Assembly (NCBI GenBank): GCA_019347715.1
Contig: JAHWKU010000003.1
Location: 62,001 to 126,000 of the forward strand
Direction: 5' to 3'
Source: Actinomycetota bacterium
GTDB lineage: Bacteria; Actinomycetota; CADDZG01; JAHWKV01
Length of the DNA: 64,000 nt
Part shown: in pieces, positions 1-64,000 of the stretch
Layout: the number at the start of each line of letters is the position of its first letter
How positions within the stretch are numbered: the stretch's first letter is position 1
Program-made: the position numbers and the translations under genes
The notes under the pieces: generated by a model
Told to the model about the DNA's origin: nothing
The model's input: the letters and a program-made list of their open reading frames with translations, nothing else
Database searches by the model: none

Positions 1-753
1 GGGCACAGTCAGCTATTGGCATCGGTCGTTCCCAACTGCAAGGCATACGATCCCGCCTTCGCATACGAAACTGCAACGATCGTGGGAAATGGTCTGAAGA
101 GGATGATCGACGACGGCGAAGACATCTTCTATTACCTCACGCTCTACAACGAGAACTATGTGCAGCTTCCGAAGCCGGAAGGTTCGGACGAAGGAATCCT
201 CAAAGGGATCTATCGCCTTTCCTCCGGGCCCGATGGAAAGAAGCACCGCGTGCAGCTGCTCGGAAGCGGAACAATCCTTGCCACCGAGGTGATGAGGGCC
301 CAAGCCATGCTCGCCGAAGACTGGGATGTGAGCGCGGACGTGTGGAGCGTCACGAGTTACAAGGCCCTTCGGGAAGAGGCTATGGAGACTGAGAGGTGGA
401 ATCGTCTGCATCCTGAGGAACCGGAGCGAACCCCATTCTTGAAGGAAGCAATGAACGGCTCCGATGGTCCGGTGATCGCGGCATCGGACTGGATAAAGGC
501 GGTTCCGGATCAGATCTCGCGATGGATACCAGGACCCTTCACCGCCCTTGGGACCGATGGGTTCGGCCGAAGCGATACCAGGGAGAGCCTAAGAAGGTTC
601 TTCGAGATTGACGCGGAGCACATCGTTGTCGCGGCGCTCTCTGCTCTGGCGAGGGCGGGAGAGGCCAAACCCGAGCGAGTAACCGAGGCCATCGAGAAAT
701 ACGAAATCGGTACCGATCGCCCCGATCCCAGGTTGAACGAACCAAAGGGCTAG
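1..753 (+). CDS. aceE: Pyruvate dehydrogenase E1, homodimeric AceE type, C-terminal part
   Basis: The frame is open from the first base of the window, so the gene begins upstream and only about the last 250 of roughly 900 residues are seen. The fragment opens with LLASVVPNCKAYDPAFAYE, a conserved stretch of the third (transketolase C-like) domain of homodimeric AceE, and continues through PFTALGTDGFGRSDTRESLR, also typical of that domain. AceE decarboxylates pyruvate with thiamine diphosphate and passes the acetyl group to the lipoyl domain of an E2. The E2, LipB and LipA genes nearby fit this role. It ends with TAG, 37 bp before the next gene on the same strand. Family assignment is confident; the TPP-binding part is outside the window. 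Confidence 0.93.
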   Translation, partial: GHSQLLASVVPNCKAYDPAFAYETATIVGNGLKRMIDDGEDIFYYLTLYNENYVQLPKPEGSDEGILKGIYRLSSGPDGKKHRVQLLGSGTILATEVMRAQAMLAEDWDVSADVWSVTSYKALREEAMETERWNRLHPEEPERTPFLKEAMNGSDGPVIAASDWIKAVPDQISRWIPGPFTALGTDGFGRSDTRESLRRFFEIDAEHIVVAALSALARAGEAKPERVTEAIEKYEIGTDRPDPRLNEPKG

Positions 754-790
754 TCTTTCCAGTGCCCACTAGGCGGCCCCGGGGGACGAC

Positions 791-3577
791 TTGCCAGACC
801 TGACCGAGGACAAGACCGAACTGCACATCTCTCTTCCCACTGGGACGGTCACGTTTCTGATGACCGACGTGGAGGGCTCGACGAAACTCTGGGAAGCCGA
901 TCCCGAGGCGATGGGAGTTGCGACCGGTCGCCTCGACGATCTCTTGACGGAGAAGATTTCAGCTTTCGGGGGGCTTCTGCCACGGGATCAGGGGGAGGGC
1001 GACAGCCTGATCGCGGTGTTCACTCGTTCTACGGATGCAGCCCGATGTGCTTTGGAGATACAGAAGGCGATCGCAGAAGAACTATGGCCTTCCGACATCC
1101 TCATGAAAGTGAGGATGGCTCTTCACTCCGGAGAGGCTGAGGTTCGAAAAGGTAATTATCACGGCCCAGCGTTGAACCGATGCGCGCGCATCAGAGATCT
1201 TGCTCATGGGGGCCAGGTTTTGATCTCTGAGATTGCGCACAATCTGATCCGAGAACAGCTCCCTGCTGAAGCGATCGTCGACGATCTCGGAATTCACGCT
1301 CTCAAGGACTTAAGGGAACCAGAGCACATCTATCAGCTCGGCCTCGAGTCTTTGCCGAGAGAATTCCCTCCTCTTCGTTCGGTCTCGGTCGCAAAGAGCA
1401 ACCTTCCTCATCAGCTGACAACCTTCGTTGGACGCGCGTCTGCCCTTGACGAGATACCGCAGGCTCTTACGCGTTCGAGACTGGTGACTCTCACGGGACC
1501 CGGCGGCACCGGCAAGACCAGGCTCTCTCAGGAGGTCGGCCGGAGGGTCCTCGATCGTTTCCGCGACGGGGTGTGGCTGGTCGAGCTGGCATCCGTTCCG
1601 GTAGGCGGGCTGGTCGTGCAGGCCGTGTCGGGCGTTCTCGGGGTGAGAGAAGAACCAGGAAGACCGATGGACGAAACGCTCTCGGGGCACCTTCGCGAGG
1701 CCGAGATGCTCATCATCCTCGATAACTGCGAACACCTGATCGAAGCCGCCTCGCAGCTGGCCAACACGATTCTCCGCGCCGCCCCGGAAGTCCGTATTTT
1801 GGCTACGAGCAGGGAAGCCCTTCGAGTTCCTGGAGAGGTGGTCTGGGCCCTTCCTCCCTTGAGCCATCCGGTTCCGGAAGACTCGACTCCGGAGCTTCTC
1901 GACCAATACGAAGCGCCGAAGTTGTTCGTCGACCGGGCCTTTTCTGCCAACCCGGGATTCGCCCTAAATAGTGAGAACGCTCCTTTCGTGGCGGAGATAT
2001 GCCAGAGGCTCGATGGAAGTCCTTTGGCCATCGAACTCACTTCGGCTTGGCTCAACGTTCTGACTCCTCAGCAGATCGTGTCGAAGCTGCGAGACAAAAG
2101 CTCATTCCCCGCAGGCTCGAACAGGACGCTGCCGGCTCGTCACCAGACGCTTGAGGCAACTGTCGGTTGGAGCTATGACCTGCTTTCGGACGAGGAGCAG
2201 GACCTTTTCGTCAGACTGTCTCTGTTCGTCGGTCCATTCAGTCTCGAAGCGGCTGAGCGAGTCGGGGGTGCTGAAGAAGTCCCCCGCGATCGGATTCTCG
2301 AGCTCCTATCGAACCTGGTAGCGAAATCCCTCATCCAAAGTGACCTGGCCGGCGAGGCAGTTCGCTATTCGATGCTTCAAACCATCCGCGAGTACGGGTT
2401 AGCGAAGCTTGGGGACTCAGGCGATGAGGCGAAGATCAGAACGAGATATCTCAAGTGGTTCGTGGCGCGAGCCGCCGAAGCCGGCGGCGACCTTCGCGGC
2501 CCCCGCCAGGGGTACTGGCTGGAGCAGCTCGAACAGGAGCATGACGACATCCGCGCAGCATTCAGCTGGGCGTTTGCAACCGGAAGAGAGCTCGATGCCC
2601 TCAAGATGGCAGGGGACCTCTGGCTCTTCTGGTTCATCCGCGGCTATCTCTCTGAGGGACGCGGGATCCTCGAGAAGGCTCTAACTGTCTGCCACGACGC
2701 CCCCGAGGACCTGCGGGCCAGGGCCATGTACTCGCTGGGGGTGCTCGCGCAGAATCAGGGTGAAACCGAAGAGGCGGGAGGGCTGTTTCATGAAAGCCTG
2801 GAGATCTACCGCAGGATCGGGGACAGCAAGGGGATTTCGACGTCGCTTATTGCACTGGGTAACGCAGCCGACCGCCAGGGAGATTACGAGGGGGCAGAGA
2901 AGCACTTTACCGAGGCATTGGAGCTTCGCCGCGAGGCCGACGATCGATCGGGGATGTCCACTCCACTGCTCAATCTGGGAAACGTCGCCTTCCGAATGGG
3001 AGATTTCGACCGGGCCAGGGCGTATTACGAAGAGAGCCTCGAGATAAAGCGCGAGATCGGCGACGAAGTCGGTCTCGCGTCCGCGCTCCACAATCTTTCC
3101 GCAGTGCTCAGCAATCTCGGTGAAGCCGAAGAGGCAAGAAACCTCGAGGAACAAGCGCTCGATCTGCGGCGCAAGCTTGGTGATAAAAGGGGGATTGGGG
3201 CATCACTGCACAGCCTCGCCGACGTGGCCATGGAGTCTGGGAATCTCGAGGACGCCAAAGCCAAGCTGGGAGAGGCCCTCGAGATTCTTAATGAATTGGG
3301 AGACAGGCAGGGCATCGCGCAGTGCCTTCTGGGTTATGCAGAGGCGGCACTCAGGGAAGGGCAGATGGATCGCGCCGGACGGCTATACGCGGCGTTCGAG
3401 GGGCTTAGCCGCCAGTTGCATTTCAACTTGCCTTCGGCCGATCGGCAGGTATTCGACGAAGAGGTGTCTTCGGTGAGGGAGTCTCTGGGGGAGGCAGAGT
3501 TCACCAAGGCATGGCAGGAGGGAAGCTCGATGTCTCTGGATGACGTCGTGACGCTCGCTCTCGACCGTGACCTCTAA
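791..3577 (+). CDS. Class III nucleotide cyclase-like / P-loop ATPase / TPR signalling protein
   Basis: This 928-residue soluble protein starts at TTG. Residues about 15-185 form a class III adenylate/guanylate cyclase-type domain (TVTFLMTDVEGSTKLWE, later GDSLIAVF). An AfsR/LuxR-type ATPase domain follows, with Walker A GPGGTGKT near residue 236 and a Walker B-like LIILDNCEH near 310. Residues about 600-900 hold tandem TPR units, several with the wording GDxxGIATSL...GN. There is no DNA-binding helix-turn-helix at the C-terminus, unlike many MalT/AfsR relatives. The likely role is a signal-transducing ATPase; whether the cyclase domain makes cAMP cannot be told from sequence. A cyclic-nucleotide-binding protein is encoded about 5 kb away. 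The gene overlaps the next one by 11 bp. Confidence 0.85.
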   Translation: MPDLTEDKTELHISLPTGTVTFLMTDVEGSTKLWEADPEAMGVATGRLDDLLTEKISAFGGLLPRDQGEGDSLIAVFTRSTDAARCALEIQKAIAEELWPSDILMKVRMALHSGEAEVRKGNYHGPALNRCARIRDLAHGGQVLISEIAHNLIREQLPAEAIVDDLGIHALKDLREPEHIYQLGLESLPREFPPLRSVSVAKSNLPHQLTTFVGRASALDEIPQALTRSRLVTLTGPGGTGKTRLSQEVGRRVLDRFRDGVWLVELASVPVGGLVVQAVSGVLGVREEPGRPMDETLSGHLREAEMLIILDNCEHLIEAASQLANTILRAAPEVRILATSREALRVPGEVVWALPPLSHPVPEDSTPELLDQYEAPKLFVDRAFSANPGFALNSENAPFVAEICQRLDGSPLAIELTSAWLNVLTPQQIVSKLRDKSSFPAGSNRTLPARHQTLEATVGWSYDLLSDEEQDLFVRLSLFVGPFSLEAAERVGGAEEVPRDRILELLSNLVAKSLIQSDLAGEAVRYSMLQTIREYGLAKLGDSGDEAKIRTRYLKWFVARAAEAGGDLRGPRQGYWLEQLEQEHDDIRAAFSWAFATGRELDALKMAGDLWLFWFIRGYLSEGRGILEKALTVCHDAPEDLRARAMYSLGVLAQNQGETEEAGGLFHESLEIYRRIGDSKGISTSLIALGNAADRQGDYEGAEKHFTEALELRREADDRSGMSTPLLNLGNVAFRMGDFDRARAYYEESLEIKREIGDEVGLASALHNLSAVLSNLGEAEEARNLEEQALDLRRKLGDKRGIGASLHSLADVAMESGNLEDAKAKLGEALEILNELGDRQGIAQCLLGYAEAALREGQMDRAGRLYAAFEGLSRQLHFNLPSADRQVFDEEVSSVRESLGEAEFTKAWQEGSSMSLDDVVTLALDRDL

Positions 3578-4214
3578 GAAAATCGTCGAGGCCGGCTACG
3601 ATCAATTGAAGGCCCGTTATGGGCAGTGGACTCTCACGGTCGATCCGAGTCACCGAGTCGATTACCTGAAACGATTGATGGAGCTGCTCTCAGCAGGCTC
3701 TCTCATCCTCGAACTCGGCTGCGGACCGGGGATTCCGATTGGGATCGAGATCGACCAAGCAGGTCACTCCTATGTCGGCGTAGACCTTTCGCGTGAGCAA
3801 TTGGAGATTGCACGCGCCAACGTCGCAGGTGGAAAGTTCATCAGAGCAGACATGACCGAGATCGACTTCGAGCCGGGTTCATTCGATGCGGTCGCAGCCT
3901 TTTATTCGATCATCCACGTGCCGCGCGACCTTCACGCCGCGCTGTTCGCTCGGATCTGCCGGTGGCTCAAGCCGGGAGGACTGTTCGTCGCCTCACTGGC
4001 GGCAACAGACAATCCCGGAGGTGTCGACGCCTGGATAGACGACGTGCCCATGTTCTGGAGTGGTCACGATTCCGAGACAAACATCGCCATGCTCGAAGCA
4101 GCGGGCCTGAGATTGTTGAGGCACGAGGTGCTGCAGAACTTCGAGGACGATCAGGAAGTGATGTTCCTATGGGTGATTGGACAGCGGGTAGGATTGGAGA
4201 CACAGACGCGGTAG
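3567..4214 (+). CDS. Class I SAM-dependent methyltransferase
   Basis: This 215-residue protein has the Rossmann-type methyltransferase motif I, ILELGCGPGIPIGIE, near residue 47. An acidic motif II follows (YVGVDLSREQLEIARANV), then FDAVAAFYSIIHVPR in the motif IV region. The GTG start lies inside the 3' end of the cyclase/ATPase gene (11-bp overlap), which suggests translational coupling. The fold and SAM use are clear, but the substrate cannot be named: it resembles general UbiE/Tam-like methyltransferases. It is followed after 10 bp by the E2 gene on the same strand. Confidence 0.85.
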   Translation: MTSKKIVEAGYDQLKARYGQWTLTVDPSHRVDYLKRLMELLSAGSLILELGCGPGIPIGIEIDQAGHSYVGVDLSREQLEIARANVAGGKFIRADMTEIDFEPGSFDAVAAFYSIIHVPRDLHAALFARICRWLKPGGLFVASLAATDNPGGVDAWIDDVPMFWSGHDSETNIAMLEAAGLRLLRHEVLQNFEDDQEVMFLWVIGQRVGLETQTR

Positions 4215-4224
4215 AGGAGCTTCA

Positions 4225-5706
4225 ATGGCTACGCAGTTCAAAATGCCCCAGCTCGGCGAGACGGTCGTCGAAGGGACGATCACCCGCTGGCTCAAGCAGG
4301 AAGGCGAATCGGTCGAGGCCGACGAGCCATTGGTTGAAGTCTCAACAGACAAAGTCGACAGCGAGATTCCTGCCCCGGGTGCCGGAGTCCTGGTAAAGAT
4401 CCACGCCCAAGAAGGTGACACCGTTGCCGTGGGGGACGTGATCGCAGAGATCGGGGAATCGTCCGGCGCTGAGCAAGAGTCGCAGGAAGAGGAACCGGCC
4501 ACCGAACCGAAAGAAGAAAAACCGGCGGCAAAGCAAGAGGAAAAGCAGGAGGAAGAGCCTGCCCCCGAAGAGAAGGAGAAGCCTGCCGAGAAAGCTCCTG
4601 AGAAAGAACAACCTGCAGCCAAGGACGAGGGCAAAGCGGAGCAGCCAACATCGAAGCCTCCTTCTGGAGGCCAACGAGTTGCGGCAGCCGGAGGCGGAGA
4701 GGGAGGCGCGAGCCCCGAAGCGCAGGAGCTGGAGTCGACCGACGAGGAGCCGCGTCGCGGCATCCTGTCTCCGCTGGTCCGCAAACTTGCCGCGGAGCAC
4801 GGGGTCGATCTGCGCGAGGTCAAGGGAAGCGGGACCGGGGGCCGGATAACCAAACAGGACGTTCTCACCGCGCTCGAGTCGGCGCCGGCGAAGCCGGCTG
4901 CCGAGGCGAAGGCCGACAAGGCTGCTGAAGCTCGGCCTGCAAAAGAGCCGGCGGAGCCGGTCCAGGCCGGGCCAAGAGAAGAGCTGGTGCAGGTCAGCAA
5001 CATGCGCCGGTCTATCGCCGATCACATGGTGGCTTCACTCCACGAGACAGCCCGCGCCTGGAACACGATCGAAGTCGACATGACCAACATCGCGAGGCTA
5101 AGAGAAAAGGCCGGTGATGCCTTCAAGAAGACTGAGGGGTTCTCACTCACCTGGATGCCGTTTCTCTCGAAGGCAGTTACTCAGACCCTTCTCAAGTATC
5201 CCAACGTCAATTCCACTTGGAACGGCGACGGAACGATAACCGTGAAGCGCTACGTCAATCTCGGCATCGCGGTGGCGCTGGAGAACGGACTGATCGTTCC
5301 AGTCGTAAAGGGCGCCGATGGGATGAACATCTCGGGCCTGGCGCGCGGCATCCGCGACGTCGCGGACCGAGCGCGCAACAAGAAACTCGTTCCCGACGAT
5401 GTTGCCGGAGGGACCTTCACGATCACCAACCCCGGCCCATTCGGTTCGATACTGTCGGTGCCGATCATCAACAAGGGTCAGGCTGCCATCCTCGCTTTCG
5501 ACGCGGTGGTGAAGCGCCCCGTGGTAGTCACAGACGAAAACGGCGAGGACTCGATCGCAATAAGGCACATGGTGTTTTTGTCTATGTCGTGGGACCACCG
5601 GGTCATCGATGGGGCCGAAGCTGCCCTCTACCTTCAGCACCTCAAAGCCCTTCTCGAAGAGGCCGATTTCGAAAGTGACCTAAGCGCTTACTTCTCCGAA
5701 GGATGA
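4225..5706 (+). CDS. 2-oxoacid dehydrogenase dihydrolipoamide acyltransferase (E2)
   Basis: The 493-residue protein has the E2 domain order. A single N-terminal lipoyl domain carries the lipoylation lysine K43 in VSTDKVDSE. A long Glu/Pro/Ala-rich linker (about 85-180) comes next, then a peripheral-subunit-binding domain (RGILSPLVRKLAAEHGVD). The C-terminal acyltransferase domain ends in DHRVIDG, with His458 and Asp462 as the catalytic pair. It transfers acyl groups from an E1 to CoA as the core of a pyruvate or branched-chain 2-oxoacid dehydrogenase. Both a homodimeric AceE and an E1 alpha-beta fusion are encoded close by, so the E1 partner is ambiguous. No E3 (lipoamide dehydrogenase) gene is in the window. 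The lipB start overlaps its stop as ATGA. Confidence 0.93.
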   Translation: MATQFKMPQLGETVVEGTITRWLKQEGESVEADEPLVEVSTDKVDSEIPAPGAGVLVKIHAQEGDTVAVGDVIAEIGESSGAEQESQEEEPATEPKEEKPAAKQEEKQEEEPAPEEKEKPAEKAPEKEQPAAKDEGKAEQPTSKPPSGGQRVAAAGGGEGGASPEAQELESTDEEPRRGILSPLVRKLAAEHGVDLREVKGSGTGGRITKQDVLTALESAPAKPAAEAKADKAAEARPAKEPAEPVQAGPREELVQVSNMRRSIADHMVASLHETARAWNTIEVDMTNIARLREKAGDAFKKTEGFSLTWMPFLSKAVTQTLLKYPNVNSTWNGDGTITVKRYVNLGIAVALENGLIVPVVKGADGMNISGLARGIRDVADRARNKKLVPDDVAGGTFTITNPGPFGSILSVPIINKGQAAILAFDAVVKRPVVVTDENGEDSIAIRHMVFLSMSWDHRVIDGAEAALYLQHLKALLEEADFESDLSAYFSEG

Positions 5707-6470
5707 GGGAACTCAAGGTAGTCGACGCCGGCACCGTCCCATACGAGATCGCACATGAATGGCAGGCGAGCCTCAGGGATCGAAGGATCAAAGGAGAGGT
5801 GCCCGACGTCCTTTTGATGCTGGAGCACCCCCATGTCTACAGCCTTGGCCGGCGGTTTTCGAGAGAGCACCTTCTACTGTCGGACGATGAGCTCGATAGG
5901 CGGGGCATTCAGGTGACCGAGAGCGATCGCGGCGGAAGCATCACCTACCACGGTCCCGGCCAGCTGGTCGGCTACCCAATTCTCGATCTGCGAAAGATGA
6001 ACCCAGACGGAAATCCGGTGGTGACTGATCAGCCCGACGTCATTGTCTACTTGAGACGTCTCGAAGAATCGATCATCAGGTCACTCAGAGCCCTCGACGT
6101 GGTTGCGTCTCGGCGCGATGGCTTCACCGGCGTCTGGGTTGGCGAGTCCAAGGTCGCAGCAGTGGGAGTTAACGTGACGAGAGGAGTTACGAAACATGGT
6201 TTTGCCATCAACGTCACTACCGACCTTACTTATTTCGACGGGATGATCCCTTGCGGGATCCCAGATGGAAATCCGGCATCACTGGAGCAGATACTGCGCC
6301 GCCGGGTTGGCATGGACCTGATGAAGCGCCTTGTCTCCACGCATCTTGCCCGGATATTCCACCGGCGCCCGGTGGAAGGAAGCCTTGCCGACCTCGAACT
6401 GGAGGTGCCTGGGTCCGCCACCCAAGGCGATGTGATCCCCATGCGGGGAAAGGAACAGGCCGCAGGCTAG
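5703..6470 (+). CDS. lipB: Octanoyl-[ACP]:protein octanoyltransferase LipB
   Basis: LipB moves octanoate from acyl carrier protein to the lipoyl-domain lysine, the first step of lipoate assembly. The 255-residue sequence has the family signature RGGSITYHGPGQLVGYP, the conserved Lys150 in GESKVAAVGV and the active-site Cys184 in MIPCGIPDG. Its ATG overlaps the E2 stop by 4 bp, so it is translationally coupled to the protein it modifies. Its TAG stop shares three bases (CTAG) with the stop of the convergent E1 gene. The C-terminal 30 residues beyond the conserved domain are unremarkable. Confidence 0.95.
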   Translation: MRELKVVDAGTVPYEIAHEWQASLRDRRIKGEVPDVLLMLEHPHVYSLGRRFSREHLLLSDDELDRRGIQVTESDRGGSITYHGPGQLVGYPILDLRKMNPDGNPVVTDQPDVIVYLRRLEESIIRSLRALDVVASRRDGFTGVWVGESKVAAVGVNVTRGVTKHGFAINVTTDLTYFDGMIPCGIPDGNPASLEQILRRRVGMDLMKRLVSTHLARIFHRRPVEGSLADLELEVPGSATQGDVIPMRGKEQAAG

Positions 6471-8881
6471 AAAACCGGGGGGAATCCCTTGGGGTCTCTC
6501 TCCGACATCATCTCGTAGACGGTCTTTACGACGTCCTCTCGACTCGGCTTGGTGAAGTAGTCGCCGTCGGTCGCGTAAGCGGAGCGCGCTGCGCTCGCTG
6601 AGAGAGTCCTAGGGGGAGCGTCCAGCCACTGCCAGCCGTCTTGCTTCTCGAGGACTTCCTGCATCATGAAAGCGGATGCCCCTCCGGGAACGTCTTCGTC
6701 GAGGAACAGAACCGCATTGGTCTTCTCCAGAGACTTGACTATGGATGACTCGACGTCGAACGGGTTCAATGTCTGGACGTCGACGATCTCTACGTCGATG
6801 TCGAGGTTTTCTAACTTCTCGGCGGCCTCCATAGCGATCTTGCAGCAGACTCCATACGTGACGATCGTCACGTCGGTCCCCTCTCTAAGGACCTCGGGCA
6901 TTCCAAGCGGGACGCTGAATGTTCCAACGTTGTCCGGCACTCTCTCCTTTGTCCTGTAGCCCGCGAGAACTTCGATCAGAAGGGCAGGGTTATCTCCTTG
7001 CAACAGGGTGTTGTAGAGGCCGGCGGCCTGGGTCATGTTACGAGGCACGCATAGATAGATTCCTCTGCACGAGTGAAGGATCATGGCCATTGGGCTTCCG
7101 GTGTGCCAGATCCCCTGGAATCGATGGCCTCTCGTTCTGATGATTACCGGCGCCTTCTGTCCTCCGGCGCTGCGGTAGTGAAGGCTCGCCAGATCGTCGG
7201 ACATAAGCTGAAGTGCATAGAGAAGGTAGTCGAGGTACTGAATCTCAGCTATCGGACGAAGCCCCCTCATTGCCGTTCCTATGCCCTGACCCAGGATGGT
7301 GGCTTCCCGTATCCCGGTATCAGTAACCCGCAGGTCGCCATACTTGTCTTGAAGACCCTCGAACGCCAGGTTGACGTCGCCGATCTTGCCAACGTCCTCC
7401 CCGATGACGAAAAGTCTCGCGTCCTTCTTGAAGTGGTAGTCGAAGCAGCGGTTTAGCAAGACTCGGCCATCAACGACCTCGGAGTCGTCCGAGTAAGTCG
7501 GCTCCTTTGCTTTTACTTTCAGCGGCGTTTCCCGCGACTCGCTGTACAAGAACGAGTTATACCGGCGTCGATTGCGTTCGTCATATCCCTTCAGGTAATC
7601 GGTCAGTTTCTTCATTGCTTTCGGAGAGCCTCGAAGGGCGAATGCCACTTGAAAGAGAGTTGATTGAATCAACTTTCGATTGAGCTCGGCCGGACTTCGA
7701 AGTTCGGAAACTATCTCTTCGATCTCTGGAGCTGGACTCTCTTGGATCACCTCATCTAGTAGCGCTAGAACCTCCGACTGCTCGTCTCGTATGGGAGCCA
7801 GATATCTCTCGTAAGCGGCTTTTTGCTCGGCGGTGACCTCCTTGCGATCCAGCGCTTCCCACTCATTCAGCTGCTCTTCTGAGGCGATGCCATCAGAGAT
7901 CATCCAGGCCTTCATCTTCTTGAGACAATCCTGCTCCTCCTCCCAGGAAAGCCTCTCCTTGGACTTATAGCGCTCGTGGCTTCCGCTCGTTGAATGCCCT
8001 TGTGGCTGGGTCATTTCGGTTACGTGGAAGAGGACTGGAGTGTGATCTCTCCGGCACTTCTCGATGCCATCGATGTAGGCATCGATCAGGGCGAGGTAGT
8101 CCCATCCCTTGACCACGTAGATCTCGTAGCCGGGACTGTCGTCGGTTTCGAATCCAGCCAGGGCAACAGAGATCGAGCTTTTCGTGGTCTGAAGCTCGTT
8201 TGGAACGGAAATGCCGTAGCCGTCGTCCCAGACCGAGACCGCCATCGGGACCTGAAGGACGCCGGCGGCGTTGATCGATTCCCAGAAGATTCCCTCAGAA
8301 GTGCTTGCGTTCCCGATCGTTCCGAACGCGACCTCGTCACCGTTCCTCGAGAAGTCGCCTGCGATTTCACGAAGAGCTGGGTTTTCGCGGTAGAGCTTCG
8401 ATGCATACGCGAGGCCCACCAGCTTGCCCATCTGCGCGGCCGTGGGTGAAAGGTCGGCCGCGGTGATCTTCATGGAGGTCTGCGGAAGCCAGTTCCCAGA
8501 TTCATCGAGCAAGCGGGTCGCGAAGTGGCTTCCCATCTGTCTTCCGCCGGATGCAGGATCGTTGGCGATGTCGGAGTCGGCGTAGAGCTGCCCAAAGAAC
8601 TCTCCCATCGTCATCATTCCTGCAGCCAGCATGAAGGTCTGGTCGCGGTAATAGCCCGAGCGCCAGTCCCCTTCTTTGAAGGCTTTGGCCATGGCGAGCT
8701 GCGCGACTTCCTTGCCGTCGCCAAAGATGCCGAATTTGGCCTTTCCGGTAAGAACCTCGCGACGGCCGATGACGCTCGCCACCCTGCTCTTGAACGCAAG
8801 CCGGTAGTCGGCGATGACCTCTTCTGCCGACAGCTCGTATTTGGTCTTGGGTGCGACTACCTTCTCGGTTACCTGCGCCAT
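6467..8881 (-). CDS. 2-oxoacid dehydrogenase E1, alpha and beta subunits fused
   Basis: The 804-residue protein joins an E1-alpha half (about 1-400) to an E1-beta half (about 460-804), normally two polypeptides. The alpha half carries the TPP region NASTSEGIFWESINAAGV followed by WDDGYGISVP. The usual GDG...NN TPP motif reads GNA...DD here. The beta half contains VIGEDVGKIGDV, GLRPIAEIQYLDYL and a transketolase C-terminal region with DGQWLDAPPRT-like ending. It decarboxylates a 2-oxoacid, perhaps branched-chain 2-oxoacids or pyruvate, and acylates the E2. It is convergent with lipB (stop codons overlap). The cyclic-nucleotide-binding protein gene lies 23 bp upstream on the same strand and may be in its operon. 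Confidence 0.88.
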   Translation of the reverse strand: MAQVTEKVVAPKTKYELSAEEVIADYRLAFKSRVASVIGRREVLTGKAKFGIFGDGKEVAQLAMAKAFKEGDWRSGYYRDQTFMLAAGMMTMGEFFGQLYADSDIANDPASGGRQMGSHFATRLLDESGNWLPQTSMKITAADLSPTAAQMGKLVGLAYASKLYRENPALREIAGDFSRNGDEVAFGTIGNASTSEGIFWESINAAGVLQVPMAVSVWDDGYGISVPNELQTTKSSISVALAGFETDDSPGYEIYVVKGWDYLALIDAYIDGIEKCRRDHTPVLFHVTEMTQPQGHSTSGSHERYKSKERLSWEEEQDCLKKMKAWMISDGIASEEQLNEWEALDRKEVTAEQKAAYERYLAPIRDEQSEVLALLDEVIQESPAPEIEEIVSELRSPAELNRKLIQSTLFQVAFALRGSPKAMKKLTDYLKGYDERNRRRYNSFLYSESRETPLKVKAKEPTYSDDSEVVDGRVLLNRCFDYHFKKDARLFVIGEDVGKIGDVNLAFEGLQDKYGDLRVTDTGIREATILGQGIGTAMRGLRPIAEIQYLDYLLYALQLMSDDLASLHYRSAGGQKAPVIIRTRGHRFQGIWHTGSPMAMILHSCRGIYLCVPRNMTQAAGLYNTLLQGDNPALLIEVLAGYRTKERVPDNVGTFSVPLGMPEVLREGTDVTIVTYGVCCKIAMEAAEKLENLDIDVEIVDVQTLNPFDVESSIVKSLEKTNAVLFLDEDVPGGASAFMMQEVLEKQDGWQWLDAPPRTLSASAARSAYATDGDYFTKPSREDVVKTVYEMMSERDPKGFPPVF

Positions 8882-8904
8882 TTCCCCAGCATATCTGGGG
8901 TTTG

Positions 8905-9324
8905 TTACTGGATCGATTTGGCGTCGGATTCGCGCAGCCGTGAGGCCATGCCCTTGATGAGTTTCATCGCCATCGTGGGAACGTCATGAAGAAGGCCGAG
9001 GAACTCACGCTGTCCGAGCAGGATTACCTCCATGTCGCTGTCTGCCGTTACCGTGGCGTTGCGCGGCCCCCCATCGAGCAACGACAGTTCTCCGAAGAAC
9101 TTTCCTGCGCCCAGGGAAGCGACTTTCTTTCCCTTTCGATAGACGCCGGCCTGCCCCTTGGTGATGACGAAGAACTCCCGCCCGGTGGTGCCTTCCTTCG
9201 TCAGCTCCTTTCCTTCGGGGATCTTCACCTGTTCCGCCAGGCGCGCCAGCTGCTGAAGTTCCTTCTTGGAAAAGGCTTCAAAGATCTCCACTTTCCCCAG
9301 ATAGTTCAGGTGTTTTTCTCGCAT
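8905..9324 (-). CDS. Cyclic-nucleotide-binding domain protein (single domain)
   Basis: The 139-residue protein is a stand-alone cNMP-binding domain. The beta-roll and phosphate-binding cassette are visible as GKFFGELSLLDGGPRNATV, with the Glu and Arg that contact cyclic nucleotide in CRP-like proteins. No helix-turn-helix or enzymatic domain follows. The ATG at 9324 is preceded by a G-rich stretch and chosen as start; an upstream TTG at 9354 would add ten residues. It sits 23 bp upstream of the E1 fusion on the same strand and is divergent from lipA. A regulatory role towards 2-oxoacid dehydrogenase, or as a general cNMP sensor, is inference only. Confidence 0.85.
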   Translation of the reverse strand: MREKHLNYLGKVEIFEAFSKKELQQLARLAEQVKIPEGKELTKEGTTGREFFVITKGQAGVYRKGKKVASLGAGKFFGELSLLDGGPRNATVTADSDMEVILLGQREFLGLLHDVPTMAMKLIKGMASRLRESDAKSIQ

Positions 9325-9438
9325 CTCACAAACCCCCGTCTCAGTGTCAGTCAACGTAATCTACGTAGAAGCGAGCCCCGGCACAAGCAAAAAGGCATCC
9401 GTCCCAACCTTCCGGGCGCATGCGGTTAATCTCTCAGC

Positions 9439-10386
9439 ATGAGTCAGGTCTTTTTTGGCGGTTCGATCCCCACTCGGGCGGATCTCGGTGAATCCGTCCC
9501 AGCCCCCCTCCCCAGGCCTCCTTGGCTGAAGACCAAGCTGAAGACGGGACCCAACTTCTCAGAGCTCAAGGGGCTGGTGCGAGGCCTCGATCTCCACACA
9601 GTCTGTGAGGAAGCTTCCTGTCCCAACATCTATGAATGCTGGGAAGCAAAGGAAGCCACGTTCCTGATCCTTGGAGACAAGTGCACGCGCAGGTGCGGCT
9701 TCTGTGACATTGCCACCGGGAAGCCGGGAGCCCTCGACAAAAACGAACCGTACAGAGTCGCCGACGCGGTCTCCCACATGGGTCTGAATTTCGCCGTCAT
9801 CACCGGAGTGGAACGTGACGACGTTGCTCCCAAGACAGTTGCCGAGATATGGGCGGAAACGATCCGAGCAATCAGAGCAAGGATCCCAGGGTGCGGCATC
9901 GAAGTGCTGACGGGAGACCTAAAGGGGGACCGTCAGGCTATCGATATCGTCGTCGACGCCGAGCCTGAGGTCTTCGCGCACAACCTCGAGACGACCAGGA
10001 GGCTGCATCGCAAGATCCGGCCGGGATTTCGTTATGAGAGATCGCTCGCCGTCCTGGAAATGGCGAAACAGCGAAAGCCCAATATCCCGACGAAATCCAA
10101 CATCATCGTTGGAATGGGGGAGACCTTCGAAGAAGTCGTCGAGTGCCTTACGGACCTCCGGGAAGTCGGTGTTGATCTGATGACGATCGGCCAATATCTG
10201 TCGCCGTCACTGGAGCACCACATTCCGGTTGATCGATGGGTTACTCCCGAGGAGTTCTCGGAGTACAAACGGATCGGCGAAGACCTTGGGTTCGCTTGGG
10301 TTGAGTCCGGCCCCCTGGTTCGCTCGTCCTATCACGCCGGCAAGCAATACCAAGCCGCTGCAGCCAAGCTGGGCTCGAGAAACTAA
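9439..10386 (+). CDS. lipA: Lipoyl synthase LipA
   Basis: This radical-SAM enzyme inserts two sulfur atoms into protein-bound octanoate to make lipoyl groups. The 315-residue sequence has the auxiliary-cluster cysteines C56, C61 and C67 (CEEASCPNIYEC). The radical-SAM motif has C82, C86 and C89 (CTRRCGFC). The C-terminal RSSY includes the serine ligand of the auxiliary cluster. Its product acts on the E2 encoded 4 kb upstream. It is divergent from the cyclic-nucleotide-binding gene. The 84-114-bp intergenic region contains a 10-nt perfect palindrome, TCTACGTAGA, at 9360-9369. Its TAA stop overlaps the convergent lgt stop. Confidence 0.96.
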   Translation: MSQVFFGGSIPTRADLGESVPAPLPRPPWLKTKLKTGPNFSELKGLVRGLDLHTVCEEASCPNIYECWEAKEATFLILGDKCTRRCGFCDIATGKPGALDKNEPYRVADAVSHMGLNFAVITGVERDDVAPKTVAEIWAETIRAIRARIPGCGIEVLTGDLKGDRQAIDIVVDAEPEVFAHNLETTRRLHRKIRPGFRYERSLAVLEMAKQRKPNIPTKSNIIVGMGETFEEVVECLTDLREVGVDLMTIGQYLSPSLEHHIPVDRWVTPEEFSEYKRIGEDLGFAWVESGPLVRSSYHAGKQYQAAAAKLGSRN

Positions 10387-11612
10387 GTCTGCGGGTCTTC
10401 TTCCTCTTTTTCTTCGGTGTCGTCGGGCGCCGAGTCCTGGGCCTGATGTCCGAGCGACAACAGTTCGATCGGATCGGGGCTTTCTTCCGGCTCGAATAAC
10501 TCGGCTTCCGCATCGGATTCTTCGACCGCAGCCTCTTCTTCGGAACCCGTTTCGATTTCCTCGACCGCAGCCTCGGGTTCGTCGGCCGGAGTCTCCGGCC
10601 GCGGCGGCGGTTCGGGGGCCATCTCCGTCTCCGGTTTTGGAGGCGGCGGTGGGGCAGCCGGGTTGAACGGTTCGGCAGCCAGCTCCTCGTCGGTGGCCGC
10701 GACGGCTTGAGCGGCGGCAGAGACCGGGGCCAGGTCGCTCAGATCGCCGTCGGGAGAGGTCTCCAGCCATTCCTCCTTCTCCCTCGCCGTTTGCGGGACT
10801 CCCCGGTAGCGGATGAGGAAGAAGGCGCATATCGCAAGTGCCGCGATCGAAGTCAGCTGGCTTCCGGTCAACCCGAGGCCAAACCACGTCTTGTCTACAC
10901 GCAGAAAGTCGGTGGCGATTCTGCCGACGGCGTAGAGGGAAGCCCAGGAAAGGAAGAGGAACCCGACGCCGCGGGGTTTGCGACCGAGGAACATCACGAT
11001 CCCGAAGATCGCAAGCGACCAGATCATGTCGTAGAGGGCGGTCTGATGAACGACGATCCCCGGTTCGATGCATCCGTTCGCCGTTGAATAGACCGGTTCT
11101 CCGGCAGGAGTGAGGCAAGGAGGCGGAGATATGAGCTCGCCACCCTGGTATTGCCAGCCGAGGAAGAAAGAGGTCTGTTTGCCGAGGTGGTCTCCGATCA
11201 GGAGGTCACCGATACGACCAACTGCGATTCCGATACCGAGGCCGGGAGCCCCAAAGTCGACCAGCTCGAAGAACGAGATCTTCTGGCGTTTGGTGTAGAT
11301 CAGTACCGCGGCGAATGCTCCGAGCAGGCCGCCGATCAGTGAGATGCCACCCCGCCAGATCTGCAGCCACTCCGCTGGAGATGCAAACTGATCGAGGTGC
11401 CCAACAACGTAAGCGACCCGTGCACCGATGATCGCTCCGACCACTCCGACTGTGGCACCGTTCCAAACGTGGTTCTCGTCGAACCCGCGCGCGCGGGCTC
11501 TTCGCGCCATCACCAAGGCCCCCACGAACACCCCTATCGCGATGCCGACTCCATGGGGGGATATGGCGAAGTCACCGAACCCGATGCGGGGGATTACCCG
11601 CCAGCCCAGCAT
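10383..11612 (-). CDS. lgt: Prolipoprotein diacylglyceryl transferase Lgt with acidic tail
   Basis: Lgt attaches diacylglycerol to the lipobox cysteine of prolipoproteins in the cytoplasmic membrane. About residues 1-285 hold seven or so hydrophobic segments. They include FAISPHGVGIAIG with the conserved His-Gly, and the signature region GIAVGRIGDLLIGDHLG, a variant of the usual GRIGNF. The remaining 110-120 residues are a cytoplasmic tail rich in Glu, Pro and Ala, as in other actinobacterial Lgt proteins. A probable substrate in the window is the FecR-like lipoprotein at 44.2 kb. The stop overlaps that of convergent lipA. Confidence 0.92.
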   Translation of the reverse strand: MLGWRVIPRIGFGDFAISPHGVGIAIGVFVGALVMARRARARGFDENHVWNGATVGVVGAIIGARVAYVVGHLDQFASPAEWLQIWRGGISLIGGLLGAFAAVLIYTKRQKISFFELVDFGAPGLGIGIAVGRIGDLLIGDHLGKQTSFFLGWQYQGGELISPPPCLTPAGEPVYSTANGCIEPGIVVHQTALYDMIWSLAIFGIVMFLGRKPRGVGFLFLSWASLYAVGRIATDFLRVDKTWFGLGLTGSQLTSIAALAICAFFLIRYRGVPQTAREKEEWLETSPDGDLSDLAPVSAAAQAVAATDEELAAEPFNPAAPPPPPKPETEMAPEPPPRPETPADEPEAAVEEIETGSEEEAAVEESDAEAELFEPEESPDPIELLSLGHQAQDSAPDDTEEKEEEDPQT

Positions 11613-11667
11613 GGAGGCATCCTATAAGGTGTCGACTGTTTGTTGGCTTGGATGATTAGGAGGAATC

Positions 11668-12135
11668 TTGCGAGTCGATAGCGCATTGAGGGATCTCATC
11701 GAAGAGGTCTGTGCTGCCGACGTGAGTGAGGACGAGCTGTACGACCGAGCGGTCGAGTCGATCATCGACGCGGCCCCTCACTACAACTGGGTTGGCATCT
11801 ATAAGGTCGATGGCGACGAGCTGGTCTTGAATGCCTGGCGGGGGCCGGAAGAAACAGAGCACGTCCGGATACCCATTTCGGAAGGGATCTGTGGGTTTGC
11901 CGCGACGGAAGGCGAAACGGTTGTCGTCGACGATGTGAATGCCGACCCCCGGTATCTCGCATGTTTTCCCCAAACCCGATCCGAGATTGTCGTGCCGATC
12001 CTGGCGAACGGCGAGGTGGTGGCCGAGATCGACATCGACAGCGACACGAAAGCTGCTTTCAAGGAGGCCGACGTCCAGCTCCTAGAGGAAGTGGCGGAGA
12101 TGATCGGCAAGAAAGTGGCTGAATTGAGCGAATAG
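11668..12135 (+). CDS. GAF-domain protein related to free methionine-(R)-sulfoxide reductase
   Basis: A 155-residue single GAF domain. NWVGIYKVDGDELVL, GICGFA and YLACFPQTRSEIVVPI match the layout of free methionine-(R)-sulfoxide reductase (fRMsr). Cys75 and Cys99 are 24 residues apart, as are Cys94 and Cys118 of the E. coli enzyme, so the catalytic Cys118 equivalent is kept. The Cys84 equivalent is missing: the aligned position falls at EEH, residues 63-65. It may be an fRMsr with altered recycling, or a ligand-sensing GAF protein. The start is TTG 11668, supported by AGGAGG at 11658-11663. Confidence 0.75.
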   Translation: MRVDSALRDLIEEVCAADVSEDELYDRAVESIIDAAPHYNWVGIYKVDGDELVLNAWRGPEETEHVRIPISEGICGFAATEGETVVVDDVNADPRYLACFPQTRSEIVVPILANGEVVAEIDIDSDTKAAFKEADVQLLEEVAEMIGKKVAELSE

Positions 12136-12207
12136 GCCCCAGCACGGCGTATCATGCGCGAGCGTGGGTAGAATCAGACAAGTCAGCAATTCCGGGAGGA
12201 ATCTTTA

Positions 12208-12510
12208 ATGACCTATGTGATCGCAGAGCCCTGCATCGGCGTAAAGGACCGAGCGTGTGTGGACGAATGCCCTGTGGACTGCATCTACGAGGGCGAAGAC
12301 CGCCTCTACATCCATCCCGATGAGTGCGTTGACTGCGATGCCTGCCTCCCGGCATGTCCCGTGGACGCCATCTTCCCCGGAGACAATGTGCCTGCCGAGT
12401 GGAAGGAATACACCGAGATGCAGGCTCAGTTCTTCGTCGACAACCCCGAAGCTTCAGGCGGAGCAGCCGAGAGTCCATTTGCTCCGAGCGAGGAACGCGG
12501 CGGCGAATAG
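12208..12510 (+). CDS. fdxA: 7Fe ferredoxin, FdxA type ([3Fe-4S][4Fe-4S])
   Basis: A 100-residue ferredoxin with cysteines at 9, 17, 21, 25, 40, 43, 46 and 50. This is the pattern of 7Fe ferredoxins: C9, C17 and C50 hold the [3Fe-4S] cluster, and C21, C40, C43 and C46 hold the [4Fe-4S] cluster. The [15 protein letters not shown] stretch after the clusters is typical of FdxA. A GGGAGGA ribosome-binding site lies just upstream of the ATG. The KorAB 2-oxoacid:ferredoxin oxidoreductase genes follow on the same strand within 350 bp, so this is a natural electron acceptor for that enzyme. Confidence 0.94.
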
Positions 12511-12724
12511 CCCCGAAGACCTCTCTCGCCTCATCGGCAGAAAGCTCACGCTTCTTTTCAAGATCGAAGGCGATTCCGAGCATCCGTTCAGCGAAGCGGT
12601 TGGTTTGCTCCAGCGAGTTGTCTCAACCGATTCAGGTTCCGAGCTTTACATCCTCAAGCGAAACGGTGAGATCGTGGTTGTCGCGGAATCGGCGATCGTT
12701 TCCTACAAGGTCATCCCAACCTAA
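12479..12724 (+). CDS. Small uncharacterised protein
   Basis: A frame of about 81 residues from TTG 12479. It has protein-like composition ([16 protein letters not shown], then [19 protein letters not shown]), which suggests a small beta-rich domain. The first residues overlap the 3' end of the ferredoxin gene in another frame (32 bp). I do not recognise the family. The true start may be slightly further in, since no clear ribosome-binding site is visible. Its position between ferredoxin and korA suggests co-expression with them. Confidence 0.5.
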
Positions 12725-12850
12725 GTCCGAGTTCCACATTGGCGTTTTGACCTGCGTGTTTTCTCCCCTGGGCGATTCTCGTGCGGTGGTAGGATGAGCG
12801 TCGCGAGACCAACGTTTCATCAAGTTTCATCGAAGGGAGTGCAGCTTTAG

Positions 12851-14695
12851 ATGACGGCTCCGATCAAGGAGCTCGAGAGGGTCGTAGTCAGATTTGCGGG
12901 GGACTCCGGTGACGGTATGCAGGCCACCGGCGACAGATTCGTAGAAGCGACCGCAGTCTTCGGCAACGACCTTTCCACGCTCCCAGACTTTCCTGCAGAG
13001 ATCCGTGCACCAGCCGGTACGCTCGCGGGCGTTTCTTCTTTCCAGGTCCACTTCTCCGATCACGACATCCTGACTCCAGGGGACTCTCCGAACGTTCTGG
13101 TGACGATGAACCCGGCCGGGCTGAAGGCCAATCTGAGAGACGTACAAAAGGGAAGCATCATCATCGCCAACTCGGATACCTTCACGCAGGGCAACCTCGA
13201 AAAGGCCGGGTTCGAATCGAATCCGCTCGAAGATGGAAGCCTCGAGGGTTATCAGCTGTATCCGATCCCCATGACAAGCCTCACCGTCGAGGCTCTCAAG
13301 GACTCCGGAGTCGGAAAGAAAGACGCCGAGCGAGCAAAGAACATGTTCGCCCTGGGAGTGATGAGCTGGCTGTTCCACCGCCCAACCGATACCACTGCAG
13401 GTTCGATCCGCAAGAGGTTCGCCAAGCTGCCTGAAGAGGTGATTGAAGCGAACATCGCGGCCTTCAAGGCAGGAATCAACTTCGGAGAGACGACGGAGCT
13501 GTTCATCTCGTCATTTTCGGTCAAGCCCGCTTCCCTCAAGCCGGGCCGCTATCGCAACATCTCCGGGAACGCCGCGCTCGCCTGGGGACTTATCGCTGCC
13601 GCTCACCAAGCGAAGCTTCCTCTGTTCTACGCCGGTTACCCGATCACCCCCGCATCGGATGTGCTCCACGAGCTCGCGCGATACAAGCACTTCGGCGTGA
13701 GGACATTTCAGGCCGAAGATGAGATCGCCGCGGCGGGGGCGGTAGTCGGGGCCGCATTTAGTGGGAATCTTTCGGTCACGTGCACCAGCGGTCCTGGGGT
13801 TGACCTGAAAAGCGAGACTATGGGGCTGGCGGTCTCAATGGAGCTGCCGCTTCTTATCGTTGATGTCCAGAGAGGTGGGCCCTCAACCGGACTCCCCACC
13901 AAAACCGAGCAGTCGGACCTTCTCTTGGCGATGTACGGAAGACATGGTGAGGCTCCGATGCCCATAGTTGCGGCCTCAACTCCGGCCGACTGCTTCTGGG
14001 CCGCCATCGAAGCTGCTCGGATCGCCCTCAAGTACAGAACTCCCGTGTTCCTGATGAGCGATGGTTTTCTTGCGAATGGATCCGAGCCGTGGCTCATCCC
14101 TTCCATTGAAGACCTTCCCGACATCTGGGTTTCTTTCGCTACCGAGATGAATCACGATGGCGAGTTCTGGCCCTTTCTTCGAGATCAGGAAACACTTGCC
14201 CGTCCGTGGGCCATCCCAGGAACGCCCGGCCTCCAGCATCGCATCGGAGGACTCGAGAAGGCCGACGGCACCGGGAACATCTCATACGATCCCGATAACC
14301 ACGAGAAGATGACCAGACTGCGTGCCGCCAAGGTCGCCGGGATCGCGAAGGACATACCCGACGTCGAGGTTGACGATCCCGACGGTGCCGATCTACTCGT
14401 CGTCGGTTGGGGTTCGACATGGGGGCCGATAGGAGCCGGCGTAAGGCGAGTTCGCGCTCGCGGAAAGAAGGTCGCGTGGGCCCACCTCCGCCACGTGAAC
14501 CCCTTCCCGAGGAATTTTGGAAAGGTGCTTCGGTCCTACCGGAAGGTTCTTGTCCCCGAGATGAACATGGGCCACCTGGTGAAGATGATCCGAGCAGAGT
14601 TTCTCGTCGACGCCAAGCCCTACAACAAAGTCCAGGGCCTTCCGTTCAAAGCCGCTGAGGTAGAGGCGATGCTGCTGGAGCTAATCGATGACTGA
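12851..14695 (+). CDS. korA: 2-oxoacid:ferredoxin oxidoreductase, fused gamma-alpha subunit (KorA-like)
   Basis: The 614-residue protein begins with a gamma domain (VVRFAGDSGDGMQATGDRF, about 8-200). An alpha (pyrimidine-binding) domain follows, with YAGYPITPASDVLHELA and VQRGGPSTGLPTKTEQSDLL. This gamma-alpha fusion is typical of the KorA subunit in actinobacterial 2-oxoglutarate:ferredoxin oxidoreductases. With KorB it oxidatively decarboxylates a 2-oxoacid to the acyl-CoA and reduces ferredoxin. Its stop lies 8 bp inside the korB start region, so the two are coupled. The 126-bp gap upstream contains GTTTCATC twice close together, with no convincing promoter. 2-Oxoglutarate is the likely substrate by family, not proven here. 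Confidence 0.92.
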   Translation: MTAPIKELERVVVRFAGDSGDGMQATGDRFVEATAVFGNDLSTLPDFPAEIRAPAGTLAGVSSFQVHFSDHDILTPGDSPNVLVTMNPAGLKANLRDVQKGSIIIANSDTFTQGNLEKAGFESNPLEDGSLEGYQLYPIPMTSLTVEALKDSGVGKKDAERAKNMFALGVMSWLFHRPTDTTAGSIRKRFAKLPEEVIEANIAAFKAGINFGETTELFISSFSVKPASLKPGRYRNISGNAALAWGLIAAAHQAKLPLFYAGYPITPASDVLHELARYKHFGVRTFQAEDEIAAAGAVVGAAFSGNLSVTCTSGPGVDLKSETMGLAVSMELPLLIVDVQRGGPSTGLPTKTEQSDLLLAMYGRHGEAPMPIVAASTPADCFWAAIEAARIALKYRTPVFLMSDGFLANGSEPWLIPSIEDLPDIWVSFATEMNHDGEFWPFLRDQETLARPWAIPGTPGLQHRIGGLEKADGTGNISYDPDNHEKMTRLRAAKVAGIAKDIPDVEVDDPDGADLLVVGWGSTWGPIGAGVRRVRARGKKVAWAHLRHVNPFPRNFGKVLRSYRKVLVPEMNMGHLVKMIRAEFLVDAKPYNKVQGLPFKAAEVEAMLLELIDD

Positions 14696-15827
14696 AAGCA
14701 ACGGGAACAAGAGCGAAGGCAATGGGCACATCGAAGACGCTGCGGCCGGAACGGTAGCCGTTCAGCTCACCCGCAAGGACTTCGCATCCGACCAGGAAAT
14801 CAGATGGTGTCCGGGGTGCGGAGACTACGCGGTTCTCGCAGCCGTTCAGGGGCTTATGCCGGAACTGGGTGTACCCAGGGAGAAGATCGTCTTCGTTTCT
14901 GGGATCGGCTGCTCCAGCCGGTTTCCCTACTACATGAACACATACGGTCTCCACGGCATCCACGGAAGAGCCCCAGCCCTTGCCAGCGGCATCGCATTGA
15001 CGCGCCCCGACCTTCAGGTCTGGGTCGTGACCGGCGATGGAGATGCACTGTCGATCGGGGGCAATCACTTCATCCACACCATCCGCCGCAACGTGAACCT
15101 GAAGATCCTTCTGTTCAACAACGAGGTGTACGGACTAACGAAGGGTCAGTACTCACCAACTTCCCGGCAGGGGATGATCACGAAGTCGACTCCGATGGGC
15201 TCGCTCGACCGGTCGTTCAACCCGATTTCTCTCGCGCTTGGATCGGAAGCCACGTTCGTAGCGAGAACGCTGGACGTCGATCGCAAGCACATCTCGGAAG
15301 TGCTGAGAGCAGCTGCATCGCATAAGGGATCGGCGATGATCGAGATCTACCAGAACTGCAACGTTTTCAACGACGGAGCATTCGACATCCTTACCTCCAA
15401 GGGGGGCCGCGCCGAGAACCAGATCCGACTGGTTCACGGTGAGAAGGTCATCTTTGGCGAGAACAAGGACAAGGGCATCGTTTTCGAGAACGGCGAGGCG
15501 AAGATCGCGTCGATCTCTGAGGTTGGAGAAGACAGGATCGCGGTCCACGATGCCCACCGGGAGGACCCCAGCTGGGCGTTCGCCCTATCCCGTTTGTCTC
15601 AGAACCCGACCGGACCAACTCCTATGGGGGTTTTTCGTCAGGTCGAAGCGGCAACTTACGACGATCAAATGAACCAGCAGCTTGCGGCAGCGCAGACAAA
15701 ATTGGGCCAGGGCGATCTCGCTTCCCTCCTCAACTCGGGTGACACCTGGGAGGCCCCCGAGCGCCGCGGGTCGGACGCTCCCGTCTACGCCGGTCCAGAG
15801 CGCCGCGGTCGACAGCCAGGCGAATAG
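14688..15827 (+). CDS. korB: 2-oxoacid:ferredoxin oxidoreductase beta subunit (KorB-like)
   Basis: The 379-residue TPP-binding partner of KorA. It contains WCPGCGDYAV (C41, C44), GIGCSSR and QNCNVF, which together supply four cysteines for one [4Fe-4S] cluster. The TPP/Mg motif is GDGDALSIGGNHFIH. The catalytic body ends near residue 330. The tail carries two PERRG units (APERRGSD...GPERRGRQ), a charged, probably flexible extension. The ATG overlaps the korA stop by 8 bp. With the upstream 7Fe ferredoxin these genes form a ferredoxin-reducing 2-oxoacid module. Confidence 0.93.
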   Translation: MTESNGNKSEGNGHIEDAAAGTVAVQLTRKDFASDQEIRWCPGCGDYAVLAAVQGLMPELGVPREKIVFVSGIGCSSRFPYYMNTYGLHGIHGRAPALASGIALTRPDLQVWVVTGDGDALSIGGNHFIHTIRRNVNLKILLFNNEVYGLTKGQYSPTSRQGMITKSTPMGSLDRSFNPISLALGSEATFVARTLDVDRKHISEVLRAAASHKGSAMIEIYQNCNVFNDGAFDILTSKGGRAENQIRLVHGEKVIFGENKDKGIVFENGEAKIASISEVGEDRIAVHDAHREDPSWAFALSRLSQNPTGPTPMGVFRQVEAATYDDQMNQQLAAAQTKLGQGDLASLLNSGDTWEAPERRGSDAPVYAGPERRGRQPGE

Positions 15828-15833
15828 CCCGGC

Positions 15834-17438
15834 GTGGAGATCATCCATTGGGGCAGGCTCGTCGCAGAGGCTCTTAAGGCCCGAAACGTAGATGTGATCT
15901 TCACGCTTTCCGGAGGTCATCTCTTCCCGATATACGACGGCGCGGTTGAAGGCAAGATCGATCTCGTCGACGTTCGCCACGAAGCGACCGCAGGGTTCGC
16001 CGCAGAGGCCTGGGGAAGGCTGACGCGGACGGTCGGAGTAGCCGCGGTCACCGCGGGGCCCGGCGTCTTCAATGCTGTGAACGCCATGGCGCAGGCCCAG
16101 AAGAACGGGGCGCCCCTGGTCGTCCTTGGAGGAAGAGCCCCCGAGTCGCGCTGGGGCATGGGAAGCCTTCAGGAGATCGATCACGTTCCGGTTTGCGCTC
16201 CCCTCACCAAACGATCCGAGACCGCTGGCGCCGATGTCCTCGAACAGCTCACCACCGGGATAAGGCAAGCGATGACTCCTCCCCGAGGCCCGGTGTTCTT
16301 CGATTTCCCGCTGGATCTCATGATGGGCGATGGCGCGAAGGCCGACACCGTGGAGCCTTCGAAGATCGAGCCGGACCCCGATGCGATCTCGAGGATCGCC
16401 GGATTGGTATCCGCCTCATCGAGGCCGATTTTGGTCGCGGGCTCGAACGTTTACATGGACGGCGCGTGGGAGTCGATGAGGGCTTTCGCCGAGAAGGCTC
16501 GCATCGCAGTGTTCACGAACGGGATGGGGCGGGGGACGATCCCTGCGGATCACGAGCTTGCCTTTTCGCGCTCGCGCTCCAAAGCGATGAAAGAGGCGGA
16601 CGTCGTGATCATCGCCGGTACTCCATTCGACTTCCGGCTGAGTTTCGGAGACCGGTTCGATCGCGCTGCGTTGGTGATCCATCTGGACTCAGCCCCTGAA
16701 CTCATCACCAAGAACAGGACGCTCACCGAAGGGGTGGGAGCGGATCTGGATCTGGCCTTTAAATCTCTGTTCGAAGCCACCTCACCCGCCGCGAGCGAAG
16801 ACTGGCTGAGTGATCTCCGCGAGAGCGAGAACAAATCTTCTGCCGAAGTGGAGGCCGAGCTCACCAGCGAGCAGACTCCCATTCATCCGATGCGGATCTA
16901 CGGCGAGCTGGCGAAGGTATTGGAACGCGATGCGGTGATCGTGGGGGACGGGGGCGACTTTGTTTCCTATGCCGGCAGAGAGATCGCGTCTTACGTTCCC
17001 GGAGCATGGCTCGATCCTGGTCCGTTCGGCTGTCTTGGATGCGGGCCCGGGTATGCGATTGCGGCCAAGAGGCTCAACCCAGATCGCCAGGTGGTCCTAT
17101 TGCTTGGAGACGGCGCATTCGGTTTTTCGGGAATGGAGTTCGACACCATGGTTCGTCACGGCCTGCCGGTGGTCGGCATCATGGGCAACAACGGAATCTG
17201 GGCGCTCGAAAAACACCCGATGCGAGCATTCTTTGGATACGACGTGGTCGCGGACCTGAGACAAGAAACGCGCTACGACAAGGTCGTCGAGGCCCTGGGC
17301 GGCCACGGTGAGACCGTGACTTCTCCGGACGAGATCGGTCCCGCCCTAAAGCGCGCGCTCGATGCAGGAGTCCCTTCACTAGTGAATGTCCTGACCGACC
17401 CAGACGTCGTCTATCCCAGAAGCGCCAACCTGGCCTGA
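15834..17438 (+). CDS. TPP-dependent enzyme, acetolactate synthase / 2-hydroxyacyl-CoA lyase-like
   Basis: A 534-residue protein of the three-domain POX/acetolactate-synthase superfamily. The N-terminal PYR domain has the catalytic Glu in VRHEATAGFAAEAWGR. A central domain has VSASSRPILVAGSNVYMDGA. The C-terminal PP domain has the TPP motif GDGAFGFSGMEFDTMVRHG through NNGIWALEKH. The exact reaction is not determined: similar sequences are annotated as acetolactate synthase large subunit-like or oxalyl/2-hydroxyacyl-CoA lyase-like, and no regulatory small subunit is nearby. It starts with GTG 6 bp after korB, so it is likely co-transcribed. Confidence 0.83.
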   Translation: MEIIHWGRLVAEALKARNVDVIFTLSGGHLFPIYDGAVEGKIDLVDVRHEATAGFAAEAWGRLTRTVGVAAVTAGPGVFNAVNAMAQAQKNGAPLVVLGGRAPESRWGMGSLQEIDHVPVCAPLTKRSETAGADVLEQLTTGIRQAMTPPRGPVFFDFPLDLMMGDGAKADTVEPSKIEPDPDAISRIAGLVSASSRPILVAGSNVYMDGAWESMRAFAEKARIAVFTNGMGRGTIPADHELAFSRSRSKAMKEADVVIIAGTPFDFRLSFGDRFDRAALVIHLDSAPELITKNRTLTEGVGADLDLAFKSLFEATSPAASEDWLSDLRESENKSSAEVEAELTSEQTPIHPMRIYGELAKVLERDAVIVGDGGDFVSYAGREIASYVPGAWLDPGPFGCLGCGPGYAIAAKRLNPDRQVVLLLGDGAFGFSGMEFDTMVRHGLPVVGIMGNNGIWALEKHPMRAFFGYDVVADLRQETRYDKVVEALGGHGETVTSPDEIGPALKRALDAGVPSLVNVLTDPDVVYPRSANLA

Positions 17439-17439
17439 C

Positions 17440-17817
17440 ATGAGCGCGTTTGGCCGGTTCAAGAAGGGGCAGCTAAAGAAACTCGAAGAGTTTGCAGCGA
17501 AACACGACGGGGTCGAGGCTTACATGGAGCCCAGGACGGCTACTTACGACGAATCTCTGTTGCTCGTGGCAAGAGGCGGCGAATGGGCGAGGTCGGCTGT
17601 TGCCGACCGCGGCCAGGCCGCCTCCTTTTGCAAGAAGCTGGGCATTCCGTTCTACGACGCGGCCATCGTCGGGTATCCAGACCGGATGCGAGGCAGCAAG
17701 GGGAAGCCTGCTCCAGAAGCTCCCACCGCAGCTGAGCTGGACGCTTGGTTCTCAGGGCCCGAAAAAGGCGCAGAGGGATCGAGTGACCCCAAGAAGGACG
17801 ATCCGGATGGCCCTTAA
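17440..17817 (+). CDS. Uncharacterised protein
   Basis: A 125-residue protein starting at ATG, 1 bp after the TPP-enzyme stop. I do not recognise a family. The N-terminal half is charged (SAFGRFKKGQLKKLEEF). The central part (LLLVARGGEWARSAVADRG, then ASFCKKLGIPFYDAAIVGYP) looks like a small alpha/beta domain, and the last 30 residues are Pro/Asp/Lys-rich and probably disordered. It overlaps moeA by 11 bp in another frame, which suggests coupled expression between the TPP enzyme and moeA. Confidence 0.7.
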   Translation: MSAFGRFKKGQLKKLEEFAAKHDGVEAYMEPRTATYDESLLLVARGGEWARSAVADRGQAASFCKKLGIPFYDAAIVGYPDRMRGSKGKPAPEAPTAAELDAWFSGPEKGAEGSSDPKKDDPDGP

Positions 17818-19018
17818 GGCAGGATTCGGCCGCCTGGCAACAATGGGCGAAGCCTTCGACATCCTCTATTCGCATCTTCCGGATCTCGGAAGGCAGGAGG
17901 TTTCAATCTCCGAATGTCTTCACCGAGTTCTGGCGACCGACGTCGTGTCGAAGATCGACGTACCGCACTTCGCTAAAGCTGCGATGGATGGATATGCGGT
18001 GATCGCGTCCGATACCTTCGGAGCGTCCGACACCGCATCTGTCGTGTTGCGGGTATCAGGAAGTGTGATGCCGGGTCAGGTAGCGAAGGACGGCTTGACC
18101 GACGGCGAGTGCATCGAGATCGGAACGGGGGCCCCGCTTCCCGCCGGGTCGGACGCAGTGGTGATGGTTGAGTACACCGAGCCCGCTGGAGACGAGGTCC
18201 ACATACGGAAGCCCGTCGCCCCTTCCGAAAACGTGGTCGGCGTCGGCTCCGATGTCTCTGCAGGATCGATCGTGCTTACAGCAGGGACGCTCCTGGAACC
18301 TCGTCATCTAGGAGTTCTTGCAGCAGTTGGACTCTCATCGGCCAAAGTGGTGGCACGCCCGCGCGTCGCCCTCTTCTCTACCGGTCCCGAGATCGTGGAG
18401 CCTGGCGGCGACTTACTCTCGGGCCAGATCTTCGACATCAACAGCTCCACGCTGCGCGCTGCCCTTGCCGACGATGGATGCGACGTGGTTGATCTTGGGA
18501 TCGTGCCGGACCAGCCGGATGTCCTGGAGGACGCCATCAGAAAAGGTCTCGACGAGGCCGATCTGGTTCTGCTCTCGGGTGGGTCGAGTCTCGGCGGGGG
18601 CGATCTGGTGGTCGAGACCTTCGAGAAGATCGGCAAGGTATTGGTCCACGGGGTAGCGGTAAAGCCGGGCAAGCCGCTCGTGTTGGGGGAAGCGGCAGGA
18701 GGGCTGATGATTGGGCTCCCCGGATACCCGATGTCTGCCCTTTCCGATTACTACATATTCGTTCAGGCGTTTCTGCATCGAGCGATGGGAGTTTCGTCGG
18801 GGCCCCGCAGTGCTTCGGCCACGCTGGCGAGAAAGCATCCATCGACCGTCGGCCGGTACGAGTTTCTGCCGGTGAGGCTGGAGGATCAGATGGCGATCCC
18901 GATCGTGAAGGGCTCGTCGGCGATCAGCGCTCTTGCTCAGGCAGATGGGTTCATCGAGATCGATGAGAACACCGAGGTGGTAGAGAAGGGCGAAGCGGTA
19001 ATAGTGCGGCTTTTCTAG
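17807..19018 (+). CDS. moeA: Molybdopterin molybdenumtransferase MoeA
   Basis: MoeA inserts molybdate into adenylylated molybdopterin in molybdenum-cofactor synthesis. From ATG 17807 the protein has 403 residues, the normal length. It shows KAAMDGYAV near residue 58, then IGTGAPLPAGSDAVVMVEYT. The MoCF-binding domain has VALFSTGPEIVEPGG and VLLSGGSSLGGGDLV, and the domain IV region has PGYPMSALSDYY. The open frame extends further upstream, but that part is a shadow of the preceding gene. A moaE gene lies at 35.8 kb and a ThiF/MoeB-like fusion at 30.8 kb, so several MoCo or sulfur-carrier genes share this region. Confidence 0.94.
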   Translation: MALKAGFGRLATMGEAFDILYSHLPDLGRQEVSISECLHRVLATDVVSKIDVPHFAKAAMDGYAVIASDTFGASDTASVVLRVSGSVMPGQVAKDGLTDGECIEIGTGAPLPAGSDAVVMVEYTEPAGDEVHIRKPVAPSENVVGVGSDVSAGSIVLTAGTLLEPRHLGVLAAVGLSSAKVVARPRVALFSTGPEIVEPGGDLLSGQIFDINSSTLRAALADDGCDVVDLGIVPDQPDVLEDAIRKGLDEADLVLLSGGSSLGGGDLVVETFEKIGKVLVHGVAVKPGKPLVLGEAAGGLMIGLPGYPMSALSDYYIFVQAFLHRAMGVSSGPRSASATLARKHPSTVGRYEFLPVRLEDQMAIPIVKGSSAISALAQADGFIEIDENTEVVEKGEAVIVRLF

Positions 19019-19020
19019 AG

Positions 19021-19224
19021 ATGCACGAGGCCTTCCACGTATTTGCCTTGATCGGATTCATGATCGCCGCCGCGCTCGCCTTTGTCGGCATCATCTCGCC
19101 CATGCTCTTCCCCGAAGGCGGTGGGTTCAGGCTGTTAGCCTTCAAAAGCGCGGTCATTCTCGCCGGGCTGGCCGCAGTGGGCCTCGTGGCCGACAGAGTG
19201 CTTCACCCGCTTCTCGGGTATTAA
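19021..19224 (+). CDS. Small two-helix membrane protein
   Basis: A 67-residue protein, ATG 2 bp after the moeA stop. Two hydrophobic segments (about 7-28 and 42-60) are separated by a short loop, SPMLFPEGGGF, suggesting a small integral membrane protein. No family is recognised. Its position suggests co-transcription with moeA. Confidence 0.65.
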   Translation: MHEAFHVFALIGFMIAAALAFVGIISPMLFPEGGGFRLLAFKSAVILAGLAAVGLVADRVLHPLLGY

Positions 19225-19308
19225 ACGGCGTGGATGTGTGCAGGTGCTGTTATCCTTGGGCAAGCGGAAAATGTTCCGGCTCGATCACAGGCAATAGAGA
19301 GGAGATCC

Positions 19309-19680
19309 ATGGATTCCGCAACCGAAACGATCAACACTGAGACGACCACACAGACAGAGACCATCGCTCTCAGCGATGCCGCCGCGAAGAAAGTCCAGGA
19401 CCTTCTTCAGGCCGAAGGCAACCCTGAGTACTACCTGCGGGTGGCCGTACAGCCTGGTGGTTGTTCGGGACTCCGCTACGCCATCTTCTTCGACGACCGT
19501 GAGATCGAAGGCGACGTGGTATCCCAGTTTGGAGACGTGACGCTCAAGGTAGACCGCATGTCGGCTCCTTACCTAAAGGGAGCGAAGCTCGACTGGCTGG
19601 AGCGTCTCGATGCTTCCGGCTTCACGATCGACAACCCGATGGCTCAGGGCAGCTGCGCCTGCGGAGAGTCGTTCCACTAA
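19309..19680 (+). CDS. HesB/IscA-type iron-sulfur cluster carrier (ErpA-like)
   Basis: The protein has 123 residues from ATG 19309, which has a GGAG ribosome-binding site at 19301-19304. After a Thr-rich N-terminal stretch it shows the A-type carrier fold: LSDAAAKKVQDLL, VQPGGCSGLRYAIFFDD and the C-terminal GSCACGESF. These give the three conserved cysteines in the C...CxC arrangement. A-type carriers deliver [4Fe-4S] or [2Fe-2S] clusters to apo-enzymes; LipA and ferredoxin in the same window are plausible clients. A strong intrinsic terminator follows 14 bp after the stop. Confidence 0.92.
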   Translation: MDSATETINTETTTQTETIALSDAAAKKVQDLLQAEGNPEYYLRVAVQPGGCSGLRYAIFFDDREIEGDVVSQFGDVTLKVDRMSAPYLKGAKLDWLERLDASGFTIDNPMAQGSCACGESFH

Positions 19681-19694
19681 CCGACCCGATTCTC

Positions 19695-19726
19695 AAAAGG
19701 GGCGCCTTTGGGCGCCTCTTTTATTT
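19695..19726 (+). terminator. Rho-independent terminator after hesB/iscA
   Basis: A 12-bp stem (AAAAGGGGCGCC at 19695-19706 with GGCGCCTCTTTT at 19711-19722) is perfect except for one G-U pair. It has a TTTG loop and ends in a T-rich stretch. It closes the moeA-hesB transcript. Confidence 0.9.
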
Positions 19727-19780
19727 CCGGCTGATTGCCAGGAGATAAGATCTGGCTCGCGCTTTGTTGCGCGACGAAAA

Positions 19781-19868
19781 CGGGGAGCTCGGGAGAACCG
19801 GGCTGAGAGGCCGGCACAATCCGCCGGCGACCCATTGAACCTGATGCGGTTAATGCCGCCGGAGGGAG
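19781..19868 (+). promoter_or_regulatory. TPP riboswitch (THI element)
   Basis: The conserved THI-box words occur in order: GGGCTGAGAGGCCGGC, then GACCCATTGAACCTGATG, then CGGTTAATGCCGCCGGAGGGA. These form the pyrimidine- and pyrophosphate-sensing arms of the thiamine pyrophosphate aptamer. The 3' edge (GGAGGGAGGA, 19861-19870) abuts or contains the Shine-Dalgarno of the CytX-like gene that starts at 19875. No terminator hairpin lies between, so control of translation initiation is more likely than transcription termination. TPP would repress uptake of its precursor. Confidence 0.95.
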
Positions 19869-19874
19869 GATGTC

Positions 19875-21260
19875 GTGGCTTTGCAGGAATCTGAAGTAGA
19901 AGCTGCTCACTGGGGTATCGAGCCCGTCCCAACCGCTCACCGGAAGCTCTCCGGAGTCGACCTTGCGGTTCTTTGGGGCGATCTCGGCATTGGTCTGTTG
20001 GTGATCGTTGCTGGGGCGCTGCTGGTGGCCCCCGCGGAACAATTCGGTTTTGGTCTCTCCCTGCCATCGGCGATGGTGGCGATCGTTGCCGGCTCGGTGA
20101 TCGGATGCGCGCTGCTTGGGATAGGCGGGTTCATCGGCGCGCAGGAAGCCAGGCCGACCATGGTGCTGCTTCGCTCGGTCCTTGGCGTGAAGGGATCGTG
20201 GGTCCCGACTGTTTTGAACGTTGCCCAGTTGATCGGATGGACGGCGGTGGAGCTTTGGGCGATGGCTCTTGTTGCGGATCGTTTGAGCCGGCAGCTGTTC
20301 GGATTCACTTCCTTTGCGTTCTGGCTGCTCGTGTTCGGATTGATAGTGCTCGGCCTGAGTCTGTGGGGGCCGTTGGGCGTAGTGCGGATCTGGCTGGAGA
20401 GATTCAGCGTGTGGGTGATCGGCGTCATCGGGGCGATCATCACCGGCGTGCTCTTGTTCGGCGGAGGCTTCTCTGAGATCTGGAATACGCCGGGAGCCGG
20501 GGGGTCCATGATCTTCGGTCTTCCGATGGACCTCGTGATCGCTCTTCCAGTTTCGTGGGTGCCGCTCGTGGCCGACTTCAACCGGTTCGGACGGGGGCCG
20601 CGCTCGGCCCTGTTAGGGACTTCCTTGGGCTACCTTTTGGCGAACATCTGGTTTTACGCGCTGGGCGCGCTGATAGTTCTTCGGTTCCCCGATGCTGCGG
20701 TGACTCCGGAGGGGATAGCGATGTCGGTCCTCGCGCTTTCCGGAATCACCATCACCGGCACGCTTCTGTTGGTCGGACTCTTAGTAGGCGAGACAGATGA
20801 GGCGTTTGCCGATGTGTATTCGTCCGCGGTGTCACTGAGAAACATCTTTCCTTCCATCGACAGCAGGATATTGGTGGTTGCAGTCACCGCCGTGGGGATT
20901 CTTCTGGCGGGGAGGTTCACGATGCTCGCGTATGAGCTTTTTCTGTTCCTGCTGGGAAGCATCTTTCTGCCGCTTCTCGGAGTCTGGTTCGCCGATCGTT
21001 TCGTTTTGAAGAACGCCCAAGTCTTGGAGGGTTTCCGCTGGAAGGCCTTCTTGCCGTGGATCGCCGGCTTCGCCGTGTATCACTGGATCGCTCCAACTCC
21101 GCTTGCATGGTGGAGTGATCTGGTCGGAAGGCTGGCGGGCACTCCACTGTCCCACTCCGCGCCGTGGCTCGGTGCGTCGATCCCATCGTTCTTGACGGCC
21201 TTCTTGCTCCACAGCGCGCTGGGAAGTATCGGCAAAGGTAAATCTGCTGAGGCCCCCTGA
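19875..21260 (+). CDS. cytX: CytX-type hydroxymethylpyrimidine permease (NCS1 family)
   Basis: A 461-residue integral membrane protein with about 12 hydrophobic segments and NCS1 (cytosine/purine permease) features near the N-terminus: LAVLWGDLGIGLLVIVAG, then FIGAQEARPTMVLLRSVLG. CytX proteins are predicted to import hydroxymethylpyrimidine for thiamine synthesis. The TPP riboswitch immediately upstream supports this rather than a cytosine or allantoin substrate. The start is GTG 19875, close behind a strong GGAGG; the ATG at 19870 is in another frame. Three TPP enzymes in the window (AceE, the E1 fusion, KorB) and a fourth TPP-dependent protein depend on this cofactor. Confidence 0.92.
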   Translation: MALQESEVEAAHWGIEPVPTAHRKLSGVDLAVLWGDLGIGLLVIVAGALLVAPAEQFGFGLSLPSAMVAIVAGSVIGCALLGIGGFIGAQEARPTMVLLRSVLGVKGSWVPTVLNVAQLIGWTAVELWAMALVADRLSRQLFGFTSFAFWLLVFGLIVLGLSLWGPLGVVRIWLERFSVWVIGVIGAIITGVLLFGGGFSEIWNTPGAGGSMIFGLPMDLVIALPVSWVPLVADFNRFGRGPRSALLGTSLGYLLANIWFYALGALIVLRFPDAAVTPEGIAMSVLALSGITITGTLLLVGLLVGETDEAFADVYSSAVSLRNIFPSIDSRILVVAVTAVGILLAGRFTMLAYELFLFLLGSIFLPLLGVWFADRFVLKNAQVLEGFRWKAFLPWIAGFAVYHWIAPTPLAWWSDLVGRLAGTPLSHSAPWLGASIPSFLTAFLLHSALGSIGKGKSAEAP

Positions 21261-21268
21261 ACGCGGGG

Positions 21269-21296
21269 ATGCCGGGAAGAAAACTTCCCGGCATCG
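21269..21296 (+). terminator. Perfect 12-bp hairpin between convergent genes
   Basis: GATGCCGGGAAG (21269-21280) and CTTCCCGGCATC (21285-21296) are perfect complements around an AAAA loop. The hairpin lies just after the cytX stop and before the stop of the convergent zinc-ribbon gene. No run of T follows on either strand, so it could act as a bidirectional terminator of the non-canonical type or as a 3'-end stabiliser. Confidence 0.6.
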
Positions 21297-21329
21297 CAGC
21301 CTAGTCCTCCCGTCCTGCCGAAATATCGG

Positions 21330-21671
21330 CTAGACGTCGCCCGCGTTAATGATCTGTTCTAGTTGGTCGAACCAGTCCTCGGTTTCCAGCAGACTTTGGA
21401 ATTTCTCGACGTCATTGGGATCGATTGGTGAGGTGTCGGGCCTTTCGAGGATCTCCGGGCTGAAAGGGCCATCGGCTATCGAAGCGCCTCTGCTCATGAG
21501 ACTCATCGCAACCTGAGTGCCGACTTTCCCCCCGAGAAGGCGGCCGCATATCGAACAGTTGGTGGAAAAGTAGCTGAGCGGGTCCTCCTCCAGATGAAGG
21601 CGAAGATTGCCCGGCTCGATCGAAACCGACCCACAGGTCTTGCAGTTCGTGGTAACTGTGAAGTGCGTCAT
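21330..21671 (-). CDS. Zinc-ribbon-like uncharacterised protein
   Basis: A 113-residue protein with two CxxC pairs, NCKTCGS near residue 9 and NCSICGR near 39, spaced as in a zinc ribbon. A helical, acidic C-terminal half follows (DPNDVEKFQSLLETEDWFDQL). The function is unknown. It is divergent from another small double-CxxC protein at 21737 with 65 bp between starts, so the pair may share a control region. Confidence 0.72.
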   Translation of the reverse strand: MTHFTVTTNCKTCGSVSIEPGNLRLHLEEDPLSYFSTNCSICGRLLGGKVGTQVAMSLMSRGASIADGPFSPEILERPDTSPIDPNDVEKFQSLLETEDWFDQLEQIINAGDV

Positions 21672-21736
21672 CTCGGAATGTCTAACGAGAAAGTCCGGGG
21701 GGCGTTACGCTATTTCGAGATGACCAGGAGGAGAAA

Positions 21737-22027
21737 ATGAAACTAGAGGCGACCTGCGACACCTGTGGGAGACTTTTTCTCCTTCAGCAGACCCTGCCGG
21801 AACCTGCAGGCACGGGGGGCCGTTGTCCGTTTTGCGGAACTCGATTCGGCCGCCACTATGTTCAGGTCTTGCCTGAGGTGATCCGTGAGGCTGATGAATC
21901 GGGGCAGGCCTTCTCCAAATCACTCGAGACGCTTGGAGGGATGGGCCCCGGCTTCTCACTGAATATCGACGTCATCCTGCAGAGCCTCGCTCAAGACTTC
22001 GCAGGCACCGATCAGCAGTCTGCCTGA
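21737..22027 (+). CDS. Zinc-ribbon-like uncharacterised protein
   Basis: A 96-residue protein with ATCDTCGRLF at the N-terminus and RCPFCGTRFGRHY about 25 residues later, a compact zinc ribbon. It is followed by a helical region ending in LNIDVILQSLAQDF. The ATG has an AGGAGGAGA ribosome-binding site at 21726-21734. No family name is known to me. It is followed after 10 bp by a receiver-domain protein on the same strand. Confidence 0.72.
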   Translation: MKLEATCDTCGRLFLLQQTLPEPAGTGGRCPFCGTRFGRHYVQVLPEVIREADESGQAFSKSLETLGGMGPGFSLNIDVILQSLAQDFAGTDQQSA

Positions 22028-22037
22028 GCCTGCCCGG

Positions 22038-22400
22038 ATGCAAACTCCCATGCGGATCCACGTGCTCTCGGACGACGATCACGTCCGGGAAGCGGCAGGA
22101 GCTCTCGATTCGGACAGATTCACGCTCGCCTTTTCACAGGACCGAAGACAAGCCCTGGAAGCGATGCAGGCAGGTTGTGACCTCGCCGTCATAGATCTCA
22201 GAAACAACGGATTCGCAGTCGCCAGAGATCTGAAGGCCGGTTCGTCCACGAGCGACGTGAGAATAGTCATGCTCTGCGACCGCGCCGCCGACCGCTGGTT
22301 ATGCCGCCAGGCGGGGGCCGAGTCCGTGATCGTGAAGCCGATGTCCGACCCTTCGGAACTGACCTCGGCGGTCGAATCTGTGCTCTCTAAAGTGGCATAA
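22038..22400 (+). CDS. Stand-alone receiver-domain protein
   Basis: A 120-residue single response-regulator receiver domain. SDDDHV near residue 11 supplies the acidic pair. The phosphoacceptor Asp lies in DLAVIDLRNNG, and the conserved lysine is in VIVKPMSDPSE. The usual Thr/Ser after beta-4 is replaced (IVMLCDR). There is no output domain, so it would act through protein contact like CheY or Spo0F, if it is phosphorylated at all. It probably shares a transcript with the preceding zinc-ribbon gene. Confidence 0.78.
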   Translation: MQTPMRIHVLSDDDHVREAAGALDSDRFTLAFSQDRRQALEAMQAGCDLAVIDLRNNGFAVARDLKAGSSTSDVRIVMLCDRAADRWLCRQAGAESVIVKPMSDPSELTSAVESVLSKVA

Positions 22401-22470
22401 GGCCCCAAACCGGGCCCTTCAGGGCCATTCCCTGGGAAAAAGGCGCGCCAAAAAAGGTCAGGTCGGGGTA

Positions 22471-22522
22471 TTGACGTACCCACGAATTACACTGCTAGAA
22501 TTACCCGATTGTAATTCGTGGG
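22471..22522 (+). promoter_or_regulatory. Promoter with long inverted repeat upstream of whiB
   Basis: TTGACG (22471-22476) and TAGAAT (22496-22501) resemble sigma-A -35 and -10 boxes with a 19-nt spacer (18 if CTAGAA is used). A 13-bp perfect inverted repeat flanks the -10 box: CCCACGAATTACA at 22479-22491 and TGTAATTCGTGGG at 22510-22522, with centres 31 bp apart. The core GAATTAC also occurs a third time, directly repeated at 22498-22504. The left arm would lie upstream of the transcript start, so the repeat is probably a DNA operator rather than an RNA hairpin. Confidence 0.65.
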
Positions 22523-22534
22523 GAGAGCGCGGAG

Positions 22535-22771
22535 ATGGCAATCTTTCAGCAAGGTTTGAGTTGGCAGGGCAAAGCGCGCTGCCTAGAGGTGGACCCAGAG
22601 ATTTTCTTCCCCGAAAGAGGCGGGTCTTCGAAGGCAGCTCGTGCGGTATGCAACCAGTGCGAGGTGCGCAGAGATTGTCTGCGCTATGCCCTCAAGAACC
22701 GTGAGCAGTTCGGGATCTGGGGCGGCACCAGCGAGCGGGAACGCCGCAAGCTGCGCAAGCTGGCCTCCTAG
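22535..22771 (+). CDS. WhiB-family iron-sulfur transcription factor
   Basis: A 78-residue WhiB-like protein with the four cluster cysteines C16, C39, C42 and C48 (CNQCEVRRDC). It has the GIWGGTSERERR turn and basic tail that contact sigma factor region 4 and DNA. Wbl proteins bind a [4Fe-4S] cluster, respond to NO or O2, and are restricted to Actinomycetota and their phages; this is one of the best taxonomic markers here. It is close in size and motif order to WhiB1/WhiB2-type proteins, but I cannot assign the subclass. The promoter upstream carries a long palindrome. Confidence 0.95.
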   Translation: MAIFQQGLSWQGKARCLEVDPEIFFPERGGSSKAARAVCNQCEVRRDCLRYALKNREQFGIWGGTSERERRKLRKLAS

Positions 22772-22789
22772 GGCCAAGACGGCCGCAGA

Positions 22790-23662
22790 TCAGGCCAGCA
22801 GGTCCTCGAGGAGTCTAGGAGGCTCTGTCAGCCCGATCGATTCGGGGACCCTTCCTTCGAGAGCGCTGCGAGCGCAAGTGCCTACCAGCTCGGCCCCCGA
22901 GATCTTCACGCCAAGGCTTTTCGCTTCTTTAGCAACGGCGTCATATGCAGCGCCAATGCCGGTGGTTTCCGGGTCGATGAGATTCATCGAGACCTGTCCC
23001 TGACGGCGGCTGGTCATATAGAACCCGAGAGCCCTTATTCCCGGAAGACCTCCGGACGATGAGCGGACCCTTCGTGCGATGGTTCTAGCGAGGCTTTCGT
23101 CCTCGCTCTCGAGGAATACGTTGTACGCCACCAGCGAATTGCGGGCTCCGACGGTGGTTGCTCCTGCGGTCGGATGGGGGGCGTCGCCAAAGTCCGGCGC
23201 CAGCAGCTCAAATGCGTTACGCCTAATTTGAGGCAATGAGAGAGCTTCGGCGTGGCGTTTCAGCGCCGCAAGCTCATACAGAAAGCATGGGACCGCGAGT
23301 TCCTCCCAGATCCGTCTTGCGGTGATGGTCGCGGCTTCGATGGCTTGACCAAGATCATTCGATCGTCCCGGGACGGTGGTGAACGGAATGACATCGACAG
23401 CGCCAATTCTGGGATGAACCCCTTCATGGCTGTGGAGGTCTATCGAAGCGACCGCTTCTTGCGTCATCTGAAGAGTCGACGTGACCAAAGAGTCGATCGT
23501 GCCGGCCAGGGTTAGAACGCTGCGGTTGTGATCGCCGTCGGAGTGCACGTCGAGGAGGCTTGCTCCGGACACCTCAGACGCTTTCGCGATGCGTTCGATG
23601 ACTTCGAAGCGGCGACCCTCAGAGATATTCGGGATCGACAGATAGAGGTCTCTAGTGCCCAC
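22790..23662 (-). CDS. Glutamate formimidoyltransferase-like protein
   Basis: The 290-residue protein matches the formiminotransferase N- and C-subdomains. It starts YLSIPNISEGRRFEVIERIA, contains the catalytic-region histidines in HSHEGVHPRIGAVDVIPF, and later GARNSLVAYNVFLES. The bifunctional animal enzyme adds a cyclodeaminase domain, which is absent here. It would transfer a formimino group between glutamate and tetrahydrofolate in histidine degradation, although bacterial homologues without other hut genes may do another folate reaction. No hut genes are nearby. It is divergent from the DUF302 gene, 17 bp apart. Confidence 0.85.
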   Translation of the reverse strand: MGTRDLYLSIPNISEGRRFEVIERIAKASEVSGASLLDVHSDGDHNRSVLTLAGTIDSLVTSTLQMTQEAVASIDLHSHEGVHPRIGAVDVIPFTTVPGRSNDLGQAIEAATITARRIWEELAVPCFLYELAALKRHAEALSLPQIRRNAFELLAPDFGDAPHPTAGATTVGARNSLVAYNVFLESEDESLARTIARRVRSSSGGLPGIRALGFYMTSRRQGQVSMNLIDPETTGIGAAYDAVAKEAKSLGVKISGAELVGTCARSALEGRVPESIGLTEPPRLLEDLLA

Positions 23663-23679
23663 GCCGGTAGCATAGGAAA

Positions 23680-24078
23680 GTGACCGATGAGTACGGGCTT
23701 GGCGTCGAGATCGATCTGCCGTTCGATGCGGCCGTTCGACGAACCAGAGTTGCGATAAGAGCTCATGGGTTCGGGATTCTCTCGGAGATGCCGGGGCCCC
23801 CGATCGTGGGCGAGACGGTTGGGCGCCAGCATCTGTTCATGGGGGTCTGGGAGGGCCTCACCGCGGCCGGAAACCTAGGCGGACCTGGTCTCGACGTGGG
23901 AGACCACCTCGCCTGCAACTTCGTCGTCTTCGAGGACTCCGGAGCTACATTCGTCGCCGTCCTGGATCCCACGGAGGGCATGGAGGGCTGGGCCGACCTG
24001 CAAGACACCGGCAGGCGTGCGAAGGAAGCCGTGGAATCGGTTCTCGAGGCCGTTCTTTCTCCGCTGCCCGGCGAATAG
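23680..24078 (+). CDS. DUF302-like protein
   Basis: The 132-residue protein begins with GTG and has the DUF302 pattern: an amphipathic start with RRTRVAIRAHGFGILSEM, then LACNFVVFEDSGATFVAVLDP, then a C-terminal helix. DUF302 proteins are small alpha/beta domains of unknown function. The starts of this gene and the divergent formiminotransferase gene are only 17 bp apart, so their promoters must overlap the coding regions or the genes are expressed from leaderless transcripts. Confidence 0.68.
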   Translation: MTDEYGLGVEIDLPFDAAVRRTRVAIRAHGFGILSEMPGPPIVGETVGRQHLFMGVWEGLTAAGNLGGPGLDVGDHLACNFVVFEDSGATFVAVLDPTEGMEGWADLQDTGRRAKEAVESVLEAVLSPLPGE

Positions 24079-24170
24079 CCAGCCACTTCTTGTTCTCAAA
24101 GAACAAAAACTGCCATCGGGATAAGGGCTTCCGGGGCAATGGATTGTGCTTGGGAGAGAGAGTAAGCTAG

Positions 24171-24190
24171 CTTGTGAAATAAATCACAAG
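24171..24190 (+). promoter_or_regulatory. CRP-like palindrome upstream of the PucR gene
   Basis: Seven-base perfect arms CTTGTGA (24171-24177) and TCACAAG (24184-24190) flank AATAAA. This contains TGTGA-N6-TCACA, the classical CRP-family site. It overlaps the AAGGAG ribosome-binding site (24188-24193) of the PucR gene, so it could act as a repressor operator or as an RNA hairpin that hides the ribosome-binding site. A TAAGCT -10-like word lies just upstream. Confidence 0.65.
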
Positions 24191-24200
24191 GAGCCCGACG

Positions 24201-25493
24201 ATGCCGACGCCGAGTACCCGCACCTCCAAAGACCTGATGGACATCGTGGGGCACCTAGAACCCCGGATCAAAGACATCGCGGCAGCCATCACCGACGAGA
24301 TCTGGGCTCAGATCCCCGGATACAGCTCCCAGCAGGACCCAACGGTGCGCGATGAGGTTGCCGAGGCAGCCGCCCACAACCTGACGGCCTTTCTTCGCGC
24401 GCTGGCCGGGGGCCGGGACCTTCCCAAACGGGATATCGACTCACTCGGTCTCGTCGGCGGCAACCGGGCCCACCAGGGGATTCCGATAGAAGACGTCTTG
24501 AAGGCCTTCAGAACCGTGGGAAGAGTTCTCTGGGAGCACGTTTCCGAAGAGTTGGTGGGCGCAGACGCGCCCAGCGTGGAAGTAGCGATCGAACTTTCGA
24601 CGACCCTGATGCGTTTCACCGACCAGATTTCCTCATCGGTGGCCTTCCATTACTCCGTTGCCCAGCGCGCCATAGTCCGTCAGCAGGAAGCGGCAAGAAG
24701 AGAGTTCTTGCACGACCTGTTGCTCGGGACGTATTCGTCCCCCGACGAGATGGTGAAGCGCGGCCGTGCTTTTGGTTACGACCTGGGAAGGCCGCAGGTT
24801 GCAGTTGTCGCGTCGAGAGAAGACGGGTCCGATCCAGGTGCAGACGAGCTGGCGATGTCGCGCGCTCTCGATTCTTTAGTTGAAAAGATCAAGCTCTCCG
24901 GTCAGCCGATGGTCGATCGCCGAGCGGGCCGGACGGTTGGGGTCTTCACTCTTGCTCCTGGGGTGGAACCAGATCTCGCGGAGATCGGCCGGCTCCTGGC
25001 GGATGAGCTGGAAGGACGGTGGCGGCTCGGACTAGGAGGTCCTCATAGCGGTCTGGAGGGGTGCCGCCGGTCGTACTCCGAGGGCGAGGAGGCTCTTGAG
25101 ATCGGTTCCGCTCTGATTCCGGACGCAGGCGTCTATCCCGCAGACGACTTTCTGCTGTATCGCTTCTTGCGACTCGACCTCGACCTCGCATCGCGGTTTG
25201 TGGAAGCCGTTGTCGGACCGGTGATCGATCACGACACGAGACGCCGCAGCGAGCTGATCAAGACCCTCACCGCTTATTTCGAAACCGACGGCAGTGCCAA
25301 GGAATCCGGGCGGCGGCTATTCGCGCATCCTCACACGATCACCTACAGGCTGAAGCAGATCGAGAGGCTGACGGGAAGATCTCTGAGAGATCCTGAGGAC
25401 AAGCTTCACCTCCATCTCGCGATCAAAGCTCTTTCCCTTCTTCATGGAACCAGTTCCGCCGGCGAGACGCAGGAGCTGAGCGGTACCGCCTGA
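24201..25493 (+). CDS. PucR/CdaR-family transcriptional regulator
   Basis: A 430-residue regulator. An N-terminal helical sensory region (about 1-160) resembles the RsbR-type globin-like/kinase-associated domains often seen in this family. A degenerate GGDEF-like middle region follows (VAVVASREDGSDPGADELA). The PucR helix-turn-helix is at the C-terminus: RRLFAHPHTITYRLKQIERL, then LRDPEDKLHLHLAIKALSLL. Such proteins control purine, sugar-acid or other catabolic genes. The adjacent F420-type oxidoreductase is a candidate target, as it is read in the same direction 21 bp later. ATG 24201 has AAGGAG seven bases upstream, embedded in the CRP-like palindrome. Confidence 0.87.
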   Translation: MPTPSTRTSKDLMDIVGHLEPRIKDIAAAITDEIWAQIPGYSSQQDPTVRDEVAEAAAHNLTAFLRALAGGRDLPKRDIDSLGLVGGNRAHQGIPIEDVLKAFRTVGRVLWEHVSEELVGADAPSVEVAIELSTTLMRFTDQISSSVAFHYSVAQRAIVRQQEAARREFLHDLLLGTYSSPDEMVKRGRAFGYDLGRPQVAVVASREDGSDPGADELAMSRALDSLVEKIKLSGQPMVDRRAGRTVGVFTLAPGVEPDLAEIGRLLADELEGRWRLGLGGPHSGLEGCRRSYSEGEEALEIGSALIPDAGVYPADDFLLYRFLRLDLDLASRFVEAVVGPVIDHDTRRRSELIKTLTAYFETDGSAKESGRRLFAHPHTITYRLKQIERLTGRSLRDPEDKLHLHLAIKALSLLHGTSSAGETQELSGTA

Positions 25494-25514
25494 GCCGCTT
25501 TAGGCTTCTTCGAA

Positions 25515-26525
25515 ATGCGTTTCGGGCTCGCTCTTCCTCAATACGACTACAGCCTTCCCGGTATCGGCAGCATTGGCTGGTCGCAGGTGCGCGACTGGGC
25601 GGTGAGGGCAGAGGAGATGGGTTTCGATTCCATTTGGCTGTCCGACCACCTGTTTCTCGACATCTCCAAGTACGGCGGTTCCGATCATCGTCATGGGGCG
25701 ATGGAGTGCTGGACCACCATCGCCGCGCTCACCTCGGCAACCGATCGCGTTCGTCTCGGCACTCTCGTGCTTTGCAATGACCTCAGGCCCCCATCACTCG
25801 TGGCAAAGATGGCCACGACCGTCGATCTGCTCTCCGGCGGCAGGCTCGAGATCGGGATGGGGGCTGGCTGGTACGAACCCGATTATCGGGCAGCTGGGAT
25901 CGAGTTCCGCCCGGCGGGTCTTCGCATAGAGCGATTGGCCGAGGCGGTACAGATCGTAAGAGGCATGCTGCAGTCCGAAAAATTCTCGTTCGCCGGCAAG
26001 CATTACGAGATCGCCGATGCGTACAACCTGCCGATGGCCGTTCAGCGACCCAACCCGCCTGTTTGGGTTGGAGGCAAGGGCGATCGCGTCGTGAAGACCG
26101 CCGCGCGTTATGCCGATGGGTTCAACTCGGTGTGGGCTTGGACGCCTGCTGCATTCGGAGAACGGATCGCGCTGCTGGAGAAGTCCGCGATCGAGGCTGG
26201 ACGCAATCCATCCCATATAAGAAAGTCGGTGGGCCTCTACACGCTTGGCGGAGACGATCTCCGGCAGATCGAGAGCCGGTTCGAAAACTATCAGCGAGTG
26301 AGTCTCGGAGCTTCGAAAGACATGTCACTCGACCAGTGGCGGGCAGACAAGCTTTGCGGTACTGCGGAAGAAATCGTCGAGCGAGTCTCCAGCTTCGAGG
26401 CATTGGGAGTCGAAGAGGTTATCCTTGGCTTTGGGCTGCTTCCTTTCCAAATAGCAGACGAGGGGGCAGTGGAGTGGTTTGCGAATGAGATTTTTCCTTT
26501 GACGGCTAGCAGGCAAGGAGCCTAG
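25515..26525 (+). CDS. Luciferase-like, probably F420-dependent, oxidoreductase
   Basis: A 336-residue TIM-barrel flavin or F420 oxidoreductase of the bacterial luciferase superfamily. Motifs include MRFGLALPQYDYS, IWLSDHLFLDIS, VRLGTLVLCNDLRPPSLVAKM, GGRLEIGMGAGWYEPDY and QRPNPPVWVGGKGDRV. In Actinomycetota most such proteins use coenzyme F420 rather than FMN. A DUF2342-type zincin often found near F420 genes is also in the window. The substrate is unknown. It lies between the PucR regulator and tatA on one strand with gaps of 21 and 2 bp, so all three may be co-transcribed. Confidence 0.88.
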   Translation: MRFGLALPQYDYSLPGIGSIGWSQVRDWAVRAEEMGFDSIWLSDHLFLDISKYGGSDHRHGAMECWTTIAALTSATDRVRLGTLVLCNDLRPPSLVAKMATTVDLLSGGRLEIGMGAGWYEPDYRAAGIEFRPAGLRIERLAEAVQIVRGMLQSEKFSFAGKHYEIADAYNLPMAVQRPNPPVWVGGKGDRVVKTAARYADGFNSVWAWTPAAFGERIALLEKSAIEAGRNPSHIRKSVGLYTLGGDDLRQIESRFENYQRVSLGASKDMSLDQWRADKLCGTAEEIVERVSSFEALGVEEVILGFGLLPFQIADEGAVEWFANEIFPLTASRQGA

Positions 26526-26527
26526 AG

Positions 26528-26719
26528 ATGCCAAACCTCTTTCAAGGTGACGTTCTTCTGATCATCCTGCTCATCGTCCTGGTCATCTTCGGTGGGAAGA
26601 AACTTCCCGAGCTTGCCCGTTCACTTGGCAAGGCCAAGAGCGAATTCAGGAAGGGGCAAGACGCAGAAGAGGCGGAGGAGCAGCAGAAAGCGGAGCGCAA
26701 AGCAGAGACCTCCGAATAA
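26528..26719 (+). CDS. tatA: Sec-independent translocase subunit TatA
   Basis: A 63-residue TatA/E protein. A short N-terminus precedes one transmembrane helix (about 8-20, VLLIILLIVLVIFGGKKLP). The FGGKKLPELARSLGKAKSEF hinge and amphipathic helix follow, then a charged Glu/Gln-rich tail. TatA forms the pore-like assembly for folded-protein export. No tatB or tatC lies in the window, as is common for separate tatA loci in Actinomycetota. The AAGGAGCC ribosome-binding site overlaps the end of the preceding oxidoreductase gene. Confidence 0.93.
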   Translation: MPNLFQGDVLLIILLIVLVIFGGKKLPELARSLGKAKSEFRKGQDAEEAEEQQKAERKAETSE

Positions 26720-26726
26720 CTTCTGC

Positions 26727-27743
26727 TCAGACCGTTCGTCCCATCCGTACTGCAAGTTCTTTGATTTCCCGAGTCAGCGCGTAAAGCTCTTCTGGAACAA
26801 GCGCTTGCGGCCCGTCGGTTAGGGCGGTTTCCGGCGTCGGGTGGACGTCAACCATTACCCCGTCCGCTCCGACGGCCACCGCCGCCCGAGCGAGCGGGAC
26901 TATCAGAGACTTTCTGCCGGCGGCGTGTGATGGATCTACGATCACTGGAAGATGAGATTCCTCGCGCACGACGGGGATGGCAGAGATGTCGAGAGTGTTG
27001 CGGGTAGCGGTCTCAAAAGTTCGTATACCTCTCTCGCAAAGAACGATCCGAAGGTTGCCATGGCGAGCGATGTGCTCCGCCGCCATCAGCCACTCTTCGA
27101 TAGTCGAGTTCATGCCTCTCTTGAGCATGATCGGTTTGCCGGTGAGCCCGACTTCTTTCAGCAGACTGAAGTTCTGCATGTTGCGCGTGCCGATCTGAAG
27201 CATGTCGGCGACTTCGGCTACCTTCTCTACGTCACGGGAATCGAGTACTTCCGTGACGATCGGAAGGCCGGTCTCCTGGCGAGCCGTGGCCAGTATGCGA
27301 AGACCTTCTTCTGCAAGACCCTGGAAGGAGTAAGGGGAGGTGCGCGGCTTGTACGCCCCACCCCGCAGCATGTGTGCTCCCGCCTTCTTGGCAGCTCGCG
27401 CTGATTCGAGTGTCTGCTCTTCGTTCTCCACCGCACAAGGACCGGCAATGATCGTGAAGCTGTCTGGTCCCAAAGAGACGCCGTCGACGGGGACGGTCGA
27501 GGCTCGCTCATGTCCTTCAGCCGAGACCATCTTGAAAGGACGCGAGACTCTCTGGACGCGCTCTACCCCCGGCATCGCAAGAAGCGGCAGCTCCGCTACC
27601 TTCTCGGGATCGCCGACGACACCTATAACGGTATGGAACTGTCCCCTCGAGACGAAGCCTTCCGCGGCACCTGTCTGGTGGATCTTCGAGATGAGAGCTT
27701 GAAGCTCTTCCTCTGTTGCTTCCTTCTTCATGATTATCAGCAC
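26727..27743 (-). CDS. aroF: 3-deoxy-7-phosphoheptulonate (DAHP) synthase, AroF type
   Basis: The enzyme condenses phosphoenolpyruvate and erythrose 4-phosphate, the first step of aromatic amino acid synthesis. The 338-residue protein has an N-terminal ferredoxin-like regulatory domain (about 1-70). A TIM barrel of the type I-beta class follows, with [52 protein letters not shown] and [14 protein letters not shown]. The GTG start at 27743 has GAGGAG seven bases upstream. Transcription appears to be controlled by an attenuator in the 154-nt leader: an aromatic-rich leader peptide (27826-27897) and a terminator (27779-27805). Confidence 0.95.
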
Positions 27744-27778
27744 ATCAACTCTCCTCGCCTTGCGGCGCCCGAGGAAGC

Positions 27779-27805
27779 AAAAACCCCGGGCCTTTGCCCG
27801 GGGCC
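27779..27805 (-). terminator. Attenuator terminator in the aroF leader
   Basis: On the minus strand GGCCCCGGGC (27805-27796) and GCCCGGGG (27791-27784) form an 8-bp G+C stem with a four-base loop, followed by TTTTT (27783-27779). It lies between the leader-peptide stop and the aroF start, so it can only be an attenuator. Its 5' arm can alternatively pair with leader segment 27857-27847 (GTCCGGCGGCC; ten pairs with one bulge and one wobble), giving the antiterminator. Confidence 0.9.
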
Positions 27806-27825
27806 TCTCTGATCTCTTTAGTGAG

Positions 27826-27897
27826 TCAGAACCGCGTGGTGGCGGGGGCCGCCGGACTCCGGCTGCCGAGATACCACCAAGCGAAATAAAGCTTCAT
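27826..27897 (-). CDS. aroF leader peptide, 23 residues, aromatic-rich
   Basis: ATG at 27897 opens a 23-codon frame whose first residues are M-K-L-Y-F-A-W-W-Y-L-G, with five aromatic codons within six positions (Y4, F5, W7, W8, Y9). A stop precedes the attenuator by about 20 nt. There is no ribosome-binding site, but the promoter -10 box ends seven bases before the ATG, so the message is probably leaderless. A ribosome stalled at codons 7-9 would cover segment 1 (GCCGG, 27863-27859). This would free segment 2 (27857-27847) to pair with segment 3 (27805-27796), preventing the terminator. Confidence 0.88.
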   Translation of the reverse strand: MKLYFAWWYLGSRSPAAPATTRF

Positions 27898-27904
27898 CTC
27901 TATC

Positions 27905-27933
27905 TTTGTACGGGAGAAATTACCTTCTGTCAA
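27905..27933 (-). promoter_or_regulatory. Promoter of the aroF leader
   Basis: On the minus strand a perfect -35 box TTGACA (27933-27928) and a -10 box TACAAA (27910-27905) are 17 nt apart. Seven bases (27904-27898) separate the -10 box from the leader-peptide ATG, which places the predicted transcript start at or next to the A of that ATG. Confidence 0.75.
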
Positions 27934-27993
27934 CGGGCTAGAGAACCCAAATCCATAGGTCACGGCGGCGCGCGTGCTACACACGGCGAAGCG

Positions 27994-28572
27994 ATGACCT
28001 ACACGCGACGCAAAGAGCATTGGGAAACCGATACCGAGGCCCGTAAAGGGTTCGAGAAGGAAACCAGGCGCGCCCTGCGCTCCGATGGGGAGTTCGAGAT
28101 CCTCGACTCCACCGACTCATTCGATGAAATCGACTTCGAGCTCGGATGCCGGGGCCGCAGACTATTCCTGGAAGTAAAAGAAAAGCGGCAGCGATATCGC
28201 GACGCATGGGTGGAATTGGGCGGGCTAGCCGAGGAGGATCTGTTCATCCTCGACGAGCTGGCCGCTCGCAAGATCCTTCTGCGATCCCCGCGTGCTTATC
28301 TGCTGGTGAACGATCGGATGACCGAGCGCATCTGCGTCTTCGGGGCGTTGGAACTGCTCACGCTTCCGAAGGTGAGAGTCAACCGTTCTATCAATTCGGC
28401 GGTGGCGACATTCAAGGGGAAGTGGCTGATCGATCTGCGTCACGGAGAGAGGGAGGAATCGCTGGAAGAGGCCTTCTCTTTTATGAAACGCCGTTCATCC
28501 AGTGAGGACGAGCTATGGGGTTCGCTCGCATGCTTCGGCAGGTATGAGGGGGAGCGACTCCCGAGACTCTAG
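27994..28572 (+). CDS. Putative PD-(D/E)XK nuclease-fold protein
   Basis: A 192-residue protein from ATG 27994. The open frame continues upstream, but through the aroF leader region. It shows the pattern expected for a PD-(D/E)XK phosphodiesterase core: Asp47 in SFDEIDFEL, then Glu60-Val-Lys62 in RRLFLEVKEK, followed by an alpha-beta region LLRSPRAYLLVNDR. The C-terminal half (VNRSINSAVATFKGKWLIDLRH) has no recognised motif. No methyltransferase or defence partner is adjacent, so this may be a DNA repair or orphan nuclease-like protein. It is divergent from the aroF leader with 96 bp between starts. Confidence 0.6.
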   Translation: MTYTRRKEHWETDTEARKGFEKETRRALRSDGEFEILDSTDSFDEIDFELGCRGRRLFLEVKEKRQRYRDAWVELGGLAEEDLFILDELAARKILLRSPRAYLLVNDRMTERICVFGALELLTLPKVRVNRSINSAVATFKGKWLIDLRHGEREESLEEAFSFMKRRSSSEDELWGSLACFGRYEGERLPRL

Positions 28573-28583
28573 GCCCAGTCCCA

Positions 28584-29633
28584 CTAGGGCTTCAGCATCA
28601 CCTTCGTGGCCTGCTTGGTGTCGAACAGCTCGTAGCCCTTAGGCCCCTCCTCGAGAGAAAGGGTATGGCTGATGATGATGGTTGGGTCGACTCTTCCTGC
28701 CCTGACCTCATCTAGAGCTTTCTCCCAGTAGCGCGGGACCGGCGTGACTCCGGAGAAGCTGATCTGGATGTTTTTCCGCCACGCCTCTCCGAGTGGAAAC
28801 GGATACTCCAGCTCGACATACACGCCAACGACTACAAGGTGTCCTCCAGAGCGGAGCATCTCGTATGCGTTTCGAAACGCTTTCTCGTGGCCAACGCAGT
28901 CGATGGCAATATCCGCTCCGCGTCCATCGGTCATCTCAGCGAGCATCGTCACCGGGTTTCTCTTCCCGATGTCGACTGGTGTCGCGCCGATCTTCTCCGC
29001 AAGGAGAAGCCGCTCTTCCACAGAATCGAGGGCGATCAACTGACCGGGCTCGTGAAGTTTGGCGTACTGAAGAGTGAAGAGGCCGACGGGTCCACAGCCA
29101 ATCACCGCAACCGTGTCGCCCTTGGAGATATTCGCCAGCTCTGCGGCGTAGTAACCGGTGGTGAGAATGTCTCCTGCGAATACTGCCTGCTCATCGCTTA
29201 GGTCGTCTTCGATCGCTAGAAGCGTCAGGTCTGCGTTTGGCATCCTGACTTTTTCAGCCTGCGCGCCCTGCAGGTCTCCCGAGAAGATCCCGTAGCCAAG
29301 GGCTCTGAAGTTGCCGTTGTCGCAGTTCTGATATTCCTGTCTCGTACACCACCAGCATTCGCCACAAGGTACGAGGAAAGATCCGATCACACGGTCGCCC
29401 GGTTTGATCTTGGTTACCGCCGTTCCAACCTCTTCGACAATCCCTACCAGCTCATGGCCGATGACGGTGCCTTCGGTCAGTCCCGGGACTCTGCCGTGGT
29501 AGAGATGAAGGTCTGACCCGCAGATGGGGGCCGTCGTCACCCTAACGATGGCGTCTTTCTCATCTTCGATGGTGGGTTCGGAGACGTCTTCGACGGCGAC
29601 CTTGCCCGACTCTTTGAAGACCAGACCCCTCAT
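28584..29633 (-). CDS. Zinc-dependent alcohol dehydrogenase family protein
   Basis: A 349-residue medium-chain dehydrogenase. The catalytic zinc site is in TTAPICGSDLHLYHG and GHELVGIVEEVG. The structural zinc cysteines lie in PCGECWWCTRQEYQNC, and the NAD(P) Rossmann motif is AVIGCGPVGLFTLQYAKL. It resembles glutathione-independent formaldehyde or threonine-type dehydrogenases, but the substrate is not fixed. Its ATG overlaps the stop of the upstream selenoprotein disulfide oxidoreductase (shared ATGA), so both are translated from one message. That suggests a link to aldehyde or thiol redox stress. Confidence 0.9.
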   Translation of the reverse strand: MRGLVFKESGKVAVEDVSEPTIEDEKDAIVRVTTAPICGSDLHLYHGRVPGLTEGTVIGHELVGIVEEVGTAVTKIKPGDRVIGSFLVPCGECWWCTRQEYQNCDNGNFRALGYGIFSGDLQGAQAEKVRMPNADLTLLAIEDDLSDEQAVFAGDILTTGYYAAELANISKGDTVAVIGCGPVGLFTLQYAKLHEPGQLIALDSVEERLLLAEKIGATPVDIGKRNPVTMLAEMTDGRGADIAIDCVGHEKAFRNAYEMLRSGGHLVVVGVYVELEYPFPLGEAWRKNIQISFSGVTPVPRYWEKALDEVRAGRVDPTIIISHTLSLEEGPKGYELFDTKQATKVMLKP

Positions 29634-30322
29634 TGACCGCCTTCACCGGCCGAGGCTTCCAGCACTGCTTCGACGAACTGGGGCTCGGGAAGGCCCCCGG
29701 TAAATGAGTAGGTATCGTTCACAACGATCTTCGGCACCGAATAGACCTCGTACTGGCCGGACAGCTCCGGGAACTCTTGGGCCTCAATAGAAGTAGAGCG
29801 GATTCTTGGGCTCACCATTGCCATTCGATTCGCCGTCACGACGGCGCGAGGGCAGTGCGGTCAGGTGGGTGTCGAGAAGACCATGATGTCGAGGTCTTCT
29901 TCGAGTGATCCGATCTTCTCGAGCGTTTCAGTCGAAAGGCCGTGGCCGTTGCTGTGGGAGACCGAGATCATCGTCTCCAGGAACGAAAGGAACTCGTAGC
30001 CTGCAGGCAGTCCGAGGAAACGGACGCCGTTGTCTTCACTTCCATCCGTTATCGCGATCGTTGGAGTAAAGCTGACTCCCCATTCGGAGGCGGTGGCGGG
30101 ATCTGCCTTGACGTTTACGACTTCGACTTCGAGGTTGTCGGAAAGCTCGGCAACCTCGTTCATCAGCTGCTCGGTCTCTTTGCACGAAATGCATTGGCGC
30201 ATGCCCGGGACGTAAAGCCCGCTGGACTCCTCTGAGAACACCGTCACCTTGACCGGCGCCTGCAGGTCGTCGCTCAGGCGGAGCTTGAGCGCTTCCCGGT
30301 CTTCATCTCTTAGAAAGGCCAT
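29630..30322 (-). CDS. Predicted selenoprotein: two-domain protein disulfide oxidoreductase
   Basis: Read through an in-frame TGA (29863-29861), this is a 230-residue protein with two thioredoxin folds, like archaeal-type PDO. Domain 1 carries C44-I-S-C47. Domain 2 reads MVFSTPT-U154-P-H-C157-P, so the TGA replaces the first cysteine of a standard CPHC active site. Homology continues after the TGA: VVTANRMAM and VYSVPKIVVNDTYSFTGGLPE, with the cis-proline loop SVPK. A SECIS-like hairpin follows the TGA. The final stop is also TGA and overlaps the alcohol dehydrogenase ATG. A conventional call would give a 154-residue fragment plus a 69-residue orphan. Start: ATG 30322; GTG 30325 is the alternative. 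Confidence 0.88.
29831..29863 (-). promoter_or_regulatory. Sec codon and putative bacterial SECIS (disulfide oxidoreductase)
   Basis: The UGA is at 29863-29861. On the minus strand CGCCGT (29846-29841) pairs perfectly with ACGGCG (29836-29831) around the loop CGTG. The stem begins 15 nt and the loop 21 nt after the UGA. The loop has G-U at positions 2-3, as SelB-binding hairpins of bacteria usually do. Confidence 0.75.
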
Positions 30323-30362
30323 CACCTAAGACTAACCAACGATCCTTAGAAGAGATTCCCGC

Positions 30363-30767
30363 TCAGCCTGTGGTCGGAAAATCGGTCTTGAACTTCGAGA
30401 TGAGAAACGAACCCGTTGCTCCTGCCACCTCTTGTCCATCGAGGGTGACCACTGCCCTGCAGTGGCCCAACCGGCGGGTCTTCGAGGTGACCTCTGCCAG
30501 GCACTCGAGCCGGCCCTCGCTCACGCCCTTGAGATACCGCATGGAGATCTCGATGGTCGTGCAGTACTCGCCTTGGGAGAGACTCGAGAAGAGCGCGGCC
30601 CCCATGGCGGTGTCGCAGAGGGTGTAGGCGACTGCCCCGTGCACAAGCCCGATCGGCGATAAATGGGCTTCTCGGATCTCAAGGCTGAAGCGTGCAGCTC
30701 CGTCTCCCATCTCGTCGGCCTGCCATCCAATCAAGTCCTGAAATGGGAAGTCCTTTCTCAGCTTCAC
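30363..30767 (-). CDS. PaaI-type hotdog thioesterase
   Basis: A 134-residue hotdog-fold protein. The active-site stretch is LSPIGLVHGAVAYTLCDTAMG, with the usual HG followed by a helix carrying Asp. The C-terminal strand region is LGHCRAVVTLDGQEVAGATG. Members hydrolyse acyl-CoA thioesters, including phenylacetyl-CoA derivatives. The substrate is unknown here. It lies upstream of the disulfide oxidoreductase gene on the same strand, 40 bp apart, and is divergent from the rhodanese-ThiF selenoprotein gene. Confidence 0.85.
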   Translation of the reverse strand: MKLRKDFPFQDLIGWQADEMGDGAARFSLEIREAHLSPIGLVHGAVAYTLCDTAMGAALFSSLSQGEYCTTIEISMRYLKGVSEGRLECLAEVTSKTRRLGHCRAVVTLDGQEVAGATGSFLISKFKTDFPTTG

Positions 30768-30846
30768 GGCAGAACCTTACCCCCATGGTGAATTTCCCCT
30801 GTTTGCCCTGAATAAAAAAGTACATCGAGCGTTACACTGAGGCGAC

Positions 30847-32013
30847 ATGAGCGAAAAGTTGAGCGGGCGCGATCTGCTGAAGAAGGCCAAGGATTCCGCG
30901 GCCCTGCTCGGTCCGGAGGAAGTTCACGAGATGTTGTCTCGCGGCGAGCAAGCCGTACTCGTCGACGTCAGGGAAGCCGACGAGTGGAGAGCGGGCCACC
31001 TTCCGGGAGCGGTCCACATTCCTCGTGGGTTCCTCGAGATGCAAGTCGACGACAATCTTCCGGACAAGGATGCTCCTCTGATCGTTTACTGCGCCGGGGG
31101 CAACCGCTCCCCATTGGCCGCGGTGACTCTGGGGCAGCTCGGATACAGCAACGTGAAGGTCATGGCGCGCGGATACAGCGGCTGGCGAGGCCTCGGCTTC
31201 GAAGTCCTGAAACCGACGCAATGGACGGACTCGCAAAGGGACAGGTACTCGCGCCATTTCGTTCTCCCCGAAGTAGGCGAAGAAGGCCAGACAAAGATCT
31301 CCTCTTCGAAGATGCTGGTGGTCGGCGCCGGGGGTCTGGGGTCTCCAGTTCTCTACTACCTAGCGGCTGCCGGAGTCGGAAAGCTTGGAATTGTGGACTT
31401 CGACTCAGTCGAGGAGAACAACCTTCAGCGCCAGATCATCCATTCGACGTCGCGCATAGGTGAGAACAAGGCGGCCAGTGCAGGCCAGACCATCGCGGAT
31501 TTGAACCCGGACGTTGACGTCGACATCATCGGCGAGCGGCTAACACCTGAGAATGTCGATGAGATCGTCTCGCACTACGACCTGGTCATTGATGCCACGG
31601 ACAACTTCGACACTCGTTACCTTCTGAACGAGGCGGCAGTGAAGTTTGGAAGGCCATACGTTTACGGATCGATCTTTCGTTTCGAGGGTTACGCGAGCGT
31701 GTTTTGGCCCGAGAGAGGCGGTCCTTGCTACCGCTGTATGCACCCTGAGCCCCCTCCTGCATCCTTGGCCCCCACCTGAAGCGAGGCCGGCGTCCTGGGC
31801 GTGCTCCCGGGAGTGATAGGAACGATCCAGGCCAATGAGGCCCTGAAGATCGCCGTCGGATATGGCGAACCGCTGGTTGGGCGCTATCTGACCTTCGACG
31901 CGCAGTCCACGACTTTCGGCGAACTGAAGCTCCGGAGGGACCCGAACTGCCCAACTTGCGGAGACAGCGTTTCTCAGTCGATCAAGGACAGGGCTGCCGC
32001 CGAGGCCCGCTGA
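30847..32013 (+). CDS. Predicted selenoprotein: rhodanese-ThiF/MoeB fusion
   Basis: Read through TGA at 31777-31779, this encodes 388 residues. An N-terminal rhodanese domain has active-site Cys82 in VYCAGGNRSP. An E1-like ThiF/MoeB/HesA domain follows, with the ATP motif VVGAGGLGSPVLYYLAAAGVG and a DATDNFDTRYLLNE stretch. Zinc cysteines are in CYRC and CPTC. After the TGA comes SEAGVLGVLPGVIGTIQANE, the usual MoeB sequence, so U311 takes the place of the conserved catalytic cysteine. Fusions such as MoeZ and MOCS3 have rhodanese at the C-terminus; here the order is reversed. It probably activates or sulfurates a ubiquitin-like sulfur carrier. A TACACT box eight bases before ATG suggests a near-leaderless transcript. 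Confidence 0.88.
31777..31812 (+). promoter_or_regulatory. Sec codon and putative bacterial SECIS (rhodanese-ThiF)
   Basis: After the UGA at 31777-31779, TCCTGGG (31793-31799) pairs with CCCGGGA (31806-31812): seven pairs with one U-G wobble. The loop is CGTGCT. The stem starts 14 nt and the loop 21 nt after the UGA. The loop opens with C-G-U-G, identical to the loop in the disulfide oxidoreductase gene. Confidence 0.75.
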
Positions 32014-32014
32014 A

Positions 32015-32374
32015 CTATCGGCGACGTCTTCTGGAGCCGCCCCCGCCTCCGCGTCTTCTTGGACCTCCCTGCTGGCGGGGCTTCTTCTTGGGAGTGCGCG
32101 ACGGAGATGAATCGTAGGAGGGCAATGGCGTGCGGTTCGCGAGCGTGAGAGCAACTGCGTCGGCCACTTCTTCTCTCCTCTCGTCTTCAACCTCACTGCC
32201 GATCATCAGCTGAAACAGCACACTTCTCTCCAGCTGTTCGATCGTGTCAACCACCTTGTTGCGGACTCCGGCATCAGTCTTCCACTCTGCATGGATCCGT
32301 CCGTTTGGAGGAATTTCGATGCGAAGATCGGCCTCTCCGAACTTGCCTTCCCACGCGACTGTGTTCGTGCTCAA
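32015..32374 (-). CDS. Uncharacterised protein with Arg/Gly-rich tail
   Basis: A 119-residue protein. The first 85 residues look like a small beta-alpha domain (ADLRIEIPPNGRIHAEWKT, then VDTIEQLERSVLFQLMIGSE). The last 30 residues are an Arg/Gly/Pro tail (KKKPRQQGG and a final run of Arg), which suggests nucleic-acid or membrane contact. No family is recognised. It is convergent with the rhodanese-ThiF gene, stops 1 bp apart. The 149 bp between its start and the next minus-strand gene show nothing I can identify. Confidence 0.62.
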   Translation of the reverse strand: MSTNTVAWEGKFGEADLRIEIPPNGRIHAEWKTDAGVRNKVVDTIEQLERSVLFQLMIGSEVEDERREEVADAVALTLANRTPLPSYDSSPSRTPKKKPRQQGGPRRRGGGGGSRRRRR

Positions 32375-32523
32375 TGGAAACTCCCTTCCCGTTTGTCCTT
32401 GGCCTCCGGGGGTCCGCGGTTTAGATCGCGAACGAAATGTTCATCAACCCGAAAGCTCGAAAGGCTCTCCTTGAAGTGTTTCCACTTTACATGGAATCCG
32501 AACCTTGGGTCTGGACCCCATTG

Positions 32524-32781
32524 TCAGGCTGCGGCGACGGTACCCGTTTTTCCGGCCAGACCGAAGTAAAGGGCCAGCAGGGCCGTGCCCAAGTGGAGAA
32601 GGTTGTCTGCGAAGTTGATCGAAAGGAGATCCACGACGAACGCAACGTTCAGCAGACCCAGGATCGCGACCAGTCCATAGACAACCCCGATCACGATGGA
32701 GGTGCTTCTTGCTGCCGAGTCGGTGGCGCTGCCGAACAGAAAGGCCGCGCCCACGGCGAGATGGACGATCTTGTCGTCCAT
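32524..32781 (-). CDS. DUF4383-like small membrane protein
   Basis: An 85-residue protein from ATG 32781 with three hydrophobic segments. It resembles the later two thirds of DUF4383 proteins: VHLAVGAAFLFGSA, a central GVVYGLVAILGLLNV, and FADNLLHLGTALLALYFGL, where the usual DNxLH motif is present. It lacks the first helix of typical 130-150-residue members, so it is either a short version or decayed at the 5' end. The function of the family is unknown. It is divergent from the metallophosphoesterase gene. Confidence 0.62.
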   Translation of the reverse strand: MDDKIVHLAVGAAFLFGSATDSAARSTSIVIGVVYGLVAILGLLNVAFVVDLLSINFADNLLHLGTALLALYFGLAGKTGTVAAA

Positions 32782-32815
32782 ATTATGGGGTGGCTCACAG
32801 CCAGAAAGGCGGAAC

Positions 32816-33298
32816 TTGAGGTTCGGCATAATCAGCGACACCCACATCCCAAGCAGGGCCCAGTTCGTTCCTGCGCGTGTGATCCACCTGTTCGAAGGAG
32901 TCGATCGCATTCTGCACGCAGGAGACATCTGCGAACAGAGTGTGCTGGATGAGCTGGCTGCAGTTGCTCCTGTGGATGCGGTGCTCGGCAATATGGATCC
33001 TCCTGCGGCGCTGATAGGCGTGGATGGAGACTTTGTCATCGAGGCGGACGGAGTGAGGATTGGAATGATCCACGACGCGGGACCCTCGATTCGCCGGCGC
33101 GCTGCGATGAGAAGGCGATTCCAAGATTGCAGGGTCGTGGTCTTTGGTCACTCCCACCAGCCGATGATCGAGGATGAAGAGGGGCTGCTGCTCCTCAATC
33201 CCGGCAGCGCGTGCGACCCGAGGATGGCCAAGCACCCAACGGTTGCTCTTCTAGAAATCCAAGGAGGCGAGCCAACGGCCCAGATCGTTCGGCTCTAA
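32816..33298 (+). CDS. YfcE/MJ0936-type metallophosphoesterase
   Basis: A 160-residue calcineurin-like phosphoesterase starting at TTG 32816 after AAAGGCGG. Metal-binding motifs are in order: LRFGIISDTHIPS, ILHAGDICEQ, VLGNMD, MIHDAG and FGHSHQPMI, then LLLLNPGSACDPR. Such small enzymes hydrolyse phosphodiesters or phosphate esters; the natural substrate is not known. The open frame continues upstream without homology and would overlap the divergent DUF4383 gene, so the later start is preferred. Its TAA stop overlaps the stop of the convergent zincin gene. Confidence 0.88.
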   Translation: MRFGIISDTHIPSRAQFVPARVIHLFEGVDRILHAGDICEQSVLDELAAVAPVDAVLGNMDPPAALIGVDGDFVIEADGVRIGMIHDAGPSIRRRAAMRRRFQDCRVVVFGHSHQPMIEDEEGLLLLNPGSACDPRMAKHPTVALLEIQGGEPTAQIVRL

Positions 33299-34455
33299 GC
33301 GAAAGCGACCCTGGAGAGCCATGATGCAGGATTTTCTATCTCGGAGATATCCGGCAGGTTCTCAGGGCCTGCCCAGATGAGTTCGAGCTTGTCTGCGCTT
33401 GCAACCGTTCGAATGAATCGCTCGCCCTGCCGGTACTGCTCTCTTTTCAGGTCCATGCCGAGGAGGCCCTCGAGCATCTTTTCAACCGATGACCTCTCGA
33501 CTCTTCGGCGGTTGATTCCTTCGCGCATTTTCTCGAATTCCGGCAGAAGCTCTCTTCCCGCCTGATCCATCGCCCATTCCGCGAAGCCTTCGAGCACCGC
33601 CATGAATGCCTGGATGTCGTTGGCCACCTTGCGCTGCGCGTCGGTCATCATCATCGGGAGGAGCTCTTCTGGATGTTCTGCGAGATATGACCAATTATCA
33701 GGACTGCCGAATCCCTGGAGCTTTTCCAGCAGCTGCTGCGAATCGACGTCCGATGCGTCTATGAAACTTTCAATGAGTCCGATGAAGTGAGATCTCGTCC
33801 ACTTGGCTCCCTTGAACTCCAGATGATGGGTCACTTCGTGGAGGGCCAGCCAAAGCCTGAATTGCTGTGGCTCAAATTCGAGCTCGCGTTCGGTTGCCAC
33901 TATGTTCGGGAAGACGAAGTAGAGGGTCTCGTCGCCTGGGCGAGGAAGACAGAGATCGTACTGACCGAGGACTCTCCTCGATAGGTAGCCGACGAGGAAG
34001 CCGACTTGCACTCCAAGGAGAAACGGGCCGATCGCCCCCATCACGCCCTGCATCATGGGCAGGCCACCGATTCCTGCAGGGGATTCGCCGCCCGTTAGCT
34101 GACCGCCCAGCCTCATCGCGAACCGCTCGATCAGTGGCTTCATCCCGTCTAGATTTCGGTCGGCCCACGACCTTCGGTCGAGGACCTCTACGCGCTCCAG
34201 CGCGTCGGGAGATTCGAGTCCCGTCAAACGAGTGAGGTGTAGTTCGGCGATGCGGGCGGCTTCCAGCAACTCCTCGGTGTCCTTTGCATCGGCCGAAACT
34301 CCTACGCCTCCGGCCTCGGATACCGCTCTTGCGATCTGACGGGCGATCTCCCAGTTGACCGGCCCGCTCTGGGCCATCAGAACACGCTGGATTTCCCGGA
34401 AAAGAGGTACGTCTGCCAGCCCCCGTGCGAGGTCTTGTGGATCGATATCGCTCAC
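33295..34455 (-). CDS. Zincin-like putative metallopeptidase (DUF2342 family)
   Basis: A 386-residue protein of the actinobacterial DUF2342 / zincin_2 family. The zinc-binding HExxH is LALHEVTHHLEF near residue 205, preceded by FVFPNIVATERELEFEPQQF. The rest is helical with no signal peptide, so it is probably cytoplasmic. Members often lie near F420 genes, but no F420 synthesis gene is in this window. Activity has not been shown for most of the family to my knowledge. It is divergent from the peroxiredoxin selenoprotein gene with only 26 bp between starts. Confidence 0.85.
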   Translation of the reverse strand: MSDIDPQDLARGLADVPLFREIQRVLMAQSGPVNWEIARQIARAVSEAGGVGVSADAKDTEELLEAARIAELHLTRLTGLESPDALERVEVLDRRSWADRNLDGMKPLIERFAMRLGGQLTGGESPAGIGGLPMMQGVMGAIGPFLLGVQVGFLVGYLSRRVLGQYDLCLPRPGDETLYFVFPNIVATERELEFEPQQFRLWLALHEVTHHLEFKGAKWTRSHFIGLIESFIDASDVDSQQLLEKLQGFGSPDNWSYLAEHPEELLPMMMTDAQRKVANDIQAFMAVLEGFAEWAMDQAGRELLPEFEKMREGINRRRVERSSVEKMLEGLLGMDLKREQYRQGERFIRTVASADKLELIWAGPENLPDISEIENPASWLSRVAFA

Positions 34456-34481
34456 GATTTCAAGGTTACGCTAAGACCGCG

Positions 34482-34955
34482 ATGTTCGAACTCGGCACGA
34501 TTGTCCCTGAGTTTTCTCTTCCGTCTCACAACGGGTCGGTCGTTGGGCTGGGCGATCTCCTGGAGAATCATTCCCTCGTGGTAATCGCGTTCTATGTTTT
34601 CGACTTTTCGCCCACCTGAAGCAATGAGCTGTCTCAGTTCGAGGCAAAGTACGAGGAGTTCACCGCCATGGGGGCCAAGGTGGCGGGAGTCTCGACTGAT
34701 TCCAGCTGGTCTCACGCGGCTTACCGCCAAAGGTTGAAGCTGCGATTCCCTTTATTGAGCGATTACAACCGGGAGATCGTCGGTGACTACGTCGGCTTTT
34801 ACGAAGACGTGGCAGGCTATAAGGGAGTCAACCGCAGAGGCATAGTGATCGTCGACGGCGAGCGGAGACTCCGATGGAGATGGGTCACAGACAACCCCGG
34901 GGAAATGCCGGATACGGAGATGGTGAGAGAGGCAGTCCAGGAGCTCTGGAAATGA
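34482..34955 (+). CDS. Predicted selenoprotein: 1-Sec peroxiredoxin
   Basis: Read through TGA at 34617-34619, the gene encodes 157 residues of an AhpC/TSA-type peroxiredoxin. The pre-active-site strand LVVIAFYVFDFSPT leads to U46 at the peroxidatic cysteine position (S43-P-T-U46, equivalent to T/S-x-x-C). Downstream SNELSQFEAKYEEFTAMGAKVAGVS and FPLLSDYNREIV are standard Prx sequence. There is no cysteine anywhere in the protein, so the TGA cannot be a dispensable stop in a functional Prx; recycling must come from an external thiol. The stop (TGA) overlaps the next ATG. The ATG at 34482 is chosen because the sequence fits the family from its first residues. Confidence 0.9.
34617..34646 (+). 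promoter_or_regulatory. Sec codon and putative bacterial SECIS (peroxiredoxin)
   Basis: After the UGA at 34617-34619, TGTCTC (34630-34635) pairs with GAGGCA (34641-34646), with one U-G wobble, around the loop AGTTC. The stem starts 11 nt and the loop 17 nt after the UGA. The loop again has G-U at positions 2-3. The 12 bases CCCACCTGAAGC around the codon are identical to those in the rhodanese-ThiF gene. Confidence 0.72.
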
Positions 34956-35773
34956 AATCCCGTTCAGACATCGCCGCTTTCGGGCCGGATTCAATCTCGT
35001 GGCAGCTTTCGTCGGAAATGGTGATGGTTCTTGGCGCAAGACGAGCCCTTTTGCTTCAGCTGGCCCATCCACTCGTAGCTCAAGGGGTAGCCGACCATTC
35101 AAACTTTGAAACCGATCGTCTTGGAAGGCTCTTCCGGACTCTCGAGGCCTCTCTTTCCGTTGTCTTCGGAACCAAGGAAGAGGCCACCGAGGTGATACAG
35201 AGGATCAACGCCGTTCATCGGACCGTGACGGGGCGATTGCAGGAAGATGCCGGAATCTGGGAGGCAGGGACCGAATACCGGGCGGACGACCCCGATCTGC
35301 TTTTGTGGGTCCACGCGACTTTGGTGGATACGGCGGTCACTTTCTACGAGAGGTTCGTTCGCAAACTCGACGAAGGTGAGCTAGAGACTTACTACGATGA
35401 GACCCGCTGGCCGACCGCGGAACTTGGTATCCCGGCCGAGCTGGTTCCAGACACGTATTTCGAGTTCCGCGCCTACTTCGATGAGATGCTCGCGAGCGGA
35501 AAGGTCTTCGTCGGATCGGGTGCACGGGACCTTTCCAGACGGATCATGTATCCGGGTATCGCATTCATCCCCGACCGGTGGTTCGATCCCGCAAACATCA
35601 TCACGATCGGGACATTGCCGGAAGAGATCAGGGCGGGATACGGCTTCAGATGGAATCGAGCGCGCGCCGCCGGCCTCTCGTTAATTACCGCCGCGGTCTC
35701 CCGGTCGCTGCCTCTACTTCCTTCGAGAATCCGGTATCTGCCGCATTCACGAAAACAGAGAGTGTCTCCGTGA
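34952..35773 (+). CDS. MpaB-type oxygenase family protein (DUF2236)
   Basis: A 273-residue protein from ATG 34952 (ATGA overlap with the peroxiredoxin stop). Family features are GARRALLLQLAHPLVAQGVADHS, where the histidines bind haem, then FGTKEEATEVIQRINAVHRTV and LLLWVHATLVDTAVTFYERF. MpaB and latex-clearing protein Lcp are haem proteins that cleave isoprenoid or rubber-like chains. The role of most actinobacterial members is unknown. Coupling to a peroxiredoxin fits a haem or peroxide context, but that is inference. Its stop overlaps the moaE GTG. Confidence 0.85.
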   Translation: MKSRSDIAAFGPDSISWQLSSEMVMVLGARRALLLQLAHPLVAQGVADHSNFETDRLGRLFRTLEASLSVVFGTKEEATEVIQRINAVHRTVTGRLQEDAGIWEAGTEYRADDPDLLLWVHATLVDTAVTFYERFVRKLDEGELETYYDETRWPTAELGIPAELVPDTYFEFRAYFDEMLASGKVFVGSGARDLSRRIMYPGIAFIPDRWFDPANIITIGTLPEEIRAGYGFRWNRARAAGLSLITAAVSRSLPLLPSRIRYLPHSRKQRVSP

Positions 35774-36198
35774 CTCGAAACGACCGCATCCAGGTTGAGG
35801 TGACCTCTGGTCCTATCGATCTGACGGCATCCCACGAGCTCGCGGGATCGAGCGACGGGGCCGTGGTTACGTTTCTTGGGGTTGTGCGAGATTCCACCGA
35901 TGATCGCCCCGTAACCGGCCTCGACTATGAAGTGTTCGACGAACTGGCTGCCAAGGAGATGACCAGGATCGCCGAGGTCGCTCTAGAGAGATGGCCGACC
36001 GGAAGAGTTGCGATTATTCATAGAACCGGATTCCTTTCTGTTGGGGAAGTTTCGGTGCTGATATCGGTTTCGGCTCCCCATCGCGGTGAAGCTTTCGATG
36101 CTTGTGAGTTCCTGATCGACACGCTCAAGAAAGAAGTTCCGATCTGGAAGAAAGAACTGTTCGAGGACGGAACTGCTGCTTGGGCCGATCATGCCTGA
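35770..36198 (+). CDS. moaE: Molybdopterin synthase catalytic subunit MoaE
   Basis: MoaE with thiocarboxylated MoaD converts cyclic pyranopterin monophosphate to molybdopterin. From GTG 35770 (GTGA overlap with the previous stop) the protein has 142 residues, the usual size. It has the family sequence AVVTFLGVVRDSTDDRPV, LDYEVFDELAAKEM, ISVSAPHRGEAFDACEFLID and the C-terminal LKKEVPIWKKELFEDG with the active-site lysines. No moaD is adjacent. The ThiF/MoeB-like selenoprotein 5 kb upstream is a candidate activator of the sulfur carrier MoaD. Confidence 0.95.
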   Translation: MTRNDRIQVEVTSGPIDLTASHELAGSSDGAVVTFLGVVRDSTDDRPVTGLDYEVFDELAAKEMTRIAEVALERWPTGRVAIIHRTGFLSVGEVSVLISVSAPHRGEAFDACEFLIDTLKKEVPIWKKELFEDGTAAWADHA

Positions 36199-36270
36199 AG
36201 GTAGGGCTGGACGCTCGAGGGCCGCGGCAAGGTAGAATCCGCGCCCGATCTTCCCCGATAAAGGCTGACT

Positions 36271-36432
36271 GTGGGCTATCTGATATTCGCCGCCGTCTTG
36301 GCGGTCGTCACCATCGGTTTGGTGTATCTGAAGCATCGTCCCTCGGACGATCCTTCCAAATCGGTTGACTCCTTTCGTCGCGCCATGGATGCCCTCGGCC
36401 CCAGGCGTCCAACCAAGAGGCGCAAGTCTTGA
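36271..36432 (+). CDS. 53-residue membrane-anchored protein upstream of mreB
   Basis: GTG 36271 opens a 53-codon frame. One N-terminal transmembrane helix (GYLIFAAVLAVVTIGLVYL) is followed by a charged cytoplasmic tail with SFRRAMDALGP and PTKRRKS. Its TGA overlaps the TTG start of mreB, so expression is coupled. I do not know a named family. Its location and topology suggest a small partner of the MreB cytoskeleton at the membrane, which is inference. Confidence 0.65.
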   Translation: MGYLIFAAVLAVVTIGLVYLKHRPSDDPSKSVDSFRRAMDALGPRRPTKRRKS

Positions 36433-37448
36433 AGTCGTTCAGCCGGGATATCGCAATCGACCTCGGTACCGCGAACACGCTGGTCTACGTGAGCGGGCAA
36501 GGGATCGTAGTGAACGAGCCAACCGTGATTGCGATCAATAAGGAAAAGGGAACCGTCCTCGCGATGGGGCACGAAGCGTTCCGAATGATTGGAAGGACTC
36601 CCGGTTACATCGTTGCCGAACGGCCTTTGCGACGCGGTGGGATCACCGATTTTGAAGTTACCGAACGGTTCATCCGTCTTCTTTTGGATCTGGTGGGGGT
36701 CCGCAAGAGACTTCCTCGGCCGAGGGTGCTGATCTGCGTTCCCACGGCCATCACGGAGGTGGAGAAGCGAGCGGTCCAGGAGGCCGCAGTCGCGGCAGGC
36801 GCCAGAGCCGCCTATCTGATCGAGCAGCCCGTGGCGGCGTCCATCGGTGCCGGACTTCCTATCCACGAGCCGACCGGCAACCTGATCGTCGATGTCGGGG
36901 GTGGCACGAGTGAGATGGCAGTGATGTCGATGGGGGGCATCGTGGTTTCGAAGGCGATTCGAGTGGGCGGATTCGATATCGACGACGCAATCACTCGCTA
37001 CATCAGAAAAGAGTATGCGATCGTCGTCGGAGAGCGCACCGCCGAGCAAATAAAGATGGCGATCGGTTCGGCCTTTCCCATGGCTGAGGAAGAGAAAGCC
37101 GAAATCCGCGGCAGGGATCTGGCGAGTGGTCTTCCCAAGGTGGTCCATATCACTTCGGAGGAGATCCGAGAGGCCATAGCCGATCCGGTCTCCCAGATTG
37201 TCGAAGCCGTGATCTCGGCACTTTCGGAGACCCCGCCGGAACTCGGTCAGGACATCCTCTCTAGAGGAGTGGCTTTGACGGGTGGCGGCGGTCTGTTGAA
37301 GGGCATCGATGTGCGGCTTTCCGAGGAATGTGACGTGCCCGTTCACTTGACCGAGCGGCCGCTCGAGTGTGTTGCTCTTGGGGCAGGCAAATGTCTGGAG
37401 GCGTTCAGCTCCTTGAAGGACCTGTTCATTTCTACCGGAAGGTCGTGA
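36429..37448 (+). CDS. mreB: Rod-shape-determining protein MreB
   Basis: A 339-residue actin-like ATPase with the phosphate-1 loop IAIDLGTANTLVYV, the phosphate-2 region LIVDVGGGTSEMAVMS and the adenosine motif VALTGGGGLLKGIDVRLSEE. MreB organises lateral wall synthesis in rod-shaped cells. In this phylum it marks either rod-shaped deep branches or sporulating forms. The TTG start overlaps the stop of the small membrane protein gene. No mreC, mreD or rodA follows, and the next gene is a YihY-type protein. Confidence 0.95.
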   Translation: MKSFSRDIAIDLGTANTLVYVSGQGIVVNEPTVIAINKEKGTVLAMGHEAFRMIGRTPGYIVAERPLRRGGITDFEVTERFIRLLLDLVGVRKRLPRPRVLICVPTAITEVEKRAVQEAAVAAGARAAYLIEQPVAASIGAGLPIHEPTGNLIVDVGGGTSEMAVMSMGGIVVSKAIRVGGFDIDDAITRYIRKEYAIVVGERTAEQIKMAIGSAFPMAEEEKAEIRGRDLASGLPKVVHITSEEIREAIADPVSQIVEAVISALSETPPELGQDILSRGVALTGGGGLLKGIDVRLSEECDVPVHLTERPLECVALGAGKCLEAFSSLKDLFISTGRS

Positions 37449-38299
37449 GTTCCGCCCGAAATCGACTGACGGCCTTCCTGCCCCGCTTCCAAGAGTGGCT
37501 GGCAGCCGGATACGCCGGTTTGGCCGCGCAGATCGCGTTCTATTTCCTTCTCTCGATCTTCCCAGCCCTTCTTCTTGTCTCGTCTCTTCTCACTTTTCTT
37601 CCTAACTGCAGAAGCTATTTCATGAACGTGCAGACGATCATCAACTCGGTGCTGCCCGAATCGTCGGCGGATCTGGTCAACGAATTCATCGAGCGCTCCC
37701 AGGTGTGCACGGAGAGTGCTTCCGGAGTGATCTCGTTCGGGGTAGTGCTGCTCCTGCTTTCGGGATCGAATGTGTTCGCAGTCATCTCACGAGCAATGAA
37801 TCGTGCGTACGGCACCGGGGAGCCTCGGCCGTTTTGGAAGAGACGGTTGCTGGCCATCGCCTTCTTTCTCGGGGCGATGGCGATTCTTGCTCTTTCTCTT
37901 CCGATCTTTCTGCTGGGAGGAAGAGTGGGTGAGGCGATAGCCAGCGCCTTCGACGTTAGTCCCGTCTTCTTGAGCGCATGGCAGCTTGCACTGATCCCTA
38001 TTGCTTCAGCGTCTGCAGGAGTTGGGCTCACCATCCTTTATCTCTTTGGACCGGGGTGGAAGGTAAGGCTTACGTCGGCTATCTGGGGAGCCTTCATAGC
38101 GGTCGCGGGGATCATCATCATCTCCTGGGCGTTTCAATTCTTCATCCGCTTTTTCGCTCGCTACGAGAGGATCTACGGAACGATCGCTGCTCTCATCGTT
38201 CTGATGATCTGGATGTATCTCGTTTCGTTCGTGATACTCGTCGGGGGCCTAGTGGTTGCGGTCCGCCAGCGCAGGAACCCTGAGCCCGAGGTCCGTTAG
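37445..38299 (+). CDS. YihY/BrkB-family membrane protein
   Basis: A 284-residue integral membrane protein from GTG 37445 (GTGA overlap with mreB). It has about six hydrophobic segments and the family features GYAGLAAQIAFYFLLSIFPALLL, SSGVISF-like FGVVLLLLSGSNVFAVISRAMNRAYG and YGTIAALIVLMIWMYLVSFVIL. These were once called ribonuclease BN in error. The function is unknown and probably transport or envelope related. It is coupled to mreB. Confidence 0.88.
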   Translation: MSSARNRLTAFLPRFQEWLAAGYAGLAAQIAFYFLLSIFPALLLVSSLLTFLPNCRSYFMNVQTIINSVLPESSADLVNEFIERSQVCTESASGVISFGVVLLLLSGSNVFAVISRAMNRAYGTGEPRPFWKRRLLAIAFFLGAMAILALSLPIFLLGGRVGEAIASAFDVSPVFLSAWQLALIPIASASAGVGLTILYLFGPGWKVRLTSAIWGAFIAVAGIIIISWAFQFFIRFFARYERIYGTIAALIVLMIWMYLVSFVILVGGLVVAVRQRRNPEPEVR

Positions 38300-38317
38300 C
38301 AAGCTCACGGGCGCATA

Positions 38318-39604
38318 ATGGGTGCTGTGATTAGAAAGATTTTGGCAGCGTTTTTGCTAGTGACACTAATCGCCGTGCCGGCCTGGGCCTCCAACGACCC
38401 GGGCTTGTCTCAGCAATGGGGAATGCACAAGATCGGGGCCCCATCGGCTTGGCAGGAAGCCAAAGGCGAAGGGATAGTGATCGCCATCATTGACACCGGC
38501 ATTTACTTCCCCCATGAGGATCTCAACGCCCAGGGTAAGTTCGTGGACGGTAAAGATTACATCGACGATGAACCTCCTCAAGACCAAGATGGGCACGGCA
38601 CCCATGTTGCCGGGATAGCAGCCGCGTTGACGGGAAATGGACGTGGTGTTGGTGGTGTTGCCCCGAACGCCAAACTGATGTCGGTGAGGGTCCTCAATGA
38701 ATTCGGAGTGAATGTGACGATTCAAGACCCACAACGGCTCTTCGCAGATACAGCTGATGCTGTCAGGTGGTCTGTAGACCACGGGGCGCGAGTCATCAAT
38801 ATGTCCTTAGGCCCTGTGGTTGGTTCGGGGCCCGACCCGGATTACGCGTCAGCCCTGGCTTACGCGTGGAGCAAGGGGGCAGTCCCAGTTGTGGCGGCAG
38901 GCAACGACCACGGGGAACCATCCGGTTTTTCCAACCATCCTGTACTTGTTGTAGTCGCGACTACCTCATCCGACGCCAAGGCCGATTATTCGAACAGGTC
39001 GGGAGATGCTCAGTGGGGTATCTCGGCTCCAGGCTCATCGATCTACTCGACCTACTGTTGCTATCTGAACGCACCTAACGCGACCGATGGTTACGAGAAC
39101 CTTTCCGGAACCTCCATGGCGGCGCCTCATGTATCGGGGGTAGCTGCGGCGTTATTGAGCATGGGACTCAACAACCAACAAGCCGTAAACCGCATCCTGT
39201 CTACTGCTCGTGACCTGGGCCCAGCTGGCGCCGACTCGACCTTCGGGCACGGTCTTTTAGATATGGCCAAGGCCGTTGAAGGAGGTGCGTCGTCGCCGGC
39301 TTCAAGCGGGAGTGGAAGCACTGCCTCCGGATCGCGTGGTTCCACGGGATCCGGGTCGTCGCGGCCCGGTGGCGCACAGCCTGGGGCCGCACCAGGAGAG
39401 GGCGCTGTTGTGGAATCGCCTCCCACGGATTCAGCCCCAGAGGCACAGGAGGAGGATGGTACCGAGGCCACCGTGGCATCTGAGGCAGGGGATGAACAAA
39501 CGAGCGGGATCGGGAACCTGATTGTTGTCGGCATCCTCGCCCTGATCGTTATCGGATACTTCGTGTGGCAGTGGTGGGCAAAACGCAAGGTGTCCTCCAG
39601 CTAA
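38318..39604 (+). CDS. Secreted, membrane-anchored subtilisin-type serine protease (S8)
   Basis: The 428-residue protease has a signal peptide (about 1-25, cleavage near PAWAS). The subtilase catalytic triad follows: Asp59 in IAIIDTGIYF, His93 in DGHGTHVAGIAA, and Ser in LSGTSMAAPHVSG (near residue 267). A Ser/Gly/Pro-rich linker (about 325-395) leads to a C-terminal transmembrane helix (LIVVGILALIVIGYFVWQWW) and a short basic tail. This is the layout of mycosin-type anchored subtilases, but no type VII secretion genes are near. It is expected to face outside the membrane. Confidence 0.92.
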   Translation: MGAVIRKILAAFLLVTLIAVPAWASNDPGLSQQWGMHKIGAPSAWQEAKGEGIVIAIIDTGIYFPHEDLNAQGKFVDGKDYIDDEPPQDQDGHGTHVAGIAAALTGNGRGVGGVAPNAKLMSVRVLNEFGVNVTIQDPQRLFADTADAVRWSVDHGARVINMSLGPVVGSGPDPDYASALAYAWSKGAVPVVAAGNDHGEPSGFSNHPVLVVVATTSSDAKADYSNRSGDAQWGISAPGSSIYSTYCCYLNAPNATDGYENLSGTSMAAPHVSGVAAALLSMGLNNQQAVNRILSTARDLGPAGADSTFGHGLLDMAKAVEGGASSPASSGSGSTASGSRGSTGSGSSRPGGAQPGAAPGEGAVVESPPTDSAPEAQEEDGTEATVASEAGDEQTSGIGNLIVVGILALIVIGYFVWQWWAKRKVSSS

Positions 39605-39660
39605 AGACTCCTCCAGTCCGAGCCGACAACCTCATTGTCAACGTGTATCGGAGTGAAGCT

Positions 39661-39915
39661 ATGTTCATGGTGGAGTTCACCAGCGCCGAGGGAAAGTCCG
39701 GTCAGCACCGGAGCGAATCCCTGGAAGAAGCGATCAAGTTCATCGAGCATGCCCGCAACTATGAGGGTGTAGGTGAGACCAAGCTTTACCAGATGACCGA
39801 GGTGCCTCTCGAGGTGAAGGCCGTCTATAAGGTAGAGCTTGCTACGGGGATGACCTCCGCAGCTTCCGAGGTTGAAGCCGCAGACGTTCCCGCTTCAGTC
39901 GCTGCCGCAGAGTAA
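39661..39915 (+). CDS. Small uncharacterised protein
   Basis: An 84-residue protein from ATG 39661, which has GGAG seven bases upstream. An in-frame GTG at 39565 would add 32 residues and overlap the protease gene. It shows FTSAEGKSGQHRSESLEEAIKFIEHARNYEGV and a conserved-looking KAVYKVELATG, then an Ala/Val-rich tail. The alternating beta-alpha pattern suggests a small folded domain, but I do not recognise it. Confidence 0.6.
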   Translation: MFMVEFTSAEGKSGQHRSESLEEAIKFIEHARNYEGVGETKLYQMTEVPLEVKAVYKVELATGMTSAASEVEAADVPASVAAAE

Positions 39916-39987
39916 ATCTCTTTTTCAGCCGCTGGATTAAGGCGTCTTCAAGCGCGGGATAGCCGTGTGCGCGGTCGTAGGATGGTG

Positions 39988-40377
39988 TCAGGAAACCATT
40001 CCCTCGAGGAGGCCGAGGATCGATCGGATCGCTAGTAGCACGGCCATGGCCGCTCCCACCGCCAAAAGTACGATGGTAAGGAGCAGACGCCACGACGCGG
40101 TGAACTTTGCTACTGGCCCCGCTGGCAGTCTCGGTCCCTCCTGCCTCGGCCGCTCCTGCCTCGGCCGCTGGTGCCTCGGCCGCTGGTGCCTCGGCCGCTG
40201 GTGCCTCGGCTCCCTGCGATGAGCGGTCGAGCTTCGCGAGATCGACCTGCGGATGGCCCTGGCTCCCCGGCCCAACCGGGTAAAGATCGGGATGGTTTGG
40301 GCGCGAGGATTGACGATCCTGGTGACCATGATCACGAAGAAGACGGTCAGCAGGATAAGGACGAGGGCACTGGCCAT
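39988..40377 (-). CDS. Membrane protein with RPRHQ repeats
   Basis: A 129-residue protein on the minus strand from ATG 40377. A transmembrane helix near each end (ASALVLILLTVFFVIMVTRIV and LLLTIVLLAVGAAMAVLLAI) encloses a basic region with tandem RPRHQ/RPRQE units, encoded by a 15-bp DNA repeat. The overlapping plus-strand frame in this stretch has no protein-like features, so the minus frame is preferred. The function is unknown. The start is only 9 bp from the GTG of the divergent PDZ-protease gene. Confidence 0.55.
   Translation of the reverse strand: MASALVLILLTVFFVIMVTRIVNPRAQTIPIFTRLGRGARAIRRSISRSSTAHRREPRHQRPRHQRPRHQRPRQERPRQEGPRLPAGPVAKFTASWRLLLTIVLLAVGAAMAVLLAIRSILGLLEGMVS
40142..40210. 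repeat. 15-bp tandem repeat, about 4.6 copies
   Basis: TGCCTCGGCCGCTGG occurs three times in perfect tandem (40157-40201), preceded by a near copy ending TCC and followed by a partial copy. It lies inside the minus-strand membrane protein gene and encodes the RPRHQ units. The period is a multiple of three, so copy-number change would not break the frame. Confidence 0.92.
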
Positions 40378-40386
40378 CCGCTGATT

Positions 40387-41406
40387 GTGGACCGCGACGG
40401 CCCAGCCGCCAAACCTCGTAAGCGTTTGAATCTGGCCAGGCTGATCCTGGCTTCTGCGATCGCGGCGGCAGTTACCGTTGGCACGGTCCGCGTGACGATA
40501 CCGGTAGTGACCGTCGAGCCAGGCCCTACTGCCGATGCCGGCTCTCTGGTCACCATCTCGGGCGCCGAAACTTTCAACCCCCAAGGAAGGCATCTGGTTA
40601 CGACCGTGCTCGTTACCGATCACAACACGGTCGCGTCGGCTCTATGGGGATGGGTGCTTCCGGAAGTGGATGTTCTTCCTCGCAGTGCCATCTATCCCCC
40701 TGGAAGCACCCAAGCGGACATCGACAGGGAAGTCTCGGATCAGATGGACGACAGTCAGACAAGCGCGAAGGTGGCGGCGCTGAGAGTGCTCGGTCACGAG
40801 GTTCCGCTGGAAGGTGTGTTGGTGCGCCGCATTTTGGCCGGCACTCCTGCCGCCGGACAGCTCAAGGCTGGAGACGTGATCCTCGAGATGAACGGCACCG
40901 CGATCGCGGGAGTTCAACAATGGCTGATGCTCCTGGCAGATAAACAGGTCGGCGATTCGGTGGACCTCACCGTTAGAAGACAGAGCGAGAGACTGCAGAT
41001 GTCCATGGAAGTCGTGAGCCTCGTAGGGTCTCCCGAACCCGACCTCGGATTCGAAGGTGCCGACGCCTATACCTTTCCTTTCGATGTGAAGATTGATGCC
41101 GGAGACATCGGAGGGCCTTCAGCCGGCTTGACCTTCTCACTCGCCGTCGCAGAGCTCCTCACGCCGCGAGACTTAACTCGTGGCCGAATCATCGCCGACA
41201 CTGGCACCATTGATGCTGACGGGAGGATCGGAAGGGTCGGAGGAGTGGAGCAGAAGGTGGTGGCAGCGAAAAGGAAGGGCGCGGACATCTTCCTAGTTCC
41301 GCGCCCGAATCATGCTGAGGCGAATGCTGCTGCCGGGAAGTCTCTCGAGGTCATTCCGGTGTCTACTCTGCAAGAAGCGATCCAAGCCCTGATGAAGAAA
41401 AGCTGA
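40387..41406 (+). CDS. PDZ and Lon-type (S16) protease domain protein, YlbL-like
   Basis: From GTG 40387 this is a 339-residue protein with one N-terminal transmembrane helix (ARLILASAIAAAVTVGTVRV). A PDZ domain follows (VLVRRILAGTPAAGQLKAGDVILEMNG), then a Lon-like serine-lysine protease domain. The Ser nucleophile is in DIGGPSAGLTFSLAV and the general-base Lys in GGVEQKVVAAKRKGA. The family is the YlbL type, anchored and extracytoplasmic. The frame extends upstream to 40171 through non-protein-like sequence antisense to another gene, so the later start is preferred. Its TGA overlaps the histidine kinase ATG. Confidence 0.88.
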   Translation: MDRDGPAAKPRKRLNLARLILASAIAAAVTVGTVRVTIPVVTVEPGPTADAGSLVTISGAETFNPQGRHLVTTVLVTDHNTVASALWGWVLPEVDVLPRSAIYPPGSTQADIDREVSDQMDDSQTSAKVAALRVLGHEVPLEGVLVRRILAGTPAAGQLKAGDVILEMNGTAIAGVQQWLMLLADKQVGDSVDLTVRRQSERLQMSMEVVSLVGSPEPDLGFEGADAYTFPFDVKIDAGDIGGPSAGLTFSLAVAELLTPRDLTRGRIIADTGTIDADGRIGRVGGVEQKVVAAKRKGADIFLVPRPNHAEANAAAGKSLEVIPVSTLQEAIQALMKKS

Positions 41407-44240
41407 TGGAAGCCTTCGCGGTCCCATTCCACTTCGCCACGACCTTCATGGTCACTGTGGCTGCGGCGGCAGGAGTCTGGATGACGGTCGCCCGGCCGCG
41501 TTTTGCCCCAAGCGGCCGCTTTACACGAATCCTGTTTGGAGCAGGCTGGGGATTCCTCGCTTTCGGCGAGGTGCTGCACGGGGCACTCCTCGCGGAGAGC
41601 GAACTGGCGGCTTCGGCTGCGGCTATGCGTTCCGGAGCTTATGCGCTGATCGTTGCTGCTCTCTTGTGGTCGCGGGCGCCAAAGACCAAGGCTGCGGTGG
41701 CCTCCGCAAACCAAGTGGCCGTCACCCAGCCAACCGCTGCCTTCATGCCGGTGTTCCTGAGTCTCGTGGCCTCGTGGTACGCGCTGCGAAGTTCTCTAAC
41801 CGGACGGGCGCAACTGTCACTTGCTTTGGGACTCTTCGGGGTATCAGAGGTCCTCTTCGGTCTCGGCGGTGCGAGCGCCGTCGGCACTCCGGGTGCGATG
41901 TGGTATCTCGCTCACCTCGTTCGTCTGGCCGGAGGAATAGCAACAGCTAAGTGGCTGTGGGAGGCACTGCGAACCGCTATTCAGATCCGCTTCGTAGCGG
42001 CCTTCGTTGCTCTATTGCTGTTGATCGTCGTCGGTATTTCGAGCTCGCTGACCCAAGTGTTTACTGCAAACGTCACCGAAGAGGCCCTGGATCAAGCTCG
42101 TGCGCGAGGCGAGAACCAGAGGCTGCTCTCGAGCAACACCGAGGAAGTGATGGCTTCCAACGCCAAGATCGTGGCGGAGCTCGATGAGGTCCGGTCGCTC
42201 GTCGCTCAGAGATCACCGGAGCTGACGACGATTGCCCAGACGCTCCAGCGTCCTGAAGGACTTCTCGGCTTGTCCCGCATCGACTTTCTCGCCTTCCTCG
42301 ATCCAAATGGAGCGATCCTCGCGCGGTCCGCCATCGATCGTGACGGAGGCGAAACGCTTCAGCCGCAGGACGACATCAGTCTTGCCGGGAGCGGCGTCGT
42401 CCAGAGTGCTCTTCAGCAAGTTCAGGCAGGTTCGATAGACCTCATCGGCGAGAACAAGCTGGCGATCATCGGGGCCCACCCGGTCCTGGCCCCCAGGGGT
42501 ACCGAGCCGCCTGGTTCTCCTCCCCAGCTTGCCGGTGCGGTGGCCTTGGGCAGGATCTTGGATCACGATTATCTGCTCGGGCTTCCCGGAGTGGATCCTG
42601 AGAACGACGAGGAGGGCCTCTCCCTCATTACGAGAGATGCGGTCATCGCAACGGCCCTGCCATCTCCGTTCGGCATCCTCCCTGAGGACACAACGGCGCT
42701 TCGTCCCGTCTTCGAGGGCGGCCGTATCTATGCGACCGAATCGGAGATCGCAGGGTTTCCTTATTTCAGTGCTTACGTGCCCTTGCAACGTCGGGACGGG
42801 GTGGTGGTCGGCTCTCTCGTCGTCAGCCAGCGTTCGTCGGTGCTGGAGGAAACTCAACGAGACGTCGGAAGGACGCTGTTTCTTGCTGCGCTGCTGGCCG
42901 GCGCGATAGCAATAGCACTCTCTTACTTTTCGGGAGCCCGCATCACGCGGCCGATCCGGGATCTGACGACCGCGGCACAGCGGGTGAGGGAAGGTGACCT
43001 CGAAGTCAGACTGAGGCCACGGTCCGAAGACGAAGTCGGGATTCTCGGAGCCGCCTTCGACGACATGACCTCTTCACTGAAAGACCTCACCGATGACTTG
43101 AGGGAAACAGCGGGCCAGCTCGAGACGATTCTGCAGTCGATCGTCGACGGCGTCGTCGCAGTTGATACCGATGCGAATGTGATTGCTTTCAATCGTGAGG
43201 CAGAGCGCATCCTCGGCGTTTCATCCGAATCCGCGATGGGCCGGCCCGTGAGCGAGGTGATGAAGATTACCGATGAGAACGGAGAACCTCTGGACTTGCC
43301 CATCTTCCACCTAAAAACGGGTAGTGCGAGAGGAGTTGTGGCAGCCAGCGAAGGGCCAGCACTTCATGTCGGCGTGACCGCGGCCCCCATCGACGCCGGC
43401 GGCGGAGAACCTCTCGGTGCCGTGGCCGTAATCCGCGACCTGACCCCTGAGATCGAACTCGAACGCATGAAGACTAATTTCCTCTCGAACATCTCGCACG
43501 AGCTGCGGACTCCCCTCACTCCGATAAAGGGCTATACCGACGTGCTCCGGCGGAAAGAGGTCCCGCGCAGGCAGGCCGTCGTTTTTCTCGACAGCATCAC
43601 AGAGTCGGTCGGAAGGCTGGAGCGGATCGTGAACATGCTAGTGGACTTCTCGGCAATGGAGGCAGGCAGACTAGTTCTTCGCAAGACGGAGTTGGACCTC
43701 GATCGGGTGACGAAGGCGCTTGTTGGCAAGTGGACGAAGATATCTCCCAAGCACCCCATGGACCGAAAAGGATTCTCGAGGCTCCCACTCGTCAACGCCG
43801 ACGAGAAACTCTTGCCGGCTGCGATCGAGGAACTCCTGGACAACGCGGTCAAGTTCAGTCCCGCTGGCGGGAAGATAACTCTGGCCGCAAGCGTTGAACG
43901 AGAAAAGAACGGCTCGGGGACGCTGCGACTCTCTGTCACGGACCGCGGGATTGGTATTTCGGATGAAGACCTGCCGGGTATCTTCGAGGATTTCCAGCAG
44001 CTCGATCCGTCGGCAACCCGCGAGTTCGGGGGTTTGGGTTTGGGCCTGGCTTACGTCCGAAGGATCGTCGAGGCCCACGATGGAACCTTGGAGGTGACCA
44101 GCAGTCCAGGAAAGGGCTCGACCTTCACCCTCGTCCTTCCCCAGGCCGCGATTGCCGTTTCTAAAGCTGCGGCTCGCGGCCGCGTTTCCAGGAAAACCGC
44201 GAAAAAGCCGATAAGAAGAAGGGCAAAGTCTGGAAGGTGA
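41406..44240 (+). CDS. Membrane sensor histidine kinase with HAMP and PAS domains
   Basis: A 944-residue kinase. The N-terminal 200 residues hold six to seven hydrophobic segments (a possible membrane sensor). An extracytoplasmic sensory region (about 225-490) follows, then a final transmembrane helix (LFLAALLAGAIAIALSYFSG) and a HAMP linker. After a PAS domain (IVDGVVAVDTDANVIAFN) come HisKA with SNISHELRTPLTPIKGYTDVL and a HATPase domain with NAVKFSPAGG, DRGIGI and GGLGLGLAYV. The tail is Arg/Lys-rich. It is coupled to the FecR-like lipoprotein gene, and a response regulator lies two genes further on. Confidence 0.92.
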   Translation: MEAFAVPFHFATTFMVTVAAAAGVWMTVARPRFAPSGRFTRILFGAGWGFLAFGEVLHGALLAESELAASAAAMRSGAYALIVAALLWSRAPKTKAAVASANQVAVTQPTAAFMPVFLSLVASWYALRSSLTGRAQLSLALGLFGVSEVLFGLGGASAVGTPGAMWYLAHLVRLAGGIATAKWLWEALRTAIQIRFVAAFVALLLLIVVGISSSLTQVFTANVTEEALDQARARGENQRLLSSNTEEVMASNAKIVAELDEVRSLVAQRSPELTTIAQTLQRPEGLLGLSRIDFLAFLDPNGAILARSAIDRDGGETLQPQDDISLAGSGVVQSALQQVQAGSIDLIGENKLAIIGAHPVLAPRGTEPPGSPPQLAGAVALGRILDHDYLLGLPGVDPENDEEGLSLITRDAVIATALPSPFGILPEDTTALRPVFEGGRIYATESEIAGFPYFSAYVPLQRRDGVVVGSLVVSQRSSVLEETQRDVGRTLFLAALLAGAIAIALSYFSGARITRPIRDLTTAAQRVREGDLEVRLRPRSEDEVGILGAAFDDMTSSLKDLTDDLRETAGQLETILQSIVDGVVAVDTDANVIAFNREAERILGVSSESAMGRPVSEVMKITDENGEPLDLPIFHLKTGSARGVVAASEGPALHVGVTAAPIDAGGGEPLGAVAVIRDLTPEIELERMKTNFLSNISHELRTPLTPIKGYTDVLRRKEVPRRQAVVFLDSITESVGRLERIVNMLVDFSAMEAGRLVLRKTELDLDRVTKALVGKWTKISPKHPMDRKGFSRLPLVNADEKLLPAAIEELLDNAVKFSPAGGKITLAASVEREKNGSGTLRLSVTDRGIGISDEDLPGIFEDFQQLDPSATREFGGLGLGLAYVRRIVEAHDGTLEVTSSPGKGSTFTLVLPQAAIAVSKAAARGRVSRKTAKKPIRRRAKSGR

Positions 44241-45403
44241 TGACGAGCAGAATGTTCTTTCAAGATCCAATCAAACGCTGGACCGGCGTCCTCGCGATCG
44301 TCGTGATGATCATGGGCGGCTGTTCGCTGGGAAGAGACCGAGCGGCTCCCATGCAGCTCGAGCTCATCGAGGGGACCGCTCAGCTCGTTCGCGATGGAGA
44401 GACCTCCAGAGTCCGGAGGGTCACAGTCGAAGTGGGGGATCACATCCGACTGCCTGCCGGGGCCATCGCTGAACTGAGGCTCGCCGCAGGAAGAGAGTTC
44501 GAACTCGCAGCTGCAGATGTGACCATCACGAGCCGCTCGAGTCTTCAACTCGATCGAGGAAATCTGCTTGCGGACCTCACTTCACCGGCTCGGATAACCA
44601 CCGATGGAATCAACGCTTCCGCTTCCAATTCAGCTTTTCGAATCGATAGATCACTCTCGACAAGATTGGCTGTTTATCGATCTGCCGAAGGGATCGCTGC
44701 AACCTCCGGGTCCGACCGGCTCAGTGTTCCTGCGCTGCGCCAGACCATCATCGCCGGGGGAATCCTCGACGTCGCCAGACCGCTGAGGCTCTCATCGTCA
44801 GACCGATGGGATCAGCGCTATCTGCAGGAAGTGATCGATCTCGATGCTCGGTTGACCAACTTCGGCAGAGGTCTCGAAGCCCAGTTGGGAGATCTCGCCG
44901 GCATGGCGTTTTTCCAGCAGGTAGCCGTTGGGGGAAGTGACGTGGCGTTCCTTGGCCCTTATGCAGGCCATCGACGCGCCGACATCTTGATCGGACTCGT
45001 GATTGCCGCAGAGGCCAAGAGGCTCGAGGGAACTGTTCCTGAAAAGTTCTCCTCGATCTTTACCCTTTGGCAAGAGGAAGCCACTTGGGGGCTCATCGCA
45101 TACGAATTCGGAGCAGGGGCGACCGGGGTGTTCTCGAGACTCCTGGAGGCGATCGATCGAGCAGGCATCCGAATCGTGGCTGGAGCGGGACCGGGCCTCC
45201 GACGCCCCCAGGCGCAGCCTCCAAGTAACGGAAATAGTTCACCGCCTCCCGGTGGAAATGGTGGGTCGGGCCCCTCACCAGGGCAGAGTCCATCTCCTTC
45301 CGCTCCGGTCCCCAGTCCCATCTCATCGATCGTTCCAGACGAAATCGAAGATCCCGTGAACGAGGTGATCTGCGGGTTGATTGGGGCCGTCTGTAATCCC
45401 TGA
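44237..45403 (+). CDS. FecR-like lipoprotein
   Basis: A 388-residue protein. The lipobox MGGCS puts the acylated Cys at residue 29 after a hydrophobic signal. A FecR-like beta region follows (AQLVRDGETSRVRRVTVEVGDHIRLPAGAIAELRL, then FRIDRSLSTRLAVYR). FecR domains usually pass signals to sigma factors or bind envelope ligands. A helical central region and a Pro/Gly/Ser-rich linker (QPPSNGNSSPPPGG) come next. The tail has two cysteines (VICGLIGAVCNP). Its ATG overlaps the kinase stop, so it may be an outer-face sensor partner of the kinase. Lgt in this window would lipidate it. Confidence 0.78.
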   Translation: MMTSRMFFQDPIKRWTGVLAIVVMIMGGCSLGRDRAAPMQLELIEGTAQLVRDGETSRVRRVTVEVGDHIRLPAGAIAELRLAAGREFELAAADVTITSRSSLQLDRGNLLADLTSPARITTDGINASASNSAFRIDRSLSTRLAVYRSAEGIAATSGSDRLSVPALRQTIIAGGILDVARPLRLSSSDRWDQRYLQEVIDLDARLTNFGRGLEAQLGDLAGMAFFQQVAVGGSDVAFLGPYAGHRRADILIGLVIAAEAKRLEGTVPEKFSSIFTLWQEEATWGLIAYEFGAGATGVFSRLLEAIDRAGIRIVAGAGPGLRRPQAQPPSNGNSSPPPGGNGGSGPSPGQSPSPSAPVPSPISSIVPDEIEDPVNEVICGLIGAVCNP

Positions 45404-45453
45404 GCTACTCGGACCGTGACCCCGGCTGGAGTGTTGGGTAGTCTTGCCAGGAC

Positions 45454-46344
45454 ATGAGCCAAGCATCCGCCATCCCGGAGAGGAAACTGGGGTATTCGAG
45501 GGCCCGTCTCACCCTGCTCGGGGTGGGCTTGCTGGTCCTCCTTTTGATCGCGGCTCTCATGCTGGCGCGAAGCGTCGACAGAGTGGAAGTGCTAGGGATT
45601 CTCCTGTTCATTCCGGTCTTTATCGCCGCCTTATTCTGGAACGTCCCGGGAGGCGTGATCGCGGCGGTGCTCGCCGCAGCTGCATATGGCTTCCTGCGTT
45701 ACCCGGCGATCCAGAGTGTTGGCCTCGAGCCGTTTATTGGCACTATCTCTGCGCGCACGATCGGCTATGTCCTGTTCGGTTTCCTAGGAGGCTGGGCCAA
45801 TAAGCAACTCGAGACCTCTCTAACCAAGCTCGAGCTGTACGACCAAATAGACGACGCCACCGGCCTCTTCAACGCGCGCTTCTTTCTGCAAGACACCGAA
45901 CTCGAGACTTCCCGATCCCAGCGCTACCAGACCATCTTCTCGGTTGCCGTCGTGGACGTGCCTGCAGAAGTTCTGGCTCCGCTCTCACGGCGGCAAAGGA
46001 CGGGTCTGTTGAAGGAGCTTGGCAGGATCCTTCACGATAGCGTTCGAACGGTCGATCGTGCCGTTCACGGGACAGGGCCAAACTCTCAGAAATTGGCAGT
46101 GGTCCTTCCCGAAACGGGGAAGCAAGGCGCTAGCATTTTTGCAGAGCGACTCGGCGACCGCTTGACGGCCTACTTGAAGCAACGGGGTGTTGCAATCTCT
46201 AAGCCACTCACCGCTCAGGCCCATACGTTTCCTGAAGATGAGGCAGGCATCAGCGCTCTCAGGGAAGAGTTTGCCGAGATCGATCGTTTAGAGCACCCAG
46301 AGGAATCAGAGTCTCCTGCCGAACCGAGCAGGGCCGAGGATTGA
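45454..46344 (+). CDS. Membrane protein with degenerate GGDEF domain
   Basis: A 296-residue protein with four hydrophobic segments in the first 115 residues. A GGDEF-type domain follows that begins normally (YDQIDDATGLFNARFFLQD). The catalytic GGDEF loop is absent: where RxGGDEF should stand, the sequence reads DRAVHGTGPNSQKLAVVLPETG. It therefore should not make c-di-GMP and probably acts as a sensor or binding protein. It lies between the FecR-like lipoprotein and a response regulator; the latter starts in the last codons of this gene. Confidence 0.8.
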   Translation: MSQASAIPERKLGYSRARLTLLGVGLLVLLLIAALMLARSVDRVEVLGILLFIPVFIAALFWNVPGGVIAAVLAAAAYGFLRYPAIQSVGLEPFIGTISARTIGYVLFGFLGGWANKQLETSLTKLELYDQIDDATGLFNARFFLQDTELETSRSQRYQTIFSVAVVDVPAEVLAPLSRRQRTGLLKELGRILHDSVRTVDRAVHGTGPNSQKLAVVLPETGKQGASIFAERLGDRLTAYLKQRGVAISKPLTAQAHTFPEDEAGISALREEFAEIDRLEHPEESESPAEPSRAED

Positions 46345-46853
46345 AGGCGCGGATATTGGTCGTAGACGATGAGCCGGATGTTCGCACGCTTTGCAAGATC
46401 AATCTGGAATACGAAGGCTATGAAGTGATCGAAGCATCAGACGGTTTGTCTGCGCTCGACGCTATCGGGAAGGAACAGCCCGATCTGGTGATCTTGGACA
46501 TCATGATGCCGGAGATGGACGGGTGGCAGGTCCTGGAGAAATTGAAGAGCGAAGAGAGCACTGCGTCGATCCCCGTGGTTCTGCTCACGGCCAAGGCGGA
46601 CGAGGCCTCTCAATTGAGAGGCTGGGAGAAGGGGGCCGCCGACTATCTCACCAAGCCTTTTAGTCCAATGGCGCTTTCGCGCTACGTCGGGAGAGTGCTG
46701 TCTGGGGAAAACTCAGAGGACGAAGCGCGAAGGCGCGCTGCAGTAGTCGAGGGATTGAAGCTGTTGCAGGACATGCGGAAGAACGACGGCGCCAGCAAGC
46801 TACCGACGGAAGAGGTAATCGAAGAGAAAGGCAACGATCAGGGTGGAACCTGA
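46341..46853 (+). CDS. Receiver-domain response regulator
   Basis: A 170-residue protein from TTG 46341. An intact receiver domain shows ILVVDDEPDVRTLCKINLEYEGYEV, the phosphoacceptor Asp in DLVILDIMMPEMDGWQVL, Thr in VVLLTAK and Lys in YLTKPFSP. About 45 extra C-terminal residues are helical and charged with no DNA-binding motif. It is the probable phosphorylation partner of the histidine kinase in the same operon. It overlaps the preceding and following genes by 4 and 11 bp. Confidence 0.9.
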   Translation: MKARILVVDDEPDVRTLCKINLEYEGYEVIEASDGLSALDAIGKEQPDLVILDIMMPEMDGWQVLEKLKSEESTASIPVVLLTAKADEASQLRGWEKGAADYLTKPFSPMALSRYVGRVLSGENSEDEARRRAAVVEGLKLLQDMRKNDGASKLPTEEVIEEKGNDQGGT

Positions 46854-48417
46854 AGAGATCGAATCCAAGGAATTCCTTGTCTCCCTGCGAGGCTACGACC
46901 GCGAGGAGGTGGATGCATACCTGCGTGAGCTTGCGGATGAAATACGCCGGCTAAGCACAAGTGTAGGAACCACCGCTGCTCCGCCCTCCGCCGCGCCGAC
47001 CGGAGACCCAGCGACGTTCTACAAGCAGATCGGTGATGAGACCTCGAAGATCCTGCTGGCTGCGGAGGAAGCAGGCCGCGAGATCAATGCCCGCGCGAGG
47101 GCCGAAGCCGCAGAGCTCTTGTCGTCGGCTCGCAGCCAGGCCGAAGAGATAAGAAAGCTGGGAGACCAGCAGAGGCAGGCTGCCGAAGACGATCTCAGGC
47201 GATTGAGAGAGGCGCGCTCGATCCTTGCAACTCAGTTGGAAGATGTTCGCAGGCGCCTCGACGAAACCATTGCAAGGCTCCAGGCCCCAATAGAAACTCC
47301 GACGGGAACAGCGCGTACCGAAACCGTTTCCCCGAGCATCCCCCAGCCAACGACGCAGGTGGTTTCGCCCAGAGTCGAGGAGCCCGAGGTCGTTCCTGAA
47401 GTTGAGCCCGAGGTCTTTCCTGAAGTTGAGCCAGAGGTCGTTCATGAAGTTGAACCGGAGATCCAAGAGCCAGTGGCGGCTGCTCCTCTTCCGTCAACAA
47501 AGGTGGATGAGGCGCCGCCCGAGGCCGTTGCCGAACCGGAGGTCGAAACCCCCGGCTTCGACCAGCAGACTGCCGTTGCCGAGGCTCCAGCGTTGGAGGA
47601 CTTGCTAAGGGAGATTCGAGAAGAACGTGAGCGCGGCAGGCGAGAAGTAGAGGAAGCCTTGCGAGACACCGCTTCAGAGCCAACGCTCGCGGACACCATC
47701 GAGGACGTGGTGCCCGATGGCCCAGCCGTGGTCTCGAAGGACGAAGACGTCGCGCTGTCGCGCCGAGGCGAAGTCCTCCAGGAGACTCCCATCCAGGCAT
47801 CCCGCAGATTGAAGCGTCTCTTGCAGGAAGATCAAAACGATTTGCTCGACCGGATCCGAACGCACCGCGGAAAGGGCACTTTTGACCAAGACATCTCTCC
47901 GCTGGACCAGCAGGAGTCCCGCTTTGCCGAAGGGATGGGCGAAATCCTGGGTGAGGCCTTCAGCGCAGGCCGAAAGGTCGCGGGAGGCGACAGCCAAGGC
48001 GAGCCCGATCAGCCGGTTCGCAATCTGGTCTCTCGCCAGCTCGTCGGGCCGTTGAGACGAGAGCTGTCCACCGCGGTCGAGGCTGGGCTTCAGGCTCAGG
48101 ACACTCCAACGTCCATTGCCGAACGAGCGAGCGACATCTATCGGGTCTGGAAGGGAGTTCGTACCGAGTTGCTAGGAGAAGGCCTCGTCTTCGCCGCGTA
48201 CCACCAGGGTCTCATGGACGTATGGCGCAGCCAGGGGGCAGCTACCAAACGGTGGGTCCTCTCCTTGGACGAGCAGACGTGTCCTCGCGATGTATGCAGA
48301 CAGAACGAAGGTGCTGGGGCAGTCGCAGTGGACAGTGCATTCCCGAGCGGTCACATGGCCCCGCCAGCCCATGGCGGTTGTACCTGCACCATGTCTGGAT
48401 CGGAGGACTCTCATTAG
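46843..48417 (+). CDS. DivIVA-like N-terminus joined to a Mu gpF-like C-terminal domain
   Basis: A 524-residue protein from GTG 46843. Residues 1-35 resemble the DivIVA membrane-targeting domain (EIESKEFLVSLRGYDREEVDAYLRELADE). A coiled coil (about 60-145) follows, then a Pro/Glu/Val-rich segment with repeated PEVEPEV-type units. The C-terminal 200 residues are helical and end with VLSLDEQTCPRDVCRQNEG, AFPSGHMAPPAHGGCTCTMS. That ending is close in layout to the phage Mu gpF minor head family (D-x-x-T-C, PP-H-x-x-C-x-C). No phage genes are nearby, so it appears to be a cellular fusion. The polar-localising end suggests a scaffold for the upstream signalling proteins. The C-terminal assignment is tentative. 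Confidence 0.72.
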   Translation: MEPEEIESKEFLVSLRGYDREEVDAYLRELADEIRRLSTSVGTTAAPPSAAPTGDPATFYKQIGDETSKILLAAEEAGREINARARAEAAELLSSARSQAEEIRKLGDQQRQAAEDDLRRLREARSILATQLEDVRRRLDETIARLQAPIETPTGTARTETVSPSIPQPTTQVVSPRVEEPEVVPEVEPEVFPEVEPEVVHEVEPEIQEPVAAAPLPSTKVDEAPPEAVAEPEVETPGFDQQTAVAEAPALEDLLREIREERERGRREVEEALRDTASEPTLADTIEDVVPDGPAVVSKDEDVALSRRGEVLQETPIQASRRLKRLLQEDQNDLLDRIRTHRGKGTFDQDISPLDQQESRFAEGMGEILGEAFSAGRKVAGGDSQGEPDQPVRNLVSRQLVGPLRRELSTAVEAGLQAQDTPTSIAERASDIYRVWKGVRTELLGEGLVFAAYHQGLMDVWRSQGAATKRWVLSLDEQTCPRDVCRQNEGAGAVAVDSAFPSGHMAPPAHGGCTCTMSGSEDSH

Positions 48418-51229
48418 AAGGCCAGCTCCTGCCCGGCAGGCGTCGCGGCTTAGGGTAATAGTCATAGCGGCAGCCATCCTCTTTTTTGTTTCCATCTCCA
48501 CTGTCACGCGCTTTTACACCGACCTGCTGTGGTTCAGAGAACTCGGATTTAGATCGGTGTTCTGGACGATTCTCAGTTCCCAGGCTCTGCTGGCGGCCAT
48601 ATTCGGAATCGCGTTCTTCGTACTGATGATGGTCAACGTCTTGATCGTCGGCAGGACAATGCCGCTGTACCGGATCGCCAACGATCCTGAGGACGCGCTC
48701 GAGCGATACCGGGGAGCGTTCCTTCCCTATCTTCGGTTAATTGCCATCGGGGGAAGCGCGGTGCTGGCCATCTTCTTTGCTCTCGGCATCACACCGCTGT
48801 GGGAAAACTTCATCCTTGCTCAAAATGCCGTTGCATTCGATCAAGTAGATCCCGTTTTCGGTAAGGACCTCAGCTATTACGTCTTCAAGCTCCCGGTGTA
48901 CAGCTATATCTACAGCTGGCTCCAAACGAGTCTGATACTCATCACGCTCGTGGTGGCGGGGGCCCACTACCTCACGGGCGGGATCCGTCCGCAATCGGTA
49001 GGCGATCGCGTCTCGCCGGCGGTGAAGGCCCACCTCTCGGTGCTGATCGGACTGATCGCCCTGCTCAAGAGCTGGGGTTACCGCCTGGATCAGTTCAATC
49101 TGCTCTACTCCGAGCGCGGGGGAGTGACGGGGGCCTCATACACCGACGTCCATGCTGAGCTTCCTGCTCTTCGTCTGCTTGTGATCATCTCGATCATCGC
49201 GGCGGTGTTGTTCCTCGTTAACATCCGCATCCGCGGTTGGGCCCTCCCGATAGCCGGATTGGGACTGTGGCTCCTCACCTCCCTGCTCGTTGCCGGCGTG
49301 TTTCCTCTGGTGGTGCAGAAGTTCCGGGTCGACCCCGCCGAACTGCAAAGAGAAGGTCCCTTCATAAAACGCAACATCGAGTCTACGCGCGCCGCCTACG
49401 GACTCGACGCGATGGAGGTTCGCGAGTTCCCGGCGAAGACCGAGGTCACTCCAACAGAGATCGAGGGGAACCAGAGGACGATAGACAACATTCGCCTCTG
49501 GGACCCGGAGACTCTCAAGACCGCATACCGGCAGCTGCAGGAGATCAGGCCCTACTACCGTTTCATGGACGTCGACGTAGATCGTTACCAGGTCGGCGAT
49601 GAAACTCGCCAGCTCATGGTTTCCACCAGAGAGCTCGACGTCGAGAACCTCGAGTCGCGCACCTGGCAGAACGAACGCATCGTCTATACCCACGGATACG
49701 GCGCGGTGGCGAGCCCTACTCACGAAAAGGACGTACAGGGCCAACCGTCGCTGCTGATGCAAGACATTCCCCCGGTCACCGACATCGAGTCCCTCAAGAT
49801 GGATCAGCCTGGCGTGTATTTCGGGGAGGGCTTTCGATTCGGAGCCGGTTACTCGATCGTCGGCACCGACCAGCCGGAGCTGGACTTCGCGACGGAGGAC
49901 CGGACCGAAACCACAAACTACGAAGGCAAGGGTGGCGTTGCCGTCCAGCATCTGTTGAGACGACTCGCCTTTGCATGGCGGTTTCGTGACATCAATCTGG
50001 CGATCAGCGGGCTCATCAACAACGAGTCAAAGATCATTTACCACCGTGAGGTTCGAGAGCGAGTCTTGAAGGCCGCTCCGTTTATTCAGTTCGATGGGGA
50101 CCCTTACGCGGTCATCGACAACGGGCGAGTCATGTGGATGATTGACGGCTACACGACCTCCCCGATGTATCCATATTCCTCGCGGTTCGATTTCAGTCAG
50201 CGATCGATGCTGCGAGGCGGTGATGAGACAGGGCCGAGTCTTCATGGCCGGAACAACTACATCCGTAATTCGGTGAAGGCGACCATCGACTCCTACGACG
50301 GAACCGTGAAGCTCTACATATGGGACGAGGAAGATCCGATCATCCGGGCCTGGCAGAAGGTCTTCCCCGAGATATTCACGGCCAAAAGTGAGATGCCCCC
50401 ATCTCTGCTTGCCCACGTGAGGTATCCCGAAGATCTCTTCAGGATCCAAAGCGGTCTCTACTTGCGCTACCACATGGTTGACGTCACGGAGTTCTACACG
50501 AGGGAAGATCTCTGGGTCATTCCTGCGGATCCGGACGAGCGGCCTGCGGGCAGAACCGCATCCCTGACGCGTGAGTTACAGCCTTATTACGTATTGATGA
50601 AACTTCCCGGCGAAGATGAGGAGAGCTACGTCCTCATCCTTCCTACCAACCCACGAAACCGTCCCAACATGGTGTCTCTGCTGGTCGCCAAAAGCGATCC
50701 CGAAGAGTACGGGGAACTCATCGACTTCCGCTTCCCGACGGGACGTCAGATACCAGGTGTAGGGCAGATCAACGCCGCGATCAATCAGGACCCCGATATT
50801 TCTCGCACCAAGACGCTTCTTGACCAAGCCGGCTCGAACGTGATCTTGGGGAACCTGCTCGTCCTTCCGCTGGGCGATTCCATCCTCTACTCCCAGCCTT
50901 TCTTCGTGCAGGCCGCCACCAACCCGATACCAGAACTGACTTTTGTCATCCTCGCAACGAGAGACCGAGTCGTGATGCAGCCGACTCTGGAAGAAGCTCT
51001 GGAAGCTTTGGTTTCGGGTCAGGAGCGCACCACGCCTCTTCCAGGCGGAGTGCCGTCCCTGTCGGGTGAGGAACTGATCCAGGAGGCCCTTGAGCACCTG
51101 CAAAGGGCGGACGAGGCCCTGCGACGCGGAGACCTTTCGACCTATCAGCGCGAAAACGAGGAAGCAAGACGCATCCTAGAACGCTCCCAGCAAGACCAGC
51201 CAGAGCCATCCCCAAGCCCAGCCGGCTAG
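48371..51229 (+). CDS. UPF0182 family large membrane protein
   Basis: A 952-residue protein from ATG 48371, overlapping the DivIVA-fusion gene by 47 bp. The first 330 residues contain seven or so transmembrane helices (for example VIVIAAAILFFVSISTVTRFYTDLLWF). A long extracytoplasmic domain follows with family sequences VQKFRVDPAELQREGPFIKRNIESTRAAYGL, YTHGYGAVASP and QPGVYFGEGF. The C-terminal part is Gln/Glu/Pro-rich. UPF0182 proteins are widespread in Actinomycetota and of unknown function. Later starts are possible, since no clear ribosome-binding site precedes this ATG. Confidence 0.92.
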   Translation: MAVVPAPCLDRRTLIRRPAPARQASRLRVIVIAAAILFFVSISTVTRFYTDLLWFRELGFRSVFWTILSSQALLAAIFGIAFFVLMMVNVLIVGRTMPLYRIANDPEDALERYRGAFLPYLRLIAIGGSAVLAIFFALGITPLWENFILAQNAVAFDQVDPVFGKDLSYYVFKLPVYSYIYSWLQTSLILITLVVAGAHYLTGGIRPQSVGDRVSPAVKAHLSVLIGLIALLKSWGYRLDQFNLLYSERGGVTGASYTDVHAELPALRLLVIISIIAAVLFLVNIRIRGWALPIAGLGLWLLTSLLVAGVFPLVVQKFRVDPAELQREGPFIKRNIESTRAAYGLDAMEVREFPAKTEVTPTEIEGNQRTIDNIRLWDPETLKTAYRQLQEIRPYYRFMDVDVDRYQVGDETRQLMVSTRELDVENLESRTWQNERIVYTHGYGAVASPTHEKDVQGQPSLLMQDIPPVTDIESLKMDQPGVYFGEGFRFGAGYSIVGTDQPELDFATEDRTETTNYEGKGGVAVQHLLRRLAFAWRFRDINLAISGLINNESKIIYHREVRERVLKAAPFIQFDGDPYAVIDNGRVMWMIDGYTTSPMYPYSSRFDFSQRSMLRGGDETGPSLHGRNNYIRNSVKATIDSYDGTVKLYIWDEEDPIIRAWQKVFPEIFTAKSEMPPSLLAHVRYPEDLFRIQSGLYLRYHMVDVTEFYTREDLWVIPADPDERPAGRTASLTRELQPYYVLMKLPGEDEESYVLILPTNPRNRPNMVSLLVAKSDPEEYGELIDFRFPTGRQIPGVGQINAAINQDPDISRTKTLLDQAGSNVILGNLLVLPLGDSILYSQPFFVQAATNPIPELTFVILATRDRVVMQPTLEEALEALVSGQERTTPLPGGVPSLSGEELIQEALEHLQRADEALRRGDLSTYQRENEEARRILERSQQDQPEPSPSPAG

Positions 51230-51264
51230 AGACATCGCCTTTGCGGGCTGTGTTATCTTCGATG

Positions 51265-51338
<74 letters not shown>

Positions 51339-51341
51339 CTA

Positions 51342-51364
51342 AGCCCCGCTCCGCGGGGCTTTTT
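51342..51364 (+). terminator. Rho-independent terminator after tRNA-fMet
   Basis: AGCCCCGC (51342-51349) and GCGGGGCT (51353-51360) form a perfect 8-bp stem with loop TCC, followed by TTTT. Confidence 0.92.
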
Positions 51365-51409
51365 GGTCTCTACAATTGGCTTATCGATCACGAAGCTAAA
51401 GGAGGGGGT

Positions 51410-52093
51410 ATGGCTTCCGGGCCTCCCAGCCGGGTGGTAATCGCGGAAGAGGACTTTATTGCTCGGGAGGGAATCCGTTGCATTGTCGAATCTCTTTCGG
51501 AGGTCGAGGTCGTAGGTATGGCCGACGGGGCCGAAACGCTCTCCTCGGCCATCCTGTCTTCGAGTCCTGACGCAGTTTTGTTCGGGTTGCAGCCTCTCCC
51601 CATGAAGTCCGAGGCTGTTGCTGCCGCTCTGCAGGTTCGTAACGATTACCCGGACTTGGCCCTGATCGTCCTAGCCTACGAGCTAGGTGGAAGAGTCCCG
51701 TTTGACTTGCTCAGTCAGGGGTCTGCGGGGTTCGGTTACCTGCTAAGACAAAATCTGGGCGCGGCAAGTCAATTATTGGAAGCGATCCATTCTGTAATGG
51801 AAGGTGGCCTGGTTCTGGATCCGTCCGTTGTGGACTCTGTACTCGAAGCGCAACGCCGGCGACGGCATTCACGTCTGCATGGACTAACCGATAGAGAACA
51901 CGAGGTTCTTACCTTGATGGCTACGGGTCAAAGCAACGCTGCAATTGCAGCGTCACTGGTTCTCTCCAAACCAGCCGTCGAGAGGCACATCAACGCCATC
52001 TTCCGTAAGCTCGGATTGAGGCAGGAGACTGATGTCAGCCAGCGCGTAAAAGCGGTGTTGTTTTACTTAAACGAGGATCAGGCAAGCAGCTGA
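51410..52093 (+). CDS. LuxR/NarL-type regulator with degenerate receiver domain
   Basis: A 227-residue protein with a NarL layout: an N-terminal receiver-like domain and a C-terminal LuxR helix-turn-helix (LTDREHEVLTLMATGQSNAAIA, then KPAVERHINAIFRKLGLRQ). The receiver has lost its phosphorylation chemistry. The phosphoacceptor position in DAVLFGLQPLP is Gly instead of Asp, and the conserved Lys is Arg (YLLRQ). It may bind DNA constitutively or respond to a ligand. An AAAGGAGG ribosome-binding site lies just upstream of the ATG. No kinase is adjacent. Confidence 0.87.
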   Translation: MASGPPSRVVIAEEDFIAREGIRCIVESLSEVEVVGMADGAETLSSAILSSSPDAVLFGLQPLPMKSEAVAAALQVRNDYPDLALIVLAYELGGRVPFDLLSQGSAGFGYLLRQNLGAASQLLEAIHSVMEGGLVLDPSVVDSVLEAQRRRRHSRLHGLTDREHEVLTLMATGQSNAAIAASLVLSKPAVERHINAIFRKLGLRQETDVSQRVKAVLFYLNEDQASS

Positions 52094-52221
52094 CATCAGG
52101 GTGCACACACCAGCAGCCCAATACACCTGGCAACACCCATCGGGTGGTAGGCGAGAAGTGTCGACAACAAGTAGGGAAGTTCCTTCCATTTCTCTCCGGT
52201 TATCTAAGGAGTCCACCCGTA

Positions 52222-53283
52222 TTGGAAATTACCCGAGCCAAATCTCGATGGATGACTGGGATCCTGAGGCCAGTTTTAACCTTCATAGTTCTCGTTCTGT
52301 TCATGGCAGTTTCGGCAGAGGCGAACCACGTTCCTACCGTCGGGCTTGGAACTGCGGACAGTTTCGCGATTCTCGCAGGTTCGGGCGTTACCAACACCGG
52401 CGAAAGTGTCATTAGCGGAGATGTCGGATCGCATCCGACTACTTCAGTTGGAGGATTTCCGCCAGGGATTGTTCAGAACGGGACCATAAACCCCTCTTAC
52501 ACCGAGAGTGCTAAGGCTTCCCTCGTTACCGCTTACAACGACGCCGCGGGGAGAACGCCCGTCAGCACCATTGACACCGAGCTTGGAGGACAAACCCTCG
52601 TGCACGGGGTCTACGATTCCGCAGCGGGAACGTTTGAAATTACAGGCACTCTTGTACTCGATGCACAGGGGGACCCAAACGCAGTCTGGATCTTCAAAAT
52701 GGCATCCAGTCTGACCACGGCTTCTAGTAGCAATGTGAGTCTGATAAACGGTGCGAGTGAGTGCAACGTCTTTTGGCAGATCGGCAGTTCTGCGACTCTT
52801 GGTACAAGCTCCACATTGCGAGGAACCATGATGGCTCTTACCTCGATAACTCTCACCACCGACGCGAACGTCTTCGGAAGGGCACTCGCAAGAAACGGTG
52901 CAGTCACCCTGGATAGCAACAACATCGATGCAACAGCATGTTCGACTGCACCGGCCGCTGATGTGACCCCAACGCCTAGTCCCCCCGGCGATTCCACGAC
53001 ACCAACGCCAACGGCCACGGTAACCAATCCGCCCCCTGTGACTACCGCCACGACTGGGACCCCTGCGACTACCTCGACAACTGCGCCGCCTGCCAACACC
53101 ACAACCACTGGCACCCCCGTCGACACAGCCGCCGGTCCGCCCACCGACACGACAACACTTACGGAGCTCCCTCGCACCGGAGGTCCGATTCAAACAGGAC
53201 CAGCCCTCGCCCTAGCACTCAGCCTGATTCTTGTTGGCTTGTTCTTTAATCACCTTGGCAGGTCCTTGGCCAGCAACCGGTGA
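52222..53283 (+). CDS. LPxTG-anchored DUF3494 (ice-binding-like) protein
   Basis: A 353-residue secreted protein. The signal peptide is TGILRPVLTFIVLVLFMAVSAEA. The DUF3494 beta-solenoid domain (about 35-245) begins VGLGTADSFAILAGSGVTNTG and includes GGQTLVHGVYDSAAGTFEITG and ECNVFWQIGSSATLG. A Thr/Pro-rich stalk follows, then LPRTGG, a hydrophobic segment and SNR, the cell-wall sorting signal cut by sortase. Many DUF3494 proteins bind ice, others are probable adhesins. TTG 52222 is chosen for its AAGGAG ten bases upstream; ATG 52252 also keeps the signal peptide. No sortase gene is in the window. Confidence 0.87.
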   Translation: MEITRAKSRWMTGILRPVLTFIVLVLFMAVSAEANHVPTVGLGTADSFAILAGSGVTNTGESVISGDVGSHPTTSVGGFPPGIVQNGTINPSYTESAKASLVTAYNDAAGRTPVSTIDTELGGQTLVHGVYDSAAGTFEITGTLVLDAQGDPNAVWIFKMASSLTTASSSNVSLINGASECNVFWQIGSSATLGTSSTLRGTMMALTSITLTTDANVFGRALARNGAVTLDSNNIDATACSTAPAADVTPTPSPPGDSTTPTPTATVTNPPPVTTATTGTPATTSTTAPPANTTTTGTPVDTAAGPPTDTTTLTELPRTGGPIQTGPALALALSLILVGLFFNHLGRSLASNR

Positions 53284-53313
53284 CCCAAACAAAGGTCGCG
53301 CCGAACAAAAACC

Positions 53314-53400
53314 TTGAAAAGGGCCGTGCGCGTGATGATCTGTGAGGACGAACCTCTATTCTCGGCTGCGCTTTCGGATCGGTTTCCAGCCGCGAAATAG
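53314..53400 (+). pseudogene. Remnant of a response-regulator N-terminus
   Basis: A short frame from TTG 53314 reads KRAVRVMICEDEPLFSAALS and stops at TAG 53398-53400. The wording ICEDEPLF matches strand 1 and the acidic pair of receiver domains, with nothing like the rest of the domain after it. It looks like a decayed fragment in the 256-bp gap between the DUF3494 gene and the next gene. I see no other feature in that gap. Confidence 0.45.
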
Positions 53401-53539
53401 CCCAAACGGACTATTGATCACAATCCCCAAGAAGACGAAATTTGTAACCATCGAGACTCCGGTCCCCCACCGCGTCTTGACTTTGACGTCGTGCTGAGAG
53501 CTTCACACTGGATTGATGAATCTCAAGGAAGGTCCTCAA

Positions 53540-54706
53540 ATGGCTCGTTACTTCGTTCAGGCTGTGCGGAGTGTTCGAGTTCGTTGGAGCGTGGCCGGCG
53601 TGGCCATAGCAGTCATTCTGGTGACGAGTTTATTGACCTTTCGGACTCTAGATCGCCCAACTCATGTGACGACAGGGAGCTCGGGGTTTCCCGATCAAGC
53701 TATTGAAAACGAAAGCCTAGACGAAGCTGTCGCCGATCCCTCGGTCTCCACAGTTTCTCCTGATGACCCGGAGTATGGAGTGAGGCCGAGGCCCATCCTG
53801 AAGGGTTCGCCTCTCGGCCCATCCCCAATTCCTGAGATCCCGATCGTAAATCCGAAACGTGGATTCGAGTTACATGTCACAACTGATAGAAAAGCCTACG
53901 TTGAAGACGAACAGGTAAAGATCACAGTTCGGGCTTGTAATGAAGGAACCACGAACGTGACCTACGGGTACTGGGATAAGCAACCCTTCATGCTTCGAGC
54001 AGTGGATTCAGCCGGACGGTACCTAGCTTCAGGCACAGGGGACAGCGGAGGCGAGTACCACAAGCGCACATGGGAACCCGGAGACTGTGAGGAGTTCGCC
54101 GGATGGATTTGGTGGCAAACCCGATGGAGCATCAGCCCCGAACCTGTGCACGGTCATCCTCGGGTTGATGCCGGAAGCTACCGGATAGAAGCTGAATGGT
54201 GGGGGGATGAACCAAGCTCAGCGCCCACGCCTCCTCCTTACGACAAGAAAGGAACTTCGGATCCGTTCGAGTTGAAGGGTGTGGTAATAAAGGTCACGAC
54301 TGACAAACCTGTATACACCTCGGTAGAGCCTGTAACAGCAATTGTGACTGCATGCAACCCGAGTCGAGAGGCGCACACCCAGACATTTGTGTGGCGACCG
54401 GAGGCTGAGATCAGGATCTTTAAGGACGGCCACACAGTTTCGCAAACTCATAACGAAGGACCTGTTCCGAAATACAGCTCGACCTGGGCGGGGGGTGAGT
54501 GCAGGTCATATGAATACGTCTGGGATCAGAAAGCGACCGTATACGATCCCGGAGGGGAGAACGGCGAACCAACCGGTAACCGAGTGCCTCCGGGTGAATA
54601 CCTTGTGGAAGTTCTCTGGTGGGGACACTCCCGCCCGGATGTCGGCGTCGGCCACGACGCTCGTCCGGGAGTCATTCCAGACCGGGTCCCCTTCACCTTG
54701 GTTTGA
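53540..54706 (+). CDS. Membrane-anchored protein with two BsuPI-like beta domains
   Basis: A 388-residue protein from ATG 53540 with AAGGAAGG seven bases upstream. One N-terminal transmembrane helix ([17 protein letters not shown]) anchors it. Two similar beta-sandwich units follow: [28 protein letters not shown] (about 120) and [26 protein letters not shown] (about 260). Each ends in an aromatic [16 protein letters not shown] strand. The pattern resembles intracellular proteinase inhibitor BsuPI or Ig-like domains. The role is unknown, probably at the cell surface. It is isolated from its neighbours by about 250 bp upstream. Confidence 0.65.
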
Positions 54707-54749
54707 AGTCTCAATTTGCAGCTGGGTAAGTCGCCGATATCCTGAACCC

Positions 54750-55334
54750 ATGAGTGCCCGGTCCCAGATCTCTCGAGATGACATCCGACGCTTCGAGGAA
54801 GACGCCCTCGAGCTGATGGGCCCTCTTTACGGCGCTGCACTCAGATATACGCGCAATCCGTCGGATGCCGAGGACTTGGTCCAGGAGACCTACCTGAGGG
54901 CCTATCGGGCCTGGGATCAGTTCGAGCCGGGCACGAACTTGAAGGCGTGGCTCTTCAGGATCCTCACGAACCTATTCATCTCCTCCTATCGCAAAAAGCA
55001 GCGGGAACCGGTGGTCGTTTCGGCCGACGAGCACGAGGAATTCGACCTCTATTCACGCCTGGCCGACCGCCGTGCTCTGGACGGGTCTGCCGAATCCATC
55101 GTCTTGGATCAGATCGTCGATGACGACGTCAAGAGCGCTCTCGCTGATCTTCCTGAGAACTTTCGCATCGCCGTTTTGCTTGCCGACGTGGAGGGCTTTA
55201 GCTACAAGGAGATCGCGGAGATCCTCGCCATCCCGATCGGCACGGTCATGTCTAGATTGTTCCGTGGAAGAAAGGCACTGCAGAAGGCGTTGTGGAACCT
55301 AGCCGCCGAACGAGGACTGGTAGAGGCCCCATGA
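54750..55334 (+). CDS. ECF sigma factor, SigR-like
   Basis: A 194-residue ECF sigma factor from ATG 54750 (the frame runs further upstream without homology). Region 2 shows [53 protein letters not shown]. Region 4 shows [41 protein letters not shown]. The close match of the downstream anti-sigma to RsrA makes it SigR-like, controlling thioredoxin and other disulfide-stress genes. I did not find a GGAAT-N18-GTT promoter at its own gene. The stop overlaps the anti-sigma ATG. Confidence 0.9.
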
Positions 55335-55570
55335 ACAAGCCCGACTGCGACGAATTGATTGCGAAGCTCTATCAGTTCATAGATGGAGAGCTATCTCGCG
55401 ATGAAACGGTCGCGCTGAAAAGACACCTCGAGGGTTGCGGGCCCTGTCTCGAGCGGATACAGGTCGAAGAGCGGTTCAAGCTGCTGATCAAGACGAAGTG
55501 CCGCGGAGAGCAAGCGCCAGAACTGCTCGTAGAAAAGGTGAAAGCGGCGCTTCAAGCCGAGATGGAATAG
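55331..55570 (+). CDS. RsrA-like redox-sensing zinc anti-sigma factor
   Basis: A 79-residue zinc-binding anti-sigma factor. C6, H32, C36, C39 and C57 match in spacing the C11, H37, C41, C44 and C62 of Streptomyces RsrA, including the HxxxCxxC signature (HLEGCGPC). In RsrA, oxidation of these cysteines expels zinc and releases SigR, so this pair is expected to sense disulfide stress. Its ATG overlaps the sigma stop by 4 bp, and the SDR gene follows directly. Confidence 0.9.
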
Positions 55571-56356
55571 ATGGATCTCGGGCTCCACGGTGCCCCCTGC
55601 GCCGTGGCGGGTGCGAGCAGGGGATTGGGTTATGCCATTGCGCTAGAGCTGGCTAGAGAGGGAGCCAGAGTGGCGATTTGTTCCAGAGACCGGTCATCGA
55701 TCGAGCTGGCAGCAGAGCGGATCCGGGCCGAGACCTCATCGGAAGTGCTGGCCGCGACCGCCGATGTTTCTATTTCCTCCGAGGCAGCGATGTTCGTCGA
55801 CCAAGCCGCAGCCGCTTTCGGGGGCCTGCAGGTCATGGTGACCAACGCAGGGGGCCCTCAGACCGGTCTTCCAGATTCATTCGAAGAAGCAGATTGGCGC
55901 GCTGCCCTCGAACTCAACTTCTTCTCATCCGTTTCTCTTGCAACTGCCGCCCTTGCGCATATTCGCAAGCAGAGCTGGGGGAGGATCGTTCTCATTACCT
56001 CGTCTGTTGTGAAGCAGCCGGATCCCGACCTCTCGCTTTCGAGCGCGGCGCGTTCCGCGGTCACGGCATTTGCCAAGACACTGGCAACAACCGTTGCGAG
56101 AGATGGGATAACCGTCAATTGTGTGATGCCCGGCCAGATCGCAACCGATCGCTTGAGCTCGCTGGCCGGGGCACCACTGGGGGCCCCGGCCGATCACCCT
56201 GCGTTCTCCGAGATGGCTGCACAAATTCCGGTCGGAAGGGTGGGAGAGCCTTACGAGTTCGCAGCAGCGGTGACTTTTTTGTGCTCGAAGAGAGCTTCAT
56301 TCATAAACGGTGTGGCTCTTCAGATTGATGGAGGTTTCATCAGAAGCCTGCTGTAG
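55571..56356 (+). CDS. SDR-family protein lacking the YxxxK dyad
   Basis: A 261-residue short-chain dehydrogenase fold. It has the cofactor motif VAGASRGLGYAIALELAREG, the NAG motif (VTNAGGPQTG), and an SDR C-terminal substrate loop and end (VTFLCSKRASFINGVALQIDGG). The catalytic positions differ: after ITSSVVKQPDPDLSLSSAAR the Tyr and Lys of YxxxK read Ser and Arg. A subgroup of FabG-like proteins shares this change, so the usual oxidoreductase activity is doubtful. Its ATG follows the rsrA stop without a gap, so it is likely in the sigR operon. Confidence 0.85.
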   Translation: MDLGLHGAPCAVAGASRGLGYAIALELAREGARVAICSRDRSSIELAAERIRAETSSEVLAATADVSISSEAAMFVDQAAAAFGGLQVMVTNAGGPQTGLPDSFEEADWRAALELNFFSSVSLATAALAHIRKQSWGRIVLITSSVVKQPDPDLSLSSAARSAVTAFAKTLATTVARDGITVNCVMPGQIATDRLSSLAGAPLGAPADHPAFSEMAAQIPVGRVGEPYEFAAAVTFLCSKRASFINGVALQIDGGFIRSLL

Positions 56357-56995
56357 CTACTCAGCAGCTCCGGTTCTGAAGAGCCGGCGGTTCAGGGCAT
56401 CCAGCACGGCTCGCACCACGGCTTCGGTCAGCAAGCCGGTAACCACCGCGGAGCCCGACAGAGAAGTAATGCCTCGTGGCTCACCTACTGAAAGCGTGAC
56501 CACCATCACCTCTGCCGCTCCAGCTCTTTGGATACCGAGATGCTCCAGCTCCAGCCAAGCTTTGCCTTCGAGCAAGTCGTTCAGAGCCTTCAAGGTGGCC
56601 GTTGCTGCTAGGCGCGCGAGGCTCTCCTTCGAGTTCACGCCCGACGCTTCTCCGCGCGATAGCGCGCCGTTTTTCTTGAGACCGACCGAAACCTTTGCTG
56701 CCTTCCCCTTGATCTCGGTGGAAACCTCTTCTATCGAGGGCCTGGCTTCCGTCGGAGCTGTTAGCTCAACTTCGGAGAACTGAACGATCGAAATGATCCT
56801 GTGATCGAGATCGATGCCGAAAGTAGCCATCGAAACCGTTTGGATGTCTCGCGCAAGCTGTTTGGGGGACTTTCCAGCACCCGCAACCACGTGGATCTCG
56901 ATGGGGTTGCCTTCGGGGTCTTGGACCAGGCGAGCGGCCCTTACCTCTGGGATCTTGAGGATGGCTTCTTCGATTTGTTTCCCCTCCACTTCCAT
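56357..56995 (-). CDS. Uncharacterised protein
   Basis: A 212-residue protein from ATG 56995; an upstream TTG at 57013 is possible. The first 75 residues (IEEAILKIPEVRAARLVQDPEGNPIEIHVVAG) look like a small alpha/beta ferredoxin-like domain. The second half (LARLAATATLKALNDLLEGKAWLELEHLGIQRAG) has a similar repeated alpha-beta look. No family is recognised. It is convergent with the SDR gene (stops adjacent) and divergent from bldC. The 204 bp before bldC contain nothing I can identify. Confidence 0.65.
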   Translation of the reverse strand: MEVEGKQIEEAILKIPEVRAARLVQDPEGNPIEIHVVAGAGKSPKQLARDIQTVSMATFGIDLDHRIISIVQFSEVELTAPTEARPSIEEVSTEIKGKAAKVSVGLKKNGALSRGEASGVNSKESLARLAATATLKALNDLLEGKAWLELEHLGIQRAGAAEVMVVTLSVGEPRGITSLSGSAVVTGLLTEAVVRAVLDALNRRLFRTGAAE

Positions 56996-57199
56996 CAAGC
57001 AACATTGATGCAACCGTGGTCGTCAAAGCAAGTATTTGTGGATTAACCCCGTCTAGTTCGGCGGGATGGTACGAAATGACCCATTAGGAGGGTCCAAATT
57101 GATCCGTTTTAGCCATTCACACCGCCGGCTTTAAGACCGAAGATCTACTCGAAGCGGACAAACGGTCTGCTTCCGAAATCGGAACCGGAGGGGTTGGAG

Positions 57200-57412
57200 A
57201 TGAGGCAGCACCAGAGGGATTACCTGAGAACTGCCGAGGTAGCTCGGCTACTCCATGTGTCTCCCAAGACCGTCTCTCGGTGGGCAAATGAGGATAAATT
57301 GCCGTTTGTGAGGACTCTGGGTGGTCACCGGCGGTTTCCTGCGGATCAGATCCAGGAGCTGGCTCAAAAGTTAACTTCTGAGTCTCAAGGGAAGCAGGCG
57401 TACGGACGATGA
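57200..57412 (+). CDS. bldC: BldC-type MerR-like DNA-binding protein
   Basis: A 70-residue stand-alone winged helix-turn-helix: YLRTAEVARLLHVSPKTVSRWANEDKLPFVRTLGGHRRFPADQIQEL. It is almost the size and wording of Streptomyces BldC, which lacks the MerR dimerisation helix and binds DNA as head-to-tail oligomers to control development. ATG 57200 follows GGAGGGG at a good distance; the in-frame TTG at 57194 is less likely. It faces a 262-bp region leading to the structured leader and HD genes. Confidence 0.92.
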   Translation: MRQHQRDYLRTAEVARLLHVSPKTVSRWANEDKLPFVRTLGGHRRFPADQIQELAQKLTSESQGKQAYGR

Positions 57413-57589
57413 TTTAGAGTCTCCTTGACTTGGTTCACGGTCCTTCCCGGCTGGTCCGGATCGTCCGTTTCGGCCAAGTAGGAGATACTGGTCGCGGCGG
57501 CCGAGAGGTGTGTGCCGGGGCTTATACGGCAAGACGGGTCTTTGACAACAGAGATGGGAACCGGCGGGGCGAGTAACACCCCTGAGCGG

Positions 57590-57675
57590 AGCGGATATTG
57601 CTCTCCACCAATTAGCGAGGTGGTGAGTTTCCTAGCACATCCAATCCAAACACCACCGCTAAGGGGGACTCACCA
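57590..57675 (+). promoter_or_regulatory. Candidate structured leader with alternative pairings
   Basis: GGTGGTG (57619-57625) can pair perfectly with CACCACC (57651-57657), or its 3' part TGGTGAGT (57621-57628) with ACTCACCA (57668-57675). The latter runs up to the ATG of the 29-residue peptide and hides its GGGGG ribosome-binding site. CCACC (57605-57609) can also pair with GGTGG. The choices are mutually exclusive, as in a translational switch. Upstream (57480-57600) is G+C-rich with several short stems. I could not match it to a known riboswitch class. Confidence 0.45.
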
Positions 57676-57764
57676 TGAAGCGCATTTATTTTCGTATTGC
57701 CGCCGTTCTGGCAACGCTGGCCGCTCTCTTCGTTTCTTCGGGAGCAGGAGTGCACTGGCGCTAG
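57675..57764 (+). CDS. 29-residue hydrophobic peptide
   Basis: ATG 57675 with AAGGGGG upstream opens a 29-codon frame. A basic start MKRIYFRIA precedes a hydrophobic core AVLATLAALFVSSGAG and the end VHWR. It looks like a short signal or leader peptide. Small peptides of this shape near HD-domain genes are sometimes annotated as AgrD-like autoinducer precursors, but there is no cysteine here and no AgrB nearby. The codon order is protein-like and the ribosome-binding site is good, so translation is plausible. It precedes the HD-GYP gene by 104 bp. Confidence 0.5.
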   Translation: MKRIYFRIAAVLATLAALFVSSGAGVHWR

Positions 57765-57868
57765 AGCGCAACAGATAGTTTTGTCTCACCGCTGCAACGC
57801 CGGCCGGTTTCCACCTCTGTTGTAGGCCCCGACTGTCGGCACAGACGTCAGCTCAAGGGGAGGCTCGG

Positions 57869-59161
57869 TTGCGGGGCATTCGGATCTATGTAGCGGTTTT
57901 GGTAGCCGCATACCTGGGTCTGGTGGCCACTCAACTCGCAGGCGGCGATCGAGTCAGTATCGCGGAATTCCTAATCTTTCTTGGGATATTCGTCATCGCC
58001 GAGGCACGTCCGGTCTTTCTTCCAAGAGTGTCGGTCACGGTCTCGTTCATCATCGCCGTAGTCGCGATCATTGAACTCCCCCCCGCCGCGGTAACCCTGG
58101 CTACTGGGATTGGAGTCATCGGCCTGCTCTTCGGACACGAGCGCCCAAGCCGGATGAAACTGATCTTCAACATGGCCCAGATGGGTCTTGCTGGAGGTCT
58201 GGCCGCAGAGGCATACAGGGCGCTGGGCCCCGCGACCGGTCCGGCACCATTCTCTGACCTTCCCCAGGTGATCCTGGCCACCGGAGTCGCCACCGGCGTC
58301 TTCTTCGTCGTGAACACCGTCGCGGTCAGCGGTGCCATTTCGATATCCATCAAGTCTGGGTTCCTCAAGACCTGGTTAGGGAACTTCAGCTGGCTCACGA
58401 CCACATACGTCGCCTTTGGCGCGTCTGGGATCGTCCTGGCCGCTTTGTACGAGCTCGTTGGCGTGCTGGCGCTCCCGCTGCTGTTGGTCCCGCTGCTGGT
58501 AGCAAGAGGAGTGTTTCGTTCATACGAAGAAGTGAGCGAGGCCTACGAATCCACCGTCCTTGCCTTCGTGGCCGCCATCGAGGCCAAGGACTTCTATACC
58601 AAGGGTCACTCCGTAAGGGTGACCGAGTACGCCATGTCCATCGCCAGGCGCCTCGGGATGACAGAAGAGCAGCTGACGGCTTTTCGGTATGGGGCCCTCC
58701 TTCACGACGTAGGAAAACTGGCGATCAGAAAGTCCATCCTCACCAAGCCCGCCGGATTGAGTGACGACGAATACGAGCAGATCAAATTGCATCCGGTGCT
58801 CGGGGCACAGATCGTTTCCGAGATCGAATTCCTCCGCCCCGCTCTCGATGGGGTGCTCTATCACCATGAGCGTCTCGACGGGAGTGGATATCCTGCCGGA
58901 CTTCGGGGAGAGATCGTTCCGGAGTGGGCCAGGATCATGGCGATCGCCGACACCTTTGACGCAATGACTTCGACTCGGGCCTACCGATCTGCAAGGACGC
59001 CGGCCGAGGCGATCGCAGAATTAAAGAGATGCGCGGGCGTATCTCTCGACGCTAAGTTCGTCGAGATGTTCTTAGATGCCCTGCGAGATGAAGATGCCCG
59101 CAAACAATTCGAGGCGCGAACCCGCTATGAGCCAAAGCCGATTTCCAGCCCTGCCGTCTAG
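57869..59161 (+). CDS. Membrane HD-GYP domain protein
   Basis: A 430-residue protein from TTG 57869, preceded by AGGGGAGG. The N-terminal 210 residues hold about eight hydrophobic segments. An HD-GYP domain follows with complete motifs: KGHSVRVTEYAMSIA, ALLHDVGKLAI, HPVLGAQIV, HHERLDGSGYPAGL and MAIADTFDAMTS. HD-GYP proteins hydrolyse c-di-GMP, so this may be an active, membrane-sensing phosphodiesterase. It overlaps the following paralogue by 35 bp. Confidence 0.92.
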   Translation: MRGIRIYVAVLVAAYLGLVATQLAGGDRVSIAEFLIFLGIFVIAEARPVFLPRVSVTVSFIIAVVAIIELPPAAVTLATGIGVIGLLFGHERPSRMKLIFNMAQMGLAGGLAAEAYRALGPATGPAPFSDLPQVILATGVATGVFFVVNTVAVSGAISISIKSGFLKTWLGNFSWLTTTYVAFGASGIVLAALYELVGVLALPLLLVPLLVARGVFRSYEEVSEAYESTVLAFVAAIEAKDFYTKGHSVRVTEYAMSIARRLGMTEEQLTAFRYGALLHDVGKLAIRKSILTKPAGLSDDEYEQIKLHPVLGAQIVSEIEFLRPALDGVLYHHERLDGSGYPAGLRGEIVPEWARIMAIADTFDAMTSTRAYRSARTPAEAIAELKRCAGVSLDAKFVEMFLDALRDEDARKQFEARTRYEPKPISSPAV

Positions 59162-60368
59162 CATCCTGCTGTGGTTGCCCGGCGCCGCCTGGGTCGCTTA
59201 CGGGATCGCGAACGGATACAGGCCATCGAACCTAGTCCTGTTCGCAATGGCGACGGTGGTCGTGTCGCTGGGCGAGCTGCTGGAAGTCGATCTGCCGGGA
59301 GGACGATCGACGCCGGTGTCGAGTGCGGTGGTCTTCGCCCTCTTCGTGTTGATGCCGCCGATCGAAGTGACCGCAGTAGCGATCCTCGCATTTGCCGTCG
59401 GACTTATCGTCAGGACGCGCGACGGGGACAGGGTTGCACTGCTGCGCTCTACATCGAGACGACTGGCTGCCATCCTTTTGTCTCTCGCTTTCTATGTATG
59501 GCTCTCCTCCGTGATGCCTCCCTTCGGCAACATCGACAAAGGCGACTTGCTGGCTAGGACTCTGGCGATGGTGATCGCGGGAAGTCTGAAACTCCTGGCA
59601 GATACCGGAGCCTCGGCTCTCTTCATTTCTCATGCCCAGCGGATCCCTGCGTTTCCTATCTGGATGGGGCAGCTATCCAACCGTCTCGCCATCCACGGGG
59701 CTTTCCTTTCTGTCGCCGCACTGATGGCCCTTGCCTATGAGGTGCTGGGCGCGTCGGCGTTTGTGTTGTTTCTTCTTCCTCTTCTCGCCGCCAGGCGTGC
59801 GTTCCGGCGATATGCATCGATCCACACGACGTATGTACAGACGATCAGGGCGCTCTCGAAGGTTCCGGAGATGGCAGGCTACGCTCCCGACGGCCATTCC
59901 GTCCGCGTTGCCGAGGCGGCCGTAGCGATTGCCAGGAATAGAGGTCTATCGGACAACCAGGTCCAGGACATCGAGTTTGCGGCGCTTCTTCACGACGTCG
60001 GTAGACTTTCGTTCGAGGATCCCGAAGAGGCGCCGGAATCAGCCGTCGGGACGAGAACCGGCAGGCGACTGGCGCTATCGAGCGCTCGGATCGTGGGCAG
60101 GACTCGTTATCTCGAGAGAGTGGCTCAGATCGTTCAGTTCCAGGACGAACCTTTCGCCGAAGCGGAGAGAACTACCGAAGATCTAATACCCAAGGAGACG
60201 CAAATCCTCAAGGTTGCCAACGATTTTGTTGAGCTCACCGAGGAAGGTGGGCCCGGTCTCTCGAGAGAGCTTGCGATGCATCAGCTCGAGCAATTGAGTG
60301 GGATCGACTACGACCCGGATATCCTCAACGCCCTCCGCAAGGCTCTCAAGCACCGCCCCTCCCTTTAG
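59127..60368 (+). CDS. Membrane HD-domain paralogue, GYP motif lost
   Basis: A 413-residue protein from ATG 59127. Like its upstream neighbour it has about eight N-terminal hydrophobic segments and an HD domain (DGHSVRVAEAAVAIARNRGLS, ALLHDVGRL). The HHE and GYP motifs are absent: the region reads QIVQFQDEPFAEAE, and HDxGK has become HDVGR. It probably arose by tandem duplication and may be an inactive regulatory partner. The 3' end overlaps the convergent DUF5317 gene by 23 bp. Confidence 0.85.
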   Translation: MSQSRFPALPSSILLWLPGAAWVAYGIANGYRPSNLVLFAMATVVVSLGELLEVDLPGGRSTPVSSAVVFALFVLMPPIEVTAVAILAFAVGLIVRTRDGDRVALLRSTSRRLAAILLSLAFYVWLSSVMPPFGNIDKGDLLARTLAMVIAGSLKLLADTGASALFISHAQRIPAFPIWMGQLSNRLAIHGAFLSVAALMALAYEVLGASAFVLFLLPLLAARRAFRRYASIHTTYVQTIRALSKVPEMAGYAPDGHSVRVAEAAVAIARNRGLSDNQVQDIEFAALLHDVGRLSFEDPEEAPESAVGTRTGRRLALSSARIVGRTRYLERVAQIVQFQDEPFAEAERTTEDLIPKETQILKVANDFVELTEEGGPGLSRELAMHQLEQLSGIDYDPDILNALRKALKHRPSL

Positions 60369-60912
60369 CCCGTCTGGGGGCGTAACGGACGGCCCTGTCT
60401 ACCAGTAAGAAGATCCCAACGCCGAGCAATATGTCACCGATGCTGACCGCGGTCCGGATAAGTGGAATCGGGATGATGTCGCCGAGGAATCCCAGCTTCG
60501 TGTCTGGTTCCATCAGCTCATGCTTAAAAGCCGTCTCGAGGTAATCGGTTGCGTCGAATCCGGCAGCCTCGACCGCATCGAGCGAGACAGGCATTCCGCC
60601 GTTCAATCCAATCACGAGAATATTCAGCAGCATCCCGGCCCCCATGAGGTATGCGCCGGGAAGCCGCAGGTTGAAGATGACGAAGGTAACCAGCACTAGA
60701 TAGGACACCCCCAGGATCGCAAGTCCGGTGGTGCTGTCGGCGAGACTGGGAACAAGAAATTCGGCGGCAAGCTGGCCGCCGGCCTGGATGGCAAGACCGA
60801 CGAACACGAGCCAGGAATATCGGAAATCGACCTTACCGATGTTCTCGAGCTTCCCGCCTCTCGCCAGGCCCGAGACGAGGCCGGCAAGGAGAAGGATGAC
60901 GGCGATGCTCAC
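60346..60912 (-). CDS. DUF5317 membrane protein
   Basis: A 188-residue protein with five or six hydrophobic segments. It has the family-like features LLAGLVSGLARGGKLENIG, VIGLNGGMPVSLDAVEAAG and the C-terminal IPLIRTAVSIGDILLGVGIFLLVDRAVR. DUF5317 proteins are found mainly in Actinomycetota and related phyla; their function is unknown. It is divergent from the enoyl-CoA hydratase gene, 21 bp apart. Confidence 0.82.
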   Translation of the reverse strand: MSIAVILLLAGLVSGLARGGKLENIGKVDFRYSWLVFVGLAIQAGGQLAAEFLVPSLADSTTGLAILGVSYLVLVTFVIFNLRLPGAYLMGAGMLLNILVIGLNGGMPVSLDAVEAAGFDATDYLETAFKHELMEPDTKLGFLGDIIPIPLIRTAVSIGDILLGVGIFLLVDRAVRYAPRRAKGRGGA

Positions 60913-60933
60913 GATGCGACAGGATATCGGGCG

Positions 60934-61719
60934 ATGACGTACGAATACCTGCTCTCAGAGAAGAAGGGACCTGCGATGGTCCTGACGATAAATCGTGAAG
61001 AGGCGCGCAATGCCATCAATCCTGCGGTTACGGCTGAGCTGATCGATGGCGTGCGGGTGGCGAAGGAAGATGAGGAAGTTCGCTGCATCGTCATCACGGG
61101 CGCCGGTGACAGAGCCTTTTGTGCGGGGGGAGACCTCGGCGGTGGGCAGGGGATGGAGGGAGGCGCGCTTGGCCAGCACTTCCAGCGCGCCTTGTTCTCG
61201 GAGCTGTTCTTAGATCTGCGATCCTGCGGCAAGCCCGTTATTGCGCGAGTGAACGGACATGCCCTCGGCGGAGGGTTCGGCCTGGCTCTGGCCTGTGACC
61301 TGATCGTCGCATCCGACGCTGCGGAATTTGGGACTCCTGAGATCAACATCGGGCTGTGGCCTTACGTGATCACGGCAGTGATCCAAAGGAACGTCCCAAA
61401 CAAAGTGGCTCTCGAGATCATGATGCTCGGCAAACGCATGCTTGCCGGGGAAGCAGAGCGCTGGGGGTTTGTGAATCGCGTGGTCCCCGCCGAGAATCTG
61501 GATACTGAGACAGATGCGGTCGTGAATGAGCTGGCTTCGAAAAGCCCGGTGATTATGCGTCTTGGAAAAGACTCTTTCTATGCTGCTTCCGACATGGACA
61601 TCTCCAGCGCCCTCAAGTACCTAGAGAATCAGCTGAGTGTCGGGTTACAAGCCGAGGATGTTGCAGAAGGCATCGCCGCCTTCTTTCAAAAGCGCAAGCC
61701 CGAGTGGAAGGGCCGCTGA
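60934..61719 (+). CDS. Enoyl-CoA hydratase/isomerase family protein
   Basis: A 261-residue crotonase-fold protein. The oxyanion-hole motifs are present: DRAFCAGGDLGGGQ and VNGHALGGGFGLALACDLIVASD, followed by FGTPEINIGLWPYVITAV. The second catalytic glutamate region is kept (TPEINIGLWP). It acts on acyl-CoA substrates in fatty acid or branched-chain breakdown; the exact reaction is not fixed. The C-terminal FFQKRKPEWKGR end is usual. It is followed by 112 bp and an acyl-CoA carboxylase gene, which fits a propionate or branched-chain route. Confidence 0.92.
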   Translation: MTYEYLLSEKKGPAMVLTINREEARNAINPAVTAELIDGVRVAKEDEEVRCIVITGAGDRAFCAGGDLGGGQGMEGGALGQHFQRALFSELFLDLRSCGKPVIARVNGHALGGGFGLALACDLIVASDAAEFGTPEINIGLWPYVITAVIQRNVPNKVALEIMMLGKRMLAGEAERWGFVNRVVPAENLDTETDAVVNELASKSPVIMRLGKDSFYAASDMDISSALKYLENQLSVGLQAEDVAEGIAAFFQKRKPEWKGR

Positions 61720-61831
61720 CCGCTTCGTTTGTCCCCTTTTAGTGGACGGCGCAACCCGGTAGCCTTCTCCAGACGGCGCAGGACAGACTTCGGGGAGCCC
61801 TCCCCGGCGAAGCGCCAAAGGAGGTCCTCAT

Positions 61832-63478
61832 ATGGCCGATGAGGCAAAGGCCGGCAGGCAAGCCACGCCCGCCGCCGGCGAAGATGGTCCGAAGTTCATG
61901 CCGACCCTTACATACGAGGGGCCGAGCATGAAAGAAAAGGTCGAGGAGCTCCGAGAGAAGCGAGCGCAGTTCGAGGCCATGGGAGGCCCCGAGCGAATAG
62001 AGCGTCAGCGGTCTCAGAACAAGCTGACCGTTCGAGAGCGCCTCGGTCTTCTATTCGATGATGGGACCTTCATGGAGTACGGCTTGCTCGCGCATCATCA
62101 ATCGCAATCCCCCCAGATGCAGGGGAGGTTCACTCCGGCGGATGGGTGTATCACCGGCATTGGTGAAATCGGGGGGCGAAGAGCTGCAGTGATCGCGTAC
62201 GACTTCACGGTGATGGCCGGATCAATTGGAATGGTCGGAGAGATCAAAGCCACGCGTATGAGAGAGCTTGCCCTCAAAGAGCGCATACCGATCGTTTGGC
62301 TGATCGATTCCGCAGGGGCACGCATTCAGGAAGCAGCAGGATCAACTTTCGCGCGCTCGGGCGATCTCTTCCGCGAGCAGGTGGTCATGAGCGGAGTGAT
62401 CCCTCAGGTGGCGGCGATGATGGGCCCCGGTGCGGCCGGCACCGCGTACATTCCGGGTCTTGCCGATTTCGTTCCGATGGTGAAGGGAAACTCCAACATG
62501 GCTCTCGCCGGACCTCACCTGGTGAAAGCTGCAGTCGGCGAGGACGTCAGCGCGGAGGAAATGGGGGGATCGGAAGTCCATTGCAAGGTCTCGGGAGTGG
62601 GAGACCTGGAGGTCGCAGATGACCAGGAGTGCATCACTGCGGTTCGCAAGTACCTCTCTTTCTTTCCTTCCTCCAATCTGGATAGACCGCCGGTCGCACA
62701 GACAAGCGACCCGCTCGACCGGCGCTGCGAGGATCTGATCGATCTCGTTCCCGCGAATCCCCGCAAGGCCTACGACATGAGGAAACTTGTCGCCTCGATC
62801 GTCGACGACCATGACTTCTTCCCCATGAAACCGGACTGGGCGAAAAACCTCGTTACCGGATTCGCCCGGTTCGGTGGCAGACCGTGCGGGATCATTGCCA
62901 ATCAGCCCATGTTCCTTGGGGGCGCCCTGGATGTGAACTCGGCAGACAAAGCAGCGCGTTTTGTATGGCTGTGCGATGCGTTCAACATCCCTCTGGTGTT
63001 TCTCATGGATTGCCCTGGATTTCTCGTCGGCAGTCAAGTGGAGAAGCAGGGAATCATCAGGCACGGGGCCAAGATGCTCTTTGCAGTTTCGGAGGCGACC
63101 GTGCCGAAGATCACGGTAGTGATTCGAAAGGGTTATGGGGCGGGCTACTACGTGATGAACGGGCGTGCTTACGAGCCGGATCTCCTGGTTGGCTGGCCCA
63201 CGGCTGAGATCAGTGTCATGGGCCCTGAAGGGGCGGTCAACATCATCTTCCGCAAGCAGATCGAAGCAGCCCCGCCCGAGCAGCAAGACGAGATGCGTAA
63301 CCAGATGATCGGCATGGTGCGCGATCAGATCAGTCCATACATCGCGGCCGGATGGTCGTTCGTTGACGATCTGATCGATCCAGCTGAAACACGCCAGGTG
63401 ATCGGCAAGGCTCTCGCCGTGACTGAGAGCAAGAGAGTCGAGAGGCCCTGGCGCAAGCACGGCGTTCTGCCGGTCTGA
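61832..63478 (+). CDS. Acyl-CoA carboxylase, carboxyltransferase (beta) subunit
   Basis: A 548-residue carboxyltransferase with both crotonase-like halves. The first holds FTPADGCITGIGEIGGRRAAVIAYDFTVMAGSIG and RIPIVWLIDSAGARIQEAAG. The second holds FARFGGRPCGIIANQPMFLGGALD and PLVFLMDCPGFLVGSQVEKQGIIRHGAKM. It resembles propionyl-CoA or methylmalonyl-CoA carboxylase beta subunits. No biotin carboxylase or biotin-carrier gene is in the window, so the complex must be completed from elsewhere. A strong AAAGGAGG ribosome-binding site precedes the ATG. Confidence 0.93.
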   Translation: MADEAKAGRQATPAAGEDGPKFMPTLTYEGPSMKEKVEELREKRAQFEAMGGPERIERQRSQNKLTVRERLGLLFDDGTFMEYGLLAHHQSQSPQMQGRFTPADGCITGIGEIGGRRAAVIAYDFTVMAGSIGMVGEIKATRMRELALKERIPIVWLIDSAGARIQEAAGSTFARSGDLFREQVVMSGVIPQVAAMMGPGAAGTAYIPGLADFVPMVKGNSNMALAGPHLVKAAVGEDVSAEEMGGSEVHCKVSGVGDLEVADDQECITAVRKYLSFFPSSNLDRPPVAQTSDPLDRRCEDLIDLVPANPRKAYDMRKLVASIVDDHDFFPMKPDWAKNLVTGFARFGGRPCGIIANQPMFLGGALDVNSADKAARFVWLCDAFNIPLVFLMDCPGFLVGSQVEKQGIIRHGAKMLFAVSEATVPKITVVIRKGYGAGYYVMNGRAYEPDLLVGWPTAEISVMGPEGAVNIIFRKQIEAAPPEQQDEMRNQMIGMVRDQISPYIAAGWSFVDDLIDPAETRQVIGKALAVTESKRVERPWRKHGVLPV

Positions 63479-63490
63479 TTGGAGGGAGTG

Positions 63491-63820
63491 TTGAGCGATC
63501 CGTCTGACTTCTTTACTCATGACATCCGGGTTGGTTCGATCACCAGGGCAGAACCATTTCCGCAAGCGCGTCAGCCTGCATACAAGCTATGGGTAGATCT
63601 CGGTGACGAAATCGGCGTGAAGACATCGAGCGCCAGATTGACCGACCTTTACGGAGTCGCAGACCTTGTCGGCCGGCAAGTCGTATGTGTCGTCAGCTTT
63701 CCTGCGAGGAAGATTGGTCCATTCATGTCCGAGGTCCTCGTCCTCGGAGTGGATACGGAACGAGGCGTCGTCTTATTGCAGCCGGACGACAAGGTTGAAG
63801 ATGGTCAAAAGATTTTCTAA
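63491..63820 (+). CDS. CsaA-like tRNA-binding domain protein
   Basis: A 109-residue OB-fold protein of the CsaA/EMAPII type. DIRVGSITRAEPFPQARQPAYKLWVDLG, then VKTSSARLTDLY, then FPARKIGPFMSEVLVLG. CsaA proteins bind tRNA-like elbows and have chaperone-like activity in some bacteria. TTG 63491 is preferred because GGAGG lies five bases upstream; an in-frame GTG at 63488 is too close. It is 12 bp after the carboxylase stop and likely co-transcribed. Confidence 0.88.
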   Translation: MSDPSDFFTHDIRVGSITRAEPFPQARQPAYKLWVDLGDEIGVKTSSARLTDLYGVADLVGRQVVCVVSFPARKIGPFMSEVLVLGVDTERGVVLLQPDDKVEDGQKIF

Positions 63821-63894
63821 CCACGGCTGGAAATTTCTCGCAGTCGTGCCTGCCTGGTAGGCTTCCGGCACCGCACCGGCGAGGAGGAAAAGAC

Positions 63895-64000
63895 ATGAGT
63901 GAAACCCAGGATCCAGCGCAGCTTGCAGAGGCGATCAAGGGTATGTCCGATGACGACCTAAAGGCGAACTTGAAGGAGCAGGGGTACGACACCGTTCTCC
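63895..64000 (+). CDS. N-terminus of a possible SCP2 sterol-binding-like protein
   Basis: ATG 63895, with GAGGAGG upstream, opens a frame that runs off the window after 35 codons. The start (ETQDPAQLAEAIKGMSDDDL) resembles the N-terminal helix of small actinobacterial SCP2-domain proteins, but too little is visible to be sure. The 74 bp before it show only the ribosome-binding site. Confidence 0.4.
   Translation, partial: MSETQDPAQLAEAIKGMSDDDLKANLKEQGYDTVL

Follow-up and report, generated by a model that had tools for sequence, protein, structure and literature searches.

Proteins that match the NCBIfam model TIGR02187 (PDO_seleno_TRX, protein disulfide oxidoreductase) and carry a UxxC motif have been counted among bacterial selenoproteins since 2006, when they were described from Symbiobacterium and Carboxydothermus as 'homolog of AhpF, amino-terminal domain' (PMC1794560). 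A selenoprotein of the TIGR02187 type was reported in Asgard archaea in 2024 (PMC11227280), and reviews list the UxxC family as predicted selenoproteins (PMC9312934, PMC13188914). The protein disulfide oxidoreductases (PDOs) of archaea and Aquifex (Pyrococcus furiosus 1a8l, SsPDO) likewise consist of two thioredoxin folds with two active sites in about 226 residues. In Sulfolobus, the PDO is reduced by NADPH and thioredoxin reductase and in turn restores the peroxiredoxins Bcp1, Bcp3 and Bcp4; for its thiol-transferase activity, the fundamental site is the C-terminal one (PMC7465337).

The window analysed here, a stretch of 64,000 nucleotides of DNA, contains on the minus strand a gene of this kind (29630..30322). 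It forms a single frame of 230 codons plus stop, with an ATG start at 30322 and one internal TGA (29861..29863), which we read as selenocysteine (Sec) 154. The N-terminus reads MAFLRDED; MVFSTPT precedes U154, PHCP comes next, and 76 residues follow the U before the stop. The read-through sequence is MAFLRDEDREALK...QCISCKETEQL...IMVFSTPT-U-PHCPRAVVTANRMAM...SVPKIVVND...GEGGQ. Its N-terminal active site is C44-I-S-C47 (30182..30193, minus strand), and the TGA takes the first position of the second CxxC site, U154-P-H-C157 (29852..29863, minus strand). The cis-proline codon belongs to P197 of a VPK motif (29732..29734, minus strand). The sequence was re-read against the first-pass annotation, whose coordinates, C-I-S-C and U-P-H-C motifs and residue count after the U all proved correct.

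With C in place of U, the read-through protein scored 234.6 bits against TIGR02187 over residues 6-223, the curated cut-off being 185, and phmmer aligned residues 2-223 with the Pyrococcus PDO 1a8l at an E-value of 1.6e-35. By sequence, the closest solved structures were those of the Pyrococcus and Aquifex PDOs. AlphaFold, given five rows, produced a model with a pLDDT of 84 and a pTM of 0.83, and a Foldseek search with this model (m47f339f71c4a) returned the solved PDOs 2ywm, 1a8l and 1j08 at the top, with a TM-score of about 0.85 over the whole length. In view of these matches to TIGR02187, to known PDOs and to solved structures, the segment after the TGA is no chance extension: it forms the second of the two thioredoxin folds that this known type of protein has. 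This bears out the earlier description of a thioredoxin-fold half with a cis-Pro loop beyond the TGA. The TIGR02187 score, the two thioredoxin folds, a CxxC or UxxC in each of them and the cis-Pro together place the window gene among two-domain protein disulfide oxidoreductases, with Sec predicted in the second active site.

Compared with the archaeal and Aquifex PDOs, to which it is 29-36% identical with a TM-score of about 0.85, the window PDO differs in its second site, which reads U-P-H-C where they have Cys at both sites. The N-terminal domain of AhpF shares the double thioredoxin-like fold (TM about 0.75-0.8), but AhpF carries its own flavin reductase in a fusion, whereas the window PDO is free-standing with two redox sites. 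Bacterial Sec-glutaredoxins and Sec-thioredoxins have the same UxxC in a thioredoxin fold; these are single-domain proteins, to which the window PDO adds an N-terminal fold with CxxC. With the known Sec-containing TIGR02187 proteins, it shares both the model, above cut-off, and the UxxC motif. As predicted from its sequence, it is a well-supported addition to a selenoprotein family known since at least 2006. It differs from the described members in its lineage and in having genes for a Sec-MoeB and a candidate Sec-peroxiredoxin within about 5 kb. We regard these two further putative Sec genes, one of them encoding a possible partner enzyme, as the fresher point.

Upstream of the PDO gene and on the same strand lies a gene for a hotdog-fold thioesterase (30363..30767, minus strand), and downstream one for a zinc-dependent medium-chain alcohol dehydrogenase (28584..29633, minus strand). 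The ATG of the latter overlaps the stop codon of the full-length PDO in an ATGA (29633-29630), an arrangement that fits translation to the full-length PDO end. An F420-type LLM oxidoreductase and a DUF2342 zincin suggest that the host is most likely an actinobacterium.

The same codon is TGA in 12 genes from 12 genomes, including the window gene. All are from the same phylum and they fall into families f1 (one, our own), f2 (two), f20 (seven) and f43 (two). Two relatives from the same order (G022 and G023) have TGA-containing PDOs that are 48 and 54% identical to that of the window. A homologue with TGC or TGT at this position had been proposed as a check, and all nine Cys homologues whose site was read (L009-L012, L032, L067-L069, L071) have TGT or TGC at this codon. 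Their hosts are Myxococcota and others of that phylum, WOR-3, Caldisericota, Woesearchaeota and one genome of the same phylum as the window (L032). This comparison of Sec and Cys homologues supports the earlier view of a two-domain PDO with one dithiol centre (CISC) and one selenol-thiol centre (UPHC). In the phylum of the Myxococcota relative, all relatives that a search turned up were free of in-frame stops, and tblastn against plasmids found AhpF and distant thioredoxin-family matches only.

Selection on the region downstream of the TGA was read from codon positions. Within the order, amino acid identity was 55-67% after the TGA and 44-61% before it, and third-position differences exceeded those at first and second positions. 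This excess extended over 72-82 codons after the TGA; in f20 the two halves were about equally conserved. The third-position excess together with the amino acid conservation shows that the region after the TGA is under purifying selection. The window has 440 in-frame TGAs with an open frame on both sides, and a frame-specific codon-bias scan placed the PDO TGA first among them. A tree of 21 rows required at least two changes between Cys and Sec (shuffled mean 7); support near the window gene was weak and the tree did not resolve their direction. It leaves out L036, L037, L070 and L072, which the active-site pattern did not read. In L036 and L037 the TIGR02187 matches lie within TGA-free open frames of 563-602 residues, possibly reductase-PDO fusions.

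Bacterial SECIS elements are hairpins 16-37 nt after the UGA with a G among the first two loop bases. Downstream of the PDO TGA, a hairpin of this type, CGCCGU-CGUG-ACGGCG (29831..29846, minus strand), has its loop 20 nt after the UGA and a G as second base of the apical loop. Each of the 12 Sec genes has a hairpin at 17-22 nt from the UGA, with G as the first or second loop base, whereas in Cys genes the hairpin after the codon was weaker or absent. Around the same CGUG loop, the stems read CGCCGU/ACGGCG in the window genome (G000), CGCUGU/ACAGCG in G023 and GGCGGU/ACCGCC in G022. Within the order, pair 17/26, in which both bases are third codon positions, takes the forms C-G, U-A and G-C, one in each of the three genomes, a three-way synonymous compensatory change. 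Another pair of third positions, 14/29, switches there as well, and among the f20 genes the 17/29 pair occurs as G-C, A-U or G-U. For single genes, the hairpin p-values under synonymous recoding were modest (0.04-0.5, or 0.04-0.2 at a fixed site), and the hairpin recurs in diverged genes; its support is therefore drawn from the related genomes combined. Energy z-scores ranged from −0.6 to −3.0; Cys controls gave similar values, and the scores were uninformative one by one. The covariation test is more telling for this hairpin than the energy z-scores.

In the proposed mechanism, UGA 154 would be decoded as Sec by SelA, SelB, SelD and tRNA-Sec, guided by the hairpin just downstream, to give a full-length cytoplasmic PDO. 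We consider it very likely, from sequence comparison, that the protein is a Sec-decoded PDO in which the C-terminal site is the dominant one. The key thiol-transferase site of the Sulfolobus PDO is also the C-terminal one, and the window PDO has its Sec at exactly that site. The selenolate of UPHC would attack a substrate disulfide, a sulfenic or selenenic acid or a persulfide, C157 would resolve the selenolate-substrate adduct, and the selenenyl-sulfide could be re-reduced by thioredoxin reductase, either directly or via the N-terminal CISC dithiol. We infer that UPHC does the chemistry and that CISC would aid re-reduction or serve a subset of reactions. The favoured route would run from NADPH through thioredoxin reductase and the Sec-PDO to protein or peroxiredoxin substrates. 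Thioredoxin reductase is the probable electron donor, if with some reserve; the genome encodes one TrxB above cut-off. Close to TrxB lies a gene for an ordinary thioredoxin-like protein as well, which counts against the route.

The first-pass annotation had gone further and suggested an internal electron relay. CISC would take electrons from thioredoxin reductase and hand them on within the protein to UPHC, or the reverse. The window PDO, those of its two relatives in the order and all seven of family f20 have both sites, and the isomerase activity of the Sulfolobus PDO requires both sites (PMC7465337). Against this, the Sec homologues L038 and L039 of family f43 have MDFG or IDFG in place of the N-terminal CxxC while UPHC is kept, and the Cys homologues L011 and L012 also lack the N-terminal CxxC. 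In the form proposed, the relay is thus unsupported. It may be possible in individual proteins and would not be general in the family; for the window PDO we regard it as a tentative reading, rather less likely than a UPHC site that works with or without help from CISC.

The neighbourhood points to possible partners of the Sec-PDO. A second selenoprotein gene (30847..32013, plus strand) encodes a rhodanese and a MoeB/ThiF adenylyltransferase, with a single TGA (31777-31779) exactly at the crossover-loop Cys, in the context APT-U-SEAGVLG. MoeB is a listed selenoprotein family from the Sargasso Sea (PMC1088965). In the class of the window genome, this position is TGA in 17 of 22 genomes and TGC in the other 5, a natural Sec/Cys series in which the residue before the site is always T in the Sec forms and S or N in the Cys forms. 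It is doubtful, by our estimate, that the PDO mainly serves this Sec-MoeB/rhodanese in sulfur-carrier thiocarboxylation, in place of peroxide defence, by freeing it from a mixed selenenyl-sulfide or a similar oxidised state. Such a role would agree with the replacement of the crossover-loop Cys by Sec and with the gene order, Sec-MoeB being the immediate divergent neighbour of Sec-PDO at a distance of about 85 bp in G022 and about 160 bp in G023, and separated from it in the window by the thioesterase gene. It is at odds with the distribution of the two genes: most class members with Sec-MoeB have no PDO, and the f20 and f43 genomes showed no MoeB of the same type within about 4 kb of the PDO. 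That Sec-MoeB is a substrate of the Sec-PDO at all, a role proposed for the wider order, appears equally doubtful.

The frame-specific scan of in-frame TGAs in the window revealed a third, candidate selenoprotein gene 4.2 kb from the Sec-PDO. It encodes a one-Sec peroxiredoxin of the AhpC-TSA type (34482..34955, plus strand; 90.7 bits) with a TGA (34617-34619) as the codon of the peroxidatic residue, the context being FSPT-U-SNELS. The protein has no Cys anywhere and, with no resolving Cys, needs an outside reductant. Among solved structures, the relatives that match it best are the thiol peroxidase ApTPx of Aeropyrum, 2ywn and Bcp4. PDO is the known reductant of these archaeal relatives, and the Sec-PDO may reduce the peroxidatic Sec in the same way. 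In a PDO-peroxiredoxin couple like that of Sulfolobus, this Bcp4/ApTPx-like protein would be the candidate acceptor; a close counterpart was found in none of 23 other class genomes, including G022, and G023 has only a 30% identical one with no TGA. Since there is no close counterpart in the class, the peroxiredoxin TGA lacks comparative confirmation, and the peroxiredoxin is not a general partner of the PDO. The one-Sec peroxiredoxin as a substrate of the Sec-PDO is a tentative proposal, somewhat better placed than Sec-MoeB. It is unlikely that the three selenoproteins within 5.4 kb form one functional unit in which the Sec-PDO is the dedicated reductase both of the one-Sec peroxiredoxin and of the catalytic-loop Sec in the E1-like MoeB/rhodanese. 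If true, the three genes would constitute a selenol-to-selenol electron relay that links peroxide defence to sulfur-carrier chemistry. With the Sec-MoeB and the one-Sec peroxiredoxin suggested as concrete partners, the role of Sec in the PDO becomes testable.

The machinery for Sec insertion is present in the window's own genome, with a tRNA-Sec (84.2 bits, anticodon UCA), SelA (510 bits), SelB (335 bits) and SelD (388 bits), the last itself with an in-frame TGA. Of the 11 other genomes with a Sec-PDO, 10 gave a SelA match; the four genomes of a set with Cys-PDO gave none. In G110 (L027; 97% complete) the PDO contains the TGA, yet the SelA search gave no match. TGA-MoeB is present in G004 (L101) and G011 (L099), for which there was no SelA match either. 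A suppressor tRNA-Cys(UCA) that inserts cysteine at the UGA, or a variant code that assigns it some other residue, would agree with the Cys found in homologues that do not have the TGA. Such a reading is highly improbable in a genome with a standard tRNA-Sec and SelA, SelB and SelD, and a change of code was rejected, TGA being also the ordinary stop of the PDO gene itself and of the MoeB gene.

Least probable of all is a plain stop or a sequencing error, with a 154-residue single thioredoxin-fold product or a codon that is truly TGC or TGT: taken with no recoding the frame does end just before the TGA, but this codon recurs in the 12 genes of four families, with coding constraint and a PDO-specific second domain downstream, Sec machinery in the genome and a next gene that overlaps the full-length stop, so that the comparative data already contradict it. 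A sequencing error, which had been named as what would overturn the Sec reading, is ruled out by the 11 other genomes that share the TGA, and a pseudogene was rejected on the same conservation and on the coding constraint. Ordinary gene finding would cut the PDO before residue 154, and the annotation should be corrected. With Cys and predicted Sec homologues side by side, the window PDO is a clear-cut case in a family that the reviews cited above list only as predicted.

Elsewhere in the window, a TPP riboswitch was detected at 19771-19886 on the plus strand (58.8 bits). In another region of the same genome (L082, G000:C28:4000-10000; positions 2356-4932), downstream of the TGA-containing SelD gene lie genes like those for a JAMM peptidase, ThiS/MoaD and cysteine synthase. 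These resemble, as an impression from sequence only, the CysO-CysM-Mec pathway, and a MoeB-type enzyme would serve such a pathway.

Follow-up and report, generated by a model that had tools for sequence, protein, structure and literature searches.

The peroxiredoxin gene and its reading frame

The window, the 64,000-nucleotide stretch of actinomycetotal DNA analysed here, carries a peroxiredoxin (Prx) gene with one in-frame TGA, a hairpin just downstream of that codon and an overlapping oxygenase gene:

34482..34955, + strand: selenocysteine (Sec)-peroxiredoxin gene; ATG at 34482, 157 residues (34482-34952), TGA stop at 34953-34955 after AAA
34617..34619, + strand: UGA, putative Sec at the peroxidatic position, codon 46; homologues have Cys or UGA here
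34630..34646, + strand: SECIS-like hairpin, UGUCUC-AGUUC-GAGGCA, its loop beginning 16 nt past the UGA (P 0.018 alone)
34952..35773, + strand: MpaB/Lcp-type oxygenase gene; start overlaps the Prx stop codon (ATGA)

The Pfam AhpC-TSA domain matches the predicted protein through the UGA, over residues 5-132, with 90.7 bits (cut-off 26), and a whole-genome search recovers the same locus at 1.6e-23 with one TGA inside; the match across the UGA is not due to chance. At the column of codon 46, every row is Cys or UGA both in a 16-homologue and in a 32-homologue alignment, and invariant columns flank it on both sides (G5, P9, F11 and F37 before; L92, D94 and R119 after). A sequence-only reading had placed the TGA at the peroxidatic position of S43-P-T-U46, which is exact: the motif reads F42-S43-P44-T45-U46, and Cys homologues align their Cys there. 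That reading was silent on position 39, where Val replaces the canonical Prx Pro (VFDFSPTU). It had also stated that the 157-residue protein lacks cysteine, and translation bears this out, with zero Cys codons among the 157. If translated, Sec46 is certainly the lone redox residue, from which it follows, as had been argued, that without Sec the product could not be a peroxidase.

Under table 11 the sole ORF of this frame begins at 34668 and encodes 95 aa. A product begun at that ATG would have only part of the fold, missing its N-terminal portion and the active site.

The ATGA overlap makes it probable that the MpaB/Lcp-type gene is translationally coupled to the Prx gene, and an oxygenase-peroxidase link is possible. 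The arrangement was seen in this genome only, and the MpaB/Lcp-type gene is not conserved beside other Sec-Prx genes. We saw no conserved neighbourhood around Sec-Prx genes when the neighbours in other genomes were named by eye: the gene follows a dapA-like gene in family f20 and a phosphorylase-like gene in f29, and precedes the MpaB-like oxygenase gene in the window.

Decoding of UGA46

The window genome encodes tRNA-Sec (84.2 bits), SelA and SelB from adjacent genes (510.7 and 335.8 bits) and SelD (388.5 bits), selD having a UGA of its own. UGA recurs at Prx column 46 in 14 other genomes or loci, and SelD and tRNA-Sec are both found in 13 of the 14 searchable genomes with this Sec-Prx. One genome, G109, has genes for the Sec-Prx and for a Sec-containing protein disulfide oxidoreductase (PDO; L061, L064), yet neither SelB nor SelD scores over cut-off in it, and tRNA-Sec is absent. 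Since SelB, SelD and tRNA-Sec sit together in its sister genome G067, the gap probably reflects one contig missing from the assembly; otherwise the Sec genes of G109 would be relics.

The hairpin provides further evidence. An AGUU-loop hairpin of 6-9 pairs with its loop at +16 nt is present in the window gene and in four relatives of the FYVFDF type (G100, G120, G190, LH_M20). Against 1000 synonymous-codon versions, each of the five gives P 0.007-0.026; the combined P of 4.5e-6 is optimistic, because the +16 position and the loop were picked after the hairpins had first been seen. The stems vary while pairing is kept (UGUCUC/GAGGCA, UCUCCC/GGGGGA, UGACCC/GGGUCG, UGCUCC/GGAGCA), and the window hairpin, at -6.9 kcal/mol, is the weakest of the five. 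No signal came from folding the whole region at the window UGA (z between about -0.4 and -1.1), and the hairpins scored in an initial SECIS scan were unrelated ones; the test was moved to hairpins tied to loop position after these results. A scan over all loop positions is only suggestive, and the +16 AGUU hairpin was not found in the Sec-Prx genes of f20, f29, G024, G305 and G332. A hairpin with a CGUG or AGUUU loop 20-21 nt past the UGA also occurs in PDO genes, where it is less well supported (P 0.016 and 0.003).

The gene thus combines a UGA at the Cys position of its homologues, a genome with SelA, SelB, SelD and tRNA-Sec, and a downstream hairpin, as expected of a selenoprotein gene. Homology, Sec machinery and SECIS-like hairpin all support the earlier contention that the UGA must be read, and UGA46 is almost certainly read as Sec. 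Two other accounts of the TGA can be considered. (i) The gene could be a decayed pseudogene, or translation could begin past the TGA at ATG 34668, the 95-aa ORF being what automated annotation would choose; decay would fit the want of a close orthologue (best 36-38% identity) and of any match to the window Prx at 1e-12 in five family-level relatives. The sequence-only reading had named this as its refuting case, and it finds little footing: the stop is single and falls in the very column where 14 homologues carry UGA and the others Cys, frame and fold are intact on either side, the Sec machinery is complete and the hairpin is conserved. We regard decay or a late start as very improbable. (ii) UGA could specify another amino acid genome-wide under a changed code, which is more improbable still: we found no evidence in its favour, long ORFs in the window end in TGA more often than in any other stop (21 of 40), the Prx ORF itself stops at TGA and the genome has a full Sec system.

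Fold and family membership

Structural modelling, proposed earlier as a check on Sec46, returned a Prx fold with residue 46 in the active-site helix: with 32 loci-derived sequences as input, AlphaFold gave pLDDT 97.2 and pTM 0.92 and placed Sec46 just inside helix 44-55. The best solved match is Bcp4 of Sulfolobus solfataricus (3hjp; Z 25.9, rmsd 1.6 over 156 residues), and AhpE of Mycobacterium tuberculosis (1xxu) also matches well (Z 23.9). Sequence scores are 103 bits for Aeropyrum pernix Bcp, 90 for the S. tokodaii protein, 67 for Bcp4 and 37 for AhpE. The protein has the domain, the fold, the peroxidatic residue near a helix N-terminus and the conserved Arg (Arg119, invariant in 32 aligned homologues) of the Peroxiredoxin (AhpC/TSA) superfamily; it departs from the PxxxT/SxxC(U) motif in having Val for Pro39 while keeping Ser43, and its membership by domain and fold stands. 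Lacking Cys, and belonging to a Sec clade with no conserved second Cys, it is of the 1-Cys (here 1-Sec) type. By sequence and model, the gene product is a predicted 1-Sec peroxiredoxin of the Bcp/PrxQ-AhpE-like group.

Sec-containing Prxs are not a new kind, having been known since 2001, when Soehling et al. reportedly found one, PrxU, in Eubacterium acidaminophilum. The window protein falls outside the NCBI PrxU family, scoring 49.2 bits against NF040737 (cut-off 270). It shares with PrxU and the TxxU families of metagenomes an AhpC/TSA domain and Sec at the peroxidatic position; it departs from the PxxxTxxU motif described for Sec-Prxs (PMC13188914) in having V39 and S43, and it has no Cys at all. 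Its best sequence and fold matches, the archaeal Bcp/PrxQ proteins of the Bcp4/A. pernix type (3hjp, 2cx3, 2ywn), use Cys and keep the Pro, whereas the window Prx uses Sec alone. AhpE, a 1-Cys Prx, resembles it in size, fold and possession of one peroxidatic residue, but is a Cys enzyme reduced by mycoredoxin/mycothiol; the window protein has Sec, and no mycoredoxin-like gene was found in its genome at 1e-8.

A lone redox residue and a lost proline

Cys is wholly absent from nine of the 15 Sec homologues and scattered over various positions in the rest; among Cys homologues, most have a single one. A single redox residue thus appears to be a trait common to the group, and to call it unique among Prxs would overstate the case.

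PxxxTxxC is described as a catalytic motif (PMC5022050), and the Thr/Ser hydroxyl as essential in Cys-Prxs (PMC8533274). The window protein belongs to a clade of 11 Sec proteins (87/84 support), within which its own branch is long (1.17). In all 11 the otherwise near-universal Pro of the PxxxT/SxxC motif is replaced by Val, Thr or Leu, and in four the Thr/Ser has become Gly; the Pro is present in every Cys homologue examined (>70), as well as in four Sec homologues from beyond the clade. The search for Cys46 homologues, likewise suggested earlier, succeeded in part: homologues with Cys at column 46 exist, but none was found in the window's own clade, the nearest Cys relatives lying in other subclades that keep the Pro. 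In a separate, PrxQ-type Sec lineage, Pro is lost in two of seven members (Val in one, Ala in the other), and none of the seven has the resolving Cys that most Cys relatives carry at +5. To this lineage belongs the second Sec-Prx of the window genome (L001/L156; G000:C4:48052-48513), a PrxQ-like protein that has STPGU, carries Val where the catalytic Pro would be and lacks a resolving Cys at +5. Overall, Pro is lost in 13 of 22 Sec proteins vs 0 of ~75 Cys proteins (Fisher 1e-10, inflated by relatedness), so that the loss seems confined to Sec proteins in this sample, and parsimony suggests about three separate losses. These patterns would be explained if Sec relaxes the need for conserved motif residues. 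What looks new here, from the alignments, is that the Pro is gone and that a second redox residue is repeatedly lacking.

Another Prx-like family, with FYRGDW-U-P-Y-C, occurs beside single-Cys Prxs in several f13 genomes (L115-L118, L154, L155); it is the known UxxC Prx-like type.

A neighbouring seleno-PDO

Further selenoprotein genes lie upstream:

29633..30325, - strand: PDO (TIGR02187) and candidate reductant; N-terminal thioredoxin domain with C-I-S-C, C-terminal one with U-P-H-C
29861..29863, - strand: UGA for the putative Sec in U-P-H-C of the PDO; nine further PDOs above the family cut-off share UP[HY]C
30847-32010, + strand: Rhodanese-MoeB/ThiF gene; TGA at codon 311 (31777-31779) at a conserved Cys, APT-U-SEAGVLGVLPG; TGA stop at codon 389

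The U-P-H-C oxidoreductase that had been placed about 4 kb away is real and lies 4.16 kb distant. It scores 234.6 bits against TIGR02187 (cut-off 185) over residues 7-224, has two thioredoxin domains and belongs to the PDO family; its closest solved relatives are the Pyrococcus furiosus PDO and then other thermophile PDOs. With Sec in its C-terminal site it is a member of PDO_seleno_TRX, the UxxC family annotated as 'homolog of AhpF N-terminal domain' and already listed as a selenoprotein, from which it differs in nothing essential. Prx and PDO have a third selenoprotein gene, Rhodanese-MoeB/ThiF, within 5.3 kb of them; MoeB is already known as a Sec family (PMC1088965), and such tight grouping of three genes looks non-random. 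Elsewhere in the genome, a TlpA/ResA-like thioredoxin with W-U-P-H-C (L007; G000:C11:296294-296593) is probably another selenoprotein.

The earlier suggestion that the U-P-H-C protein reduces the Prx has gained strength, as the protein is a PDO, the reductant shown for similar Sulfolobus Bcps: TrxR-PDO reduces Bcp1, Bcp3 and Bcp4 of S. solfataricus, the C-terminal site of PDO being the most important (PMC7465337). The window genome has a TrxR (400 bits). Symbiobacterium is already listed with both Sec-PDO and Sec-Prx kinds (PMC1794560); the pairing of the two is, as a suggestion, the new part of our proposal. Among 396 genomes of the phylum, eight have both PDO and this Sec-Prx, five PDO only and six Sec-Prx only (Fisher 3e-10); the pairing is thus not obligatory. 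Co-occurrence persists among SelB-positive genomes (P 2e-5) and is weaker at the family level (P 0.007, strict), all these values coming from related genomes that are not independent. Of the six genomes in family f1, that of the window has both genes and the other five have neither. Prx and PDO do not share an operon, and in the other genomes their genes are on separate contigs.

The donor could instead be thioredoxin, glutaredoxin/mycoredoxin or a low-molecular-weight thiol. AhpE, structurally close to the window Prx, uses mycothiol/mycoredoxin-1 (Hugo et al. 2014, as cited in PMC10950700), and mycoredoxin-like genes occur in Sec-Prx genomes that lack PDO, such as G100 (74.7 bits) and G190 (85.1 bits). 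In G305 a single frame (L119; G305:C18, 945-1775) encodes a Sec-Prx with a C-terminal glutaredoxin/mycoredoxin-like domain (CPDC), which makes an outside dithiol donor plausible in general, one that need not be PDO. Against such a donor in the window organism, no mycoredoxin-like gene was found in its genome at 1e-8 (the genome is 90% complete), and by sequence its Prx is nearer Bcp4 and A. pernix Bcp (67-103 bits) than AhpE. That some thioredoxin-fold dithiol reduces the window Prx is very likely; that the dithiol is PDO has, in our estimate, an even chance, and a donor other than PDO is a serious possibility to which we give somewhat less credence than that.

Proposed mechanism

We posit that SelB and Sec-tRNA, guided by the hairpin just downstream, read UGA46 as Sec, a step for which the sequence evidence is strong. 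Judging from the fold and the chemistry of the family, the Sec46 selenolate would sit close to the start of the active-site helix, with Ser43 and Arg119 holding it, and would attack the hydroperoxide, giving a selenenic acid. Because the chain has no second redox residue, an outside dithiol must then reduce the oxidized Sec46; the neighbouring seleno-PDO, through its U-P-H-C site, is the best candidate and could in turn be reduced by the NADPH thioredoxin reductase of the genome. Loss of the Pro accompanies Sec in this clade, probably because a selenolate would require less shielding and activation than a thiolate. A 1-Sec Prx with hairpin-guided SelB decoding, a seleno-PDO as best candidate donor and Sec-linked Pro loss is, taken jointly, the explanation that we consider likely.

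The window Prx is likely a peroxidase. The missing motif Pro could mean reduced or altered peroxidase function, and the protein could be a Prx-fold selenoprotein other than a general hydroperoxidase: a sensor, a persulfide-handling enzyme or a selenol thiol-oxidoreductase, with Val in place of Pro39. The loss of Pro39 throughout the clade, the change to Gly in four members of a residue whose hydroxyl is held essential in Cys-Prxs, and a gene context with nothing conserved that points to peroxide stress would accord with such a role. The window protein nevertheless keeps Arg119, Ser43 and the whole fold, and Sec is intrinsically reactive with peroxides; we consider a non-peroxidase role unlikely. 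Returning to the peroxidase, we tentatively propose, while leaning slightly against the full form of the idea, that Sec at the peroxidatic site frees a Prx from the PxxxT/SxxC motif, in this actinobacterial clade and separately in Sec-PrxQs (the Pro, in four cases the Thr/Ser, and the resolving Cys all being dispensed with). The result would be a pared-down peroxidase with one selenium, reduced by a seleno-PDO in a Sec-to-Sec relay.

Implications

A standard-code ORF for such a gene begins past the UGA and loses the active site, a warning for annotation. The Sec clade offers a natural test of conserved Prx active-site residues: if selenium makes the Pro and the Thr dispensable, their role in thiol-dependent Prxs would be the shielding and activation of the thiolate. 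The proposed chain TrxR -> Sec-PDO -> Sec-Prx would constitute a two-selenoprotein electron relay outside thermophilic archaea.
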